Positions 1 to 64,000 of a stretch of DNA of 64,000 nucleotides are shown one piece after another. The stretch's first letter is position 1, and each line of letters opens with the position of its first letter. The DNA comes from Adhaeretor mobilis (GTDB lineage Bacteria > Planctomycetota > Planctomycetia > Pirellulales > Lacipirellulaceae): assembly GCF_007741515.1 (NCBI RefSeq), contig NZ_CP036263.1, positions 2,357,501-2,421,500 on the forward strand. The letters run 5' to 3'. The translations under genes were made by a program, and so were the position numbers. The notes under the pieces are model-generated. The model searched no databases, was not told the origin of the DNA, and saw only the letters and a program-made list of their open reading frames with translations.

Positions 1-242
1 ATAACAGGGCCGGACTCGAATTCACCAGGGCTACAGAGACTGTTCGAGGCAACTGACATAGCTTACATCTTAACCAAGTCTTAATCTTATGTCTTTCCAG
101 AGTTGTTGCCTGAAAAGCTTTTTTCTCCTGCTAGGTGAGCCCCTTCGGATATCTTCTGGTTACGGCGACCTAACAAGCCCTGCACAATAGGTTGCTTTCC
201 AACTTTCCGAATCGACCAACCGCTAAAGCCCCTGAAGCCGTA

Positions 243-1181
243 ATGTTTCAGCAGTTATCAGATTACTCCGCTTATCTCGCCGTACGCTTAGTCGTGGGGC
301 TGGTGCAGGCGCTGCCTTTGAAGGTGGTTGACGATGCTTCCGCACCGCTTGCCCGGCTGATGTGGCGGGTCCTGCGGATTCGCAAGAAAGTTGTCCAGCA
401 GAATCTGCAGATCGCCTTTCCGCAGGCATCCTCTGAAGAGCACGAGCAGATCGCTCTCGGAATGTGGCGGCACCTGTTCTTAATGATCGCGGAGATTGCC
501 CACGCTTCGCGCAAGGTGCATCGTACGAATTGGCGAGAGCAATCTTCGATACCCGACATGCCTACGCTCGTTCGACAAATGCTCAGTGGTCGTCCTACGG
601 TGATTATCTCGGGGCACTTGGGCAATTTCGAGTTGGGTGGTTACCTACTTGGGTTGCATGGATTCCCGACACACACGATTGCTCGCAAGCTCGACAACCC
701 GTACCTCGATCGTTGGGTTACCGAATTTCGTGGCAAGACGGGGCAGCACATGCTGCCCAAAAATGACAGTAGCCGTCAAATCGCTCATCTACTGGAGAGT
801 GGCGGCACGCTTGTCCTGCTGGGAGACCAATACGCAGGCGATACGGCTTGCTGGGTCGACTTCTTCGGCAAGCCGGCCTCCACGCATAAAGCGGTGGCGG
901 TGTTCACGCTCAGCGGCCAGGCTCCCACCGCGATTAGTGCTGTACTGCGAAAAGGCGGCCCGTTGCATTTCGAGATGTGCCTAGCCGATCTTGTCGACCC
1001 AATGGTAGATGACTTTCAGAAGGGGACTATTCCCGCCCTTACCCAGTGGTACACCGATGGACTGGAGCAACTCGTGCGCAAAGCGCCTGAGCAATACTGG
1101 TGGGTCCACCGTCGCTGGAAGGGCACGCCTACTGACCGCCGCGAGCGGCGTCGCAAGCGCCGGGCAAAGCCGGCAGCCTGA
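243..1181 (+). CDS. LpxL/HtrB-type lysophospholipid (lipid A) acyltransferase
   Basis: Probable acyltransferase of the LpxL/HtrB family, which adds a secondary acyl chain to a lipid A precursor or related lipid at the inner membrane. The family H-x4-E catalytic motif is seen as GHLGNFE (H125, E130), in a protein of 312 aa, close to the usual 290-310. The N-terminal stretch around residues 10-25 is hydrophobic, as expected for the membrane anchor, and the C-terminus is strongly basic. The reading frame stays open to a TTG at 192, but the ATG at 243 matches the family length better. The gene stands alone, with about 270 bp of featureless DNA behind it. The family call is firm; the exact lipid substrate is not visible. 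Confidence 0.85.
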   Translation: MFQQLSDYSAYLAVRLVVGLVQALPLKVVDDASAPLARLMWRVLRIRKKVVQQNLQIAFPQASSEEHEQIALGMWRHLFLMIAEIAHASRKVHRTNWREQSSIPDMPTLVRQMLSGRPTVIISGHLGNFELGGYLLGLHGFPTHTIARKLDNPYLDRWVTEFRGKTGQHMLPKNDSSRQIAHLLESGGTLVLLGDQYAGDTACWVDFFGKPASTHKAVAVFTLSGQAPTAISAVLRKGGPLHFEMCLADLVDPMVDDFQKGTIPALTQWYTDGLEQLVRKAPEQYWWVHRRWKGTPTDRRERRRKRRAKPAA

Positions 1182-1453
1182 GGGCTACTACGAAATCATA
1201 TTCCCAGTTTCCTTACTGGAATAATTGCCGCGGATTGGCGATCCACTGGTACGCTGCTCCTTGAGTTTGACTTACTTTTTGAGCTTTCGAGCAGGGAATT
1301 CCGGCGAAAGGTTTCCGACGACCCGTTGGCTAGCCTCTGTTCAGAATGACACGAGTATCTCGCTTGACACCCTCCCCGCTGATGCACGGCTCTGTCATAC
1401 TTGTGTGCTTGCCCTTCCGTCACTGAGTTTCAGCCCCGTGGTCAGCTTCGCAC

Positions 1454-2410
1454 GTGTACCGTCTTCGGCCGTTTGAAAATTCGGACCCCCCGCATCTCGC
1501 GGAAATCTGGCGCAGCCAACCGCCCCAGCGCGGTTTGCTCCAGCCGGTCTCCTCGATGCTCTTGGAGTACGGCGTCCTCTCGAAAATGCACTTCGATCGT
1601 CAAGGCCTGATCGTTGCCACGCACGACGAGCGCCCCGTCGGCTTTGTTCACGCAGGTTTCGGACCCGATGACGCAGGCATGGCACTGGACACGAGCTTTG
1701 GCACGACGCATGTCCTGATGTTGCACGCCTCGCATCAGAGTGAAGCTCTGGCCGACGAACTACTTGCTGCCAGCGAAGCCTACCAGCGTACACGCGGAGC
1801 CAAGGTGCTTTACGCCGGTGGAGTGCAGCCGTTGAATTCTTTCTATTTGGGACTGTACGGCGGCAGCGAAATTCCCGGCGTACTACCGACAGACCTCACC
1901 TTCCACGAGGCTTGCCAGCGCGCCAACTACGATGTGGTCGATCAGGTTTGTATCTTCCAGGCAGATCTCGCCAGTTTCCGTCCGCCAGTGTCACGTGAGA
2001 TTCGCAATCTCAAACGCAACACCAAGATTACCGAGCAACTTGATCCCCGCTCGAAAACTTGGTGGGAAGCCTGTGTGTGGGGCGGCTTACAGCGCAATCG
2101 TTTTCAGTTGATCGATAAATACAAAGACGACATTCTCGCTACCGCTTCTTTCTGGGACGTGCAACCACTCTCGACCGGTTGGGGCATGCCGACGGCTGGG
2201 TTGTTCGAGCTGATGGTCGCACTCGATTATCGTCGGCGCGGCGCCGCCAGTTACCTGCTCGGCGAAGCCGCCCGTCTGTTGCGTCGCCGCGGGATCGCCA
2301 CCTTCGAGGCGCAAACGATGGCCAGCAACGAAGCGGCACTTAAGTTCTACGAGAAGCTCGGCTTCATTGAAGTGGAACGCGGAACAATCTACCGCAAACC
2401 GGGCGGCTGA
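1454..2410 (+). CDS. GNAT-family N-acetyltransferase, probable tandem GNAT domains
   Basis: Probable acetyl-CoA-dependent N-acetyltransferase of unknown substrate. The C-terminal half (about residues 200-318) reads as a GNAT fold: a strand ending in ELMVALDYRRRGAAS, which carries the R-x-x-G-x-A acetyl-CoA loop, followed by the late motif NEAALKFYEKLGF typical of the family. The N-terminal half (1-170) has GNAT-like elements (RPFENSD near the start, SFYLGLYGG near residue 135) but a weaker acetyl-CoA loop, so it may be a degenerate second domain. The start is GTG at 1454, because no in-frame ATG gives the N-terminal strand. The gene is monocistronic. Confidence 0.75.
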   Translation: MYRLRPFENSDPPHLAEIWRSQPPQRGLLQPVSSMLLEYGVLSKMHFDRQGLIVATHDERPVGFVHAGFGPDDAGMALDTSFGTTHVLMLHASHQSEALADELLAASEAYQRTRGAKVLYAGGVQPLNSFYLGLYGGSEIPGVLPTDLTFHEACQRANYDVVDQVCIFQADLASFRPPVSREIRNLKRNTKITEQLDPRSKTWWEACVWGGLQRNRFQLIDKYKDDILATASFWDVQPLSTGWGMPTAGLFELMVALDYRRRGAASYLLGEAARLLRRRGIATFEAQTMASNEAALKFYEKLGFIEVERGTIYRKPGG

Positions 2411-2580
2411 TGTTCCTGCGCTCTCATCGAGCAATCTCTACCTAGTTGTCGAGCTGCGCGTCAGCCGGAAGAAGTGGGGCAACGAACTCGTAAGCCCCGC
2501 TGGTCTTCACTGTACCAACTCTGCTATGCTGGGGAAACAACCTCAACTCTCACCCACTCTCCCATCGGAGGATCTTGCTC

Positions 2581-4062
2581 GTGGCCACTGCTGAAATCAT
2601 GCAAGAAAAAGTCGCTCACCCTGAAATCCGTCAAACTCAGTGCTTTATTGGCGGCAAATGGTTGCCCGCGGCCAGCGGTAAGACCTTTGAGACGATCCAT
2701 CCTGCCACGGAAGAAGTGATCGCTCAAGTTGCCGAAGGAGACAAGGCAGATATCGATTTGGCAGTGGACGCTGCTCGCGCGCAGTTCGATGGTGGCGAGT
2801 GGTCGCAGATGGACGCGCGCGATCGCGGCCGGCTGATGTACAAACTGGCCGACTTACTCGAAGAGAATGCCGAAGAGCTGGCCGCGCTGGAAACGTTAGA
2901 CAACGGCAAGCCAATTCGCGACTCACGAGCAGCCGACATCCCGCTGGTGATCGATTGCATTCGCTATTACGCCGGTTGGGCAGATAAGATTGAAGGGAAA
3001 ACGATACCCATTCGAGGCAATCATTTTTGCTACACACGGAGCGAACCGATCGGCGTTGTCGGGCAGATCATTCCTTGGAACTTCCCGGCCCTGATGTGTG
3101 CTTGGAAGTGGGGCCCCGCGCTCGCTGCTGGCTGCACCATTGTGATGAAGCCGGCAGAGCAAACGCCGCTCACTTGCCTGCGGATGGCACGCTTGGCCCA
3201 GAAGGCGGGCATCCCTGATGGCGTGATCAACGTGGTTCCCGGCTTTGGCCCCACCGCTGGCGCGGCGCTGGTCGAGCATCCGAGAGTCGATAAGATTGCC
3301 TTCACCGGTGAGGATAAGACTGCCAAAATTATCCAGCGTGCCGCGACGGACACCATGAAGCGGCTCACGTTTGAACTGGGCGGCAAAAGCCCCAATGTGA
3401 TTTTCGCCGATGCCGATCTCGAAGCAGCCGTCGCCGGTTCGCACTTCGGCTTGTACTTCAATCAAGGGCAATGCTGCACTGCCGGTAGCCGGTTGTATGT
3501 GCAAGCAAGTGCCTACGACGAAGTGGTCGACCGTTTGGCCGAACGCAATCAGGCTCGTCAAGTCGGCGACCCGTTCGATCCCGCTACCGAGCATGGCCCC
3601 CAAGTGGATCAGGCGCAGTTCGACAAGATTCTTAAGTACGTCGAGTACGGCAAAGAAGATGGCGCGAAGTGCATTTCCGGTGGCGAACGGCACGGCGACC
3701 AAGGTTACTTTGTTCAGCCCACTTTGTTTGCCAACGTGACGGACGACATGCGCATCGCCCGCGAAGAAATCTTCGGCCCTGTGCTATCCGTCTTGAAGTT
3801 CGACGACGTGGACGAGATCGCCCGCCGTGCGAACGATACCAACTTTGGACTTGCAGCGGCCGTCTGGTCACGCGACATCAGCAAGGCGCATCTCCTCGCC
3901 TCGAAAATCCGCGCTGGCACCGTGTGGGTGAACTGCTACAACGTGTTCGATACCGCAGCCCCCTTCGGTGGCTTCAAGCAAAGCGGTATCGGCCGAGAAC
4001 TGGGCGAAGCCGGCTTGGCGGCGTACACGGAGAACAAGACCGTGACAGTGTCATTGGATTGA
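2581..4062 (+). CDS. NAD(P)-dependent aldehyde dehydrogenase
   Basis: Class 1/2-type aldehyde dehydrogenase oxidising an aldehyde to the acid in the cytoplasm. About 493 aa, the normal family size. Catalytic nucleophile C299 lies in [10 protein letters not shown] and the general base E265 in [14 protein letters not shown] (near residue 162) and the C-terminal [15 protein letters not shown] are also canonical. GTG at 2581 was chosen because GGAGG at 2567-2571 sits nine bases before it; TTG at 2575 would be too close. The usual FTGS-x-x-x-G coenzyme loop reads [11 protein letters not shown], lacking the Ser and the final Gly, which may affect coenzyme binding. Substrate (retinal, betaine aldehyde or other) cannot be told. 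Confidence 0.93.
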
Positions 4063-4221
4063 AACCCAATGTAGGTGTTCAACGTTAGCCGACGACCTCG
4101 GTCGCCGCGGAGTCGAAACCCACGGTAAACGTCGCCGTATGAATTGACATTAAACCAAGGGCCAACCACGCGCCGAGCAAGCTCGGCGGCTAGCGGCAAG
4201 GTTTGCTTGCTCCACTTGGCC

Positions 4222-5646
4222 TCACCGTCGCGAGCTTTCCTTCTCGCCCACCGCTAAGTGCCCGAAGAAGCGTTCTTCGCCACGTACGATGTCGAACCGC
4301 ACGGTGCCCGTCTTGGCGAGCGACTCGCTGCGGCTCATCACGTAGCGGACGTCTTGCTCGTTGGTGGTGTACCAGCGATGCACACGGACGAGGATGTCGC
4401 CGCTTACGACGCCCTCTTTCTCGGCCGAGCTGCCACTACGCACGCGAACCACTTGCATGCCTCCCTGGAAGGGCAGGCCTCGCTTGCGAAGCGTCGAGCG
4501 AGAGACGCTTTTCAATTCCAATCCCAACTTTTCCCAAGTCGATCGCGAGAACGAACCATTGGGCTCCGTGGGCGTGCTAGAGAATTCGACGGGCTTCGAC
4601 GCGATGATGCCCGAGCCTCTTGGGGGGCTCGCATCTCTGGTCGAGGAGCGGCCCGGCAAGCGAGACAGCACCAGATCGACATCCACGAGTCGGCCACTAC
4701 GGCGTACCTGCACGGGGACGCTCTCCCCGCTGCGGCGTCCAAGCAGTGCTCGCTCTACATCCAACGGACGTACGATGAGAGTGCTGCCGATTTGTTGGAT
4801 CTCGTCGCCCCGTTGCAAGCCGCTGGTATCGGCCGGGCTATCGCGACTGACCTTAACGAGAGTGACTGGGCCGAGTAGCCCGTTGGTGGCTAACGGGGTC
4901 ATACCATGCCAATTGCGGTCGAGCCGCTCGATGCTAATCAGCCCGGTGGCGATATCGAGCGCCTTGTCTACAGGAATGGCAAATCCAATACCTTGGGCAC
5001 CAGCTCGTACAGCAACGTTTACGCCGATCATTTCGCCTTCGATGTTTAGCAACGGCCCGCCAGAGTTGCCCGGGTTAATGCTCGCGTCGGTCTGAATGAG
5101 ATCGAGGTACTTCTGCGTTTCGTTTACCTGCACATTGCGATGCAACGCACTAATGACGCCTGTGGTCACGGTATTCTCGTATCCAAAAGCGTTTCCAACA
5201 GCCACAACCGATTCGCCAGTGAGCAAGTCGCTAGAGGTGCCAATTCGTAGAACGGGCAGCGGCTTCGGAGTGCGAATGCGTATCACAGCGAGGTCAGTCT
5301 CGCGGTCGTGGGCAATCACTCGAGCGGTGTAAGTCTGTCCGCCAGAAAGTGTCACGTTGATCTGGCGAACACCTTCTACCACGTGATGGTTTGTAAGAAT
5401 GTAACCGCGAGGGTCAATCACGACACCAGTGCCCATACCGTTCACCTGTCGCGTGCCGACACCTGGACCGCCGGCTTCGCCAGTAGCCGCGACCGACTTT
5501 TGGCCCTGGATGTTGACGACAGAAGGACCAGCATTTCGCACAGCTCGCACCACCGGAGTGAGCCGAGCTTCGCTGGCGGCACGTGCTTGCCCAGCAGCTA
5601 TTGCTCCACAGAACAGTAGACTGAGAGCAATAGGAAGGCGGGACAT
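4222..5646 (-). CDS. HtrA/Deg-family periplasmic serine protease with two PDZ domains
   Basis: Trypsin-like serine endoprotease of the DegP/HtrA family, acting on misfolded envelope proteins. The triad is H88 (TNHHVV), D118 (DRETDLAVI) and S195 (NPGNSGG). Two PDZ domains follow, at roughly residues 245-330 and 375-460. The first Met of the open frame (5712) precedes a second Met at 5646 that begins a clean signal peptide (MSRLPIALSLLF...GQARA); 5646 is taken as the start. Mature length about 450 aa, as in DegP/DegQ. A 353-bp gap with a small hairpin lies upstream. Confidence 0.92.
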   Translation of the reverse strand: MSRLPIALSLLFCGAIAAGQARAASEARLTPVVRAVRNAGPSVVNIQGQKSVAATGEAGGPGVGTRQVNGMGTGVVIDPRGYILTNHHVVEGVRQINVTLSGGQTYTARVIAHDRETDLAVIRIRTPKPLPVLRIGTSSDLLTGESVVAVGNAFGYENTVTTGVISALHRNVQVNETQKYLDLIQTDASINPGNSGGPLLNIEGEMIGVNVAVRAGAQGIGFAIPVDKALDIATGLISIERLDRNWHGMTPLATNGLLGPVTLVKVSRDSPADTSGLQRGDEIQQIGSTLIVRPLDVERALLGRRSGESVPVQVRRSGRLVDVDLVLSRLPGRSSTRDASPPRGSGIIASKPVEFSSTPTEPNGSFSRSTWEKLGLELKSVSRSTLRKRGLPFQGGMQVVRVRSGSSAEKEGVVSGDILVRVHRWYTTNEQDVRYVMSRSESLAKTGTVRFDIVRGEERFFGHLAVGEKESSRR

Positions 5647-5999
5647 TCCGAGGCGGCATGGACCGCGCGAGAACTTCGTACGTAAAGGGTCGCACAGACG
5701 CGAGTCGAGCATCAGCTGGGTCGTCCGAATAGGAGCAAGTCAAATCGAGCGTTGACCATGTTTGGGCAACGCTCGAGGCGACGCGAGCGCGGGGAGACTT
5801 CTGCAGTGCATGCAAGCGGGGAGCGCACGCGGAAGAAGTCACTAAGAGGAGGGATCGGCCACCCGTTACTATGTGCTTAACTCGCACAAATCGCAGCCCG
5901 CAGAGTCGGCCTAGCTTGACCGTATTGCTAGCAGAAAAGAGTGGTCAGCAGTGGCCATGCCACCCCAATGAAGGAATGAGACTCTTCGGATAGATTCGA
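5647..5999. other. intergenic gap with short hairpin
   Basis: No convincing gene. At 5746-5775 an 8-bp stem (CGAGCGTT/AACGCTCG) closes a 14-base loop in the leader of the minus-strand protease gene. It has no T-tract, so it could be a 5'-UTR structure or a protein-binding site rather than a terminator. A minus-strand open frame at 5414-5887 overlaps the protease and is a shadow. Confidence 0.4.
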
Positions 6000-6470
6000 T
6001 CAGTCCCGTCCAGGGAAAGTCAGCTGCGGCCCGAAGTTGCGCTCGACCGAACCTCGCAGCCGCATTGGCGAATCGCTAGACACGTCGGTAAACGCTGGCT
6101 GCGTAGGCACTGGTAAGAACTTGGGCGGTTGAGGTGGCACGTAGCCCACAAGCGGTGGCGTGTTCCGTTTGCGTTGTGGAGGCTCGGCGACCTGTAGCCC
6201 GCAGTTGCCTGCTTCGTCGCAGTAGACGACCTGCCCCTCGAGCTCCGATTCGTGGCAGCCCAGATCACATGTGGGATCTAATTCGCAAGACGGTTGCGCT
6301 CCGCACTCCTCGACGTAGGGTATCAGCACACTATCCAGTGCGATGGAGAAGAGATTCTCGTCCAGAATCGCACCGCAGCGGTCGGTGTGCAAATGCCGCG
6401 CGCAGCCGCTGGCAGCTAGAGCTGTTACCGCCAGGAGGGCCAGGAGCACGTTGTTGAAAGATCGAAGCAT
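6000..6470 (-). CDS. Cys-containing lipoprotein of unknown function
   Basis: I do not recognise a family. The N-terminus is a lipoprotein signal peptide: basic start, hydrophobic core, and lipobox LAASGC with the acylated Cys at about residue 22. The mature part holds many cysteines (CGAI, CGAQPSCELDPTCDLGCH, VVYCDEAGNCGLQ) and then a Pro-rich stretch, so it is likely disulfide-bonded on the outer side of the membrane. It lies alone between divergently and convergently transcribed genes. Short Cys-rich envelope lipoproteins are common in Pirellulales, which fits but does not assign a role. Confidence 0.7.
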   Translation of the reverse strand: MLRSFNNVLLALLAVTALAASGCARHLHTDRCGAILDENLFSIALDSVLIPYVEECGAQPSCELDPTCDLGCHESELEGQVVYCDEAGNCGLQVAEPPQRKRNTPPLVGYVPPQPPKFLPVPTQPAFTDVSSDSPMRLRGSVERNFGPQLTFPGRD

Positions 6471-6741
6471 GGATCAGGGAGAGATTCTAGGTGGCGTAGC
6501 GCAGCAGCGCTGCAGTTCTCCCCCCGGAGAAGTTGTTTGCCTCTAGTCACTGGATCGACCGACCAAGACGGATAATCCATCTAAACGGCAAAGTTTAGCG
6601 TATTTGCTAGCAGTCGCTCAGTGACTTCGGCCCGAGTCCAGAGGCGAGACTTTTCTAGCGAGAATAGAATTCTGGCAAGAGTTCTCCCCAACAAGAACCG
6701 CAGCGCGGAAACCAGTCCCGCTCAGCCCGGGAGGCACCGAG

Positions 6742-7836
6742 CTACTTTTTGGCATAGACAATTTTCGGCAGCACTTGCAGTCCCAGGAAGAGGGCTAGCA
6801 GTACCAGCAATGCGTGCGGCCAGTATTCGGCAACCGGAATGCCAAATAGCCCAGCGATCCAACCCACCAGCAGTAACAGCGGAGGTAGCACCATCAGGAC
6901 GCCGCAACCGAGTGCCGCCATCGTGCCCTTGAAGGCTAAGTGCTCTGTGAGTTGTTGGTGGTGTACGTCGATCATGCGCCCGCGACGTAGGCTGATTTCG
7001 ATGGAGTCGGCCAGTTCCATCGCCTGCAGGGCTGCCGGCCAAGTGGATTCGTCGGTGTCCGCCTGCAAGCCGTTCACAAATCGAGAGACGGCGCTCACAG
7101 CAGGATCAGTAGACTCATGGGATTCCTGTTCCATGCGAAGATTGCTAGCGTCGAAATGTTCGGTCACTCGCCCTCGCTCTCCCACCAGTTCGATCTTCAA
7201 CCCGGGTGAGTCGCTCACCGGCCCCACCGACCAACGCACCGGCACCGCCTGCTTGCCGAGTAGTTGCACGCTGAGTCCTGCGTAGGCGGCATCGTCATTG
7301 CCGGAGCCCAACGCCCCTATGCGATCGAGCGGTCCGGCTATGCGGATCAGCAGTTCCACATCGCGAGCAAAATGGTCGAGTACCGCCTCGCGAGTTCGAT
7401 GATCGAAAGTGCGTTCGGCGACCACTTGCTCGATCTTCCCCACTTCAGGATGTCCGTCGGTGATCCACTCGGCGAGCCTCGGTAGAAGATTGCACTCGGT
7501 GAGCGGATTGTAGTGCTGCAGCAGCGCCTGAGTCTCGCCGCGGGCCATATCGATTTCGAAATAGGCCAGCACTTCTGGCACTACCGGATGAACGGCAAGT
7601 ACGGGCAGCCCCATTTTCACCAGTTCTTGGAGTTGCTCACTACGCGGCGAGCCTTGTTCGTCGGAAGGGCCAACCAACACTGCGTCACAGGTCCCGGGGT
7701 CGGGTGCGCCCCGCCACAAATCGTTCTCCTGGTCAGACGCCTGCTCCTCGCAGCGAGTCACCTTGTGCCCGAGCTGTTCTGCGGCAGCTGCTAGGGCCAA
7801 GCAATCCGGGTCATCGCCGAGGGTGGCAAACTTCAT
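6742..7836 (-). CDS. uncharacterised protein with Rossmann-like N-terminus and two C-terminal membrane helices
   Basis: Not firmly recognised. The first ~110 residues alternate short hydrophobic strands and helices (MKFATLGDDPD, CDAVLVGPSDE, GLPVLAVHPVVPE), weakly like the dinucleotide domain of Gfo/Idh/MocA oxidoreductases, where a conserved EKP follows the fourth strand; here HPV takes that place, so catalysis is doubtful. The middle part has the two-strand layout of the Gfo/Idh C-terminal domain. Residues about 300-355 form two strong transmembrane helices, so the protein is membrane-anchored. ATG at 7836 is the first good start. A non-enzymatic descendant of the oxidoreductase family is the best guess. 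Confidence 0.6.
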   Translation of the reverse strand: MKFATLGDDPDCLALAAAAEQLGHKVTRCEEQASDQENDLWRGAPDPGTCDAVLVGPSDEQGSPRSEQLQELVKMGLPVLAVHPVVPEVLAYFEIDMARGETQALLQHYNPLTECNLLPRLAEWITDGHPEVGKIEQVVAERTFDHRTREAVLDHFARDVELLIRIAGPLDRIGALGSGNDDAAYAGLSVQLLGKQAVPVRWSVGPVSDSPGLKIELVGERGRVTEHFDASNLRMEQESHESTDPAVSAVSRFVNGLQADTDESTWPAALQAMELADSIEISLRRGRMIDVHHQQLTEHLAFKGTMAALGCGVLMVLPPLLLLVGWIAGLFGIPVAEYWPHALLVLLALFLGLQVLPKIVYAKK

Positions 7837-8010
7837 GTAGGGCTCAATAAAGTGAGGGATCTGGGGGCGGCGGGGTGGTTCTCCGCTGCGTGAACAACGG
7901 CCTCTTCAGAGCGTAATTCAACCGGCAGTAGGTAACAACGGGCTGCCCAGAAGTACGGTTTGCCTACTTTAGCCCCTGCATTTTCCGTCGAGAGATGCCC
8001 ACGAAGGTGT

Positions 8011-8016
8011 TATAAT
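8011..8016 (+). promoter_or_regulatory. extended -10 promoter element (TGTTATAAT) next to the start codon
   Basis: A perfect TATAAT preceded by TG plus one base (extended -10). Transcription would start about 6-8 bases downstream, at or next to the GTG at 8023. No good -35 hexamer is visible, which extended -10 promoters tolerate. Inferred only from sequence. Confidence 0.45.
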
Positions 8017-8022
8017 TCACTA

Positions 8023-9189
8023 GTGAACATAGCAAATCGCCCAGAATTGTCGAAGTCTCAGCACCGCCTGCTATGTTGCGGCGTCTCGCTCTGCGCGCTG
8101 GGCCTATTTGCATGCGGCGCGGCGTCCTCCCTGGCCCAGGATTCAGTCGGTCCTGGCTTGGAAGGTCCTAGAGCTGCAGCCGCCGATCCCTCTGTCAGTG
8201 AACTTGCCGAGAAGCGTATCGCCCAATTGATCCTTCAATTGGATGACGATCGGTTTATCGTTCGCGAAGGTGCCCAGCGAGAACTTGCCGCCCTCGGCGA
8301 GCCCGCGCTCCTGCAGGTTGGAAAAGCAGCCCAGAGCGAAAGTCTGGAAACTTCAACGAGAACATTGAATATCCTCCTCGAGTGGTCCGGCAACGATTCG
8401 GACACTTTCCGACTTGCCACGCTCGGCCAATTGGCCCAACTGAAGAATCGCCCTGCTGAGGCAAAGATGGCAAAGAATGCACTCGATCGAGTGCGTGAGC
8501 AGGTCGCACTGACCTATCTCCTGAAGTCCGGTGTGAAGATACAAAGAGACTTGCGTCGCAACTTGGTGCGTTCATCGCATTTTAACCTGCAGGTGGTTCT
8601 CGGGCCCGATACGAAAGTCGACGAGCAGGTACTTACCGCAATCGCCGACGTACGTAGTGCCACGATAGTGAGCTTTCACTCTGCTGAAGTGTCTGAGGAG
8701 TTGCTGAAAACCCTAGAGTCGGCCAAACAGCTAACTCGCTTGGAGTTTTACGGGACTCCTGTTTCCAAGGCGATGCTAGCTCGACTCAAAGAGAAAATGC
8801 CCCACTTACAAGAGATCGACGTTCGCAGCGGGGCTCGCTTGGGTGTGCGTGGTGACCCTGTCGTGCAAAACGGACGCATTGGGGACGTGGAAAAGGGCAG
8901 TGCGGCAGATCGAGCTGGTTTGCGGAAAAACGACGTTGTGACCCATGTCGATGGCGAAGCAGTGAAGAGCTTCGAGCACCTCATTCGGCTGGTCGCTAAG
9001 CACAACCCGACCGAGACCGCGCTGCTAACGGTTGAGCGCAGCGGCGCGCTGAAGCCGCTGGAGATTGAGGTGACCTTCGACCGCTGGGGCGAGGAAGACC
9101 TCACGGATTCGAGAAGCACGCAGATAACGCTGCACGATCTGCGACAACGCTCTTCCCAAGATCATCAGATATTGCAGCGCCGGCGGTAG
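8023..9189 (+). CDS. secreted PDZ-domain protein with HEAT-like N-terminal region
   Basis: Exported protein of unknown role. GTG at 8023 gives a signal peptide whose core contains CCGVSLCALGLFACG, ending near ASSLAQ; starting at the open-frame TTG (7960) would put 21 extra residues ahead of it. Residues ~45-110 (DDDRFIVREGAQRELAALG...) resemble the HEAT-like segments of many planctomycete secreted proteins. A short leucine-rich part (about 200-260) follows, then one PDZ domain (about 275-355: GRIGDVEKGSAADRAGL, DVVTHVDGEAV). No protease domain is present, so it is probably a binding or scaffold protein. It has its own -10 element and terminator, so it is monocistronic. Confidence 0.75.
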   Translation: MNIANRPELSKSQHRLLCCGVSLCALGLFACGAASSLAQDSVGPGLEGPRAAAADPSVSELAEKRIAQLILQLDDDRFIVREGAQRELAALGEPALLQVGKAAQSESLETSTRTLNILLEWSGNDSDTFRLATLGQLAQLKNRPAEAKMAKNALDRVREQVALTYLLKSGVKIQRDLRRNLVRSSHFNLQVVLGPDTKVDEQVLTAIADVRSATIVSFHSAEVSEELLKTLESAKQLTRLEFYGTPVSKAMLARLKEKMPHLQEIDVRSGARLGVRGDPVVQNGRIGDVEKGSAADRAGLRKNDVVTHVDGEAVKSFEHLIRLVAKHNPTETALLTVERSGALKPLEIEVTFDRWGEEDLTDSRSTQITLHDLRQRSSQDHQILQRRR

Positions 9190-9227
9190 CGTGGTTATGG
9201 CAATGCATCGCCTCTTCCAGCGCAGCG

Positions 9228-9268
9228 AACAGGCTGGCTACCCGATGGGCAGCCAGCCTGTTTCTTCC
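9228..9268 (+). terminator. rho-independent terminator of the PDZ gene
   Basis: Perfect 12-bp stem (AACAGGCTGGCT at 9228-9239 with AGCCAGCCTGTT at 9251-9262), 11-base loop, then a pyrimidine run TTTCTTCC. It sits 38 bases after the PDZ gene stop and reads in its direction. Confidence 0.8.
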
Positions 9269-9316
9269 CCCCTGGTTATCTGAAATTCGCTGTGAGTCGC
9301 TGGCGGACAAGTTTGT

Positions 9317-10975
9317 TTACCGAACCTGGTCGATAAACATCCAGCCGTTGTCAGCTACGTTGAACAGCGGACGGAACCGGCTCTTGCAGCCGCTGCGAGC
9401 TGTCTTGCCCCAGTGCCAGACAAGGTTCGTACCGACGTTCCAGGACTCTTCTCGGGCACCAATTGAGCCGGCTGCGGCATCGGTGATTAGGTAGTTAAAC
9501 CCTGTTTGGAGTGACCAACGATCGTTGAGCGACACTTGGAAGTCAGCACCCACAAGGCCTTCTTCGTCGTTGGTTCCACCGCCCCAGATCCGACCTGTGT
9601 TGCCGTTCTTAAAGTGCCAGCGGTAGAAAATCGCATACTGTTGTACCGCTTCGTAATCGATTCCCCCGACAACCGCGTTATTGGTGGCTGAGGCACCCCA
9701 GAAGCCAACCTCGCGACCTTTCGGGCTCTTCAGGCTCACCTCGTAACGAATCTGGTGGAAGTCTTCCTCCATGATCAGGTCATCACGCATGAAATCGAAC
9801 ACGGCACCGAACTGCAAACCAACCGGCACGCGACGGAAGAAACCACCGGTTACGAAATGTTGGCTGCGATCATTCGCGTCGCCATTGGAAGTTCCCGAGA
9901 AGCGGCTCTGAACGCCTTGATAACCGAGCTGGTAGCTTAACTCAGGGAATAGGAGCCCGATGAGTGGGGCGCGGCCGCTGATGCCAACGCCTTCTTGGAA
10001 CCCGAAGTTCGCGTCGCCAGGGCCGTTACTAAAGCTATCGCGTGGACCTTTGAACGCGTGCACGCCACCCCAGACCTGAAGAGTCTTGAAGCGTGGGATA
10101 CAAATCGGGATGCAGTCGTAGTCTTGGTCGTCAACGCACGAGCCACAGCCAACGCCATCGCCACAGCACGCGTCGCACCCACCAAGGGTATCACACCCGC
10201 AGGCAGGCTCGGCGACTCCGCAGCTTGGGCCGTAGTCACAGATTCCGCAACCCGGCTCGGCACAGCCACAGCCTTGCTCGACAATACCGCAGTCCGGTTC
10301 GTAGATGCCGCACCCTGGTTCAACAATTCCACATCCAGGCTCTACGATTCCGCAACCTGGTTCGTAGATGCCACAGCTCGGCTCGCCGATTCCGCAACCG
10401 GGTTCACACGTACAGCCACCGAGACAGGTGTCGCACTGTGGCGCAGGAGACGCATATCCGCCCGGACGCTGATAGTGTCCCCGCATGGCGAGTCGTTCTT
10501 CATTGGAATAGCCCGCGGTGCGGACTGTACTATCGCGATAAGACTTTTGAGTGCCTCTGGCATTTGCTCTACGCTGCAAATCAGCAGCACGAGCATCAGC
10601 TACATAGGCTGGCGTTCTCTCGACGGGCGGTTGCGATTTCGCAATTCGTTTGGTTGTTATCTCTCCCGACTCGGCCGACGTACGCCGTACTATTTTCGTC
10701 GTCGATCCTCTTTTGGCGATAGGCTCCTCTGCCTTGGCCGGGCTTGGGCTGGACGCAGAGCGTTGAGCATTGACACGATCGTCGTCAGCTCCAGATGGGC
10801 TCCGAAATGTCACGCCTTCACTCGAAGACGATTTCCCAAGGTTTGGCTTTTGGAAGTGAATATGCTGGGCACCTGTGTGGTGAGCTGCCGCGGCTTGCGG
10901 AGCGATTCCCACGGCTATCAATGCCAGCAACGCCATGCCAGCAGAGGCATGGTTGTAGATATCGGAGAGCTTCAT
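9317..10975 (-). CDS. Cys/Gly-repeat protein with C-terminal probable outer-membrane beta-barrel
   Basis: Secreted or outer-membrane protein of a type frequent in Pirellulales, possibly DUF6666-like; function unknown. The start at 10975 gives MKLSDIYNHASAGMALLALI...QAAAA, a signal peptide; the open frame extends 44 codons upstream without one. Residues ~60-180 are low-complexity and basic. Residues ~185-285 hold about ten imperfect repeats of the form CGI-x-EPGCG, rich in Cys, Gly and Glu. The C-terminal ~250 residues alternate aromatic and polar strands (YQLGYQGVQSRFSG, GRIWGGG, WSLQTGFNYLI, WNVGTNLVWHWG), suggesting a barrel of about 8-10 strands. The repeats probably form a disulfide-linked surface segment. 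Confidence 0.7.
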   Translation of the reverse strand: MKLSDIYNHASAGMALLALIAVGIAPQAAAAHHTGAQHIHFQKPNLGKSSSSEGVTFRSPSGADDDRVNAQRSASSPSPAKAEEPIAKRGSTTKIVRRTSAESGEITTKRIAKSQPPVERTPAYVADARAADLQRRANARGTQKSYRDSTVRTAGYSNEERLAMRGHYQRPGGYASPAPQCDTCLGGCTCEPGCGIGEPSCGIYEPGCGIVEPGCGIVEPGCGIYEPDCGIVEQGCGCAEPGCGICDYGPSCGVAEPACGCDTLGGCDACCGDGVGCGSCVDDQDYDCIPICIPRFKTLQVWGGVHAFKGPRDSFSNGPGDANFGFQEGVGISGRAPLIGLLFPELSYQLGYQGVQSRFSGTSNGDANDRSQHFVTGGFFRRVPVGLQFGAVFDFMRDDLIMEEDFHQIRYEVSLKSPKGREVGFWGASATNNAVVGGIDYEAVQQYAIFYRWHFKNGNTGRIWGGGTNDEEGLVGADFQVSLNDRWSLQTGFNYLITDAAAGSIGAREESWNVGTNLVWHWGKTARSGCKSRFRPLFNVADNGWMFIDQVR

Positions 10976-11188
10976 AGTTCGATCCCACGGAGAGACGTCA
11001 CCGACGCCTCTTCCGCCTTGGAACTCGAAGTCGTTTCGCAATATTGGAGCGAAAACAACTTCTTGGTAGCCCCCCCGGGAACCAATACGTACAGGCAGTA
11101 TCGTCATGGTGGGAATCAGGACTTTCGGAAAAGTCCTCTCAATCGGAATATTTTGCCACTCGGGGCTGTTTCAAGCTTCGTTACCCCC

Positions 11189-11290
11189 AATAGCCGCGGG
11201 CCAACGGCCTGCCGGGAACCTGCCACAAACCGCAACTTTGGGATTAAGCTCGCTAGCACTTCTCCGGCGGGCCGTTGGCCCGCGGCTATT
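11189..11290. repeat. REP/MITE-like inverted repeat, 27-bp arms
   Basis: Arms AATAGCCGCGGGCCAACGGC... (11189-11215) and its near-perfect complement ending GGCCCGCGGCTATT (11264-11290) bracket a 48-base centre. The outer core CCGCGGCTATT recurs as a half-site near 40540. No coding capacity, so a non-autonomous palindromic element. Confidence 0.75.
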
Positions 11291-11701
11291 CGGGAATGTC
11301 TTGCACTGAGAAGTCAGGCACCAAGAGCATTTCGAGGGTAAGTATTTCGGTGCACCTTCGCACTTTTTCACGAAGTGCCCGAACAGTTCGAGTTGCCTTT
11401 CTTGCAACTTGTGCTGATACTTGAATTAGCAGCGCAAGCGAATGTTCGCTCCCCAAGAACGTCGCTGCCTGCCACGCAGGTACCCCACCTGCTCAGAGCA
11501 ATCTCCCTACCGCTCTTTGCCAACCTTCGCTTTGGGTCTCTCCCACCCCCGGCGTCAGCAGTCGCTTTGTAAGCTGCTCACGCACACTCTGGGTGCGTCA
11601 CCGCTGAACTTGCCACCGCGGCTTTCCATTCAGACAGATCGTATTCAGGCTGATGGCCAGCTGGACTGATCGCCAGTCTTGGCAGCCACGTGCGGCTTAC
11701 T

Positions 11702-11896
11702 TCAGTGTTGGTAGTCCCGACGAAGGTTCAACGGAGCAACCGTTTGCAACAACATTGACCAGACAACTTCGACGCGTCCATTCCTTTTCACGAAAAATGA
11801 ACTGAACCCACGACAACGAGAGCGATCTCTCTTAGAGCGACCAATGTAGAAAGTCAAAATAGCAAGCCAGAACAGAAATACCACGAAGCCAAGCAT
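11702..11896 (-). CDS. possible small membrane protein (64 aa)
   Basis: One transmembrane helix at the N-terminus ([19 protein letters not shown]) followed by a basic tail; no family recognised. The composition looks like a genuine single-pass small protein, but there is no clear ribosome-binding site and nothing else supports it. It is divergent from prkA with about 80 bases between the starts. Confidence 0.3.
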
Positions 11897-11974
11897 AAGT
11901 CCGTCCTAGTATCAGTGCATCATCCGATCATTGAATCCCATGATCTCATTTGGATCGAAGAGGAGCAAAAGGCC

Positions 11975-14020
<2,046 letters not shown>

Positions 14021-14049
14021 TGGGCAGTGGGCAGGGAGCAGTCACCATC

Positions 14050-14152
14050 ATGTCATTCCGACAGGAGCCGAGCGACTGAGGAATCCGAGTTGAACTCTAT
14101 TTGGTACTCAACCTGGATTCCTCGGTCGGCGAGCCTCCCGTCGGAATGACAT
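14050..14152. repeat. palindromic repeat in the prkA-yeaH gap
   Basis: Arms ATGTCATTCCGACAGGAGCC... (14050-14086) and the complement ending GTCGGAATGACAT (14115-14152) form a long imperfect hairpin. The GTCATTCCGA...GGAATCC type of repeat is widespread in bacterial genomes. It is preceded by a GTGGGCAG-rich tract like the one at 19349. Confidence 0.75.
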
Positions 14153-14173
14153 AAGCTCTGGGCTAGAAACCGA

Positions 14174-15277
14174 ATGGACATCAAACGCGATCAACGCCGG
14201 TTCAAACAAATCGTCCGCGGGCGAATTAGGGACAATCTGCGCAAGTACATCACCCACGGCGAAATGATCGGCCGCCGGGGGAAAGACTTGGTCAGCATCC
14301 CCGTGCCTCAGTTAGACGTGCCGCGATTCAAGTTCGGCAAGAACGGCTCCGGCGGGGTAGGGCAGGGCGATGGCGAAGTGGGTTCCCCTGTCGGCAAGCC
14401 GGGGCAAGGTCCCCAGGGGGCCGGAGGTGCGGGTAGCGAACCGGGCAGCGGTCACCTGATGGAAGTCGAGGTGACGCTCGACGAACTGGCCGAAATGCTA
14501 GGCGACGAGCTTGAACTCCCCCGCATCAAACCTAAGGGCAACGCCAGTGTCGAAGCGGAGAAGAGCAAGTACAACAGTGTGCGACAAACGGGCCCCGAGT
14601 CGTTGCGACATTTTCGACGGACTTATTTGCGAGCGCTGAAGCGGCAGATTTCCACTGGCGTGTACGAACCGTTAGAGCCCAGGGTCATTCCGATCAAAGC
14701 CGACAAGCAGTACCGCAGTTGGAACGACGTGCCCATACCGCATGTGAACGCCGCGGTAATTTACATGATGGATGTGTCTGGCTCGATGACCGACGATCAG
14801 AAGGAGATCGTCCGTACCGAGTCGTTCTGGATCGACGCCTGGTTAGGCAGCCAGTACAAGGGCGTCCAGCGACGTTACATAATCCACGATGCCGTAGCCA
14901 AGCAAGTCGACGAACACACTTTCTACCACACCCGCGAGAGTGGCGGCACGCGCATCAGCAGTGCCTACCGTACAGCAGCTCAACTGATCGATCGCGAATT
15001 TCCCGCTGAACTCTGGAATATTTACTGCTTCCAATTCTCCGACGGCGACAACTGGGGGGATGACAACCGGCAAGCGTTCGAGCTGCTCACCGATCGCTTG
15101 CTCCCCCGTGTGAATCTCTTCTGCTACGGTCAAGTGGAAAGCCCCTACGGCAGCGGCGAGTTTCTCGACTCGCTAGAGAAACAGTTCGCAGGAAACGAAA
15201 CATTGGTACTGTCAGAGATTCCCGACAAGGATGGCATTTATGAGTCAATCAAAACTTTTCTCGGAAAGGGACGTTAG
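14174..15277 (+). CDS. yeaH: YeaH/YhbH family protein (DUF444), VWA-like
   Basis: Partner of PrkA in the conserved prkA-yeaH-spoVR set; biochemical role not established. 367 aa. A basic N-terminus and a Gly-rich linker (residues ~58-95, [15 protein letters not shown]...) precede the DUF444 core. D200-V-S-G-S-M forms a metal-ion-dependent adhesion site as in von Willebrand A domains, and [13 protein letters not shown] later in the chain matches the second conserved stretch. Start ATG at 14174. Separated from prkA by a palindromic repeat, so it may be transcribed with it or partly uncoupled. Confidence 0.93.
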
Positions 15278-15279
15278 TT

Positions 15280-15485
15280 TTGAACCACAGAGGACACGGA
15301 GGCTGATGTTTTTGCTCGTAAGGGCTCAAAGTCGCAAAAGACACGCCAACATGATTCACTAAACCAAACTCAATATAGAACGTGAAACAACCAAACCTAT
15401 CTTCTATTGACTTCTTCGTGCCTTAGCGCCTTTGCGAGAGCCTACCAACAAACCTCCGTGCTCTCCGTGTCCTCTGTGGTTCAAC
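15280..15485. repeat. 206-bp imperfect palindrome (CCACAGAGG family)
   Basis: Left end TTGAACCACAGAGGACACGG (15280 onward) pairs with the right end CCGTGTCCTCTGTGGTTCAA (to 15485). Inner segments also pair (TCGCAAAAG with CTTTGCGA). A second, shorter member lies at 17063-17160. Repeats with this end sequence are common in planctomycete genomes; no protein is encoded. Confidence 0.8.
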
Positions 15486-15511
15486 AATAATTACGCCGCA
15501 AGTAATCAAAC

Positions 15512-17044
15512 ATGCCCCTGATTCAATCATCCAACCTAACGCCCGAGTTGGCCGCGATGCAGGTCGAGGTCGAGGAGTATGCGCGCGGGCACGGGCTGGA
15601 CTTTTACCCCACGATCTTCGAGCTCATCGACGCCGACGAACTCAATATGATTGCCGCTCGGGGCGGGTTTCCGACCCGCTATCCGCATTGGCGGTTCGGC
15701 ATGGAGTACGAGTCGCTCAGTCGCGGCTACCAGTACGGTCTGCAGAAGATTTACGAGATGGTCATCAATAACGACCCCTGCTATGCGTACCTCATGCGCT
15801 GCAACGGGCCGATCGATCAAAAGCTCGTCATGGCCCACGTATACGGGCATTGCGATTTCTTCAAGAACAACCAGTGGTTCTCGCACACCAGTCGCAAGAT
15901 GATGGACGAGACGGCCAATCACGGCACGCGCATTCGTAAGATCATGGACAAAGTGGGTGTAGAAACGGTCGAAGAGTTCATCGACGCGTGCCTAAGTCTC
16001 GAAGACTTGATCGACGTGTACTCGCCTCATATCAAGCGCCGCGCCGATCGTAAATCTTCGACACTCAATGGAGAGAGGGAAGAGGAAGCGAAGAAGCCGC
16101 GCCGTTTCCGCTCGAAGGACTATATGGATACGTTTGTTAATCCACGTGAGCTTCCAGGGGAAAAACACGATGTCGAGCCTCGGAAAGTCCCCGAACATCC
16201 CGAGCGCGATGTGCTGTTGTTCCTGCTAGAGCATGCTCCGCTCGATGGCTGGCAAGCGGATGTGTTGTCGATCATCCGCGACGAGGCCTATTACTTCGCT
16301 CCGCAAGGGCAAACCAAAATCATGAACGAGGGTTGGGCTAGCTATTGGCATTCCAAGATCATGACGACCCAGGGGCTAACGACTGCGGACATCGTGAACT
16401 ACTGCGATCACCACAGCGGCACCCTAGCGAGTAGCCCCACACAGCTCAATCCCTACAAAGTTGGCATTGAAATGTTCCGCGATATTGAAAGCCGTTGGAA
16501 TCGCGGCGCTTTTGGTCGAGAGTACGAAGAGTGCGATGACGATGCCGAACGTCGTCGCTGGAACACCAACGCCGGTCTTGGCCTGGAGAAAATCTTTGAG
16601 GTGCGCCGCATCCACAACGACCTCACGTTTATTGACGAATTTCTCACGCTTGATTTCGTTCGCGAACACAAGCTGTTTCGGTTCGGCTACAACCCGGGCA
16701 GCGAAGCCTATGAAATCGAAAGCCGCGAGTTCCCGCAGGTCAAACAACAATTACTGTCGAGCCTTACTAATCGCGGCAGACCGCTAATTTCCGTGACTGA
16801 CGGCAATTTTCGCAATCGCGGCGAACTATACTTAAAGCATGAGCACAGTGGCGTGGATTTGCAGATCGATTACGCAACCGACACGCTGGAGAACCTCCAG
16901 AAGCTGTGGAATCGACCCGTGCACCTTGAGACCATCGTTGACGATACGAAAACGGTACTCACCTACGACGGCGAAGAACACGAATGCGACTATGGAGAAT
17001 CACTTTCAGATTTGTTTGATTTTTCTGAGGATTCAGAGGATTAG
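15512..17044 (+). CDS. spoVR: SpoVR family protein
   Basis: Homologue of Bacillus SpoVR and E. coli YcgB. In Bacillus it affects spore cortex formation; in non-sporulating bacteria it is co-expressed with PrkA and YeaH under nutrient stress. 510 aa, usual size. Conserved features visible: YPTIFELIDADELNMIAA near the N-terminus, GGFPTRYPHWRFGMEYE, HVYGHCDFFKNN (His-rich, metal-site-like) and MNEGWASYWHSKIM in the middle. Third gene of the module. Confidence 0.95.
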   Translation: MPLIQSSNLTPELAAMQVEVEEYARGHGLDFYPTIFELIDADELNMIAARGGFPTRYPHWRFGMEYESLSRGYQYGLQKIYEMVINNDPCYAYLMRCNGPIDQKLVMAHVYGHCDFFKNNQWFSHTSRKMMDETANHGTRIRKIMDKVGVETVEEFIDACLSLEDLIDVYSPHIKRRADRKSSTLNGEREEEAKKPRRFRSKDYMDTFVNPRELPGEKHDVEPRKVPEHPERDVLLFLLEHAPLDGWQADVLSIIRDEAYYFAPQGQTKIMNEGWASYWHSKIMTTQGLTTADIVNYCDHHSGTLASSPTQLNPYKVGIEMFRDIESRWNRGAFGREYEECDDDAERRRWNTNAGLGLEKIFEVRRIHNDLTFIDEFLTLDFVREHKLFRFGYNPGSEAYEIESREFPQVKQQLLSSLTNRGRPLISVTDGNFRNRGELYLKHEHSGVDLQIDYATDTLENLQKLWNRPVHLETIVDDTKTVLTYDGEEHECDYGESLSDLFDFSEDSED

Positions 17045-17062
17045 GAATTCCCACTAGTTTTT

Positions 17063-17160
17063 TTGAACCACAGAGAGCGCAGAGGAACACAGAGGACAAC
17101 ATGAGGCTTGAAAAGCTACTCCAAATTTCTCTGTGAATCTCCGTGCCCTCTGTGGTTCAA
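17063..17160. repeat. short palindrome of the CCACAGAG family
   Basis: Ends TTGAACCACAGAG (17063) and CCCTCTGTGGTTCAA (17160) are complementary, as in the 15280-15485 element. It lies between spoVR and the next gene. An open frame that seems to start inside it at 17108 is an artefact; the next gene starts at 17177. Confidence 0.75.
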
Positions 17161-17176
17161 GAATGAATTAGGTCAA

Positions 17177-17656
17177 ATGACGCTAGCCCAAAAACTACTC
17201 GCTGGATTGCAAACCTCGCTAGGGCAAACTAGTGTCGCCCTAACCGTCGATGAAGGTGCGCGTGAAGTTAATTGCAAGGCGTTGCAGTGCGAGCAGTTGG
17301 CGGTAACGGTTACTGACTTAACGCTCGAAACCTCCGAGCTCGCTGGCATCGATCTGCCACGTATTCAAGCCGCCAGTCAAGCCTTGTGTAGCCGCGTGAA
17401 TTACTTGCTGGAGCCGATCTCCCCGATCGAGACCGACGCCCAAGGTTGCACGGTGCAAATGCGTAGCAATCCGCCTCAGCAAGACGACAACGGTTGCCGC
17501 TACTACGAGCTCCTCCTCCGCCGCGGCGGCTCGGTCGCATTGCACCGCTACGAAAAACAACCGGGCAAAGCGCGCGTCCGCGTACCAGCGGTACTGACTC
17601 ATGAAGTGTTGGGCCGCTTAGTGGATGATTTTTCTCAAGCTGTGGATGGAATCTAA
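17177..17656 (+). CDS. hypothetical protein (159 aa)
   Basis: No family recognised. ATG at 17177 (MTLAQKLLAGL) is chosen because the longer frame runs into the palindromic repeat. The protein is mixed alpha/beta with no signal peptide or membrane helix; a conserved-looking C-terminal part YYELLLRRGGSVALHRYEK is followed by a helix. Its stop codon (17654-17656) is directly followed by the ATG of the next gene, so the two are translationally linked. It may belong with the SpoVR module or be an independent two-gene insertion. Confidence 0.6.
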   Translation: MTLAQKLLAGLQTSLGQTSVALTVDEGAREVNCKALQCEQLAVTVTDLTLETSELAGIDLPRIQAASQALCSRVNYLLEPISPIETDAQGCTVQMRSNPPQQDDNGCRYYELLLRRGGSVALHRYEKQPGKARVRVPAVLTHEVLGRLVDDFSQAVDGI

Positions 17657-18151
17657 ATGGAAGCTATCCTCGGCACCTACGACCAACTGCTCGACGATGA
17701 TCTAAGGCTTGCTTTGAGTGAAGGCGGTAGGTACTTCGAGAACGAGAGCGAAGTCCACAAAGCACTAAGAAAAGTTGTTTGCCTGCTCGGCGAACTAGGT
17801 ATCGAAAAAGTTCTGGCAGGTGCTTTGGCGATATGCATTCATGGGTACAGACGGATAACGCACGATGTCAACCTAATTGTCACGCGAGAAGGGTCAGAAC
17901 GCATCCACTCGGCGCTTAAAAGGTTGAGCTATATCCGCCTCATTACAGGTAGAAAAGCGTTGCGAGACGCCCAAAGTCGTGTGAAAATCGACTTTCTCAC
18001 GACGGGTGATTATCCTGGAGATGGTAAGCCTGCGTCGGTCGCCTTTCCCAATCCGTTGGATGTAGCCAACGATTTAGACGGCCACAAAGTCATCCAGCTT
18101 GCAAAGCTTATCGAGCTAAAGCTTGCTTCTGGGAAATTGAAAGCTCGCTGA
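17657..18151 (+). pseudogene. nucleotidyltransferase-like gene with a disrupted 3' end
   Basis: Residues ~50-75 (VLAGALAICIHGYRRITHDVNLIV) match the nucleotidyltransferase pattern G[AG]-x-A-x-x-x-H-G-x-x-R-x-T-x-D of small AbiEii-like proteins, but the second acidic residue is Asn (DVN instead of DVD). The frame ends soon after ELKLASG, where relatives normally continue. In another frame just downstream (about 18135-18230) the sequence reads DPSLQEKDIELWQAVNDL and then stops, which looks like the lost tail. I infer a deletion with frame change near 18135. It follows the preceding gene with no gap. Confidence 0.5.
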
Positions 18152-18426
18152 ACGATATTGACCCATCGCTGCAAGAAAAGGACATCGAGCTTTGGCAAGC
18201 AGTAAACGATTTGCAATCAGACGAATATTGAAACGAAATCCATTCCCATCAGCCCAATCCGCGTCCCATTTTCCCGGTTCCCGACTATACACCCCACCAA
18301 AGCAAGTTAACCAAAGGCCACGTACTCCCACTCCTAGGCACTTCACCCCGATAGGACGATTCACTAACATGCGAGAAGACTTCACCCGGTTCCGCCGTTT
18401 GCTTTTAAGTTGCCTCCCAGCTCATT

Positions 18427-19299
18427 ATGAATCGTCCCACTTCAGGTCGTCCGCAGGCCACGCCGGCGGAAATTTCTTTGGTCCCCAGTGGGGGCGGCTG
18501 GCATACCAGCCATCTCTATTACACGTGGGATCGTCAAGTTCTCGCTCAGCTGCCCAGCGAGCAGCTCTCAGCCGGGCGAGCTGCGCTGATCGAAACGCTC
18601 GATCCCACTGCTGAGCTGCCCAATAGTCAGGCGCAGCCCACAAGAATGCAAACTTCCGTCGTGAGCGGTCACAAGGCGGACTTCTCACTCATGCTTATGG
18701 ACCCCGATCCATTAGTGGTCGATAGTGTCCACCAGCGGCTCATGAGCAGCCCATTGGGTATCGCACTGAAGCCTGGCTATTCGTTCGTTTCTGTCACAGA
18801 GATTAGCGAGTACGTGCCCAGTGTCGAGCAATTTGGCGCACGGTTAGTAGCGGAAGGCGAAGAGAAGGACAGCCCCACCTATGCGGCCAAGTTGAAGGGT
18901 TACGAGGGGCGACTTGAGGGAATGAACAAGCAGCGGCTCACGCCCACGCTGCCCGACTACCCAAGCACTTGCTTCTACCCGATGAATAAGAAGCGAAAGA
19001 CGGGCGAGAACTGGTTCACGCTCGACAAGAAAGAGCGTAACCGCATGATGAGCGAGCATGCCCGCAGCGGCATGGCGTTCGCCGGCAAGGTATCGCAGCT
19101 CATCACCGTCGGACTAGGTTTCGACGACTGGGAATGGGGCGTCACCCTCTGGGCGGCCAACCCTGAGTATCTCAAAGATATCGTCTATCGCATGCGCTTC
19201 GATGAAGCGAGCGCCCGCTACGCCGAATTCGGCCCCTTTCTCATCAGCTATGTTTCCAGTGCCGAGGAAATGCTAGATCATTGCCGAGTAGGCGTTTAG
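18427..19299 (+). CDS. hemQ: HemQ, coproheme decarboxylase (chlorite dismutase-like family)
   Basis: Final enzyme of the coproporphyrin-dependent haem pathway, turning coproheme into haem b with hydrogen peroxide. The protein (290 aa) carries the family signature CFYPMNKKR with Y184, the position of the radical Tyr, and axial ligand candidate H211 (MMSEHARSG), followed by KVSQLITVGLGFDDWEWGVTLWA. It has an N-terminal extension of about 15 residues. Chlorite dismutase itself would need a distal Arg that I cannot place by eye, so HemQ is preferred. Monocistronic by context. Confidence 0.85.
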   Translation: MNRPTSGRPQATPAEISLVPSGGGWHTSHLYYTWDRQVLAQLPSEQLSAGRAALIETLDPTAELPNSQAQPTRMQTSVVSGHKADFSLMLMDPDPLVVDSVHQRLMSSPLGIALKPGYSFVSVTEISEYVPSVEQFGARLVAEGEEKDSPTYAAKLKGYEGRLEGMNKQRLTPTLPDYPSTCFYPMNKKRKTGENWFTLDKKERNRMMSEHARSGMAFAGKVSQLITVGLGFDDWEWGVTLWAANPEYLKDIVYRMRFDEASARYAEFGPFLISYVSSAEEMLDHCRVGV

Positions 19300-19348
19300 C
19301 CTAGCAATCTTCACTCTATCGTTAGAGTCTGCGAGACCCCAATAAATT

Positions 19349-19418
19349 AGTGGGCAGTCGGCAGTCTTGTTGGAATCCGGAGCGGAACTGCCGACCGCCC
19401 GCTGCCCCCTGCCGACTT
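19349..19418. repeat. GTGGGCAG-type inverted repeat
   Basis: AGTGGGCAGTCGGCAGT (19349-19365) pairs with ACTGCCGACCGCCC from 19387, followed by a second partial copy of the same arm (CTGCCCCCTGCCGACTT). A related tract follows prkA at about 14021. It may also act as a hairpin between hemQ and upp. Confidence 0.6.
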
Positions 19419-19491
19419 TATTTCTTCCCAATCGCAGTCTCACCGCTTAGACTGCTAGCAGTGGAGGTCGCCTTTCTTTTTCCGTGAGCTT

Positions 19492-20190
19492 GTGAGCATG
19501 GCCAGCATAGTGGATGCAATCCCCCCTTCAGAGCAGCAATCGTCCGCCAAACCTAAGGGCGGGGTCTACCAAATCAACCACCCTTTGGTGCAACGACACA
19601 TCACTTGGATGCGCAATGAAGAGACGCGTCCCAGTTCGTTCCGCCACTCGGTCCGTCGTCTTGCCGTGTTGATGGCCTACGAAGCTACCAAAGACTTGCC
19701 CATCGAGCCGGTCGAGGTGCAAACCCCGGTCGCCATGGCCGAAGGCGTAAAGATTCAAGGTCGCATCGGCCTAGTGCCTATCCTACGCGCCGGCCTTGGC
19801 ATGGTTGACCCCGTGCTCGATCTCTTGCCCATGGCAGAAGTTTGGCACCTGGGGCTCTATCGCGATGAAGCGACCGCCCAGCCGGTGACCTACTACGACA
19901 AACTGCCCAACGAGCGCCCCGTGGATGTCGCGCTCGTCACTGATCCGATGCTCGCCACCGGAGGTTCCGTCACGGCAGCGCTCACCGCGCTCCGCGAGTG
20001 GGGCGTGCCCCATGTGAAGGTGCTCTCCCTGATTGCCTCGCAAGAAGGCGTCGATATGGTTGCCGAGCAATTCCCCGAAGCACAGATCTACGTGTGCAAG
20101 ATCGATCCGGTCCTCAACGACCAGAAGTTCATCGTCCCGGGCCTCGGCGATGCAGGTGATCGTATCTTCAACACGGTTGATCCTACCTAG
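19492..20190 (+). CDS. upp: uracil phosphoribosyltransferase
   Basis: Converts uracil and PRPP to UMP in pyrimidine salvage. The PRPP loop is DPMLATGGS (near residue 151) and the uracil-binding C-terminus is IVPGLGDAGDRIFNT, both canonical. About 20 extra residues precede the conserved INHPLVQRHITWMRNEETRPSSFR. GTG at 19492 or ATG at 19498 could start it; the difference is two residues. It heads a salvage group with nupC and hpt downstream on the same strand and cdd and a nucleoside phosphorylase converging on it. Confidence 0.95.
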   Translation: MSMASIVDAIPPSEQQSSAKPKGGVYQINHPLVQRHITWMRNEETRPSSFRHSVRRLAVLMAYEATKDLPIEPVEVQTPVAMAEGVKIQGRIGLVPILRAGLGMVDPVLDLLPMAEVWHLGLYRDEATAQPVTYYDKLPNERPVDVALVTDPMLATGGSVTAALTALREWGVPHVKVLSLIASQEGVDMVAEQFPEAQIYVCKIDPVLNDQKFIVPGLGDAGDRIFNTVDPT

Positions 20191-20234
20191 ATACCGCACG
20201 CTCAGAAACTACACGACTCAAACCTTCGGTGTCT

Positions 20235-21569
20235 ATGCTCGCCTATCACCCGATTCTCGCCCAGGCAGTCGATGCAGCTGAAACTGCCGAGGGCGTTGCG
20301 TCTACTGGCACAATCCAGCAGCGTCTAATTAGTCTGCTCGGCTTGTTCGTGATGATCGGGCTCGCTTGGCTGATGAGCTCTCACAAGCGGAAAATTCCGT
20401 GGCGTATCGTATTTGGTGGTCTGGGATTGCAGCTTGCGTTTGCACTTCTGATCCTTCGCACGGACACCGGGCAAGCGTTGTTTAAGTGGCTTGGGAACTT
20501 TTTTAGCGCAGTTGTAAATACGACCGATGTGGGATCGGCGTTTCTCTTCAACATTTACCCGCAGCCTGGCGACGCGGCTTTGCCGCCTACGTATACGCTC
20601 TGGCGGAGCTTTGCCTTTGGTGTGCTGCCGACCATTGTATTCTTCTCGTCGCTAATGGCCATTCTCTATCATTTGGGAGTCATGCAGCGTGTCGTGCAGG
20701 CGTTTGCCTGGGTCATGCAGAAAACCCTCGGCACCTCAGGAGCGGAGACGCTATCTGCAGCTGCCAACATTTTTGTTGGGCAGACGGAAGCGCCACTGGT
20801 GGTTCGGCCGTATGTCGGACAGATGACCATGAGTGAGTTGAACGTCGTTATGGTCGGCGGCTTCGCGACTATTGCAGGCGGAGTACTAGCGATCTTTCTG
20901 CGCATAGGAATTGACCCTGGGCACTTGATCACCGCTTCAGTAATTTCTGCGCCGGCCGCATTACTGATCGCGAAAGTCATGCAGCCGGAGACGGAAGAGC
21001 CAAAGACTGCCGGTAGTTTGAAGCTCGATGCAAAGTCAACCAGCGTAAATGTTGTCGAGGCTGCCGCTGAAGGAGCTTCCACAGGCATGCAACTGGCGTT
21101 GAACGTTGCGGCCATGTTGATTGCGTTTGTAGCATTAGTGGCACTTGCCGATTTAGGGCTCGGCTGGCTCGGCGTTCAGTTTGGGTTCAAAGAGGAAGCG
21201 GCTTGGACGCTCAACAAAGTCTTCGCCTTCTTTTTCGCACCATTCGCCTGGCTGATGAGTATCCCCTGGGAGGAGTGCGGCGCGGCAGGAAGCTTGCTGG
21301 GAACGAAAATGGTGGTCAACGAAGTCGTGGCCTACATCGATCTCGCTGCCGTCTCCGAGAAAGGTCAGCTGAGCGGGCGCTCCGTCGATATCATGACTTA
21401 TGCCCTCTGTGGCTTTGCGAATTTTAGCTCCATTGGCATCCAGCTCGGCGGTATTGGTGGCATTGCCCCTGAGCGTCGTGGCGATTTGGCCAAGCTAGGC
21501 TTCCGGGCCATGCTGGGCGGCACCCTGGCCGCATTCATGACCGCCTGCGTTGCCGGAATTTTGCTATGA
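20235..21569 (+). CDS. NupC/CNT-family nucleoside transporter
   Basis: Concentrative nucleoside transporter importing nucleosides with H+ or Na+. Strongly hydrophobic, with about 10-12 helices. Family stretches visible are GVLPTIVFFSSLMAILYHLG, LGTSGAETLSAAANIFVGQTEAPLVVRPY (split here only by prose), MTMSELNVVMVGGFATIAGG and the C-terminal YALCGFANFSSIGIQLGGIG. GTG at 20229 opens the frame; ATG at 20235 is equally good. Follows upp by 44 bases, so probably one operon delivering nucleosides to the salvage enzymes nearby. Confidence 0.93.
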   Translation: MLAYHPILAQAVDAAETAEGVASTGTIQQRLISLLGLFVMIGLAWLMSSHKRKIPWRIVFGGLGLQLAFALLILRTDTGQALFKWLGNFFSAVVNTTDVGSAFLFNIYPQPGDAALPPTYTLWRSFAFGVLPTIVFFSSLMAILYHLGVMQRVVQAFAWVMQKTLGTSGAETLSAAANIFVGQTEAPLVVRPYVGQMTMSELNVVMVGGFATIAGGVLAIFLRIGIDPGHLITASVISAPAALLIAKVMQPETEEPKTAGSLKLDAKSTSVNVVEAAAEGASTGMQLALNVAAMLIAFVALVALADLGLGWLGVQFGFKEEAAWTLNKVFAFFFAPFAWLMSIPWEECGAAGSLLGTKMVVNEVVAYIDLAAVSEKGQLSGRSVDIMTYALCGFANFSSIGIQLGGIGGIAPERRGDLAKLGFRAMLGGTLAAFMTACVAGILL

Positions 21570-21594
21570 TGGACCTTACTGAGCGATTTCGTCC

Positions 21595-21666
21595 TAGCCC
21601 GCGAGCTACGCCTCGCGCGGAAACCCTTCTCAGGATCACCGCGCGAGACGTAGCTCGCGGGCTAGC
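21595..21666. repeat. REP palindrome, same family as those beside the RAYT genes
   Basis: Arms CTAGCCCGCGAGCTACGCCT... (21595-21621) and CCGCGCGAGACGTAGCTCGC... (21640-21666) are complementary over 27 bases with one mismatch. The same core, CCCGCGAGCTACGCCTCGCG, occurs at 49323-49411 and 49974-50059. Located between nupC and hpt. Confidence 0.85.
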
Positions 21667-21713
21667 AGAAACAAACCACTAACCTCAAACCCTCTACCCG
21701 AACTACCCTCCCC

Positions 21714-22271
21714 ATGAAAACACTCTATTCCGAACAAGAACTTCATGATGGCGTCGCTCGTATGGCCCGCGAGATCGAGGCTGCCTACGAAGGGCGCCAA
21801 CTCACGATCGTGGGAGTTCTCACAGGGAGTGTGGTTGTCGTGGCCGACTTGATCCGTCACATCGACCAACCGATGCGTGTCGGCGTCATTCAAGCGAGCA
21901 GTTATCGCGGTGCCACCACGACCCGTGGTGATCTGGTGATCAACAGCGAGCTGATGCTCGACATCTCCGGTCGAGATGTGCTACTGGTAGACGACATCTT
22001 CGACACCGGTCACACTCTGGAAAAGGTCGTTGCCAAGTTGGCAGACTTCAACCCCAACTCAGTCGCCTCAGCGGTGCTGCTCCGCAAAGAGGGACGTCAA
22101 GAAGCGGAATACGAGCCCGATTTCGTGGGCTTCACTATCCCCGACGAATTCGTCGTGGGCTATGGACTCGACTACGAGGACATGTATCGCAACCTGCCGT
22201 TTCTCGGAGCGCTTGAGGAGCAAGACCTCAAGGAACATGCCAGCCAAGCGGCAGAGAGTACCGTAGGCTAA
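21714..22271 (+). CDS. hpt: hypoxanthine phosphoribosyltransferase
   Basis: Purine salvage: hypoxanthine (and guanine) plus PRPP to IMP/GMP. The PRPP motif LLVDDIFDTGHTL is exact for this family, and TIVGVLTGSVVVVADLIRHI, SYRGATTTRG and EFVVGYGLDYEDMYRNLP complete the fold. 185 aa, typical. The 3' end overlaps the convergent cdd gene by four bases. A REP palindrome separates it from nupC. Confidence 0.96.
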   Translation: MKTLYSEQELHDGVARMAREIEAAYEGRQLTIVGVLTGSVVVVADLIRHIDQPMRVGVIQASSYRGATTTRGDLVINSELMLDISGRDVLLVDDIFDTGHTLEKVVAKLADFNPNSVASAVLLRKEGRQEAEYEPDFVGFTIPDEFVVGYGLDYEDMYRNLPFLGALEEQDLKEHASQAAESTVG

Positions 22272-22669
22272 TTCTTAAGAGGAAACTCAAACTGCCTTGG
22301 CAACAACGTGTCGAGTGAAGTCTCGTTTACGTTCGTTGGGTCGTCGGAGTCGATCAGCAGCACGGTCATAGCGCCACCAAACTCCGCCAAGAATTGCCGG
22401 CACGCTCCACAGGGCGAGTGCCCACCAGGTGTGGCAACCGCCACTGCGGTGATCTTCTTTCCGCCGGCGGCCACGGCCGCACCAGCGGCAATGCGTTCGG
22501 CGCAAATCGTGAGCCCGTAGCTGGCGTTCTCCACGTTGCATCCACTGTGGATTTCTCCCGAAGCAGTCAGTACGGCCGCGCCGACGTGGAATTTGGAGTA
22601 CGGCGCGTAAGCATTCGCCCTGGCCTCAACGGCAGCGGCTACTAGCGATTGTTTCTGTTGGTCATCCAT
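22268..22669 (-). CDS. cdd: cytidine deaminase
   Basis: Zn-dependent deamination of cytidine/deoxycytidine to uridine. Zinc ligands C56, C87 and C90 and the catalytic E58 are seen in TICAERIAAG and SPCGACRQF. 133 aa, the usual homotetrameric form. Eighteen bases downstream of the pyrimidine-nucleoside phosphorylase gene on the same strand, so cotranscribed; together they convert cytidine to uracil, which Upp then uses. Confidence 0.96.
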   Translation of the reverse strand: MDDQQKQSLVAAAVEARANAYAPYSKFHVGAAVLTASGEIHSGCNVENASYGLTICAERIAAGAAVAAGGKKITAVAVATPGGHSPCGACRQFLAEFGGAMTVLLIDSDDPTNVNETSLDTLLPRQFEFPLKN

Positions 22670-22687
22670 TCTGGCAAAGCACCTTCC

Positions 22688-23968
22688 TTATTCAAATCGC
22701 TCGACAATCAGTGGGTTCCGCTTGACGGGCTCCTCGGAGATTTCGATCGCGTCTAGCACCGCCATGCGCACATCGTCGACAGCGCTACCTTTAGCAAACA
22801 CACGCACCAGTGGCTGGTCGGCTTTCACTTGCTCGCCCAGCCGTACAAGCATTTCGAGGCCTGTCGAGTGATCGAGTGCCTCTCCCTGCTTCTTGCGCCC
22901 GCCCCCGAGGGAAATGATGGCTTGCCCTAGTTGTTCCGAATTAATTTGCGACACGTAGCCGGCTGTTTTCCCCACAAGATCGTTCGGCGGGGCAACGACT
23001 CGCGGTGCTTCGAGGTCGCCACCTTGGATGGTGACCATCTCGGCAAATTTCTCTCTCGCGCCGCCGCTGTCGATGGTTTGTTGCAACTGTTTGCGTGCCG
23101 CGGTAACGTCACGAGCAGTTCCGGTCGAAACAAGCAGTTCTGCTCCTAAGGCGAGTGTGACTTCCATGAGATCGCTCGGCCCTTCGCCTTCCAAAGCAGC
23201 AACGGACTCATCGACTTCGACCGCGTTGCCAACCATGCGGCCCAATGGCTGGTTCATGTCCGTCACGAGAGCAGTGGTTGCAACGCCCATCCGCTTGCCA
23301 GTATCGACCAGCGACTGCGCCAGCTGCCGTGCTTGACTGAGCGACTTCATAAACGCTCCGCTGCCATACTTCACGTCCAACACCAACGCATCGAGACCCT
23401 CGGCCAACTTCTTGCTCATGATACTGCCGGTGATCAAGGGAATCGAAGGCACCGTGCCGATCACATCGCGAAGTGCGTAGAGCTTGCGATCTGCCGGCAC
23501 AAGTTCTGGAGTGGCGCCGCTAATCACACAGCCGACCTTCTCGACAACTTGTCGCATCTCATCCATGGAAAGATTCGTACGGAAGCCACCAATCGATTCC
23601 AGCTTATCGAGCGTACCCCCCGTGGAGCCCAGTCCGCGACCGGAGATCATGGGTACTTGCAGATCGCAACACGCGAGCATCGCCGCCAACGGCAATGAAA
23701 CCTTATCGCCAATACCACCGGAAGAGTGCTTGTCGACTTGCTTCGCATCTCCCGACCACTTGAACGTCGCCCCAGAGGCAAGCATTTCTTGCGTGAGATT
23801 GGCGGTCTCTTCGGTCGTCATCCCGTTGAGATAAATGGCCATCGCCAACGACGCCATCTGGTAGTCGGGGATCGTTTCGTCGGCAAAGCCAGCGATGAAA
23901 TAGGCAATCTCCTCTTGAGAGAGATGGCCCTTGTCGCGTTTCTTTTCAATAATCCAAACAGGGTTCAT
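22688..23968 (-). CDS. pyrimidine-nucleoside (thymidine) phosphorylase
   Basis: Phosphorolysis of uridine/thymidine to base and (deoxy)ribose-1-phosphate. The family signature is present (SGRGLGSTGGTLDKLESI near residue 110), as is the phosphate site KHSSGGIGDK near residue 82. 426 aa, typical of Pdp/DeoA dimers. Broad-specificity Pdp and thymidine-specific DeoA cannot be told apart by eye. First gene of the minus-strand pair with cdd. Confidence 0.94.
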   Translation of the reverse strand: MNPVWIIEKKRDKGHLSQEEIAYFIAGFADETIPDYQMASLAMAIYLNGMTTEETANLTQEMLASGATFKWSGDAKQVDKHSSGGIGDKVSLPLAAMLACCDLQVPMISGRGLGSTGGTLDKLESIGGFRTNLSMDEMRQVVEKVGCVISGATPELVPADRKLYALRDVIGTVPSIPLITGSIMSKKLAEGLDALVLDVKYGSGAFMKSLSQARQLAQSLVDTGKRMGVATTALVTDMNQPLGRMVGNAVEVDESVAALEGEGPSDLMEVTLALGAELLVSTGTARDVTAARKQLQQTIDSGGAREKFAEMVTIQGGDLEAPRVVAPPNDLVGKTAGYVSQINSEQLGQAIISLGGGRKKQGEALDHSTGLEMLVRLGEQVKADQPLVRVFAKGSAVDDVRMAVLDAIEISEEPVKRNPLIVERFE

Positions 23969-24139
23969 ACTATTTCACTTAACAAGATTTGAATTTAGCC
24001 ACGGATAAACACAGATTATACAGAGGTTCTATCGACGGAATCGAATCAGTGCAAAAATCGCTTCTGATGCGTGGCCCATTCTATCACATATCCTTTGCCA
24101 ATCCGTGACTTCCGCATCTATTTTTGTCTCGTGGTCAAA
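23969..24139. other. intergenic remnant with CCACGGATAAACACAG repeat half
   Basis: Contains AGCCACGGATAAACACAG near 24000, the left end of a dispersed palindromic repeat type; the matching right end (around 24100-24135, CAATCCGTGAC...TCTCGTGG) is badly decayed. No gene seen. Confidence 0.4.
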
Positions 24140-24623
24140 TCATTCCTCGCCACTCAATAAGTGCCCCAATGATCGCTCGGGATTATCCAGGAAGTTGCGA
24201 TTCACGCGATAGTGCTCGGTATCTTGGTACTCCATCCGCTGCAAGCCCGTGCTCGTCGATCTCCGTGGCCACGTTGTAAAAGCTTTCCGCTCGCAAGAAG
24301 AATCCACCGCTGCGCCGCTTGCCCCGCGCGCCGCGTCCTAGCTTGATCTATTTATAAAGATCAGCATGGGTGTCTCTAGTTGTGTTGCTAAAGTTCCGTG
24401 TGCCCCCTTCAGGATTAAACCCATCGGCCACCGCAATCGCTTCCAGCAGTGTTGACTTGCCTGTGCCGAGTTCGCCTATGAATAACGTCACATGCGGGTG
24501 CAAATCGATGCGCTCGATTGCTTGGATGGCTGGAATCTTTGCGGCGTTTTCGCTCTTGAGTAGGAAGAGTCGCTCGAAGCGCACGTAGTCGACATGGGGG
24601 TGGTAGGGGGGCATGGGGGGCAT
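24140..24623 (-). pseudogene. COG3910-like ATPase pseudogene, copy 1 (internal deletion and stop)
   Basis: Remnant of a small ABC-type ATPase of the COG3910 family (normally ~250-270 aa). The N-terminal part is intact: HVDYVRFERLFLL, Walker A IGELGTGKSTLLEAIAV, then GFNPEGGTRNFSNTT. A TAG stop follows ADLYK, and the same frame continues as IKLGRGARGKRRS and FFLRAESFYNVATEI. The usual Walker B and signature part is missing, and the last piece reads MEYQDTEHYRVNRNFLDNPE in another frame, ending at 24140. So the gene lost its middle and is not functional. A second partial copy in the same orientation lies at 30754-31080. Confidence 0.8.
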
Positions 24624-24797
24624 TGTTTACTAGTCAGGCGGCTTGGGCAACTCACGGAAGTTTTCGGCTATCATGGGTACGGACCAGCATAGGTTTGCGG
24701 TGCAAAAAGAGATTGGGTATTCTTGTGTGAAACGAAGGTCGACCCCAGCGATATCTTGTTCGCAGGCTAGACGCTCACAACAAATCACAGGCCGACG

Positions 24798-25205
24798 ATG
24801 GATGAGCCGACACCCAAAGAATTGTTTCTCCAAAGCGTAAGCCGTTGTGTCGGCATCGAGGCATTCATCCCGTCGTTTTATGATAGGTTTCTCGCTAGTT
24901 CTGAAGAGATAAGAGCGAAATTCCGATTCACGGACTTCGAAAAGCAAAACAAGATGCTTGCGCGCTCATTGGAACTATGTGCGTGCGCAACCGCCGGCGA
25001 AGCTGAGTCGCTTGCAGAGATCAACGAACGAGCGACGACGCATAATCGCGATCACATGAACATTGAACCTCGGTTGTATGACACTTGGCTTGACTCAATT
25101 GTCGAAACGGCTAGTGAATTCGACGACGAATGGACCGACGCTATCGAAGCGGCTTGGCGGAGGATTCTCGGTCACGTCGTGCAACGTATGGTTCGTAAAT
25201 ACTGA
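24798..25205 (+). CDS. single-domain bacterial globin
   Basis: Haem protein of the globin superfamily, about 135 aa, probably for oxygen or NO binding or sensing. Visible elements are the A/B helices with FIPSFYDRFLASSEEIRAKF, the E region QNKMLARSLELC, and the F-helix with candidate proximal H82 in ATTHNRDHMNIEPRLYDTWL, followed by the long G/H helices. No reductase domain. First gene inside the region between the two ATPase remnants; a weak attC-like structure follows, so it may once have been a mobile cassette. Confidence 0.75.
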   Translation: MDEPTPKELFLQSVSRCVGIEAFIPSFYDRFLASSEEIRAKFRFTDFEKQNKMLARSLELCACATAGEAESLAEINERATTHNRDHMNIEPRLYDTWLDSIVETASEFDDEWTDAIEAAWRRILGHVVQRMVRKY

Positions 25206-25224
25206 CGCGGGCGTGCGAATGGCC

Positions 25225-25301
25225 AGCGAACAATTGTGTAAACCGGAGCGGAATGCTCGTAGTAGTTCCCGACACCGGTTGCACTCCTCTGGTCGTTCCG
25301 C
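25225..25301. other. possible degenerate attC site after the globin gene
   Basis: GCGAAC at 25226 is followed by GTGTAAACCGG, which can pair with ACCGGTTGCAC near 25274, and a GTT lies at 25295. The two arms differ in spacing from their AAC/GTT ends, unlike the good sites, so this is weak. Confidence 0.3.
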
Positions 25302-25354
25302 CGGGCTCGAATCCAGGGGAACTTTGCGGGCAATGGGAGCACATCAATCCAAAC

Positions 25355-25481
25355 GACTAACAAGGCGCTGGACACCAAGACCTGACCCGCTACGAGACGA
25401 AAGCGCCATGAAAACTCCAACCATTAACCAGCAATCAACGCTCGCCCTCAGTTCAGGTCTGGGTCAGCTTTGACGTTATCC
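25355..25481. other. integron attC site 1
   Basis: R'' GACTAAC (25355) and R' GTTATCC (25475) enclose complementary arms: GCTGGACACCAAGACCTGA on the left against TCAGGTCTGGGTCAGC on the right, with unpaired extra bases on one side as is typical of attC recombination sites. 127 bp. The opening TAACAAGGCGCTG is a very common attC sequence. Confidence 0.8.
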
Positions 25482-25496
25482 GACTAAACCCAATCC

Positions 25497-26078
25497 ATGT
25501 TTTGGCCTCTCATCTTGCCGTTTCAAATAACCTGCTGCGTCTTGCTCGTCGCGGTGGTGATGCTCACGGCATTCGCCTCTCCGAAGGCTTGGAGTCGTAT
25601 CAAGACGTTTTGCCTATACTCAGCGCTCGCGTTGCTTGCTTTTGTGCCTTCATGTACCGGAATCATGATCGCAGTTGACGCCTTCCGTTTTGGCGATTTC
25701 AGCTACGCCTCGTACAACGATATTTCCGACTTCCGCTCACAACGTTACCTGCCAGAAGCCGCGACCGATATTCAAATGCGAAGACATGGCAACGGATACT
25801 TCGCACGCTATAAGCTTTCATCCGATGAATTCAATTCGTACCTAGATAACCTTTGGCAAAAATTCGGTGAATACTCTGCTGTTGAACGCGGTGGGTTCTC
25901 CGACGAGGGAGAATCTGTTGATCCAGAATCGTTTGCTATGACCTTCGGTGATCTTGGGTGGGATTGCCCACCAGAAGCCATCGTTTACTATAGCCCTAGC
26001 GAAGGAGATGGTGGCGGGGCCACTTACTATGTCGATTCCAATTCTGGACTCGTCTTTCAACGCACCGGTTTTTGGTAG
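25497..26078 (+). CDS. cassette gene: membrane-anchored hypothetical protein
   Basis: Unknown family. ATG at 25497 is 15 bases after an attC R' end and the stop is 11 bases before the next R'', so the gene fills a single cassette. Two N-terminal transmembrane helices (residues ~5-25 and ~40-60) precede a soluble domain of about 130 residues rich in Asp, Ser and Tyr. Likely faces the periplasm. Integron cassettes often encode such unknown membrane or secreted proteins. Confidence 0.7.
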   Translation: MFWPLILPFQITCCVLLVAVVMLTAFASPKAWSRIKTFCLYSALALLAFVPSCTGIMIAVDAFRFGDFSYASYNDISDFRSQRYLPEAATDIQMRRHGNGYFARYKLSSDEFNSYLDNLWQKFGEYSAVERGGFSDEGESVDPESFAMTFGDLGWDCPPEAIVYYSPSEGDGGGATYYVDSNSGLVFQRTGFW

Positions 26079-26088
26079 CTCATTCGTC

Positions 26089-26177
26089 GGATAACAATGT
26101 GATGCACCGAAGTCGCCGTCGGTGCGGGAATTGAAGCAATGATCACTCCGGCGACTCGGTGATCACTGTCGTTCTGT
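26089..26177. other. integron attC site 2
   Basis: R'' GGATAAC (26089) and R' GTTCTGT (26171). The left arm GTGATGCACCGAAGTCGCCG pairs with CGGCGACTCGGTGATCAC on the right, with extrahelical bases on the left arm. 89 bp. The R' box departs from GTTRRRY after GTT. Confidence 0.8.
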
Positions 26178-26315
26178 CTCGGGAAACAAACCTTGTACGA
26201 CCAGCGATCGTTCTTTCTCGCATTTGCGCCAGAAGTTCGGCTTTGAGTTAATGTCGCGTTGTAAATGCGGTTTTTCTCTCGGCGACTTCCGCAAACACTG
26301 TGATCGCAAAGAATA

Positions 26316-27242
26316 ATGAACGATAAATCAGTTGTCATCGCCGGAGGCAGCGGTTTTCTAGGTGTTTCACTGGCCTATCACCTTCTGGAATCCAACTTCA
26401 AGGTAACGCTTCTGTCCCGAAACCGTCCCAAGGCAAATGGGCATTGGGATTTCGTCGAGTGGGACGCTCGAACGTTGGGTAACTGGCAGTCCGTCATCGA
26501 TGGTGCCGCCGCAGTTGTAAATCTGGTTGGCCGGTCTGTGGACTGCGTAAAGACACCTGGCCATTGCGACGAGATTCTGCGTTCGCGGGTTGAGGCCACC
26601 CGAGTGTTGGGCGAAGCCATGCAATCCGTAACAACGCCACCTCCGGTCTGGGTGCAAATGAGTACTGCCCACATCTACGGCGATCCACCCTCATTGGTCT
26701 GCACGGAAGGCTCTCCGTTCGGTTATGGATTGGCACCTGAAGTTGGCAACGCATGGGAATCACAATTTGCACAGTCAGTTCTCAATGAACAGCGTGGCGT
26801 TGTGCTGAGGACTAGTTTCGTCGTGGGAAGAGACCGTGGGGCAGGAGGTGGCGCACTTTCTCGTCTTCGCTTAGTAGCTCGTATAGGTTTGGGTGGCAAG
26901 ATTGGTTCGGGTCGACAGGGCATGAGTTGGATTCATGAAAAGGATATAAATCGTATTTTTGAGCGGGCGATTATCGATTCGTCAATGCAGGGGGCTTACA
27001 TAGCAAGTTCTCCCAATCCGGTCTCCCAAATGGACTTCATGCGATCACTCCGTCGAACGTTACGCGTTCCCATTGGTTTGCCTGCTACCGAGGCAATGGT
27101 GCGTTTTGGGGCACGCTGGATTCTCGGTACCGATCCAGAATTGGCCCTCTATGGTCGCTACGTTGTCCCCCAACGCCTAATCGAGTCCGGGTTTTCGTTT
27201 GAATTCCCCGACTTGGATCGTGCGCTAGTCGATTTGCTATAG
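26316..27242 (+). CDS. cassette gene: TIGR01777-type NAD-dependent epimerase/dehydratase (SDR)
   Basis: Extended short-chain dehydrogenase-like protein. The N-terminal nucleotide loop [18 protein letters not shown] is clear, followed by the family pattern [27 protein letters not shown] and the later [10 protein letters not shown]. 308 aa, matching TIGR01777 proteins (YfcH-like), whose substrate is unknown. Preceded by 138 bp after an attC site and followed by about 117 bp before the next R'', a longer spacing than the other cassettes. Probably a captured cassette gene. Confidence 0.8.
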
Positions 27243-27359
27243 GTTGGACAACGCGGTCCTTCGGCACTCGTTCTCTGTTTGTTCCACGCCGGCCCGTATG
27301 GTAAATTCGCGACTGGTCAACGGTGGCCCAACTGGTAGAGTCGGTTGGTGGTACTTGCG

Positions 27360-27449
27360 ACAGAACAAAGCCGTGAACCGGAGCACTCAATCACGCGGCA
27401 ACTGAAATCAAAGTCTTCCGTTCGTGCCCGGTTACGGCAGGCGTTAGGG
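27360..27449. other. integron attC site 3
   Basis: R'' ACAGAAC (27360) and R' GTTAGGG (27443). The left arm GCCGTGAACCGGAGCAC pairs with GTGCCCGGTTACGGC on the right, leaving two extrahelical bases. 90 bp. Confidence 0.82.
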
Positions 27450-27456
27450 CCTTCAG

Positions 27457-27750
27457 ATGACGCGGAGTTGGATCAATGGCATCCATGTATTCATTTGCTT
27501 GATTCTCGGGGCTGCGGTCTGGGCTGCACGTTGGGTCTGGGCGGGCCTTCAGAGCGAGTACGGGCGTCGCGGACCCAACGGAGAGTATCTTTACGACCTA
27601 TCTGATCCAGGCACGGTCCTGCAAGTTAACGTGACCGGTATCGCGGCCGGCTTGGTTCTAATATTGCTTTACTTGTTGATTGTCTGGCTCTTCCGAAGGT
27701 TGGGCCCTAACTACCGGCTGCAGTTGACCGGCAGCGTCCGCGATAGATAA
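27457..27750 (+). CDS. cassette gene: small two-helix membrane protein (97 aa)
   Basis: Unknown family. The ATG is seven bases after the R' box of the preceding attC, and the reading frame runs into the next attC before stopping, the usual compact cassette form. Two transmembrane helices (about residues 8-28 and 58-80) are joined by a charged loop EYGRRGPNGEYLYDLSDPG. The last ~12 residues are encoded by the attC site itself (YRLQLTGSVRDR). Confidence 0.65.
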   Translation: MTRSWINGIHVFICLILGAAVWAARWVWAGLQSEYGRRGPNGEYLYDLSDPGTVLQVNVTGIAAGLVLILLYLLIVWLFRRLGPNYRLQLTGSVRDR

Positions 27751-27813
27751 TGTTGTTGTCGATTGAACGCCCGCTCCCGCGGGCGGCCGGCAACTGAGCC
27801 TTTTATGTTAGCT
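27705..27813. other. integron attC site 4
   Basis: R'' CCCTAAC (27705) and R' GTTAGCT (27807). Arms GGCTGCAGTTGACCGGC and GCCGGCAACTGAGCC are complementary apart from unpaired bases. 109 bp; the inner loop also contains CCCGCGGG. Very similar to sites 5 and 6. Confidence 0.88.
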
Positions 27814-27820
27814 TTATCAC

Positions 27821-28069
27821 GTGAAGCGCAAAAGATTACAAACAGTGAGCATTCTGGATGACACTGAGCTTGCGAAGCTTACGGAATCAAGATTACGCGC
27901 ATACCGCAAACGGGTCTTGGCCGTGTGGGACAGCCCCGACCATGTTGACCTTACTTCTAATCAAGTAACTGCCTTGGATAAATCCAAAATTGCATTCAAA
28001 ACCGACCCCCGGTGGAGCGATCTTCACACTCGCGTCAATCGGCAGCTTGAACTTGTTTCAAAAAGCTAA
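27821..28069 (+). CDS. cassette gene: hypothetical protein (82 aa)
   Basis: No family recognised. GTG start at 27821, seven bases after R'; TAA stop lies within the R'' box of the next attC (AGCTAAC). The protein is soluble, charged and mostly helical by composition (ELAKLTESRLRAYRKRVLAV). Perfect fit between two attC sites argues that it is a real cassette gene. Confidence 0.6.
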   Translation: MKRKRLQTVSILDDTELAKLTESRLRAYRKRVLAVWDSPDHVDLTSNQVTALDKSKIAFKTDPRWSDLHTRVNRQLELVSKS

Positions 28070-28172
28070 CCAGCGGCTGCAGTTGACCGGCGACGACCGC
28101 GATGGATAATTCAGTGGTCGGTTGGACGCCTGCTCCCGCGGGCGACCGGCAACTGAGCCTTTTACGTTAGGT
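28064..28172. other. integron attC site 5
   Basis: R'' AGCTAAC (28064) and R' GTTAGGT (28166). Arms GGCTGCAGTTGACCGGCG and CGACCGGCAACTGAGCC pair as in site 4; 109 bp. Site 4 and site 5 are near-identical in both arms. Confidence 0.9.
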
Positions 28173-28177
28173 GCCTC

Positions 28178-28357
28178 ATGCAATCTTGGCGAAAGACCTG
28201 CACAATCTTTGGCTTGGGCACGATGGCTTTGTCGGCGTCCCTGCATCTCTGGTGGAAATATAGGGCTCTACAAGACAGCAACTGGTTCTTTGTGCCGTTG
28301 GTCTTGGGGATTATCATGGTTTTTTCAGCAGCCCGCTATCAACGGGCCGGCACCTAA
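28178..28357 (+). CDS. cassette gene: 59-aa two-helix membrane peptide
   Basis: Short gene found from its position between two attC sites: ATG at 28178 is five bases after R', and the TAA at 28355 lies in the R'' box of the next site (ACCTAAC). The product begins MQSWRKTCTIFGLGTMAL and has two hydrophobic segments around residues 8-25 and 38-52 with a KYRALQDSN turn between. No homologue recalled. Confidence 0.6.
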   Translation: MQSWRKTCTIFGLGTMALSASLHLWWKYRALQDSNWFFVPLVLGIIMVFSAARYQRAGT

Positions 28358-28459
28358 CCAACCGCTGCGGTTGACGAGCGACGCCCGCGAGTCCTGATTT
28401 TCTTTGAGTCGTCCGTTTACCCCCGCGGGCGGTCGGCAACTGAGCCATTTACGTTATGC
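28352..28459. other. integron attC site 6
   Basis: R'' ACCTAAC (28352) and R' GTTATGC (28453). Arms CCGCTGCGGTTGACGAGCG and GGTCGGCAACTGAGCC pair more weakly than in sites 4 and 5, and the site has the same CCCGCGGG loop. 108 bp. Confidence 0.85.
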
Positions 28460-28474
28460 CCGCACACTGAATGG

Positions 28475-29341
28475 ATGCCTGCGATGTCTCCGAGTCAAAA
28501 GGAATCGCTATTTGACCATTACCGAAAAAGCCTTGCCGCCGCCGATCTTAAAACGACGCACCAAGATTCCCTCATTTGCCCACTTTGCTGGCAAGAAACT
28601 CGGTTCGACGACTTGTCACTTGAACATATCATGCCGGGGTCCGTCGGCGGAAAACGTTGCATTTTGACATGTACTCAATGCAACAATGAACACGGAAGTT
28701 CGTTCGATTCACATCTTGCTCAGTTTCAAAAACTTCGTGATGGCTTCAAAGGGCACGGGACCATCCCCGCCAAACTCAAGGTCCTCGGCAAGGAAGTCGT
28801 TGCCAATGTTGAATGGGGCGATGGCTACAAGAACATCAACATCGTGGGCAAGGCATCAAATCCCGCCGAAGTATCAGCGATGCAAGATGATGCCAAGGCT
28901 GGCAACGTTGGCGAACTAAACCTCACGTTGCTTTACGGCTATAATAAAAACAATTTTCAAACTGGTTTACTTCGGTGCGCCTACTTGGCCGTTTTCAAAT
29001 GTTTCGGCTACGAGTATGCCAATCATGAAGTTGTGCAGGTCATCCGAAGGAGAATCTGTGATTCCACGCTTGAACATCCGCGCCTTGAGTCGTTGATCGG
29101 TGAACTCCGCGATGGTTCACTTCCGTATCGCGATTCCTATGTAATTGTGCCGGGCAACGTCAACGGCGTCGAATTCTTCCTTGTGATCCTGCTGCTCCGC
29201 AAAGAAACGGTCACAAACCAATTCGTCTATATGCCTGTGCCCGTTGCGCGCTGCGATGAGTTTTGCGATATGATGGAACGGTCGTCGAAGGACAACGATG
29301 GCAAGAAGCTCACGATTCCCCACGAACTTGTTTTCACGTAA
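28475..29341 (+). CDS. cassette gene: HNH-type endonuclease domain protein
   Basis: Probable nuclease. Two zinc knuckles (C35-x2-C38 and C66-x2-C69) frame the HNH core: LSLEHIMPGSVGGK with H51 as the likely general base and CTQCNNEHGSSFD supplying the Asn. The remaining ~200 residues are an unrecognised C-terminal domain with no membrane segment. 288 aa. ATG at 28475 or 28484. Largest cassette between good attC sites besides the epimerase. HNH genes of this type are seen in mobile defence contexts, but no partner methylase or helicase is present here. Confidence 0.75.
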   Translation: MPAMSPSQKESLFDHYRKSLAAADLKTTHQDSLICPLCWQETRFDDLSLEHIMPGSVGGKRCILTCTQCNNEHGSSFDSHLAQFQKLRDGFKGHGTIPAKLKVLGKEVVANVEWGDGYKNINIVGKASNPAEVSAMQDDAKAGNVGELNLTLLYGYNKNNFQTGLLRCAYLAVFKCFGYEYANHEVVQVIRRRICDSTLEHPRLESLIGELRDGSLPYRDSYVIVPGNVNGVEFFLVILLLRKETVTNQFVYMPVPVARCDEFCDMMERSSKDNDGKKLTIPHELVFT

Positions 29342-29365
29342 GGTTTGTCCCGATGCAGAAATGCC

Positions 29366-29496
29366 GTATAACAGTGCGACGCACCGGAGCGGGCTACGTT
29401 TTCGGTTTTTCCACGTCGTTCGCTTCGTTTAACGTTGTTTGTTTTTCCACGATCACTCGCGTTGTTCCGCCCGCCCGGTGATCTTGGACGTTATGT
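29366..29496. other. integron attC site 7
   Basis: R'' GTATAAC (29366) and R' GTTATGT (29490). Left arm GCACCGGAGCGGGC pairs with GCCCGCCCGGTGAT on the right. 131 bp, the longest, with an enlarged terminal region. Confidence 0.82.
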
Positions 29497-29543
29497 TGCA
29501 AACACGAATCCGCTTCCGATAGAGCACGACGGTCTCACCACAC

Positions 29544-30005
29544 ATGCCATCACCGACGCCCAGCGAATTCATCCCGTACCTCAGCATCACTGATGCCACC
29601 AAGGCAGTCGCGTTTTACACCGATGTGTTCGGCGTTGCCCCATATCTGCTGCTCAACATGCCGGACGGGCGTGTGATGCACTGCGAGTTTCGCGTTGGCA
29701 ACGCTCGATTCTTCGTTAGCGAAGAACTCCCGGAACATGGAGGCACCCCAAGCCCCACGCGTCTTGCCGGTACAACTGTCGCGATTCATCTTTACGTCGA
29801 TGACTGTGATAGAATGATTGAAGCCATGAAAACCAATGGTTCGACTGTTCTCATGGAACCCGCCGATATGTTCTGGGGTGAACGATTTGGACGCGTCCGT
29901 GACCCATTCGGCCACGAATGGGGAATCGCAACTCAGCTCCGTGAGATGTCGCCGGAGGAGATTCAAATAGCGGCCGAGAAGATGTTCGCCGACATGTCTG
30001 AGTAG
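29544..30005 (+). CDS. cassette gene: VOC (glyoxalase/PhnB-like) protein
   Basis: Vicinal oxygen chelate protein of PhnB type. Two beta-alpha-beta-beta-beta modules: YLSITDATKAVAFYTDVFG at the start and VDDCDRMIEAMKTNGSTVLM later, closing with RFGRVRDPFGHEWGIAT. 153 aa. Such proteins often act as resistance or small-molecule-modifying enzymes, but the substrate cannot be read. Downstream, only a half attC-like stretch (AGAACAAGACAGTGCA at about 30040) is visible. Confidence 0.82.
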   Translation: MPSPTPSEFIPYLSITDATKAVAFYTDVFGVAPYLLLNMPDGRVMHCEFRVGNARFFVSEELPEHGGTPSPTRLAGTTVAIHLYVDDCDRMIEAMKTNGSTVLMEPADMFWGERFGRVRDPFGHEWGIATQLREMSPEEIQIAAEKMFADMSE

Positions 30006-30097
30006 TGGGCTGACAATCGCGTCCAGTAAGACTGCGCAAGAACAAGACAGTGCAACACAGAGAACTTGGCCGTTTCGCCAGCGGATTATTTTGCTTC

Positions 30098-30700
30098 ATG
30101 CCTGAACCCGATCCAGCGAAAATCAGGACCTTCCAGTCGCCGAAAGATCTCGGTCGGTGGCTCGAAGTGAATCACGCCACCGAAAGTGAGCTGTGGGTGA
30201 AGCTATTCAAGAAGAAGACTGGGATTCCGAGCGTGACTTGGAACGATGTCGTGATTGAGACGCTCTGCTGGGGCTGGATCGACGGCATCAAGAAGTCAAT
30301 CGATGAGCAAGCCTATCTCCAACGGGTCACCCCAAGAAAAGCGAGAAGCAACTGGTCAAAAAGGAACAGAGCGCACGCGGAGCGTCTGATAAGCGAAGGC
30401 CAGATGATGGAGTCAGGACTCGTGCAGGTGCGCGCCGCCAAGGCGGACGGTCGGTGGGAGAACGCTTCTGCAGCAAGTGAAATGAAAGTGCCAGCGGATT
30501 TCCTGGCAGCACTGGAGAGTAAGCCGGATGCGAAGGAGTTTTATGAAACGCTCAATAAATCGAATCGCTATGTCATCGCGTACGGTTTGATAAGTGCAAA
30601 GAAACCTGAAACCAGACAGAGGCGTTTTGCTAAATTCATGGACATGCTTGACCGCAAAGAAAAACCGGACTTGGGTTTGAAAAAGACGAAAAAGACATAA
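30098..30700 (+). CDS. YdeI/OmpD-associated family protein
   Basis: Matches the YdeI-like family: FQSPKDLGRWLEVNHATESELWVKLFKKKTG, then VVIETLCWGWIDGIKKSID and YLQRVTPRKARSNWSKRN, a well-kept set of motifs (each quoted in part). Function is not settled; related proteins have been tied to tolerance of cationic peptides. ATG at 30098 (MPEPDPAK) preferred over the GTG at 30050, which lies in attC-like sequence. The stop overlaps an ACATAAC box, like an R'' half-site, but no matching right arm follows before the ATPase remnant. Confidence 0.8.
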   Translation: MPEPDPAKIRTFQSPKDLGRWLEVNHATESELWVKLFKKKTGIPSVTWNDVVIETLCWGWIDGIKKSIDEQAYLQRVTPRKARSNWSKRNRAHAERLISEGQMMESGLVQVRAAKADGRWENASAASEMKVPADFLAALESKPDAKEFYETLNKSNRYVIAYGLISAKKPETRQRRFAKFMDMLDRKEKPDLGLKKTKKT

Positions 30701-30753
30701 CGGAAAAATGGACCGGCGCCCCGAAAGCGGGTCCCTTTGAAAGAGTACTCGCG

Positions 30754-31080
30754 TCAAATGGACAAGAACCCATCGCTGCGCCGCTTGCCACGTGCGCCAC
30801 GTCCTAGCTTGATCCAATTATAAAGATCAGCATGGGTGTCTTTAGTCGTGTTGCTAAAGTTCCGCGTGCCTCCCTCGGGATTGAACCCATTGGCCACCGC
30901 AATCGCTTCCAGCAGTGTGAATTTCCCTGTGCCATTCTCGCCAATGAAAAACATGACATGCGAATGCAAATCGATTCGTTCTGTTGCGGCAATGCACGGA
31001 ATCTTGGCGGCGTACTCACTGTTCAGCGAGCACTTTCGCTCGAAACGCACGTAATCGACATGAGGCTGGTAAGGGTGCAT
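30754..31080 (-). pseudogene. COG3910-like ATPase fragment, copy 2
   Basis: N-terminal ~108 residues only of the same ATPase as copy 1: PHVDYVRFERKCSLN, GENGTGKFTLLEAIAVANG, GFNPEGGTRNFSNTT and KLGRGARGKRRSDG, then a stop. The Walker A has Phe where Ser/Thr should follow the Lys, so it could not bind nucleotide normally. The first 300 bases align with 24306-24608 in the same orientation at roughly 80 percent identity by eye, making the two remnants direct repeats around the cassette array. ATG taken at 31080. Confidence 0.8.
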
Positions 31081-31094
31081 GGTAGAGTTGTCCC

Positions 31095-32201
31095 CTACCA
31101 AGGCGGCTCCGGCAACTTGCGAACTGTACCGGGCACAACCGGCACGCCCCGCTGGGCGCTTTCGATGGCTGCGAAGCAGAGAGCCAAACTGTGCAAGTTG
31201 TTGCGGGCGCTATTAGACGGCTCGCGTTTCTGTTCGATCGCACACAGCAGCTCACCCATCGTGCCGTGGAAACCGTCCGGGAACCACATCCCTTCGAGCA
31301 CGGGCGAGAACGTGCCACCCTGCTTGCTGAACTGCACGGTTTGGCGGTTCTCGTCGATGCCACTGCTGCGCAGGGTCCCCTCGGTGCCAGAAATAAAGGT
31401 GTGATTGTGTTGGCCATGTTCGGTGTGCCCGTCGAACACGAGTGTCGCTTGCGCGGTTGGATACTCCACGGCCACCTGGGCCAACAGGGCGGGCTTGATC
31501 TCCTGCGTGGGTGACTTTGTCGTCGATGCGAATACTCGCGTTGGTTCTTCCCTATTGTTCCCATCGCCGGCCATGATTGTTGTCAGGAAATCAAACCAGT
31601 GAATAGCGAAATCGTAGAGCATCAAGTGATAGATACTCTCGAACGGCGTGCCCTTCACCCACTCGTGGTTCCAATGCACACCGCAATGCACGGATGCGAC
31701 CTGGCCGATCTCGCCTGCCCAGACCGCTTCTCGCATATAGCTGAAGTGTGGTGCCCAGCGGGCGTTCTGATTCACCGCCAGTTTCACGCCTTTTTTTTCT
31801 GCCAGCTTGGCGAGGCGTTCTCCTTCATCGAGATCCAGCACGAATGGCTTCTGGCTTAGCACGTGCTTTCCTGCCGCGATCGACTCCTCGATCAACCGAC
31901 CGCGAACCTCTGGGTGGGTCGTGACATCAACCACTTCGATCTTCTTGTCAGCAAGCAGCTCGCGGTGGTCTGAAAAGACTGCCGCATCCGGGAAAAACTC
32001 GTCTCGTCGGGCCGCGGCAGCCTTCACGTCGAGGTCGCACAGGGCAGTGACTTGATATTCGGCATTCTTGTAGGCCCGGAGGTGGTACTCAGTGATCGCC
32101 CCGCAGCCGATCAGGCCGATCGCCGGGTGATATGTCTTTGGGTCCTGCGGCTGGTAGGCAATATCGGCGAACTGGGCAGCCGTGTTGGCGGGTTTCTTCA
32201 T
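31095..32201 (-). CDS. Gfo/Idh/MocA-family NAD(P)-dependent oxidoreductase
   Basis: Sugar or cyclitol dehydrogenase-type protein, a family greatly expanded in planctomycetes. The Rossmann loop GLIGCGAITEYHLRAY (residues ~29-44) and the strand DVTTHPEVR lead to VLSQKPFVLD, where the usual EKP is QKP but the catalytic-region Lys is kept. The C-terminal sheet domain includes HNHTFISGTEGTLRSSG and HWFDFLT. 368 aa. Substrate not visible. Borders the cassette region's right flank. Confidence 0.9.
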   Translation of the reverse strand: MKKPANTAAQFADIAYQPQDPKTYHPAIGLIGCGAITEYHLRAYKNAEYQVTALCDLDVKAAAARRDEFFPDAAVFSDHRELLADKKIEVVDVTTHPEVRGRLIEESIAAGKHVLSQKPFVLDLDEGERLAKLAEKKGVKLAVNQNARWAPHFSYMREAVWAGEIGQVASVHCGVHWNHEWVKGTPFESIYHLMLYDFAIHWFDFLTTIMAGDGNNREEPTRVFASTTKSPTQEIKPALLAQVAVEYPTAQATLVFDGHTEHGQHNHTFISGTEGTLRSSGIDENRQTVQFSKQGGTFSPVLEGMWFPDGFHGTMGELLCAIEQKREPSNSARNNLHSLALCFAAIESAQRGVPVVPGTVRKLPEPPW

Positions 32202-32452
32202 GCTCGAGGATAGTTAAAAGGGGTTCAGGGAAGGTCAAACGGAACGCTCAGTATCCTCCTACCCTCGTTCTGCGGCTAGCGTCGATGCCACAGACGGTGC
32301 CAATATGGCGAAACACCAAGGCTGCCGACCGACTCCCGGTTGAAAAATCCCCTCTCCTGGGTAAGTTGGGGGACTGCTGATTTCCGCAATTTCACTTTGC
32401 CAGCAGCGGGCTCCCGCCGTGGTGGGTGATCATCATATTGAGAAATAAAGAC

Positions 32453-32854
32453 ATGGCTAAGAAAGCAGCTTCCGACGAGTCAAGCAGCGCTAGCAAGCGA
32501 ATCCTGCTCGTTGATGACGATGCAGAAATCATCGAGTCTCTCCGCCTGGCGCTCGAGGCCAACGGCTACGAAGTACTCATCGCCCGCGACGGCAACCAAG
32601 GGCTCGCTCTGATCGAGCGCGAGAGCCCCGATCTCGTGATCCTCGATATGATGATGCCCAAACGCAGCGGATTCCTCGTTCTGGAGCGTCTCAAAAAGCT
32701 CGGCGAGAAAAAGCAGCGGATCATCATGATCACCGCCAACGAAGGCAACCGCCACAAAGCCTATGCAGAAATGCTAGGCGTGGACGATTACGTGCGCAAA
32801 CCGTTTCCGATGGATCGATTGATTCAGAGTGTGCAGAGGTTGTTAGGGGATTAG
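32453..32854 (+). CDS. single-domain response regulator
   Basis: Receiver domain with no output module, 133 aa. Acidic pocket D21/D22, phosphoacceptor D65 (LVILDMMMP), switch T94 and K116 (VRKPF) are all present, so it should be phosphorylated by a histidine kinase encoded elsewhere. ATG at 32453 is used; the frame extends to GTG at 32426. The TAG stop lies on the first bases of a heptamer repeat block. Confidence 0.93.
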   Translation: MAKKAASDESSSASKRILLVDDDAEIIESLRLALEANGYEVLIARDGNQGLALIERESPDLVILDMMMPKRSGFLVLERLKKLGEKKQRIIMITANEGNRHKAYAEMLGVDDYVRKPFPMDRLIQSVQRLLGD

Positions 32855-32890
32855 GCTGTAGGCTGTAGGCTGTAGGCTGTAGGCTGCAGG
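32853..32890. repeat. AGGCTGT heptamer tandem repeat
   Basis: Five 7-bp units of AGGCTGT (the last AGGCTGC) directly after the response regulator. The complement (CCTACAGCCT) appears at 33289-33298, past the four-helix-bundle gene, so the block forms an inverted flank with it. Confidence 0.85.
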
Positions 32891-32913
32891 GATCCCGTGC
32901 TAGCCATCTAGAT

Positions 32914-33273
32914 ATGCGTGACCATACACAACTTCGTGCTTTTGAATTAGCCGATGAATTGGCACTGCTCGTGTATCAAGTGACGAAGAACTTCCCGAAG
33001 GAGGAGCAGTTCGGACTGACTTCGCAACTCCGTCGAGCTGCTGTGTCAGTTGCCTCCAATATCGTTGAGGGCTGTGCCCGGCCAACGCAGGCTGACTATC
33101 TGCGATTTCTAGGTATCGCATATGGCTCTGTTAGAGAAGTCGAATATCAACTCTCATTGGCTAAGCGACTGGGCTTTCTTCGTGCTTCAGATGTCGAAAG
33201 AGCAGATTCTCTCGCTTGCGAAACGAGCAAGGTTTTGGGTGGCCTAATTAGGTCACTTCGGAGAAAACCTTAA
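32914..33273 (+). CDS. four-helix-bundle protein (23S rRNA intervening-sequence family)
   Basis: Member of the four-helix-bundle family encoded by 23S rRNA intervening sequences and dispersed in many genomes; related to Avd of diversity-generating retroelements. Typical motifs: AFELADELALLVYQVTKNFP, SQLRRAAVSVASNIVEG and DYLRFLGIAYGSVREVEYQL (each at most 20 residues). 119 aa. Function unknown; a nucleic-acid role is suspected for the family. It sits between inverted AGGCTGT-type repeats and both neighbouring genes end at the repeat edges, suggesting the gene and its flanks inserted as a unit. Confidence 0.88.
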   Translation: MRDHTQLRAFELADELALLVYQVTKNFPKEEQFGLTSQLRRAAVSVASNIVEGCARPTQADYLRFLGIAYGSVREVEYQLSLAKRLGFLRASDVERADSLACETSKVLGGLIRSLRRKP

Positions 33274-33280
33274 CTAAGAA

Positions 33281-33323
33281 GCCCTAAAGCCTACAGCCTA
33301 AGTACCTAAAGCCTAGCCTAAAG
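33281..33323. repeat. right flank repeat of the four-helix-bundle unit
   Basis: CCTAAAGCCTACAGCCTAAG and CCTAAAGCCTAGCCTAAAG are two degenerate copies of the inverse of the left AGGCTGT block. The stop codon of the next minus-strand gene (33313-33315) is inside this repeat. Confidence 0.65.
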
Positions 33324-34062
33324 AAATCGCCCGAGACAGTGGCTGCAAGATCGCCTCTGCCGCGTAGTTGTCCACAACCTCTTGGCAAACTTCCCACAGC
33401 CGGTTGAGCATCTCCACGTAGCTCACCCCGGCTTCCAAGCTGCCGTAGTGGCGCGCGGTGATGTAGACGCTCAGCTGGTCGTCGGTGTATTCACCGCTGC
33501 GGATTTGGTACTCGGTCGTGCGCGACTCAAAACCAATACGGCATTGCAGACGACAATCTTCGTCGAGCGCCACCGTGAGGCTCGGCTCGTGATGAATGAG
33601 TTTCGAGCCGGGGATGCTCGCCAATTGTTCCATTGCGGGCGAAACACCAAGCGTTTCAGCCAAGAGCTGGTTCTGATTGCCCCGATAGCTGAAGTCGAAG
33701 CCCATGAATATGTCCAACGCCTCGCAATCAAGTGGGCTGAGCGAAAGTGCGTAGGGAGCGATGTCCAAAATGTGACGGTGTTGCTTGAGTGCTTGTTCGG
33801 GCGTTTCCGGATTCACTTGGCCTGAACATAGCCGGCGCTGCTCGACGGAAGCCCAGCAGTAGTCGCCGCGATCTTTGTCCTCTTCCAACAGGAAGCTGTC
33901 TTTGTCGCGCGTACTGAAGTTCCGCATTTGCGGGTACTTCTTCTGAACCTGCTCAAAATAGTGCAGCACTGGCTCCCGCCCCTTCGGCAGCGGCATCTCA
34001 GTGGTGAGATTCAAGTTCAAATAGTAGTCGTCAGAAAGCTGTGCGTAAGGATTCATAGGCAT
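33313..34062 (-). CDS. conserved-looking hypothetical protein (249 aa)
   Basis: No family recognised. Soluble, no signal peptide, starts MPMNPYAQLSDDYYLNLNL. The centre contains LDCEALDIFMGFDFSYRGNQNQL, given here in part, and the chain ends in a helix-rich tail (MLNRLWEVCQEVVDNYAAEAI). Codon use and composition match the neighbours, so it is a real gene. Planctomycetes commonly carry a protein of this kind of unknown role; that is recollection, not a database result. Confidence 0.65.
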   Translation of the reverse strand: MPMNPYAQLSDDYYLNLNLTTEMPLPKGREPVLHYFEQVQKKYPQMRNFSTRDKDSFLLEEDKDRGDYCWASVEQRRLCSGQVNPETPEQALKQHRHILDIAPYALSLSPLDCEALDIFMGFDFSYRGNQNQLLAETLGVSPAMEQLASIPGSKLIHHEPSLTVALDEDCRLQCRIGFESRTTEYQIRSGEYTDDQLSVYITARHYGSLEAGVSYVEMLNRLWEVCQEVVDNYAAEAILQPLSRAISLG

Positions 34063-34159
34063 TAGTTAGGTCACGAAGTGGCGAGCCGGGTCGTCCCGAG
34101 CTCGTTCAAGTGCGATAAGCTTGTGCGGTAATTGCGAGGCGCTCCCCGAAAGTATAAAG

Positions 34160-34203
34160 TTATCAGCTAGCGAGTGTCAAATTATCAGCTAGCGAGTGTC
34201 AAA
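34160..34203. repeat. 22-bp perfect tandem duplication
   Basis: TTATCAGCTAGCGAGTGTCA plus AA is repeated twice with no spacer. It lies upstream of the alkyltransferase gene and could be a duplicated regulatory box or a recent slip. Confidence 0.8.
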
Positions 34204-34273
34204 GACGAAAGTAGCAACAGCCCTCGCTAGCGAACCCACTCTAGGCAAGTCCTCGACTCGAAAGAGCATCCGA

Positions 34274-34819
34274 ATGAGCACGAATCTTCTCGCAGAAGTC
34301 GAGATTTCTTCAAAGACAACCCTCTTGGGGGGCATGGCCGTTGGCGTAGCGGAAGGTGCCGTGGCAGCGATTGCTTTCGGTCACAAGTCGGCTGCCGCCG
34401 CAGAGAGAGACGTTCGCCGGCAAATGCGCGATCTTCCTGAGCCGGCTGGAGGCACCCAGGGCAACGTCGCTGCAGACGAAGTCCTCGAAGTTCTCACCGA
34501 CTATGCCGCAGGCGAAGCGGTCAACTTCTCTAAAATGCCAGTTTATTCGTACCCAAGAACAAGTTTCCAGCAACGTGTGATCGCCGCATGTTGTGCGATT
34601 CCCCGCGGCAAGACGCTCACTTACGGTCAACTTGCTGCCAAAGTGGGCAACCCAGGGGCAGCACGTGCCGTGGGCTCGGTGATGAGCAGCAATCCATTGC
34701 CGCTGGTCATCCCTTGCCATCGCGTACTAGCAGCAGGCGGCGGCCTAGGAGGCTACTCCGCCCGTCAGGGCCTAGCGATGAAGCGTCGGCTCCTGGAGAT
34801 GGAAGGTGCAGAATTCTAG
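34274..34819 (+). CDS. ogt: methylated-DNA-[protein]-cysteine S-methyltransferase (Ogt/MGMT)
   Basis: Repairs O6-alkylguanine by suicidal transfer to C148 in the motif IPCHRVLAAGG. The helix-turn-helix segment YGQLAAKVGNPGAARAVGS and the upstream FQQRVIAACCAIPRGKTLTY are canonical. 181 aa from ATG 34274; a GTG at 34196 would add 26 residues that partly overlap the tandem repeat, so it is less likely. Single-domain form with a degenerate N-terminal half. Confidence 0.93.
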   Translation: MSTNLLAEVEISSKTTLLGGMAVGVAEGAVAAIAFGHKSAAAAERDVRRQMRDLPEPAGGTQGNVAADEVLEVLTDYAAGEAVNFSKMPVYSYPRTSFQQRVIAACCAIPRGKTLTYGQLAAKVGNPGAARAVGSVMSSNPLPLVIPCHRVLAAGGGLGGYSARQGLAMKRRLLEMEGAEF

Positions 34820-35027
34820 TCACCCATCGCACTGCTTACGCTTCCTAGCACCACCATTTCGCCGCTGAGCGTGCTCAGGGCTCTACTTTATTAATCTGGG
34901 TGGATTGTACCGATCGTCCGGCCGATAACCAGAGATAAGGTGCGCCCTCGTTGCGCGCTCGTCCTCGTGGCGATTCGCTTCGTGATCAAGTAACCGCTCA
35001 TGCCACTGTCGATCAAGGAAGATCGCC

Positions 35028-35375
35028 ATGATACACTACATCGAAGATACCTACGAAAGTTCGGCCAGCGGCCCTACGCTATTGGGACTTCATGTCACAG
35101 GACTGAGCGCATTGTGGCCTGTGCTCATCCTGTCGTTAGTGCTGCTCGTTGGTTGCAAAAACACTCCGCGAGTGGCCGAGACGGCGGATCCCTTTTTGCC
35201 CACCAGAACAGTTGCCACGCCTGCAGCTGTGCCTGCGTCAAGCGAACTTGCCACGCAGCCTCTCGCGCCCGCTCAGCTGGCGCCAACCTCTGTGAAGCAG
35301 GACAGCCAAGTCCTGAAAGTCGGCTACCAGCCAGTTCTCAGCGAGCCCCTTTCGGCAGGCGAATTGTCTGACTGA
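35028..35375 (+). CDS. small lipoprotein, unknown function
   Basis: Unknown. Residues ~30-43 form a hydrophobic segment ending in a lipobox-like VLLVGC, preceded by an unusually long (28 aa) N-terminal region. The mature part is Pro/Ala/Thr-rich and about 70 residues long, as in short envelope linker lipoproteins. ATG 35028 is the first Met; an internal start closer to the hydrophobic core cannot be excluded. Confidence 0.5.
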   Translation: MIHYIEDTYESSASGPTLLGLHVTGLSALWPVLILSLVLLVGCKNTPRVAETADPFLPTRTVATPAAVPASSELATQPLAPAQLAPTSVKQDSQVLKVGYQPVLSEPLSAGELSD

Positions 35376-35704
35376 CGAGGATTCGGCCGAAATCGACTTG
35401 CCCTTGGCCAACCTGAGGCCCTCTAGCAAACGATGTCATTACCGCTGCCGTCTGAAAATGTTGCTAGCGCGACAGCTAGCAATGTCACGGCTAACCGCAG
35501 CGTACTGCGTCAAGTAACCGGCCTTTTCTGTTTGCACACTTGGCTGCGTGTTTTTCTGCTGCGTCGCGCTTGGCAGATCGTTGCCTCCGGGCGAGTTCCT
35601 GCCTAAACTGCGAGCAAGCCAAGAAGCATCTTAAATGGCTGCCGGCTCGGGGGAGCCAATCGAGTTCGTAGCTGGCAGCATCATCGGAACCGAGGGGAAC
35701 GAGA
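35376..35704. other. intergenic region before the PEP-CTERM protease gene
   Basis: No supported gene. A minus-strand open frame at 35491-35820 overlaps the protease start and has unlikely composition. GAGGGGAACGAGA just before 35705 supplies the ribosome-binding site. Short GCTAGC-containing repeats occur around 35460-35480. Confidence 0.4.
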
Positions 35705-36919
35705 ATGGATTTGCGATTGAGAGCGCGCGCGATTTGCGCAAGGATGAGCTGCTGCCTGCTTGTAGGATTCTTAACGTTCGCAAGTTTGGGAGACGTCGCT
35801 AGGGCTATCGACATCAACATCGATTATACCTATGACTCGAGCAGTTTCTTCGGCTCGGGCAATCCCGACGGAGCAGCTTCCGGGACGCTGGCAAGGAATG
35901 CTCTGGAAGCTGCTGCAGATTACTTTTCTGGGATTCTCAACGACACGTTTGAGCCGGTAACGATTCCCGAACCATTCGTTGGAGCTGAGTCGACCTTCAC
36001 ATGGTCCTTCAACTTCACCAATCCATCGACAGGGTCGGGAGTTGTCCTAACCGAGGGTGGTGTCGTCTCGGATGAGTATCGCATTTATGCTGGAGCGAGA
36101 AACATAGGTACACTTGGTATTGGAGGACCGGGCAGTTGGGCAAGATCTCTCGAAGGATCGGGTACTTTGTACGGCAATGAAATTGCTGAGTACAACGCAA
36201 AGAAAGATTCTTTTGAGCCAGTGGTATACACAAGAGGCGATCCGGAGAGCGAATTTGCAAGTTGGGGAGGACAGGCAACATTCGATACCAGTGCGAACTG
36301 GCACTACGACCACACCGTACCGCCTACTTCCAATTCTCAGAACGACTTCTTCTCCGTTGCCCTGCACGAACTTGGTCATGCACTCGGCATGGGAGCTTCC
36401 CCAGAGTGGAACGCTCTTGTAAGCAACGGATTCTTTACGGGAGCGGCCTCATATGTGGCTAACGATGGAGCAAGCCCGGCGGTTTCCGACGGTCATTGGA
36501 CACCGAATACGCAGAGCACCGTCTACGGTACAAGCACACTGCAAGAAGCAGCCATGGACCCTAATATCACTACGGGGACGCGAAAACTCTGGACCGATCT
36601 AGACGCGGCCGGACTGACAGACATCGGTTGGAGCGTTGCGGCACCACCCACGCCTGGCGACTTCACCGGCAATGGCACTGTCAACGGTGCCGACCTCACC
36701 CAATGGCAAGGAGACTTCGGCCTCAACGCTTACAGCGATGCCAACAGCGATGGAAGCTCCAACGGCCTGGACTTCCTTATCTGGCAGCAGAACTTTGGAG
36801 CCGGCGAAGGTGCGACTCCCAATTTCACTGCCGTTCCAGAACCGACGACGCTTTCAATTTGCGTGCTCGCAGTGGTCGCCATTGTCTGCATGGCCCTGCC
36901 ACGCAAGCGACAATCTTGA
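35705..36919 (+). CDS. secreted metalloprotease with dockerin-like segment and PEP-CTERM anchor
   Basis: Exported zinc protease of metzincin type. Zinc ligands H221 and H225 with E222 lie in HELGHALG; instead of a His four residues after the Gly, the third is probably H264 (SDGHW), as in leishmanolysin-like enzymes, and M284 (AAMDP) makes the Met-turn. A signal peptide (about residues 1-31) leads in. Residues ~318-362 hold two dockerin-like calcium loops (GDFTGNGTVNGADL, ANSDGSSNGLDF). The C-terminus is VPEPTTLSI, a hydrophobic helix and PRKRQS: a PEP-CTERM signal, processed by an exosortase not in this window. Confidence 0.85.
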   Translation: MDLRLRARAICARMSCCLLVGFLTFASLGDVARAIDINIDYTYDSSSFFGSGNPDGAASGTLARNALEAAADYFSGILNDTFEPVTIPEPFVGAESTFTWSFNFTNPSTGSGVVLTEGGVVSDEYRIYAGARNIGTLGIGGPGSWARSLEGSGTLYGNEIAEYNAKKDSFEPVVYTRGDPESEFASWGGQATFDTSANWHYDHTVPPTSNSQNDFFSVALHELGHALGMGASPEWNALVSNGFFTGAASYVANDGASPAVSDGHWTPNTQSTVYGTSTLQEAAMDPNITTGTRKLWTDLDAAGLTDIGWSVAAPPTPGDFTGNGTVNGADLTQWQGDFGLNAYSDANSDGSSNGLDFLIWQQNFGAGEGATPNFTAVPEPTTLSICVLAVVAIVCMALPRKRQS

Positions 36920-36969
36920 GAAGGCGAGTTTCTGTTGGGTGGGTCCTCGAACGCTCGACGCTAGCCTCT

Positions 36970-39900
36970 TCACGCGGCTTCTAACGGTCGCATGTGGCCG
37001 GCATAGTCGATCCACTCGGCGATCTTGTCCCGATTGGGTACCTTGCCATCACGCAAGATACGCTGGCCCGCTGTCGTGCGGCTGAAACTACGGATCTTGC
37101 GGAACAGCTCTTCCTCAGTCGCACCAGCAATCTGCTTTGGTTCGGTCAACCCACAACCTACAAGCAACTGGGCGCCGTAACCGCGCAGCTCGGGAATACA
37201 ACACACCAAGCGTGCTTGATGCTGCCAAGTGGCGATGGTTTCCGCCTTGATGTGGCTCACGTCGAGCTCCTCAGCCGTTGAGGCAGCGTCCGCATGGAGC
37301 AAGTCGGCCACGCTGCGGATACCAACCGATGCTAAGCGTTCGGCTGTCTTGGGACCGATCGACGGCGCGTCGGCCACTTGGCTCGATCTTTCCAAGAGGA
37401 ATCGCAACTCTTTGGCCGGGCGAGTGGTCCGCTTCCGGCTAGAGCTTGAACGCGTTGATTGACGCTCTCTACGCTCCCCTTTCTGGCTACTTTGTTCAGT
37501 ACTTCGTTTGGAACGACGCTTGCCTTCTCGCTCACTTCGCGAACGTCGTGATTCCGAACGTTGGTTGTTCCAGCGCGACGTGTAACGCTCCCAATTGCTG
37601 CGACTGCTCCGTGAATTGCTTTGCCAATTGGATAAGCTTTCGCGCGAGTAGCGCCGCCGCAGCGCGGCATAGCGCCGCCCACGTTCGCTGGTGAGGAACC
37701 TTTCGATGAGCGTCGCAACCGCATCGATATCCATGCCACTCAACTCGGCCGGGCTGTCGATGTCGCAGGCGGAAAGGACCTGGGCATCGTCGAGCGCCAC
37801 GCCAGCCACAAAGCACATGAGGCTCATATGCGATTGCCAAAGCCGTACTGTCTTCGCGGATACGTGCGGAAGATCGAGCTTGGCGGCAACCCAGTCACAA
37901 TCGGCTTCTAGCAGTTGGGCAACCGTCTCGATTCCCAAGGCAGAGAATTTAGCTTGCGTATCTACGCCCAGGACGGGGAATTCCGTCAAGGAGGCATCCG
38001 TTTGCAAGTAGTAGATCTGCTGAGAATCGTCCGTCTGTGTCCACTCACTTCTGACTCGCAGCCGAGGGCCCGACTCAGCACTTAGGGTAGCCGGGTCGAC
38101 TGACTCGCGAACGATGTGTCGCTCCAACTTGGTTTCAGTTTGCTCAGGTGTTTCAGTTCGCACGGGTCTAGCGACAACAGGCTCAGGTCGTGCGGATTCG
38201 CGTTTCTCAGAGAGCGAACGTACTGATACTCGTAGCGATTCGAAATGACGAACCGCGTCGCGATCGCCAGTAAACACCACGATTTGATTCCCTCCGCGAG
38301 CAAACTCGTCGAGCACGCTTGCCATTGCGATGGTGTCGGTGGACGATTGTCGCAAGAACGGCTCGTCCAATAGCAAAGGTAGGTGAGTGCCGTCTGCGCT
38401 ATGCGAGGAGATCATGGCCAACACTATCGAAAGTGCCACCTGGTCGTGCTCCCCGGCGCTCAGTTCGCTCAACTGGCGAGTTTGGCCGGTGCGGCTAACT
38501 ATGGTCGGCTGGCTACCATCGCGTGGCAAGCGGATCTGGTTAAGTCGTCCGTTGGTGAGTTGAGCCAAAACGTCCGAAGCACGCCAAACACCCGTACGAT
38601 GGGTGGCAAAGTCAGCAGGGCGGCTCAACGTGTTTTTCAATTCTTCCTCACAGCGACGCAATTCTTCGCGGAGGGCATCGACGGACGTTCGGCCGAGGAG
38701 CGCTGCTCGTTCTTGTTGCAGAGCATCCCAGCGCTGTTGCAAGTCGGCTCGTTCGCGAGTGATGCGCTGCAGGCTACTCTCGACATCATCGCAACGTCGG
38801 CGCAATTCGTGACGCTCCGTCTCGGCAGTCTCCTCAAAGCGTCCCCGCTGGGAACTCCCCAGGAGCATGGCTTCGCTCTCGCTCAGGAACTCACGATGGT
38901 GCTCACACTGGCAGTGCTGCTCCACCGGCGACTGCGGCAGCAGCATCACTGGTTGACCAGCCAATTGCGCCTCGTGAGTTAGCTCTTGCCGTCGCTCTAA
39001 GAGATGTTCTAGCTGCTCGCTCAAATCGCTTTGCGAACGCGATAAGTGACGAGACTCAGCATGCAATTGACGACGTCTTGCGGCACGTTCTTGCTCGGTT
39101 AGTTGTCCGCACAGGGTATACATTTGCTGACGTAGTAACTCCGCTACCGGTGTGATCCGTGCGTGAGCTTCGGGAGCAATGCAGCGTCCCGGCTCATGTG
39201 CCCGTGCCAGCAGGGCCGTCTCCGCATCAAGGTCGTCCATCAGTCGTTCGAGCACGCTCAAGGTCACGCGTTGATCCGCAAGACTCGCCGCGTTGTCCGC
39301 GGTGCCGTCGGCATGCACGGTTGCCAGATCGCGTCGCACGACCGCTTCGCGCGATTGCAAGTCACTAAGCGTTGTCCGGCAGCGAGCGATTTCTGCATCG
39401 AGCTCCGCCAATTGTGCCTGATGCTCAGCCGAGTCGATTTGCGGCCCACGGCGCAGGGTCGCTTCCATAGAGAAGTAGCGCAGACGCGACTCAACAGTCG
39501 CCAGGTGACCGGCCAATCGCTGCAATTCGCCGCGTAGTTGATCTTCTTGGGTTTTCTTCTCACCCAGCACGCGATCCAACTCCGTCAGCTCGCGTTCAAT
39601 TTCTGAGCTATCCCGACGTCCCTCACTAATTTGTTTTTCGATCTGCAGAGCCAACTCGTCGCGACGCACAACCAATTGGTCCACGAGGCGGCGGTCGATC
39701 TCTGTCGTGCGAGTGCCTGCCTGAGAGGTGGGCGTGTGGTCACGGCAAACGGTGTTTGCCGTCCTTGGGCCCGTTTCTCTGCGGTTGGTTTCAGTCCGAT
39801 GTGCCTGGCTAAAGTCGCTTGCAAATTGACTACTCAGCAGCGGTTGAATGTGTGCACCATCGGCGAAGTCAATCGCATAGAGTTGCGAAAGTAACTGCGG

Positions 39901-40296
39901 AGAAAGCCCTGCGAGCAGATCGCTCATCGTACCCTGATCTACCGCGCCGCCTGTCTCAGCTGAGAGACTTAAACGCCCTTCTCGGGTTCCATCGTGTTCC
40001 CGGCGAAGTGTGAAGTTGCCCCGCTGGCTGGAAATGCTGAGCGAACCTTCGACCAATCCACTATTGAGCCCTGTAGAGTGGGTTTCATAAGCATCGCCGC
40101 GCACCTCTCGCCGGCCGGAGTAACGCGACCGAGCATCAGGGTCTTTCCCAAACAGCAGCGTGGCCGCCAAGTCGAACAACGCGCTCTTTCCCGAGCGCTG
40201 CGGCCCATGAATGGCCGTGAGCTGCGGCGAGAAATCGCCCAGTCGGTGGCTTTGCGTTTGAGACGAACCGAGGGCTTCGAGAGCGTTAATCTTCAT
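36970..40296 (-). CDS. SMC/SbcC-like ATPase with Arg/Ser-rich linker and DUF4332-type C-terminal modules
   Basis: Large (1108 aa) RecF/SbcC/YhaN-type ATPase. Walker A is at residues 31-38 (GPQRSGKS); a long coiled coil (about 200-590) follows; the ABC signature LSAGEHDQ is near 610 and Walker B LPLLLDEPFL near 640. The C-terminal third has two DUF4332-like helix-hairpin-helix modules (about 760-870 and 985-1105, the second with IGPKTAERLASVGI), which bind DNA or act as protein contacts. Between them, residues ~880-965 are an Arg/Ser-rich linker. Start MKINALEALG at 40296; the longer frame from 40341 adds 15 weak residues. Probable role in DNA structure or repair; not proven. Confidence 0.8.
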   Translation of the reverse strand: MKINALEALGSSQTQSHRLGDFSPQLTAIHGPQRSGKSALFDLAATLLFGKDPDARSRYSGRREVRGDAYETHSTGLNSGLVEGSLSISSQRGNFTLRREHDGTREGRLSLSAETGGAVDQGTMSDLLAGLSPQLLSQLYAIDFADGAHIQPLLSSQFASDFSQAHRTETNRRETGPRTANTVCRDHTPTSQAGTRTTEIDRRLVDQLVVRRDELALQIEKQISEGRRDSSEIERELTELDRVLGEKKTQEDQLRGELQRLAGHLATVESRLRYFSMEATLRRGPQIDSAEHQAQLAELDAEIARCRTTLSDLQSREAVVRRDLATVHADGTADNAASLADQRVTLSVLERLMDDLDAETALLARAHEPGRCIAPEAHARITPVAELLRQQMYTLCGQLTEQERAARRRQLHAESRHLSRSQSDLSEQLEHLLERRQELTHEAQLAGQPVMLLPQSPVEQHCQCEHHREFLSESEAMLLGSSQRGRFEETAETERHELRRRCDDVESSLQRITRERADLQQRWDALQQERAALLGRTSVDALREELRRCEEELKNTLSRPADFATHRTGVWRASDVLAQLTNGRLNQIRLPRDGSQPTIVSRTGQTRQLSELSAGEHDQVALSIVLAMISSHSADGTHLPLLLDEPFLRQSSTDTIAMASVLDEFARGGNQIVVFTGDRDAVRHFESLRVSVRSLSEKRESARPEPVVARPVRTETPEQTETKLERHIVRESVDPATLSAESGPRLRVRSEWTQTDDSQQIYYLQTDASLTEFPVLGVDTQAKFSALGIETVAQLLEADCDWVAAKLDLPHVSAKTVRLWQSHMSLMCFVAGVALDDAQVLSACDIDSPAELSGMDIDAVATLIERFLTSERGRRYAALRRRYSRESLSNWQSNSRSSRSNWERYTSRWNNQRSESRRSRSEREGKRRSKRSTEQSSQKGERRERQSTRSSSSRKRTTRPAKELRFLLERSSQVADAPSIGPKTAERLASVGIRSVADLLHADAASTAEELDVSHIKAETIATWQHQARLVCCIPELRGYGAQLLVGCGLTEPKQIAGATEEELFRKIRSFSRTTAGQRILRDGKVPNRDKIAEWIDYAGHMRPLEAA

Positions 40297-40732
40297 CACA
40301 TGCGTCCTTGCACAATTTGCGGGTGGCGCTGTCGCCAACATACCGAGTCCGCAGAGTACCCCAAACCGCCAGAACTACGCAAGATTGATTGCGGTGCTAG
40401 CTGCGGTGAGTCGAGAGACTAGCAGGAAACGTGAACGCACGAATCAAGCCAAATAGCCGTCGAGCTACGCCTCGACCGGAGCCCTTGAGGGGAATACCTT
40501 TGCTCGCTCTCTGCATTTTTCCCTTGCACACCGGCAGCTCGTTGAGCCGCGGCTATTGGGGTGAATCATCGGGTAGGCGCTGCTCGAGGGGTTTGCCGGA
40601 ACGCTGGTGCGAGCAATTCCGATCCAAGATGGATCGGCTATAGCCGACCCATCTTGGGTCGGAACGGTGGAGCTTGGGTCGGAACGGTAGAATCCTGAGC
40701 AAACGCGGCCTGCGATTCCAGGAGAAGACACG
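40297..40732. other. intergenic region with REP-like pieces and a perfect-arm palindrome
   Basis: Holds a REP core half-site (GTCGAGCTACGCCTCGACCGG from ~40457, shown in part), a CCGCGGCTATT half-site near 40540 as in the 11189-11290 element, and a 34-base palindrome at 40624-40657 (CCAAGATGG-A-TCGGCTA and its complement, one mismatched pair). A CTTGGGTCGGAACGGT motif is duplicated at 40650-40690. No gene seen. Confidence 0.55.
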
Positions 40733-43700
40733 CTACTTGAATGCCGGCTGCTCGCGCCAAAAAGGCTTGCCCGCCTTGTAGGCTTCCAACTGCTTCTCAT
40801 AGTACGGATTCTTTCGTCCAAAAAGTTTGATCAATTTCTCCTGTGTTTTCACAGCCGCCTCGAAATTGCCCACTTCTACGAACGCCTTCGCCAGTCCACG
40901 CAAGGCATTCATATCGTTTTGGTCGATTGCCAAAGCCTTATTAAACGCCTCAACAGCAGCTTCTCCGTAGCTCTCGTAGCCCCGTTTGATGTGCTGCTGC
41001 ATTGCTTGCATCGTTGCCTCGGAAAACACGTTGATCTTGGCATCCAAAGTTTCTCCTGGAGGCACTTCTAGCATACGATCCGTGCGATACGAATCGGAGG
41101 TGCTTCGGTACAAGTAAGTACGAGTGCTTGCTAAGCCCGCATCTATTGATCGCACAAAAACCATGACACTGAACTTTCCTGGCGGTGCGGGAACTTCAAA
41201 CCGCCCGTCATTACTCAGGGATACGTTGCTTGCCGAGAAGCCTTGATAATTATCTTCCAATTGCAGAATGATGGTCACATCAACTACGTTGGGATCGAGC
41301 TTCGGTGGCTTACCCGTCTGGACATCGATCAACTGCCCGCGAACGGTTCCACCTAGGCCGATTTTGAGCGGCTCGACCTCCGTCGTCTTGCCTGCCTCGA
41401 CTGCAATAGCGCCTCGCTTGTGGCCGATCCACTTGGCTTTGGCAATTTCGAGGGACTCGACTGCTGGTACGACGCTATATTCCCCAACGGGGACGTTTGC
41501 AAAGCGGTATCGCCCCTGATCGTCAGTCTTTGCGGTCGTAAGATAGGGAGAAAGGCGATTTTGAACTCGCGCTCTGCGATCTTCCCTTTTCGCCGGTGCC
41601 CCGTGCCACTCGCCTTGGATTCTGACAGGAATATTCTGCGCAGCCTCTCCATCGGCCAGTTGCACGACTTTACCAGTGACAACGCCGCCGCGCTTTAGTG
41701 TTGCGTCGTAGCTACCTGGAATGTCGCCCGCGATTTCATGCGTTAACGCATAGTCGGGATGCGTGACGATGATTTGCGAGCCGAACAGATCCACCTTCTT
41801 CTTGCGCGATTGCAAAGAACGTGGTGGTGCATCGTCAGCTAGAAAGTCTAGGTTCCCTCCAGTATCTTCATTTGCTTTCAACGCCGCCGCCATGTCGAAG
41901 CTCGGCAAGTTCTCGAAAGCGTATCGTCCTTGCTCGTCGGTCGTCGTCTTGTTGAATCCTGGTAGCTGGAAAGCCCTTGCCCAACTTCCGACAGAAACGG
42001 TTGCTCCGGGCACCGGCTTACGCTGTTCGTTGAGCACTCGCCCGCTGAGTTTCGCGGCTGGACCTATTGTCAGCTCTTGGCTCACGCCTTGTCGCGACAA
42101 ATGAAATTCTCCGCTGCCCGTCACCTGGATCGCTAATCCCTTGCTCTCGACAACAATGACGTACATTCCACCCATCCTGGCGGGGAAATCCTGTTCCTGG
42201 AATCGTCGTTTCCATTCTTTCATTGCTTCGTCGGAGATGAAGTCAGAGAACGCAACAGCGCCGTCAGCATCGGTTTGCTTCGTAGAGAGTTTCTCTTGCG
42301 TCCCGTCCACTGAATCGTAGCGGTAGAGCGTTGCCTCAGCACCAACGACCGGCTCGCCTCTCTCGTCCTGGCAGGTCACGACGAAGCGGTTGGCGGTTTC
42401 TGAAGATTGCTCATAGGTTATTGTCTTCGCATTCGCATGAGGAACGAAGTCAAGGTTGCCGGGTCTGGTAGCGGCATTGTCTGGCTTTACTTTGTTGGAC
42501 CTGTATTCGCTAGGCTCCTTTTCCAGTCGTGCCTTGTCAGCTCTTGCACCAGGCTGCCCATCGACATTAACTCGAAGCACAAGCGGGTTTTCACTAATGA
42601 CTTTAGGTTCGTACTCGATGTCCTCGAAATCGTACTCGTCCGACCAATCACGGAAGCTGGCTTGCCAAACGGTCGGCGGAACGGTTTCAGGTACCAGTCC
42701 GCTAAACTTGCCGTCCTGGTTGGTGTGAACGCCTGCAAAGCTGTTCATCACCGCATCCCGTCCTGGAAACCCGGAAACGGACCAGCCAACGAGCGGCTTG
42801 CCAGTGCGATCAACTAGCTTTCCGGCAACCTTTACGGTGGGAACTAACTCTATCGGGGGTAATTCAAATTCTTCCACATTGCTTGGTACCTCGTGCCTAT
42901 TTCCTTGAATCCCTCCAATGCGTTCCTCGTTAGGTTTCCACCACTCGACATGCTGATAGTCCCTGGGCGAACTGTGCAAAACCGTCTCGACATACCCTGG
43001 TAAAACATAAGCTTCGTAGCGCCCGTCTTTCTCGGTCTTCAAGTCAATCGATTGAGCAGTGCTTGATCGGCCACGCTTTGAGAGCCCAGACACGATGGCC
43101 AATCGAAAGCTCGGATAGCCCTCGCCAGTGTCGCCTTTACGAATTGTGCCGAAGACCCGCGTGCCACGAATGATTGGTAGGTTGATCGAATTCGTTTGAT
43201 TTGCTTGAAGGTCATATTTTTCGAGAGACGCAGTAGCTTCCATTCTCCAAGGTTGCGCCAGGTCCAGTTCGGGAGTTACGCCTAGTCGCCCAGCGGCGAT
43301 TGCAGGAACCTTGAAGTGCCCCTCGACATTAGGTATGACGGTAGCTAGCCCATAGGCACCTCCGAAGAACTCCCTTCCCTCGATTTCGGTTACTAATTCA
43401 AGAGTAGGCTGGTTGGGAGCTGCTTCTTCACTAGCGGTAATTCTTCCTTCTAATGTTCCTGCCTCGGGCACAGGGATTACGTGATGAGGTCCCTCCCTAG
43501 CCGTTTTCGCATTGAGGAAATAATTATTGTTGAACTTGACTGTCCCTATCTGAGGCGAGATAAGCTCAATTTCCTTGACGGACTCAGGTATCGTCGAATT
43601 GATCGTGGCGAGACCGTCGCTGTCAGTCGTTGCTGCGAACTCCTCGGACCAACTACTTGGAATCAGCCAAGCGACGCTTTCCGGTGGTTGGACTCGCTTA

Positions 43701-45262
43701 ACTTTCACGCGAACTCCGTGCACTGGTTGCTTTTGTTCGTTGATTAATTGGAAGGTCGTTTGCTTTGCAGGGATGAGCGCTATTACCGTTTTGCTTTTTT
43801 CGAGACCAACTATCAGCCCCACACTATTTGGCCGCATAGGCGAGTAGCCCTCTGCATAGGCCCAAACGGTTCCCAACTCCCTGCGAATGGCCGGATCATA
43901 GGAGATCGAATACTCCCCCTTACCATTGGTGGTTGATCTACCCCGAAAATCGGGAGCAACATTCCAATTGTCATCCTCGTCAATGACAAGCCCGACTTTT
44001 GCTCCTTCAACAGGCTCGCCATGCTGGTCCACGATCCTGCCGTGTATCGTTGGTTCTGCTTTTTTGGTGGTAGCTTCGGCTGAGTTCGATTGAGCTGTCT
44101 CTGGTGGACTTGGCTTAGCATCGCTCGCCTCAACCGCCTTCTCAGCCACCGCTTCCTCAGCCACCACCTGCCCCGGTTCCACCGTCACCAGCGACAGCCC
44201 CACTGCCGCCAGACCAACCAGCCCCGCACACACCATGCGCCACCTGCGCGAGCACTCTCGCAGCACGGTCAGCTTTTCGTCGAGCAGCACCGCGATCCGT
44301 CGCGTGAGTTGCGATCGCGTTTCCCACAGGCCGACCGCTCCGGCGAGCCGGGGCGTCTTCGCCCCCGCTCGGGCTTTCTTCTCGCGGGCCAGCACGACTA
44401 ACTGTTCTGCATACTCATGCCGATCAGTCGCCTCAGCGGCTGCCGCGTCTGCGAGGGTTTCTTGGTCGAGACGCATTTGCCGACGCAACACCCAGTACAA
44501 CGGTTGCGGCCACAGAATGACCAATAGCCAACGACTAACAGCCAACAGCCACAAATCGCCACCGGTGACGTGGGCTAGTTCGTGGGCAAGAATCGCTATC
44601 TTGTGCTCGATGGGTTTTGCTTCCACTGAGCGGGGTAGCAGAATCGTCGGTTGGGCAAGTCCCAGAGCTACCGCGGTATCGATGTTGTCAGTCACACGCA
44701 GTATCGGAGCGTCTGATGCGCCGCCGATGTGCTGCAAAGTTTTCTGCAAGGTAGCTGAAGCCGCCTCGGATTCGCTACGCAACCGATGAGCGACAATCAT
44801 CCCCCCGCCAAGCCACAGCACCACGAGCACCGAACCGGTGAGGTAAGCAATTCCAATCCACGTGGTCCAGTGAGTCGAATCGGCAGCAGCTTCAAGCTCT
44901 GGAAGTGACTGTGCAAGGTTTGGTTGGTGATTACCGGTCGAATTCAAGGTCGTCGGCATTTCCGACAAGCGAGAGTTGCGACCTAGAAAATCGGAATTCT
45001 CTGCGCTTAGCGGTTCAACAAGTTCCGCCAAGGGAGTTACAGCCGCTTGCGGCTTAGCCGGAGCTTCAAGCAGATTTACCACCGACCATCCTGGCAATGT
45101 ACACAGCACTGCCAATAAGCCCAACGCCGCCAGCGTGGGTCGCACGATTGCCAAGCGTTGCGATGATTGCTTCAATATTCGAATTGTTACGAGTGCAGCG
45201 CACAGCATACCCAGAGCCAACAGGTGATAGTCCGCCAACCAAATCATGAAAGAATCGTTCAT
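40733..45262 (-). CDS. M56 (BlaR1/MecR1-type) membrane peptidase with multiple carboxypeptidase-regulatory-like domains and TPR
   Basis: Probable sensor/protease partner of the BlaI regulator encoded just before it. The N-terminal ~360 residues carry about four transmembrane helices and the zinc motif HELAH (residues ~227-231) of peptidase family M56. The next ~1050 residues are a string of beta-sandwich repeats of carboxypeptidase-regulatory-like type (GRIVDQHGEPVEGAKVGLV, GKLVDRTGKPLVGWSVSG, GRVLNEQRKPVPGATVSVG and others). The last ~80 residues look like TPR helices (EAFNKALAIDQNDMNALRGL). 1509 aa, against ~600 for BlaR1. ATG overlaps the BlaI stop by four bases, so they are translationally coupled. 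The signal sensed is unknown. Confidence 0.85.
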   Translation of the reverse strand: MNDSFMIWLADYHLLALGMLCAALVTIRILKQSSQRLAIVRPTLAALGLLAVLCTLPGWSVVNLLEAPAKPQAAVTPLAELVEPLSAENSDFLGRNSRLSEMPTTLNSTGNHQPNLAQSLPELEAAADSTHWTTWIGIAYLTGSVLVVLWLGGGMIVAHRLRSESEAASATLQKTLQHIGGASDAPILRVTDNIDTAVALGLAQPTILLPRSVEAKPIEHKIAILAHELAHVTGGDLWLLAVSRWLLVILWPQPLYWVLRRQMRLDQETLADAAAAEATDRHEYAEQLVVLAREKKARAGAKTPRLAGAVGLWETRSQLTRRIAVLLDEKLTVLRECSRRWRMVCAGLVGLAAVGLSLVTVEPGQVVAEEAVAEKAVEASDAKPSPPETAQSNSAEATTKKAEPTIHGRIVDQHGEPVEGAKVGLVIDEDDNWNVAPDFRGRSTTNGKGEYSISYDPAIRRELGTVWAYAEGYSPMRPNSVGLIVGLEKSKTVIALIPAKQTTFQLINEQKQPVHGVRVKVKRVQPPESVAWLIPSSWSEEFAATTDSDGLATINSTIPESVKEIELISPQIGTVKFNNNYFLNAKTAREGPHHVIPVPEAGTLEGRITASEEAAPNQPTLELVTEIEGREFFGGAYGLATVIPNVEGHFKVPAIAAGRLGVTPELDLAQPWRMEATASLEKYDLQANQTNSINLPIIRGTRVFGTIRKGDTGEGYPSFRLAIVSGLSKRGRSSTAQSIDLKTEKDGRYEAYVLPGYVETVLHSSPRDYQHVEWWKPNEERIGGIQGNRHEVPSNVEEFELPPIELVPTVKVAGKLVDRTGKPLVGWSVSGFPGRDAVMNSFAGVHTNQDGKFSGLVPETVPPTVWQASFRDWSDEYDFEDIEYEPKVISENPLVLRVNVDGQPGARADKARLEKEPSEYRSNKVKPDNAATRPGNLDFVPHANAKTITYEQSSETANRFVVTCQDERGEPVVGAEATLYRYDSVDGTQEKLSTKQTDADGAVAFSDFISDEAMKEWKRRFQEQDFPARMGGMYVIVVESKGLAIQVTGSGEFHLSRQGVSQELTIGPAAKLSGRVLNEQRKPVPGATVSVGSWARAFQLPGFNKTTTDEQGRYAFENLPSFDMAAALKANEDTGGNLDFLADDAPPRSLQSRKKKVDLFGSQIIVTHPDYALTHEIAGDIPGSYDATLKRGGVVTGKVVQLADGEAAQNIPVRIQGEWHGAPAKREDRRARVQNRLSPYLTTAKTDDQGRYRFANVPVGEYSVVPAVESLEIAKAKWIGHKRGAIAVEAGKTTEVEPLKIGLGGTVRGQLIDVQTGKPPKLDPNVVDVTIILQLEDNYQGFSASNVSLSNDGRFEVPAPPGKFSVMVFVRSIDAGLASTRTYLYRSTSDSYRTDRMLEVPPGETLDAKINVFSEATMQAMQQHIKRGYESYGEAAVEAFNKALAIDQNDMNALRGLAKAFVEVGNFEAAVKTQEKLIKLFGRKNPYYEKQLEAYKAGKPFWREQPAFK

Positions 45263-45720
45263 CGGGAACCTCCCTTGCGCTGGCTATTCGTGGTCTTGGT
45301 GGTCGCTTTCTTACTTCCTATTGCTGGCTTAGCAGTTCGCCTTGCCTCGGCGATCATTGCATCGAGTTCATCGAGCTCGTCGGCACTCAATTTGCGAGAC
45401 TCCAACGCGTGGACGAGATACTCATCGACGGCACCATCGAAAACGCGCTCCAGAAAACCGCCGGCGAGTTGCCGGAAGGTGCGTTCCCGCTTGATCTTTG
45501 CACGATAGACGTGGGCTTTCCCCTCTTTGCGAAAAGCGACGAGTCCCTTTTGCTGCATCACCTGCAACAGAGAAAGCACCGTGGTGTAAGCGAGCCCGTC
45601 GGCGCCCGTGTTTCCTCCAGCATTCATCGCTTCAAAAATTTCGCGGACGGTCGCTTCTTCCCGCTCCCATAGGACTTTGAGCGCTTCGAGCTCACGCTCG
45701 GTCGGTTCAGTGGGGGGCAT
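45259..45720 (-). CDS. blaI: BlaI/MecI/CopY-family transcriptional repressor
   Basis: Dimeric winged-helix repressor controlled by proteolysis via the M56 partner. Residues ~5-80 (TERELEALKVLWEREEATVR, AYTTVLSLLQVMQQKGLV) form the wHTH and match BlaI/MecI; a dimerisation region follows. 153 aa with a basic tail (SKKATTKTTNSQRKGG). Ribosome-binding site GAGGAG lies seven bases upstream. A promoter with two operator palindromes precedes it. Confidence 0.9.
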   Translation of the reverse strand: MPPTEPTERELEALKVLWEREEATVREIFEAMNAGGNTGADGLAYTTVLSLLQVMQQKGLVAFRKEGKAHVYRAKIKRERTFRQLAGGFLERVFDGAVDEYLVHALESRKLSADELDELDAMIAEARRTAKPAIGSKKATTKTTNSQRKGGSR

Positions 45721-45759
45721 CGCAGTTCTCCTCAGCAGGAATTCGTTTCGACAGGCTAA

Positions 45760-45777
45760 CTACGGGTCAACCCGTAG
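45760..45777. promoter_or_regulatory. operator palindrome O1 (CTACGGGT-CA-ACCCGTAG)
   Basis: Perfect 8-2-8 inverted repeat, 40 bases before the repressor ATG and just downstream of the predicted transcription start. Shares CTACnGGT-NN-ACCnGTAG with O2, 32 bp away centre to centre (about three helical turns). Confidence 0.75.
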
Positions 45778-45788
45778 GTGCTCCGCTC

Positions 45789-45816
45789 ATCCTACTGGTT
45801 GACCAGTAGATGTCAA
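45789..45816 (-). promoter_or_regulatory. predicted blaI promoter (-35 TTGACA, -10 TAGGAT)
   Basis: On the minus strand: TTGACA at 45811-45816, 16-bp spacer, TAGGAT at 45789-45794. The spacer contains operator O2, so repressor bound there would block RNA polymerase. Confidence 0.6.
45792..45809. promoter_or_regulatory. operator palindrome O2 (CTACTGGT-TG-ACCAGTAG)
   Basis: Perfect 8-2-8 inverted repeat between the -35 and -10 elements. Same pattern as O1; the central T/G and outer CTAC/GTAG are shared. Confidence 0.75.
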
Positions 45817-45956
45817 GAAGAATGTTTGAGGCTTAGGACGATTCACAGGTGCTGTAGGGAATGTCGAGCGGAACTGCTGGAAACCCTGGCCAGCCTGGGC
45901 CGCGCCCGCCAACTCGAAGATGGCCGTTACCTAGCCGTGTAACGCACCGAGGTGTC

Positions 45957-46035
45957 GTAGGGTACTGCCGAGCTCCGCGAGGCATACCGAGAATTGCCAA
46001 TTTGGTATGCCTCGCTCCACTCGTCAGTACCCTAC
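45957..46035. repeat. GTAGGGTACTG palindromic repeat
   Basis: Left GTAGGGTACTGCCGAG and GCGAGGCATACC pair with right GGTATGCCTCGC and CAGTACCCTAC. Imperfect hairpin of about 32-bp arms. A partial copy (CAGGGTACGCCTCGTGGAGC near 46460) lies in the same gap. Confidence 0.75.
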
Positions 46036-46565
46036 GAAAGCACCCTACGGGAGGACACCAGCAGAAGTGGCCAAAAATCGTTGCTGAACCGCACTTTCGA
46101 ATTCGCTAGAATGGCTCTCGTTCGACGGCGGCTTGGCGGCAGGCAGCGGCGGGCTGCGAAACGTTGAGGAACTCAATTTGAACAAGGCAGTTGGCGATCG
46201 ATCGCTGCTTGTTTCCCGGGAATTGAGTACCCCATCGGAGTAGCAGTGATCGCGGAACGCAGCTTGCCCAGGCCGACGAAAGAGCGGAAGCGACGGATCG
46301 TGCCGCTACCCTCGAATGATGGACGTCCATCTTTGTTTTGATTCAGTAGCGTCGGCTGTGCGTACCAGTTCTTAAGGTGCCATCGGATTACGTACCGCCA
46401 CCCAATCGTGTCGTGTAGAACCCAGGTGCGTACGTACCAGAGAATAGGGGTTCGGTGCGCCTCAGGGTACGCCTCGTGGAGCTCTACATACCCTACAAGC
46501 GGGGACGAACTCGCGGTGGGGTGACCCAAAAAGGGCAGGCCAACTAGTAGTAGGGATCGAGCCCC
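46036..46565. other. 530-bp gap with a possible decayed coding fragment
   Basis: Mostly repeat-derived. A minus-strand frame (46173-46529) contains WYVRTWVLHDTIGWRYVIRW and SFEGSGTIRRFRSFVGLG, which read like protein rather than noise, but there is no start with a ribosome-binding site, no family I recognise and repeat sequence in its 5' part. Possibly a gene remnant. Confidence 0.25.
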
Positions 46566-47579
46566 TCACTCCGGCAGCCCTGACTCGGGCAGCCCTGACT
46601 CGGGCAAGCCGCATAACTGGCACGCTGCGGCGTAGTCGCCGATGGCAGTGCTGGCTCCAAGTCCGGTAACGCACATGGCTCCCACGGCCGCTGCCAGCCG
46701 ACCTGAACCCTCAAAAGAAAGGCCCCTTAGCAATCCAGTTAACAAACCGGCGAGAAAACTATCGCCGGCACCAGTCGTATCCACAACTTCACCCGGAGGA
46801 GCGATCGCAGCGATGTCCAGGAATTCATCGGAAGTAGGACTGAGTAGCGCGCCTTGCTCGCCGAGTTTCACGCCGAGCAGTCCCGTGGCGCCTGCGTCGC
46901 GGAATGCTTGGAGGATTTCACTCGGGTCGGTCAGTCCCGTTTGATGTCGCGCTTCACCAAGACTCGGAACGAATAGGTCGAGATGCGGAAGTACGGGCGC
47001 CAAGTCACTCAGACTTCCCCCATCACCGGCAGTGTCGAGTGCCGTTACGCAACCTGTTTCTCGTATCGCCTGCAGTACTTCGGGGAGGTCGTTCAGCAAA
47101 TTAGGGAGGAGAGGAAAGTACCCCAACAGCATCGCACGGCTTCGCCCGAACAGGTCGATGTGATCGAGAAACGCGTGCTTGTTGAGCTTCTTCGGTGCGC
47201 CAACAGCGTGCAAAAAAGTTCGTTCGCCACCCTCATCGATCAGAACAACGGTTGTGCTGGTTGGTGCCGTTTCGTGAGTGAGCAAGTGCTGTGCATCGAG
47301 GCCTTCGCTCTCATACCGCTGGCGAATGATATCTGCCCAGTCATCGTTGCCGACATAAGTGAACGCGGCGGGTTTCATGCCCAAGCGTGCGAGTGCAACG
47401 CCAGAATTCGAAACAATACCGCCAGTGGCCAGTTGCATCGGATCGCTGCGCACCAAGCGTCCACCGCCAATAGGCTTGGAGAGATCCACCGGTCGAACCA
47501 ATACATCCACCACGCAGGAGCCGCACACAATGCAGTCGAAATCACGCGCGCGGGTTTGCAGTAAGCGGTCATCGATCAT
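46566..47579 (-). CDS. PfkB-family carbohydrate/nucleoside kinase
   Basis: Ribokinase-like kinase. The PfkB C-terminal signature DTTGAGDSFLAGLLTGLL with the catalytic Asp (GAGD) is exact, and the N-terminal glycine-rich region CVVDVLVRPVDL and GGIVSNSGVALARLG matches the substrate side. 337 aa. Substrate unknown. The C-terminus carries a short tandem repeat (GLPES three times, last incomplete), encoded by 15-bp DNA repeats at about 46568-46612. Start overlaps the stop of the preceding gene by four bases (ATGA). Confidence 0.9.
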   Translation of the reverse strand: MIDDRLLQTRARDFDCIVCGSCVVDVLVRPVDLSKPIGGGRLVRSDPMQLATGGIVSNSGVALARLGMKPAAFTYVGNDDWADIIRQRYESEGLDAQHLLTHETAPTSTTVVLIDEGGERTFLHAVGAPKKLNKHAFLDHIDLFGRSRAMLLGYFPLLPNLLNDLPEVLQAIRETGCVTALDTAGDGGSLSDLAPVLPHLDLFVPSLGEARHQTGLTDPSEILQAFRDAGATGLLGVKLGEQGALLSPTSDEFLDIAAIAPPGEVVDTTGAGDSFLAGLLTGLLRGLSFEGSGRLAAAVGAMCVTGLGASTAIGDYAAACQLCGLPESGLPESGLPE

Positions 47580-47965
47580 GGTGCAATCTCGTAAGCTTCG
47601 CGTTCAAAAGGGTTGTCACGATAAGCGTCGCCGCCCCGCAAGCCAATGACCAACGAGCAAAGCAAGTAAGCCGGCACGAATAATGGGCCCCAGCGTTCGT
47701 ACTGGCGAACGTGTACCAGTTCGTGTTCACGCACTGAGTCGAGATCGGCTCCGGTTTGTCCCACCACGACGTGCCCGAGGGTCATTGCACTGAACGAGGA
47801 CCCGCCCGGCAAGTGAGTGAGAAACCAACGTAGAAAACGCCCATGAAACTCAATGATGCCCCGACGAGTTTGCACCCGGCCGCCACTCGCCAAAGCAATC
47901 ACTCCCAGCGACAGGCCGAAAGCCGTCCAGGGAGAAGCCCAGATCCAACCGAGGGGACGCGGCAT
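47576..47965 (-). CDS. membrane protein with HExxH motif, unknown
   Basis: Short (129 aa) protein with hydrophobic segments near residues 8-28 and 112-125 region and a metal-binding-like motif HELVHVRQYERWGPLF; HE-x-x-H followed by RQ resembles a minimal peptidase (a truncated M56/BlaR-like or 'DUF' zinc motif). No other known domain. Translationally coupled to the PfkB gene downstream. Confidence 0.65.
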   Translation of the reverse strand: MPRPLGWIWASPWTAFGLSLGVIALASGGRVQTRRGIIEFHGRFLRWFLTHLPGGSSFSAMTLGHVVVGQTGADLDSVREHELVHVRQYERWGPLFVPAYLLCSLVIGLRGGDAYRDNPFEREAYEIAP

Positions 47966-48044
47966 TGACTATGGGGAGGGTTGAGAGTTGCGAGGAGGAA
48001 AGCAGTCGGAGAGGGAGCACTTTAGGGGGGCTTGGGCGTCGGAC

Positions 48045-48102
48045 CTCCGGCTTCAGACTTCAGAGCTCGTAGGTTGTCGGCAAAATACCTGAAGCCCGGA
48101 GT
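48045..48102. repeat. short hairpin downstream of rnpB
   Basis: CCTCCGGCTTCAG (48045) pairs with CTGAAGCCCGGAG (48090), one bulge. Further CTGAAG/CTTCAG copies surround it. No T-tract; may be a repeat remnant. Confidence 0.45.
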
Positions 48103-48153
48103 CTAAGTCCTGAAGCCGTCCACCAACACGTTTCGGTTTCTAACTCAAAAAAA

Positions 48154-48620
48154 CCGCAGAGGGCCTGTAAGCCGGGTTCTGTACTCACACGCGAGGTGCA
48201 AGCGACGATCATTCCTCTACGACGACGATTGCTCGCACGCCTCTAGCAGCCCACCCGAGAGTCGTAACGAGCCGGACCGACTCTGCTCTCTGTTTGGCCT
48301 TGCGCCGGACGGGGTTTACCTAGCCAAGCGAGTCACCCCGCCTGCTGGTGCGCTCTTACCGCACCATTTCACCCTTACCTGTGAGGCTGTTGGCCGCTGG
48401 CTCTTGGCATCTGGCTCCTGTGTGAAGGGAACATTCCCCCCAACAACAAGCTAAAAGCCAAGAGCCAGCGGCCAACAGCCCCCATCGGCGGTATCTTTTC
48501 TGTGGCACTATCCCTGGTCTCACGATCGGTGGACGTTATCCACCGTCCTGTCCTATGGCGCCCGGACTTTCCTCCCGCCTGCAGTTGCCTGCAAACCGGC
48601 GATCGCCCAGCCCTCTGCGG
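48154..48620 (-). ncRNA. rnpB: RNase P RNA (class A, bacterial)
   Basis: Catalytic RNA that matures tRNA 5' ends. Read on the minus strand it begins CCGCAGAGGGC and ends GCCCTCTGCGG, an 11-bp perfect P1 helix. Diagnostic blocks follow: GAGGAAAGTCCGGGC (CR-I), GGTAAGGGTGAAATGGTG and the CGGTAAGAGCGCACC region, the tRNA-CCA-contact loop GGTAAACCCC, and CAGAACCCGGCTTACAG near the 3' end. Between 48385 and 48480 a 96-base hairpin is inserted, in the variable P12 area. Confidence 0.95.
48385..48480. repeat. palindromic insertion inside rnpB
   Basis: Perfect 24-bp arms: GGCTGTTGGCCGCTGGCTCT... (48385-48408) and its complement ...AGCCAGCGGCCAACAGCC (48457-48480), with a 48-base loop. The GTTGGC/GAGCCA sequence type is that of dispersed planctomycete repeats rather than of RNase P. 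Confidence 0.85.
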
Positions 48621-48646
48621 TAAGAATATCGTACTCGCTAGAGCAG

Positions 48647-48692
48647 CACCGGGCGAGGCGTAGCTAGCCGGCGAGCTACGCCTCGCTCGGTG
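48647..48692. repeat. REP palindrome upstream of RAYT copy 1
   Basis: CACCGGGCGAGGCGTAGCT...AGCTACGCCTCGCTCGGTG: near-perfect arms around a CTAGCCGG loop. Contains the core GAGCTACGCCTCGC shared with 21595-21666, 49323-49411 and 49974-50059. Confidence 0.8.
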
Positions 48693-48792
48693 CCCAGGGA
48701 AAGATCAAATCCAAATCATTGACAGATACTGAACGTACGTATACCATTGGTGAAGTCGAGGAAAAGTATCTCTCAATAGGAGTATTACGGCC

Positions 48793-49293
48793 ATGCCTTG
48801 TTACTTGTTCACCTATCACGCACATGGAAGCTGGCTCTCCGATACCTACCAGGCGTCAAGAGATGGCGTCTATCAGCGAGCGCTATTTGCTGATCAAGGT
48901 CGCGCTGAGCGGGGTCGAATCGCTCGAAGTCAGTCGCGGAGACCCATTCGGAGCACCGGGCTATTAGCTGCAGAGCAAAAGCTTGCGATCGAGGGACTCA
49001 CGCGTGCGGCTCAGTTTCAGAATTGCGAAATTCATTATGTGGCGACTGATCGCACGCACGTTCATGTGTTGGTGAGCTGGCAAGGCGCATGCCATTGGAA
49101 GGATCAGCGAGCGAATATGAGAAAAGCTATCGTGGCAAACCTTCAGAAGATGCGCGGCCGAGAGACTTGGCTCTCTGAAGGCTCGTCGCGCAAGCGGATC
49201 AAAGACAAGCACCATTTCCAGCAACTCATGACGGAAACCCTGCCTAAACATCGTGGGCTGAAGTGGAGTACGCAGCGCGAGGTGCATGCATGA
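48793..49293 (+). CDS. REP-associated tyrosine transposase (RAYT, Y1/HUH family), copy 1
   Basis: Single-strand-specific Y1/IS200-type transposase domain. The N-terminus MPCYLFTYHAHGSWLSD and the HUH motif in HYVATDRTHVHVLVSWQG are canonical for RAYT proteins, with a C-terminal segment ETWLSEGSSRKRIKD...HRGLKW. 166 aa. Where the second copy and family relatives have Tyr (HFDYLMTMYLP) this one reads HFQQLMTETLP, so the usual catalytic Tyr may be missing. It is flanked by REP palindromes on both sides. Confidence 0.85.
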   Translation: MPCYLFTYHAHGSWLSDTYQASRDGVYQRALFADQGRAERGRIARSQSRRPIRSTGLLAAEQKLAIEGLTRAAQFQNCEIHYVATDRTHVHVLVSWQGACHWKDQRANMRKAIVANLQKMRGRETWLSEGSSRKRIKDKHHFQQLMTETLPKHRGLKWSTQREVHA

Positions 49294-49322
49294 TCGGTGC
49301 TTGAACAGTAGGACGATACTTT

Positions 49323-49411
49323 CCGCGCGAGGCGTAGCTCGCGGGCTACTGGTGTTAAAGACTTCGTTTGGCGTTTGATCTTAGCTAGCCCGCGAGCTAC
49401 GCCTCGCGCGG
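49323..49411. repeat. REP palindrome pair between RAYT copies
   Basis: Left CCGCGCGAGGCGTAGCTCGC... (49323-49348) and right ...CCCGCGAGCTACGCCTCGCG (to 49411) are perfect complements. Same family as at 21595. Confidence 0.88.
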
Positions 49412-49473
49412 CGCGCCTCGCTAAAAAGTTGCGTTTGGCAGTGATCGCCACAATCATTAGTGGAGTCTAAATC

Positions 49474-49955
49474 ATGCCTTGCTACTTGTTCACCTATCAC
49501 GCTCATGGAAGCTGGTTACCCGATCACCCTCGTGGTTTCGTCAAGCGTGGCAAGGGATATCTGCCAAGTGATCCGCAACTTGCAGAAAAGTATCGAGGAA
49601 ATATGAAGGAATCAACGGTGGTTCTTAAGTCGCCAGAGCAGCGGCTCGTGATCAGCGCTGTACTGGAAGCAGTCAAGCACATCAATTGCCAACTGCACTA
49701 CGTAGCCACAGATCAAACACACATTCACGCACTTGTCAGTTGGTCTGACAACACCGCTTAGCAGAAGCGACGCAACAGTCTTAAAAAACAATCACGATTA
49801 ACTTGAAAGAACAGCAGGAGAGAAAGACCTGGCTCTCCGAAGGGGCGTCAAGGAAGCAGGTTAGTGAGCAAGAGCATTTCGATTACCTGATGACGATGTA
49901 TTTGCCAAGACATCGTGGATTGAAGTGGAATGCGGATAGAGGGATTCACTCTTGA
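49474..49955 (+). pseudogene. RAYT copy 2, disrupted by stop and frameshift
   Basis: Starts MPCYLFTYHAHGSWLPDHPR, with the HUH motif DQTHIHALVSW. A TAG at 49759-49761 interrupts the frame (DNTA, then QKRRNSLKKQSRLT), and a frame change near the A-run at 49783-49788 is needed to continue into ERKTWLSEGASRKQVSEQE and FDYLMTMYLPRHRGLKW, which ends at 49955. This copy keeps the Tyr-containing HFDYLMTMYLP segment lost in copy 1. Non-functional as read unless the frame is restored. Confidence 0.85.
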
Positions 49956-49973
49956 GAGGATTGTTGCGTTTTT

Positions 49974-50059
49974 CCGCGCGAGGCGTAGCTCGCGGGCTAC
50001 TGACTCTTAGAGAATCGCAAGGTTTGAACCAACTAGCCCGCGAGCTACGCCTCGCGCGG
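49974..50059. repeat. REP palindrome downstream of RAYT copy 2
   Basis: CCGCGCGAGGCGTAGCTCGC... (from 49974) and the complement ending at 50059. It ends six bases before the radical SAM gene's stop codon and could serve as its 3' hairpin. Confidence 0.88.
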
Positions 50060-50065
50060 ATTATC

Positions 50066-51052
50066 TCAGTTCACATCGCCACTTGCAGAGTACGACCGCC
50101 CCTGCCACGTATTCCGGCGCTCAAACTCCGCCTCAATTGCGCACTTGACTGCTGGTTTATCGAGGCACCACTCGGGGCCAACGAAGTAGTCCGGCGGTGC
50201 GTCGCCGCTAGTCCGTTCGACAACCATCGTCGGAGGTAGCAACTCAAGAAAGTCGACGACTGTCTTCACGTAATCATCCTGTTCCATAAGCGTTACTTCG
50301 CCAGCGGCGACTTGTTCGGCGAGGCGAGTGTTTTTTACGCAGTAGAGGTTGTGGATTTTCACGGCGTCGAGGTTCACTCGGGCAAGCTCTTTGGCCGTGG
50401 CGAGCATGTCCTCGTGAGATTCACCGGGTAAGCCAAGCATGACATGGGCACACATCTCGAAGCCGCGCCCGCGACTTCGCTCCACAGCATCAAGAAACGA
50501 GGCATGATTCTCACCTCGGTTCATCCACTCCAGAGAGCGATCGTGCATGGTTTGCATGCCGTACTCGATAGAAAGATTTGTCCGTCCGGCGAACTCCTCT
50601 AGCAAGTCGAGCACGTCATCAGGGACACAGTCACTGCGGGTGCCAATCGCCATGCCGACGACTTGAGGGTGGGTTAAGGCATCTTCGTAAAGCCCGCGCA
50701 GGCGTTCAACTGGAGCGTAAGTATTTGTGGCGGGCTGGAAGTAGGCGATAAAAGACTTGCAGTTCTTGTATCGGTTTTTCATGCGATCAATGCTTTGCTC
50801 GATTTGTCCGTAGATACCCGCTCTTGGCAACCGGCGGCTGGGGCTGAAGCTGCGATTGTCGCAAAAGGTGCAACCTCCTTTGGCGACCGTGCCATCAACA
50901 TTTGGGCAGGTAAATCCGGCGTCGAGGCTAACCTTTTGAACCCGCTCGCCGAACTGCCCCCGAAGGTAGTGATTGAGGGAATAATAACGCAGCCCGGCAG
51001 CCCGCCACGTCGGTTGGTCATGATTCGTCGTAAGCTGCTTTGTTGACGACAC
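50066..51052 (-). CDS. TIGR01212-family radical SAM protein (YhcC/YtqA-like)
   Basis: Iron-sulfur SAM enzyme of the YhcC family, often linked to tRNA or uncharacterised modification. Cluster cysteines C49, C61 and C64 follow the family's spacing C-x11-C-x2-C (TCPNVDGTVAKGGCTFCDN). FAGRTNLSIEYGMQTMHDRS and HVMLGLPGESHEDMLATAKE continue the TIM-barrel. 328 aa; GTG start at 51052. Substrate unknown. Confidence 0.9.
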   Translation of the reverse strand: MSSTKQLTTNHDQPTWRAAGLRYYSLNHYLRGQFGERVQKVSLDAGFTCPNVDGTVAKGGCTFCDNRSFSPSRRLPRAGIYGQIEQSIDRMKNRYKNCKSFIAYFQPATNTYAPVERLRGLYEDALTHPQVVGMAIGTRSDCVPDDVLDLLEEFAGRTNLSIEYGMQTMHDRSLEWMNRGENHASFLDAVERSRGRGFEMCAHVMLGLPGESHEDMLATAKELARVNLDAVKIHNLYCVKNTRLAEQVAAGEVTLMEQDDYVKTVVDFLELLPPTMVVERTSGDAPPDYFVGPEWCLDKPAVKCAIEAEFERRNTWQGRSYSASGDVN

Positions 51053-51060
51053 TTGTGCGA

Positions 51061-51261
51061 ATGCTTAGAGTAGAGGTTGGCCAGACTGGAATTTATCTGC
51101 GGGTGCTCACAGTAGCGGTTGTGGGAGCATTTGTAATCATAGTTTCAGATCATACTTTTTGGGCGATAAATTTCCTAGCGAGTCGCTTCAAGCTTGTTAT
51201 TGCTTGGATCTATTTTTCAGGGGCAAGGCTCAACCGCATGAGCGATCAGTATTATGAATAA
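51061..51261 (+). CDS. possible small membrane protein (66 aa)
   Basis: MLRVEVGQTGIYLRVLTVAV with two hydrophobic stretches; stop overlaps the FHA gene start by eight bases. Weak coding support; upstream of it lies the radical SAM start on the other strand. Confidence 0.25.
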   Translation: MLRVEVGQTGIYLRVLTVAVVGAFVIIVSDHTFWAINFLASRFKLVIAWIYFSGARLNRMSDQYYE

Positions 51262-51742
51262 CATTTACGGTGAACTAGTTCCTAAGGGGGGCGGAGACCC
51301 TGTGCCCCTTCAAAAGAAACAACTTCTTATTGGCCGGCGAGAAAGCTGCGATATCGTGCTGCGCTTTGCCAACGTTTCGGCACATCATTGTCGCCTGATG
51401 ATCAATGGGGGCTACTGGTACGTTCGAGATCAGAACAGCCGTAATGGTGTGAAGGTGAACGGCATTCGGGTCCAAGAAAAACGCGTTGATCCGGGCGATA
51501 CGCTTTCCGTGGCGAAACACCACTACGAAATGAGCTACTCGCCTTCGGATCTTGGCGCTGTTGGCCCACCACCAGCTGATGACTTGCCGAACGAGATCCT
51601 GCAAGAGTCGCTCCTGTCTCGGGCCGGGTTGCAGTCGGATAAAACGGGCTCAGGCGACAAACGCAGCCAGCCGAGTTCCTCCCGTTACAATGTACTTGAC
51701 GACGGTGCCGGACAGATCAAGACACCCGACGATCCGGTCTAG
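51254..51742 (+). CDS. FHA-domain protein
   Basis: Forkhead-associated phosphothreonine-binding domain at residues ~20-95: LLIGRRESCDIVLRFANVSAHH gives the GR...S..H core (quoted in part), DQNSRNGVKVNGIRV the N-x-x-NG-x-x-x-NG part. About 162 aa; the tail is Ser/Asp-rich and disordered-looking. Likely a signalling adaptor for a Ser/Thr kinase. Ends 87 bases before rsgA. Confidence 0.88.
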   Translation: MNNIYGELVPKGGGDPVPLQKKQLLIGRRESCDIVLRFANVSAHHCRLMINGGYWYVRDQNSRNGVKVNGIRVQEKRVDPGDTLSVAKHHYEMSYSPSDLGAVGPPPADDLPNEILQESLLSRAGLQSDKTGSGDKRSQPSSSRYNVLDDGAGQIKTPDDPV

Positions 51743-51829
51743 CATGTACAATCTTGATCGACCTGACCGCTGGAGTTCTCCTTGCCTGGGGGCAGCGTCG
51801 TTTAGAGCAGCGACTGTGAGTTCACTCTG

Positions 51830-52951
51830 ATGGCGGGCAAGAAGAAAAAGGTCCGTGCTAACTTCCGCAAGAATCGAAATGTTCGCGTTCGCAAGAACGA
51901 TTGGACGAGCGAGAAGGGCAAGACCGACGCGGAAGATGCCGCTAGTTCTCAAAGTGTCACCGGTAAGGGCGAGTTCACGCGCAAGCGGACCGTTGCCGGT
52001 GCGGAACTCGTTGAAGATGCCTCTGGCGAGGAAGTGCTGTTGCTGGATGTGGATCAAGAGGCGTGCAGCTTAGGCCGTGTGCTCCGAGTCCAAGGGTTGG
52101 TGAGTGTCGTCCAATTGGCCGACGGAACGCTGAGAAATTGTGCGACGCGACGCCTTCTGAAGACGCTCAGCACCGACCAACGGCATGTCGTCGCAGCCGG
52201 TGATCGAGTCTGGGTGCGGCCAGAGGGCGAGGATGAAGGCTTTATCGAGCGCGTCGAACCTCGCCGCGGTGTCATTAGTCGCACGAGCCGCGGTCGCCGG
52301 CATGTCATTGTGACTAATGTCGATCAGGTGCTCATCGTCGCGAGCGCTGCTGAACCTCGCGTGAAGCCGAACCTCATCGACCGCTATTTGATTGCCGCGG
52401 AGAAGTATGGCATCGAGCCGGTCATCTGCATCAATAAGATCGACCTGATAGATCCGGCTGAGTTGCAACCCTTAGTGGGAGTTTACGCGCAACTTGGGTA
52501 TCGCGTGCTATTGATTTCAGCGACCACCGGCCAGGGAATGGAACGATTACGAGCAATACTCGCAGGCAGACAGTCGGCCGTCGCCGGACAATCGGGCGTG
52601 GGAAAGTCCAGTTTGCTCAACTCTCTTGAGCCGTCGCTAGGGCTGCGAGTGCAAACCGTAAGTACCGATAATGACAAAGGCCGGCACACCACGACAACGG
52701 CAGAAATGATTCCGCTGGCCAGCGGTGGTTACGTAGTCGATACGCCAGGCATTCGCCAATTTCAGCTTTGGGACGTTATCGAAGAAGAACTCGACGGCTT
52801 CTTCCGTGAGCTACGCCCTTACGTGAGCCAATGCCGCTACCCTGATTGCACTCACGACCACGAAGAACCGTGCGCCGTAAAAGACGCTGTGGCTGATGGC
52901 TACATCAACCTTCGCCGCTACGAAAGCTATCTGCAGATGCTCCAGAGCTAA
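51830..52951 (+). CDS. rsgA: ribosome small subunit-dependent GTPase A
   Basis: Circularly permuted GTPase for 30S maturation. Order G4 (INKID), G5 (ISATTG), G1 (GQSGVGKSS), G3 (DTPG) is seen, as in RsgA/YjeQ; the zinc region reads CRYPDCTHDHEEPCAV. A basic N-terminal extension (KKKKVRANFRKNRNVRVRKN) of ~30 residues precedes the OB-fold. 373 aa. Confidence 0.95.
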   Translation: MAGKKKKVRANFRKNRNVRVRKNDWTSEKGKTDAEDAASSQSVTGKGEFTRKRTVAGAELVEDASGEEVLLLDVDQEACSLGRVLRVQGLVSVVQLADGTLRNCATRRLLKTLSTDQRHVVAAGDRVWVRPEGEDEGFIERVEPRRGVISRTSRGRRHVIVTNVDQVLIVASAAEPRVKPNLIDRYLIAAEKYGIEPVICINKIDLIDPAELQPLVGVYAQLGYRVLLISATTGQGMERLRAILAGRQSAVAGQSGVGKSSLLNSLEPSLGLRVQTVSTDNDKGRHTTTTAEMIPLASGGYVVDTPGIRQFQLWDVIEEELDGFFRELRPYVSQCRYPDCTHDHEEPCAVKDAVADGYINLRRYESYLQMLQS

Positions 52952-52986
52952 GGTTGCAACCTGGCCTGAGGATCACGAGTCGTCCT

Positions 52987-55482
52987 CTAGCCTGTCTCCT
53001 TTGAATCCTTTGCCTCTTTGGCTTCCTTCGCATCCTTTTTCTCTTTAGCAATCTTCGCCTGGCTCGCTTTCACTTGGGCCGGTGTGATGCCCGTGGGTAT
53101 AGTCGCCTTACTATCGGGTGAACCAATTGAGGGCTTCTCAGGCTCTGGTTCGGGATCCACAACTTCTGGCATCATGCGAACTTCTAGAGGTCGCCGCGTA
53201 TCAAGGTGCATATCGCGTTGCGGGAAGGCGATCGTGATTCCCGCTTCGCGGAAGAACTGATCGATCATGAAACGCACGTCGCTTTCGATACGCATTCGCT
53301 CGGAGAGTGTGCGGACAACGATAAAGAAATGCAGTTCAAAGAGTAAAGCGCTATCACCAAAACCTGTGAACCAAACGAAGGGCTCAGGTTTCTTACGAAT
53401 GATGCCGTGCTTCTCGGCTGCTTGCTTGAGCCATCGAGCAACTTCACGCGTAGGCGAACCGTAAGCCACGCCGATCTCGACTTTGCAGCGAATCGTCGAA
53501 TCTGAGAGCGTCCAGTTTTGAACATTGTTCTCTAGGAACGAACTATTGGGTACGATCATTTCTTGATTCATCTGGGTGCGAATCCGTGTACTCCGCATCC
53601 CGATGCTTTCCACAACACCTGTCAGCCCAAGCAATTCCACCAAGTCGCCCACGCGCACCGGTTGCTCGACGAGCAAGATGACACCGCTAATGAAGTTGTT
53701 GAGAATATTTTGGCTACCAAAACCGAGGCCAATCGCTGCTGCACCAGCCAGGAAAGTAAATACGGTGAGTGGAATCTGCACAAAATTTAATGCCATCAAT
53801 GCAGATGTGAGTACAAAGGCATAAAAGGCAAGCGATTGCAGAGCTGCTGCTGCCCCCTCGTGGACGCCAAATCTGGGTAGCAAGCTTCCACAGAGCCAAT
53901 TGCTCAGACGTTTAGAGACCCAAATGCCAATGACCAGTAGGAAAATGCCCTTGATGAGTGTGCTTATTCGAATCGCCTTGGCGCCTTCCCCGGGGGACTC
54001 AAGCAGGATGTAGTTCCATACGCTAAGCAGGCCATCCCAAGCGCTGGACAGCCACTCGTCGAGATGGAAGTTTAGTCGTTGATCATCGATTTCATCAGTA
54101 AACTGCGTTGCCAGTCGCTGGATGGAGTCCACGCTCGCGTTGTGGTCGCTGATTGCGTCGATGTGCGAACGCAGGGTTTTTTGACTGGCTTGAAGCCAAG
54201 GTAGTGTTCCTGCGGTCTGGGCCTCTTCCGACTGAGTTGCACGTTGAACCTCGACGAGCTGCTTGCGAAGTGCTTGAAGTCGTGGTTCAAGTGATTGCTT
54301 CTCCGCGTCTAGATCTTGTTGCAGGGCCTCCGAGGTTTCTTCCCAATCCTTAAGGTCTTTGCGTGTATAGGCGTGAGTGGCGATATTGTATCGACCTGTC
54401 CACATCTCTTTCGACATTCGAGCCCAAGTGAGCTGCTTGCTGAGCAGAGCCACTCGGTTGATGATGGATTGGGATTCGCGATGGTGAGCTTCGACCTCTG
54501 CTTCGAGAGCCTTGTCTTTCCCGCCTGTACGTTTGAACTCTCGATCTGCATCTGCAGCTTGATCGGCCAACCGCTGGGCTAGTTGCTCAAGGTTTTGCAT
54601 TTCAAGCGTGTTGCGTTCAATCTGCTTGTCAAACTCATCAAGGCGAGTTTGCAAATCTTCCTCTGAAAAAACGGTATTCGGCTCTACTATCGACAACTTC
54701 TCTTCTAGCTGTGCAAGCTTCACCCGAGCAATGGAGTTAGAAAGCTTGTCATTCCTGAGCTCTTTCAGCCGAAGTTCAATACGTGCTTGGGCAATTTGAA
54801 CTTCTAGTTCGGCGAGCTTCAACGCCAAGTTCAGGTCGGACTTTGCCGTAACCTCCTTGTTACTATCGATGGCTTCTTTGGCATTGATACGAGCGGTCTC
54901 TTTTTCCTTTGCGACTTCCTTAGCGCGTGATAGATTCTCTCTTGCTGCTTCGGTGAGGTTCTCAGAAGCCTCAACTTGTTCGGTTTGCGTTTGCACCGAC
55001 TCCGACAGGCTCTCAAGGACTAGAAACGAGTAGGGGGGCGTTTCCTCCAGGCCCTCGGTCTTCACCTTCTCAAGCTCTGCAGAGACGCTGGCTTCTTCTG
55101 CTTTGAGCTGCTCGGTCCGTTCAGTAACAGCACTTTGTTGCGCGATTAAGTCGTTGAGTTGCTTGAGGAGTTCTAGCTCTCGACTCGATTTGCTGCTCTT
55201 GGGTTTCTCGTTGTCAGGTAATTTTGCATCCGCGGCTTGCTCCGTCTGCTTGTCATCGAGCTCTTTTTGAGCGACACGGATCCGCTCGTCTACCTGAGTC
55301 CGCTTCTCATCCCAAGAAGCCTCGCCCGCTGGCAATGCCGTTGTCGGAGGTTCGGCTTGATTTCCTAATTGCCAAGGAGCGCGCAGAGTTGGGCCACTAG
55401 ACGTTTCCTGTGCGCATGAATCACTCCCCAGCAGGAGAGCCGTTGCAAAAAAACAGAAAAGAGAGAAGCGTGAGCAGCTCAT
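52987..55482 (-). CDS. MscS-type mechanosensitive channel with long periplasmic coiled coil
   Basis: Osmotic release channel of the large MscK/MscM type. A signal peptide (MSCSRFSLFCFFATALLLGS) is followed by ~430 residues of coiled coil (QIERNTLEMQNLEQLAQRLA and similar), then helices from about 480 to 600 and the MscS pore region AIGLGFGSQNILNNFISGVI, then the beta domain VRVGDLVELLGLTGVVESIG and a cytoplasmic domain. The tail is Lys/Glu-rich low complexity. 831 aa. Monocistronic. Confidence 0.92.
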   Translation of the reverse strand: MSCSRFSLFCFFATALLLGSDSCAQETSSGPTLRAPWQLGNQAEPPTTALPAGEASWDEKRTQVDERIRVAQKELDDKQTEQAADAKLPDNEKPKSSKSSRELELLKQLNDLIAQQSAVTERTEQLKAEEASVSAELEKVKTEGLEETPPYSFLVLESLSESVQTQTEQVEASENLTEAARENLSRAKEVAKEKETARINAKEAIDSNKEVTAKSDLNLALKLAELEVQIAQARIELRLKELRNDKLSNSIARVKLAQLEEKLSIVEPNTVFSEEDLQTRLDEFDKQIERNTLEMQNLEQLAQRLADQAADADREFKRTGGKDKALEAEVEAHHRESQSIINRVALLSKQLTWARMSKEMWTGRYNIATHAYTRKDLKDWEETSEALQQDLDAEKQSLEPRLQALRKQLVEVQRATQSEEAQTAGTLPWLQASQKTLRSHIDAISDHNASVDSIQRLATQFTDEIDDQRLNFHLDEWLSSAWDGLLSVWNYILLESPGEGAKAIRISTLIKGIFLLVIGIWVSKRLSNWLCGSLLPRFGVHEGAAAALQSLAFYAFVLTSALMALNFVQIPLTVFTFLAGAAAIGLGFGSQNILNNFISGVILLVEQPVRVGDLVELLGLTGVVESIGMRSTRIRTQMNQEMIVPNSSFLENNVQNWTLSDSTIRCKVEIGVAYGSPTREVARWLKQAAEKHGIIRKKPEPFVWFTGFGDSALLFELHFFIVVRTLSERMRIESDVRFMIDQFFREAGITIAFPQRDMHLDTRRPLEVRMMPEVVDPEPEPEKPSIGSPDSKATIPTGITPAQVKASQAKIAKEKKDAKEAKEAKDSKETG

Positions 55483-55667
55483 AATTCGTTGGGGCGATCA
55501 GATAGAATCGCGTTCCAAGAGTCAGGGTGGGCGCGCGCGAATCGTGATTTTCGCGCATCGCCACTAAAGGCACGCGGAAAATAGGAAGACGACGCAAGAG
55601 CGTCAAGGCTCGTGCGCCGTCTCAGAAAGTGCTTGCAGCGGAGTTCGATTTACCGCCGATGCCAGGC

Positions 55668-56732
55668 CTAGCCAGGTATGAAAGCGCTGGCGTCAGCTGG
55701 CAGATTTGCTGCGAAGCGTGCTAGCAATTCCGCGGATTGATCGAGATCTTCTAGCGAAATCATCTCAACCGCGCTGTGCATGTAGCGATTTGGAATGCTC
55801 ACCAGCCCGGCAGCTACGCCCGCGCGGCTGCGTTGAATTGCATTTGCGTCGGTCCCCGTGCCGCGACCGATGGCTCCCCACTGGCACTGGATTTCACCTT
55901 CTTCGGCAACGGTTCGCAGGCGGTCAACCACTTTGTGATTCATATTCGGGCCTCGATAGATAACCGGTCCGCCCCCCAGGCGAACATCGCCTTCCTGCGT
56001 CTTGTCAATCGAAGGGCAGTCCGTTGCGTGAGTCACATCGACGGCGATTCCCACCTGAGGGTCGATTCCAAAGGCACTGGTCGTCGCACCACGTAGTCCG
56101 ATTTCCTCTTGTACGGTGGCAACGGCATAGAGCGAGACTTCTAGGCCCATCTTCTTCGCCCGCCGCAATGCTTCGAAACAAACCCACAAGCCGGTCTTGT
56201 CGTCCATGCCTGGGGAGTTGGCTAAACCGTTGCGCATTTCCTGGTAGCCAAGTTCCAGCGTCACTGGGTCACCAATGTTGACCAATTCGGCTGCCTCATC
56301 ACGATCCTTGGCGCCGATATCCAGCCAAAGTTCCTTGGTCTTCACAACTTGCTTGCGCTCTTCGGGTTCAAGCAGATGAATGGCTTTGCGTGCAATGACC
56401 GCAGGAATCGGCCCGCTAGGCGCATGGATGGTCATGCGCTGACCAATCAACTGCTGCGGGTCCCAACCGCCTATCGTGTTCGTATAGATGAAGCCCTCCT
56501 CACTGATGTAGGTCACGAGTAGGCCGATTTGATCGGCATGGCCGGCATACATGACCCGCATCGGAGCACCAGGATTACAGCAGGCGATCACATTGCCATG
56601 TAAGTCGGTGGTGACTTCGTCGGCAAACTCTCCCGCGTACTCGCGGACCAATGCCTGGACGGGCTCTTCGTAGCCTGAAGGACTAGGCGTCTCAAGGATC
56701 GATTGGAAAAACTGTTTGGCTGCGGTTTCCAT
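55668..56732 (-). CDS. M42-family metallopeptidase (FrvX/deblocking aminopeptidase type)
   Basis: Two-zinc aminopeptidase. Metal-binding H and acidic residues appear in VMYAGHADQIGLLVTY, DDKTGLWVCFEALR and VATVQEEIGLRGA with the catalytic Glu pair, then IAVDVTHATDCPS and the final His in NRYMHSAVEMISLEDL. 354 aa, typical. Cytoplasmic, self-compartmentalising family. Confidence 0.92.
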   Translation of the reverse strand: METAAKQFFQSILETPSPSGYEEPVQALVREYAGEFADEVTTDLHGNVIACCNPGAPMRVMYAGHADQIGLLVTYISEEGFIYTNTIGGWDPQQLIGQRMTIHAPSGPIPAVIARKAIHLLEPEERKQVVKTKELWLDIGAKDRDEAAELVNIGDPVTLELGYQEMRNGLANSPGMDDKTGLWVCFEALRRAKKMGLEVSLYAVATVQEEIGLRGATTSAFGIDPQVGIAVDVTHATDCPSIDKTQEGDVRLGGGPVIYRGPNMNHKVVDRLRTVAEEGEIQCQWGAIGRGTGTDANAIQRSRAGVAAGLVSIPNRYMHSAVEMISLEDLDQSAELLARFAANLPADASAFIPG

Positions 56733-56849
56733 GAATGTCTCTTCTGGGAATGTTTAAATAAACGAGTGTTCGGCCGGTCCGACATTTTCGCCGAAGCGAG
56801 GTAGTTTGACCACCCACAATTAACGCGAGCGCCGTCGCAACGATGGTTG

Positions 56850-57269
56850 CTAAGAGTCGGGAAACATCGTGAGTGGTTCGGGCCACTCTCCCAACTCCAG
56901 TACATTTCCATCAAGATCGCGGAAGAACACCTGTCGGTAGCTGTAGTCTGGCAACACTCGCTCGACAAATGCGACGGCATGCTCAGTTAGTTGCTCAATG
57001 GCTTGATCGTAGTCAGCCGTTTGCATCGCAATGTGAGATGTACGCGTGTTAATTGGCTGGTTCAGTGCGGGAGAATGGTCGGAGTCGTGGATCAGGTGAA
57101 TCATCAGCCCCGTCTCGCGATTGAGCAACCAGCTGCCCCGGAATGAGAAATTAGCGCGAGAAGTTTGCTCGAAGCCCAGCACATCGCAATAGAACTCCGA
57201 TGCTCGCTCGGGATCAATAGTAGGTAGAGCTAGGTGGTTAAGTGGACCAACCGAAAGAGGGGCGGGCAT
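56850..57269 (-). CDS. VOC-family (glyoxalase-like) protein
   Basis: Glyoxalase/bleomycin-resistance fold: LNHLALPTIDPERASEFYCD at the start and SHIAMQTADYDQAIEQL with FFRDLDGNVLELGEW closing the second half, giving metal ligand candidates H, E/H, E. 139 aa. The function is unknown. Divergent from the Cys-rich gene. Confidence 0.85.
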   Translation of the reverse strand: MPAPLSVGPLNHLALPTIDPERASEFYCDVLGFEQTSRANFSFRGSWLLNRETGLMIHLIHDSDHSPALNQPINTRTSHIAMQTADYDQAIEQLTEHAVAFVERVLPDYSYRQVFFRDLDGNVLELGEWPEPLTMFPDS

Positions 57270-57462
57270 GGCGGAGTGAATGGGGCGAGGTAGGAGTTTT
57301 GGATGGAAACGCGAATTACCAGCGTGCTAGCAGGGGAGCTGCGGCTTGCGTAGATTCTACCGATTTCGCAAAAGCGGTACGAGCCATTTGGTCGATAACT
57401 CTGATGATATTCGAGCGTTTGAACAAATACGATTCGTCGAGCGACGACCTTTCCGGGGGGAA

Positions 57463-58083
57463 ATGATGAGAAACTCTGCTGCGCGCTATGCGCTTCTTCT
57501 GCAATTGAGCCTTGCCCTGTGCTGTCTGTCCAATGTGGGCTGTTGCCTGATGGGTTCCAGCGGCTCGTCATGCTGCGACGACTGCACGGCGACTTGTGGA
57601 GTACCTGAAGCGAGTTGCGGCTGCGAAGACTTCCCCACTTGTGGTTGTCCAGAGTCCGCGGGCTGCGGTTGCGCCGACGTAGATTGTGACGCCACTTGCG
57701 GTTGCCCGGGGCCGTCCTGCGGCTGTCCCGACGCCTCATGTGGCTGCCCGAGCGATTGTGGTGGAGGAATTGGCTGCGGCAGTTCTTGCTCCAAGAAGTG
57801 TTGCCCACTATTAAATTGTCCTCTGCTGAAGGGCCTCTTTGGCTGCGGCGGATGTGCCGGGTGCAGCAATGAACTCTACTGGAGCGAATGGCACAACGAC
57901 CCTCCTTGCGACTGCGAGCCATGCGATTGCTACGGCAACTACACCGGGCAAGGCGGAGGGTACTATCGGGCACCTTATCAGCGACGGAACGGCGTTGCCG
58001 CGAACGCTACTCAGCGAGCTGCGAGTGATCTAGAGCATCGCCCTCAGGAGGTTGCCGGTATCCCTTCGCCACCTGTCTTCTAA
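57463..58083 (+). CDS. Cys-rich secreted protein with GCP repeats
   Basis: ATG at 57463 (after GGGGGG at 57454-57460) starts a signal peptide MMRNSAARYALLLQLSLAL; the open frame from 57346 is a non-coding extension. Residues ~40-120 hold many short Cys repeats (CGCPESAGCGCADV, CGCPGPSCGCPDASCGCP) of the kind seen in the 9317-10975 protein but shorter. 206 aa with about 40 Cys. A metal-binding or disulfide-cross-linked wall protein is possible; function unknown. Confidence 0.75.
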   Translation: MMRNSAARYALLLQLSLALCCLSNVGCCLMGSSGSSCCDDCTATCGVPEASCGCEDFPTCGCPESAGCGCADVDCDATCGCPGPSCGCPDASCGCPSDCGGGIGCGSSCSKKCCPLLNCPLLKGLFGCGGCAGCSNELYWSEWHNDPPCDCEPCDCYGNYTGQGGGYYRAPYQRRNGVAANATQRAASDLEHRPQEVAGIPSPPVF

Positions 58084-58093
58084 CGCCCGTCTC

Positions 58094-58867
58094 CTAACAA
58101 AGGCCGAACAAACCACAGGCGTTTGATGTGGTCGCAGCTGCCAGTTCTTTCAATGGTATGCCGCGTGCTTTGGCGATACACTCAGCCGTGTGTTTCACCC
58201 GAGCTGGCTCGTTGGGGCGCTTACCCCGCAGTGGCTCCGGAGAAAGGTAAGGGCAGTCGGTTTCAACGAGCAGTCGATCTAGCGGAACCGATGCAGCACA
58301 ATCTCGCAAGTCTTGCGACTTCTTGAACGTGACCATGCCGGCAAAGCTAATGTGCATGCCCATGGCAACGCATTCGGCAGCCATGTCTGCGCTACCGGTG
58401 AAGGAGTGCATGATCCCTTTGAGTGGTCCCCGCTGGTAAGCTTCACGAAGCATGACGAGGATGTCTTCGTCGCAGTCTCGCATATGAACGACGAACGGCA
58501 GTTGGTGCTGTTCGGCCAGTCGCATGTGGCGATCAAAGTAGTCCTGCTGCATGTCGAAAGGCGAATCGTCCCAGTGGCGGTCGAGCCCCGTTTCCCCAAT
58601 GGCGACTACGCCGGGTACCTTGGCGAGTTTCTCGATTTCCTGCCAATCGTCTGCTTTTGCCTCAGCGACGTAGTTCGGCTGGATGCCCACGACGGCAAGC
58701 ACTTCGTCGTATTGGTTAGCTAGATGTACGCACTGCTGACTGGTTTCGACAGAGACTCCGACGGCAGCCATGCGCGTGACCCCTGCTTCGCGTGCTCGAG
58801 CGACAACCTCATCTCGATTGTCGTCAAAATCCTTTTGATTCAGATGCGTGTGCGTATCAAAAAGCAT
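58094..58867 (-). CDS. tatD: TatD-family metal-dependent hydrolase/DNase
   Basis: TIM-barrel metallo-hydrolase. HTHLN at the N-terminus (metal site), GETGLDRHW, HMRDCDEDIL, HSFTGSADMAAECVAMG and ETDCPYLSPEPLRGKRNEP-type C-terminal motif match TatD (3'-5' exonuclease-like). ATG at 58867; the open frame's 47 extra residues before it have no likely signal. 257 aa. Confidence 0.93.
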   Translation of the reverse strand: MLFDTHTHLNQKDFDDNRDEVVARAREAGVTRMAAVGVSVETSQQCVHLANQYDEVLAVVGIQPNYVAEAKADDWQEIEKLAKVPGVVAIGETGLDRHWDDSPFDMQQDYFDRHMRLAEQHQLPFVVHMRDCDEDILVMLREAYQRGPLKGIMHSFTGSADMAAECVAMGMHISFAGMVTFKKSQDLRDCAASVPLDRLLVETDCPYLSPEPLRGKRPNEPARVKHTAECIAKARGIPLKELAAATTSNACGLFGLC

Positions 58868-58928
58868 TGAGCGACGCGGATAGTAGGAGGATACAGTGCC
58901 CAAGAGACAGCGGACACACAGCAGAAAA

Positions 58929-59360
58929 CTAGCTGGCGGCCGACGTTGGCAGCAATTCGCGCAATAGATCCAGATGGCCCTTCGCCATGCCGAGCGATTC
59001 TTCAGCAACTGCTTTGGCGGCAGGAGAGGTACTCAGTTGCTGTACCAATGAGTCGATGATCTCAACGTCCTGCTCTTGGTAGTTAACGGCGGCGTTCAGG
59101 AGAAAGTCGATGTTGAGATCGTGCAGGTCGGTGAATTCCATAGGGAAGTCGCCCGTGCGAGTCCAGCCGTTTGATTCCTGCAGCATGTGACTAATTCGAT
59201 CGGCAATGGCGTCCTGATCTGCCACGATCGTCAAGATGGTTTCCATAATCTCTTCGCGACCGCGTGGTACGTAAGGGCGAGACCATTGCAAGTACTGCGG
59301 AAACGATCGGCACTGGATGGCCAACAGTCGGTTCAGGGAAGTGATAGATTCGGGAGTCAT
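58929..59360 (-). CDS. hypothetical helical protein (143 aa)
   Basis: Unrecognised. Helix-rich with Glu- and His-containing helices (IADRISHMLQESN, FLLNAAVNYQEQDVEIIDSL, AEESLGMAKGHLDLLREL), which might be a ferritin-like four-helix bundle. No signal peptide. Good coding bias, and it lies 51 bases after nuoN in the same orientation, with a ribosome-binding site not obvious. Confidence 0.6.
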   Translation of the reverse strand: MTPESITSLNRLLAIQCRSFPQYLQWSRPYVPRGREEIMETILTIVADQDAIADRISHMLQESNGWTRTGDFPMEFTDLHDLNIDFLLNAAVNYQEQDVEIIDSLVQQLSTSPAAKAVAEESLGMAKGHLDLLRELLPTSAAS

Positions 59361-59411
59361 TCTTTGAGAGTTGCGTTTTCCAAGCGAGCCGTAGTTACGG
59401 AAATTGATTTT

Positions 59412-61139
59412 CTAGAACAGATTGTCAGCAGCTTGTTTTGCCCAGGCGGCAATACCGTTGGGCAGCAAGCCGAAGATTAGGACTGGTAGGGTGATCACCA
59501 ACACATAGGCCCATGGAAAGAAGCCGATAGCAACCGGGCGACTGGTGTCGGGCTCAGAGTCTATGCAGATGGTCTTCGCTACACGTAGGTAGTACACCAG
59601 GGAAATGGCGGTATTCAAAGCGGCAGTGACTAACACGGCGATAAGCAAGGGACCACCCGCGGCAAGCAATGCTTGCAGGACACGTAGCTTCGGCCAAAAA
59701 CCGGCCAGCGGTGGTAATCCAACAAGGCTGAATAGAATGACTGTCATGCAGACGGCTAGCCAAGGAGCCTTGTTGATGAGTCCTGCGTAATCGCTGATCT
59801 CTTCGCTTTGCATGGAGTTGCGCAGGAATGCAATGATCGCGAAAGCTCCGAGATTCATGAACAAGTAGATAGCCACGTAAAACAGCATCGCAGATACGGC
59901 ATCGCTTGCTTCGGCGGTACTGTGACCAGCCAATGAGACGGCTGCTGCCACGGGCATCATCATGAAGCCGGCGTGAGCAATGGTGCTATACGCGAGCATT
60001 CTCTTTATGTTTGTTTGGCCGTACGCTGCTAGGTTTCCGAACGTGCAAGTCACGATAGCAATTAGCGCGACGACTGTGACAAAGAACTTACGAATGGGAG
60101 TGAGCGGTGAACTAATCTCGCCCGGTGCTTCCTCGCCAAGCTCATCGGCGACTCCATCGGCAACCAAACGAATCGTTGGGGGAGTGGCTTGCTCTGCAGC
60201 TGAAGCGATTGCCGTCACTTCAGTGCGGTTTTCCACGGCAGCGAGTTCGGCCTCGGGTGAATAGCCTAGTCCCAAACCAACGCGAAGTAGTAGTGCCAAC
60301 GCAGCAGCCTTGGATGCTACAGAGAGGAAGCCATCGACCTCAGCCGAGGCGCCTTCAAACACATCGGGGCACCAGAAATGAAACGGTATCGCGGACAGCT
60401 TGAATGCGAGGCCCACGCCCATCATGAGTCCGCCGAGGACTAGCACGATGAGCGGCTCAACTCCCTCGCCAGCAGCGAGACTGGCGGGAATGTCCATCTC
60501 TACCAAACGTTGCGCCATCGTAGGAATATGTGCCGAGCCGAGCACTCCGGAAAGCAGGCTGATGCCATAGAGCATAACGCCGGCGGTACCTGCACCGTAG
60601 ATGCAATACTTAAGAGCCGCTTCGCTACTACGCTGGCGACCCTTCACTATGCCGGCCAGGACGTAGGAGGGCACGCTGGCCATCTCTATCCCAAGGAACA
60701 GCGTAAGCATGTGATTCGAAGAAGCCATCAAGCACATGCCAACGATCGAACCGAACACAAGGCTGTAATAATCTTGCCCGTCTTCACGATCAGCAATGCC
60801 AGTGAGCCGCGAGAGCACCACGAATAGTACCGCGAAGCTCATCAGGAAGACCTTCATGTACGCCGTGACGGAATCGTAGACGAGCATCCCGGTGAATAGC
60901 TCTTGTCGTTCTAGGTTGGCCCAAGTGGAGAGCCCTTCCAGCGGTAGCGACGACCACAGAGCAACGACGGACCCGACCAATGCCAGCAAAAACGGAGGCA
61001 CCTTGTCCAGCAGCGGCAAGACACGAAAGAGCAGCATCACGACAATCGTGACGCACAGTACCAATTCCGGCTTGAACAGCGGAAGGCTGGTGTTAACGGT
61101 GTCGCTTACTAGCGAGTTGATAATGGATTGCAGATTCAC
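59412..61139 (-). CDS. nuoN: NADH-quinone oxidoreductase subunit N
   Basis: Antiporter-like membrane subunit of complex I. About 14 transmembrane helices; the conserved NIKRMLAYSTIAHAGFMMMP and SVPSYVLAGIVKGRQRSSEA blocks are seen. 575 aa, longer than the usual ~480-500 because of an insertion of ~60 residues between helices (about 305-365, AELAAVENRTEV...GEISSPL). Start overlaps the nuoM stop by four bases. Confidence 0.92.
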   Translation of the reverse strand: MNLQSIINSLVSDTVNTSLPLFKPELVLCVTIVVMLLFRVLPLLDKVPPFLLALVGSVVALWSSLPLEGLSTWANLERQELFTGMLVYDSVTAYMKVFLMSFAVLFVVLSRLTGIADREDGQDYYSLVFGSIVGMCLMASSNHMLTLFLGIEMASVPSYVLAGIVKGRQRSSEAALKYCIYGAGTAGVMLYGISLLSGVLGSAHIPTMAQRLVEMDIPASLAAGEGVEPLIVLVLGGLMMGVGLAFKLSAIPFHFWCPDVFEGASAEVDGFLSVASKAAALALLLRVGLGLGYSPEAELAAVENRTEVTAIASAAEQATPPTIRLVADGVADELGEEAPGEISSPLTPIRKFFVTVVALIAIVTCTFGNLAAYGQTNIKRMLAYSTIAHAGFMMMPVAAAVSLAGHSTAEASDAVSAMLFYVAIYLFMNLGAFAIIAFLRNSMQSEEISDYAGLINKAPWLAVCMTVILFSLVGLPPLAGFWPKLRVLQALLAAGGPLLIAVLVTAALNTAISLVYYLRVAKTICIDSEPDTSRPVAIGFFPWAYVLVITLPVLIFGLLPNGIAAWAKQAADNLF

Positions 61140-63040
61140 TGCGCGGGCTCTGTCGATGAAAACTTGAGTGTAGTATTGGGCAGAACATCAGAACCAAAGA
61201 TGCCGTCAGGCAGTCGGGGCTGCGCTCTGGCGATTGCCACTTCTTCGGTGCCTTCGAGTTCCTGACGGGCCTTTTCTTGCTCTTCAAACCCTTCGGTCAA
61301 TTCAGCCAGTCTTTCGACTTGGCGATCGACACTCGGTTGCATGTAGTCAAGCAGGACGCGTGGATAAACGCCGAGCACGATCGCAAGTGCCAACAGCGGG
61401 GAAGCAATGGCTAACTCTCGCATGGTGATCGGTACGAGTGCTTCGGGGTGCGGGCCTTTGTACTCAGCACCCAAGTAAACTCGTTGGATCGCCCACAGGA
61501 TGTAGCCGGCCGTGAGGATCACTACTGAGGCGGAAATGATTGCGAGCACGTAGCTGTATTTCCAAACCGAGAGGACGACCAACACTTCGCCGATGAACCC
61601 GCACAGTCCAGGCAAGCCCAAACCAGCGAAAAAGATGCCGACAGCAAGGCCGCTGTAGACGGGCATTTTTGCGAACAGTCCGCCGAACTCTTCCAAGTTG
61701 CGGTGATGCACGCGGTCGTATACGACGCCGACCATAAAGAACATACCGGCGGAGCTAATGCCGTGAGCGATCATTTGGAACATGGCTCCGTTAACGCCCA
61801 TTTCCCAATACTCGGGATTGTAGCCGTTCGAGCCGAAGGCACTCCACACGGCAAAGCCAAGCACCACGTAGCCCATGTGGCTAACGGAACTGTAGGCCAC
61901 CATGCGTTTGAAGTCTTTCTGTGCGAGTGCGGCAAATGCACCCCATACCATGCTCACCACACCTAGCAGGCAGACGAAGTAAGCCAGATCGTATCCCGCG
62001 TGAGGGCAGATCGGGTAGCAGATTCGGAGGATGCCATAGCCACCCAGCTTGAGCAGAATGCCGGCAAGGATCATGGAGATCGGTGTGGGAGCTTCGACGT
62101 GAGCGTCTGGCAACCAAGTGTGGAATGGTACGCCAGGTACTTTGATCACAAAGCCGACGAACAACATGAGGAACGCCCACCAGCCGACCGTCTGCCCGAA
62201 GAGTGCTGTCCCTTGGAATTGCGAAGTATTCTGGCCGATCTGCTGCAAAGCCAGGATGTTGAATGTGTGTAATTGTCTGCGTGTCGATTCATCCGCATTG
62301 GACTCGTTGGCAGAATTGACCGCGGCGTATTCCTTTGCTAGGTCGGAGTCTCCTGCAAGCCACTCGTCCATTGCAGACTGGGCATCGCCCTCTTCAGCAA
62401 AGCTGATAATTCCGGTATTGGCGAGTTGGGTGGCGTTCAACTCGGTAAGATCGCTGTTGAAGTACAGCATCAAGATTGCGATCAGCATGAGCACACTACC
62501 GAAGAGTGTGTATAGGAAGAACTTGATGGCGGCATACTCGCGTCGCGGTCCGCCCCAGACGCCGATGAGGAAGTACATCGGTAGCAGCATAACTTCCCAG
62601 AACACGTAGAACAGGAAGAAGTCGAGCGACACAAAGCAGCCGAGGATGCCCGTTTCCAGCAGCAAGAACAGGATGCAATAGGCCTTCACATGCTTGTTGA
62701 TCGGCCAGCTAGCACCCATGGCGAGTACGCAAAGGAATGTCGTGAGCACGACCAACGGGAAGCTGATGCCGTCGATGCCCATCATGTATTGAATGCCGAA
62801 GGAGGGAATCCAGTCCAAGGCAAACAGGTTTTGCATCTCTGCAACGCCCATCTCGAAGTCGATCCCTGCGCCTTGGCGAAAGAGACCAAGCGAGAGAATG
62901 AACGTGAACATCGTAACGCCCAGCGTGGCAAACTTGAGGACTTCCTCTTTACCTCGCGGGAAAAAGGCCAGCACCAACGCGGCAACCGCCGGCAGGAAGA
63001 CCAGGAAGCTCAGATAAACTTTAGGTTCGCTAAGTGACAT
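61136..63040 (-). CDS. nuoM: NADH-quinone oxidoreductase subunit M
   Basis: Antiporter-like subunit of complex I. Conserved FHTWLPDAHVEAPTPISMIL and DFKRMVAYSSVSHMGYVVLG are exact. 634 aa rather than ~500: a loop of about 90 residues rich in Glu, Asp and Asn (around residues 205-290) interrupts the usual fold, and a 60-residue tail follows the last helix. Preceded by nuoL (74 bp). Confidence 0.95.
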   Translation of the reverse strand: MSLSEPKVYLSFLVFLPAVAALVLAFFPRGKEEVLKFATLGVTMFTFILSLGLFRQGAGIDFEMGVAEMQNLFALDWIPSFGIQYMMGIDGISFPLVVLTTFLCVLAMGASWPINKHVKAYCILFLLLETGILGCFVSLDFFLFYVFWEVMLLPMYFLIGVWGGPRREYAAIKFFLYTLFGSVLMLIAILMLYFNSDLTELNATQLANTGIISFAEEGDAQSAMDEWLAGDSDLAKEYAAVNSANESNADESTRRQLHTFNILALQQIGQNTSQFQGTALFGQTVGWWAFLMLFVGFVIKVPGVPFHTWLPDAHVEAPTPISMILAGILLKLGGYGILRICYPICPHAGYDLAYFVCLLGVVSMVWGAFAALAQKDFKRMVAYSSVSHMGYVVLGFAVWSAFGSNGYNPEYWEMGVNGAMFQMIAHGISSAGMFFMVGVVYDRVHHRNLEEFGGLFAKMPVYSGLAVGIFFAGLGLPGLCGFIGEVLVVLSVWKYSYVLAIISASVVILTAGYILWAIQRVYLGAEYKGPHPEALVPITMRELAIASPLLALAIVLGVYPRVLLDYMQPSVDRQVERLAELTEGFEEQEKARQELEGTEEVAIARAQPRLPDGIFGSDVLPNTTLKFSSTEPAQ

Positions 63041-63114
63041 GATGACGCGTTTAGCTGTTTAGTGACTGGATTTTTGGTGACTGGCAATTGGAGGGCCTGT
63101 TTGGGCCTGACTAG

Positions 63115-63999
63115 TTAACTACCAGCGATGACGATTGTAAAGAATGCGGACACGAACAGTACCAACGCTCCTACGACGATGAATAAAATATATTGACGCA
63201 GACTACCGGTTTGCAGTTTCTTGAGCATCAGGCCGAAGTCCCAAGTGCCCCGAGCAAAGGCATTCACCGACCCATCGACGACGGTGCGATCGAACACAGC
63301 ATCAACCACACGAGCGCCACCCTTGGCAGTCGCTGCTGTGCCGTGCAGGAAGGTATCGATAACTCCACGATCAAAGCTGGAAGCCAGTTTGGCAATCATC
63401 ATGGTCGGCACCACAAAGATCGCCCAATACAGCTCGTCGAACCACCATTTGTTCCACAGGAAGCTGTGAATCGGCCTAAAGCTTTGCTTGATTTCTGATG
63501 GGTTGAGTAAGTTCCATAGGTAGATGATCGTGGCGAGTAGCAAACCAGCCGCAGCGGTACCAAATGCTGCCAAGCCTGCGGGAATGTAATAATTATGGGC
63601 GTCGTGCTCGCTGGGGATGGTCAGGTTTTCGAGGAGCACACCTTGGCTAGCAGCCAGCGTGCCTACGGGGCGAGCTTGCTGCAGCATGTTCGACACGCCT
63701 ACGTCGGTAGATGGGATATTCCAGCCGACGGCCACTGCGAATACGGCCAAGATGATCAGCGGGGTTGTCATCGTACTAGGGGATTCGTGGGCATGATCGT
63801 AACGCTGCTTGTTACGCGGCTCGCCTGCGAACGTCATGTACCAGAGGCGGAACATGTAAAACGCCGTGATCATTGCACCCAGGACAGGAGCAATGAGCAA
63901 GACAATGTGGACGGGGTTTTTGTCTGCAAAGCTCCACGCATGCTCGATGATACTGTCCTTGGAGTAGTAACCGCTAAGCCCCATCCCCACCAAGGGCAC
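63115..63999 (-). CDS. nuoL: NADH-quinone oxidoreductase subunit L, C-terminal part (runs off the window)
   Basis: Only the last ~294 residues are in view; the gene continues past the window edge. The start of the visible part PLVGMGLSGYYSKDSIIEHAW and MITAFYMFRLWYMTFAGEPR are NuoL-specific, and the long lateral helix region near the C-terminus is followed by a final transmembrane helix (YILFIVVGALVLFVSAFFTI). Operon order nuoL-M-N. Confidence 0.93.
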   Translation of the reverse strand: MPLVGMGLSGYYSKDSIIEHAWSFADKNPVHIVLLIAPVLGAMITAFYMFRLWYMTFAGEPRNKQRYDHAHESPSTMTTPLIILAVFAVAVGWNIPSTDVGVSNMLQQARPVGTLAASQGVLLENLTIPSEHDAHNYYIPAGLAAFGTAAAGLLLATIIYLWNLLNPSEIKQSFRPIHSFLWNKWWFDELYWAIFVVPTMMIAKLASSFDRGVIDTFLHGTAATAKGGARVVDAVFDRTVVDGSVNAFARGTWDFGLMLKKLQTGSLRQYILFIVVGALVLFVSAFFTIVIAGS

Positions 64000-64000
64000 T

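Follow-up and report, generated by a model that had tools for sequence, protein, structure and literature searches.

Do two RAYT transposases of Adhaeretor mobilis mobilise the REP palindromes that lie beside them? The arrangement at positions 48647-50059 of the window (the whole stretch of DNA analysed, 64,000 nucleotides) invites this question, as the original prediction described two RAYT genes alternating with three nearly identical palindromes built on the core GAGCTACGCCTCGC. The interval is bounded on the left by rnpB, the gene for RNase P RNA (48152..48618, minus strand; Rfam RF00010, 283 bits), and on the right by a radical SAM protein gene assigned from Pfam (50066..51052, minus strand), both of which serve as synteny markers against the sister species (G001), the sole other species of the genus in our comparison. 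The RNase P RNA gene also contains a long inverted repeat of its own (48385-48480; 47-nt arms, 79% complementary), and its counterpart in the sister species carries an inverted repeat of different sequence at the corresponding place.

All three palindromes lie at the positions given in the original prediction and proved to be inverted pairs sharing the core, which occurs between 48647 and 50059 in five exact copies and one with a single mismatch. The first, ahead of gene 1, is a 24-bp inverted repeat (48646-48693, 92%) in which two REP units overlap: a left half on the minus strand with two mismatches to the REP pattern (48649..48674), and the plus-strand unit TAGCCGGCGAGCTACGCCTCGCTCGG (48665..48690), recognized by inverted-repeat, pattern and folding evidence. 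The arms flanking gene 2 on both sides form perfect inverted pairs of 26-27 nt, each with a GTAG-tagged left arm on the minus strand and a CTAG-tagged right arm on the plus strand (49323..49348 and 49386..49411 upstream; 49974..49999 and 50034..50059 downstream). The single-stranded DNA folds of all three stretches are far more stable than those of shuffled sequence (z = -7.0 to -8.6), and a single unit presents a mostly unpaired 5'-TAGC and then a stem that carries a one-base bulge and is capped by the loop CTACGC. Across the window, the core has 10 matches at up to two mismatches, against 0.84 expected from shuffles, and dispersed REPs of the same family include an inverted pair recognized by core and pattern matches (21595..21620, plus strand; 21639..21664, minus strand) and the single unit TAGCCGTCGAGCTACGCCTCGACCGG, with a compensated stem (40454..40479, plus strand).

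Rarity of the core elsewhere in the genome had been named in advance as the observation that would count against the original prediction. Pattern searches of the 6.0 Mb genome found the reverse, with 27 exact cores against none for the reversed control pattern, and 63 copies of the full REP pattern TAGCCNNCGAGCTACGCCTCGNNNGG at up to three mismatches against two for the control. The tag TAGCC is unchanged in 27/27 exact-core copies, the base before it varies (C in 16, G in 7, A in 3 and T in 1), and stem positions around the core vary too, often in matched ways (CCGG..CCGG, CCCG..CGGG). An inverted partner lies within 200 nt of about two-fifths of the copies in the two species, mostly at a distance of 36-69 nt. 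The sister species has 80 copies of TAGCCNNCGAGCTACGCCTCGNNNGG at up to three mismatches (control, 1), and counts of 216, 56 and 52 were obtained in genomes G030, G011 and G003, respectively, with most other genomes examined at background level. Among the 27 exact-core loci compared, whose flanks have diverged, L005/L103 is the only clear same-place REP site between the two species. No RAYT from the corresponding clade that retains its catalytic residues was detected in the sister species or in G011; orphan REP populations do occur.

The identity of the neighbouring genes required more than standard profiles. Neither gene 1 (48793..49293, plus strand, encoding an intact 166-aa protein) nor gene 2 (49474..49955, plus strand) matched Pfam Y1_Tnp on its own, although 14 of 26 relatives do match that profile and 8 of 26 match the NCBIfam model for REP-associated tyrosine transposases at E <= 0.1; a sequence-profile search against the PDB gave no match. 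Structure was more informative. The AlphaFold model of gene 1 (mean pLDDT 83.6) has as its best Foldseek match in the PDB 4er8, the E. coli RAYT with its REP hairpin (E 2.9e-5), and that of an intact relative (mean pLDDT 94.0) resembles IS200/IS605 transposases (Z 13-14.5) and 4er8 (Z 11.2). The gene 1 protein is thus predicted by modelling to have the HUH (Y1) nuclease fold. Family members share the motif T-H-x-H-x-L-x-S-W and, some 60 residues on, a near-invariant Tyr within YLPxHxGxKW in the last helix, and we take this Tyr to be the nucleophile because of its near-invariance and its place in that helix. An hhalign comparison of the family with the other Y1 transposases of the genome aligned the HUH region and strand and left the Tyr helix unaligned.

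Both genes depart from this family pattern, in different ways. Gene 2 keeps a readable HUH region (THIHALVSW) and the ancestral Tyr motif MYLPRH, and its reading frame is broken by an in-frame TAG at 49759-49761 and by a frameshift, after which the C-terminus resumes in another frame and ends at a TGA (49953-49955). Gene 1 is open throughout and retains the HUH region THVHVLVSW, including H89-V-H91 (codons at 49057..49065), but has Thr149 (codon at 49237..49239) at the position taken in REP-flanked relatives by the Tyr of YLPxHxGxKW, and the protein contains no Tyr past the HUH motif. L049, the sister-species orthologue of gene 1, has Lys at the Tyr position and HVQ instead of HVH, and L073 and L074, which belong to a different genus and lie elsewhere in the tree, lack both the Tyr and the first His. 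Two homologous RAYT-family genes do stand beside REPs, as predicted, but only the first is intact. Judged from its sequence, gene 1 is best filed as a RAYT derivative and not as an active RAYT, because the catalytic Tyr is absent.

To which gene, then, do the REPs belong? Proximity fails as a guide, as gene 1 is REP-flanked on both sides here. In the family at large, TAGC-tagged hairpins flank almost all relatives that keep the Tyr, with stem sequences particular to each, and distances between RAYTs correlate with distances between their REPs (Mantel r 0.51, 0/5000 permutations, n=32); the REP family is specific to the RAYT. The REP type of the window is common to gene 2, L051, L053 and L055, and the dead members located elsewhere, L049, L073 and L074, have no REPs. 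Loss of the Tyr is associated with REP absence (Fisher p 0.002, from a table compiled by hand, with gene 1 counted as REP-flanked and relatedness ignored). The one family member of the genome in which HUH and Tyr are both intact, L029 (G000:C1:5658128-5658586, minus strand), is flanked by a different REP, CGGTGCTACGCACCG, which also accompanies L070, a relative in the sister species. The distant family members L107 and L108 have flanking hairpins with other stems, e.g., GCCGGCGGAAGCCGGC, which suggests a wider set of RAYT-REP pairs.

The sister species adds to this pattern, as neither gene 2 nor any REP is found near its gene 1 orthologue, which the radical SAM gene adjoins directly. Gene 2, in contrast, is bracketed in A. 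mobilis by an inverted REP pair on either side. Because of this comparison and the family pattern, the REPs are most likely those of gene 2 and not of both genes, and gene 2 would be the REPtron of this locus, now reduced, as its sequence indicates, to a pseudogene. L049 has a C-terminal extension next to the radical SAM gene, which points to a deletion of gene 2 together with its REPs in the sister species; alternatively, they may have been inserted in the A. mobilis genome.

A further feature of the family lies upstream of its genes. The dyad TGWACNNNNGTWYA or its mirror, at a match of at least 9/10, precedes about one-third of the family (13/39 upstream regions), in comparison to 0.77% of the windows used as control and 0/39 regions downstream of the genes, and seven perfect dyads lie 62-93 nt ahead of the start codon. 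The dyad precedes all four dead members and has been kept before both gene 1 and L049. At gene 1 it is the sequence TACTGAACGTACGTATACCA (48727..48746, plus strand), 46 nt before the start codon and beside a TTGACA (48719-48724); the motif there, TGAACGTACGTATA, may be compared with the site TGTACGCCCGTATA before A. mobilis lexA. The same motif precedes lexA in 14/14 family genomes at no less than 9/10, and in A. mobilis it is also found before ruvB, a recQ-type helicase gene and a Y-family polymerase gene, with a related site before recA (genes named from their translations). At gene 1 the full 20-nt dyad has three mismatches, and at that tolerance the genome as a whole yields no excess of hits over chance (62 hits at up to three mismatches against 98 for the control). 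The case for LexA is therefore made by the promoters of lexA and the repair genes and by the upstream regions of the family, and on these grounds gene 1 is apparently under SOS control through a candidate LexA operator. Planctomycete LexA is known not to use the E. coli motif (PMC3108266), and no published description of the TGWACNNNNGTWYA site was found in the literature searched. LexA-type dyads with 1-2 mismatches also occur at L110 (G000:C1:5565458) and L111 (G000:C1:1039431), whose neighbours, judged from translations, are between them one helix-turn-helix gene and one CsrA-like gene.

Has gene 1 simply outlived gene 2 by chance? If both genes were decaying RAYTs, gene 1 would have lost its Tyr first and would in time follow gene 2, with no domestication involved. 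Gene 2 is plainly broken, the sister-species orthologue no longer has the HUH motif, and the long stem branch to gene 1 and L049 (1.32, in comparison to 0.10 and 0.26 for the two tips) could reflect relaxed decay. These genes fall with gene 2, L051, L053 and L055 in one clade (support 92/88), and gene 2 is the closest relative of gene 1. However, L049 occupies the corresponding site between rnpB and the radical SAM gene, and its protein is 75% identical to that of gene 1, with extended runs of identity in the C-terminal half, at a divergence at which silent sites are saturated (pS 0.80, pN 0.16; pN/pS 0.20). The frame is open in both species, an outcome reached in only 1/2000 neutral simulations at this divergence, and the operator has been kept in both. 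Moreover, L073 and L074 are a second, independent dead pair in which the same combination recurs: no REPs, and the operator present. Silent sites being saturated and the proteins 75% identical, selection appears therefore to act on a protein that lacks catalytic residues, so that gene 1, as far as one species pair can indicate, would be under purifying selection, its lineage having probably passed through fast change first and constraint afterwards. Continuing decay of both genes is, in our view, an unlikely account of the locus.

We regard as more doubtful still the idea that gene 1 acts on REPs through another nucleophile, or as the partner subunit of another RAYT such as L029 at 5.66 Mb. 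It draws on the HVH kept in gene 1 and on the presence of an intact family member in the genome; however, the different REP carried by L029 is hard to reconcile with a partnership, E. coli TnpAREP appears to be monomeric (PMC6006769), and the sister orthologue has lost the HUH motif as well. That gene 1, or both genes, are active RAYTs mobilising the neighbouring REPs now, which is what the original prediction drew from the layout, and which REP abundance and the retained HUH motif of gene 1 might encourage, is very improbable given a pseudogene in the one case and, in the other, a protein conserved without any Tyr past that motif, whose sister-species orthologue adjoins no REP.

The relationship of this locus to known systems is close in its anatomy. 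The RAYT/TnpAREP REPtrons (PMC2817692; TnpAY1 class 2, PMC6006769) share with it the HUH fold, as reflected in the match to 4er8, RAYT-REP specificity, and TAG-tagged imperfect palindromes that occur as inverted pairs at the gene and dispersed in the genome, and the spacing of about 60 residues between HUH and Tyr fits that reported for the superfamily (PMC6006769). In contrast, the family described here has the signature Y-L-P-x-H (Y---H) where Y---NP, Y---Q and Y----Q have been reported (PMC6006769), most of its members score around the Pfam Y1_Tnp threshold or under it, its tag is NTAGC, in which the G is not invariant, and gene 1 lacks the Tyr. TnpAY1 class 3 is found mainly in Planctomycetes, Acidobacteria and Proteobacteria and is hairpin-flanked (PMC6006769), and resembles our family in its planctomycete host and its flanking hairpins; an identity with class 3 was rejected on account of the Y----Q signature and CnGA foot reported for it, as opposed to YLPxH and TAGC here (PMC6006769). 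GTAG REPs beside tyrosine transposase genes have been described in Planctomycetes, including Rhodopirellula baltica (PMC3733652), and by description they resemble the tagged REPs next to tyrosine transposase genes seen here. However, the portion of that report considered here has catalytic residues conserved in all aligned RAYTs and mentions no dead RAYT and no regulatory site.

A link between HUH transposases and DNA damage is likewise not without parallel. An ISCR HUH transposase is under LexA/SOS control (PMC13393415), and transposition of ISDra2 in Deinococcus radiodurans is triggered by irradiation (PMC2806898). In ISCR, as proposed here, the tie runs via LexA; both, however, are mobile insertion sequences, whereas the operator described here stands before RAYTs, some of which are unable to cut. 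In the literature searched, which covered few subscription journals, we found no report connecting a REP-associated tyrosine transposase with SOS.

The best reading is, therefore, that the locus is of a known kind, RAYT/REP, from an undescribed planctomycete branch, with a conserved, catalytically dead derivative that is apparently SOS-controlled. We consider it probable that a decayed REPtron lies here beside a preserved, non-catalytic RAYT derivative with a likely binding role. The anatomy of the family suggests that the ancestor of gene 2 was an HUH/Y1 RAYT whose substrates were single-stranded hairpins with a TAGC tag, which it dispersed as REPs; its descendant would now be dead in A. mobilis and is absent from the sister species. 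Gene 1 would have undergone a burst of sequence change in which the Tyr nucleophile was lost and the HUH fold retained, and purifying selection would since have maintained it at one shared chromosomal position in the two species, whose silent sites are saturated. Given the LexA-type operator, the protein would be expected to be made upon DNA damage. Its role would be one of binding and not of cutting, most likely as a REP-hairpin or ssDNA-binding protein, and it is plausible that it shields REPs from processing or helps stalled forks during SOS.

This locus merits a second look, for one gene is dead and the other has no cutting residue yet is kept. RAYTs have been termed domesticated transposases, and the fact that they cut DNA confounds any reading of their role in the host. 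A naturally occurring derivative of a RAYT without the cutting residue, at a fixed site, under apparent selection and behind a candidate damage-inducible promoter, would make binding separable from cutting, and gene 1 thereby offers a directly testable host role for a RAYT derivative. The family also provides some 30 RAYT-REP pairs as material for reading the recognition code. More tentatively, and with somewhat less than even confidence, we propose that Planctomycetes have at least two times made a RAYT into a non-cutting, DNA-damage-induced, REP-free hairpin binder that is kept by selection: a transposase now in the service of the host SOS response, perhaps guarding REPs or stalled forks.
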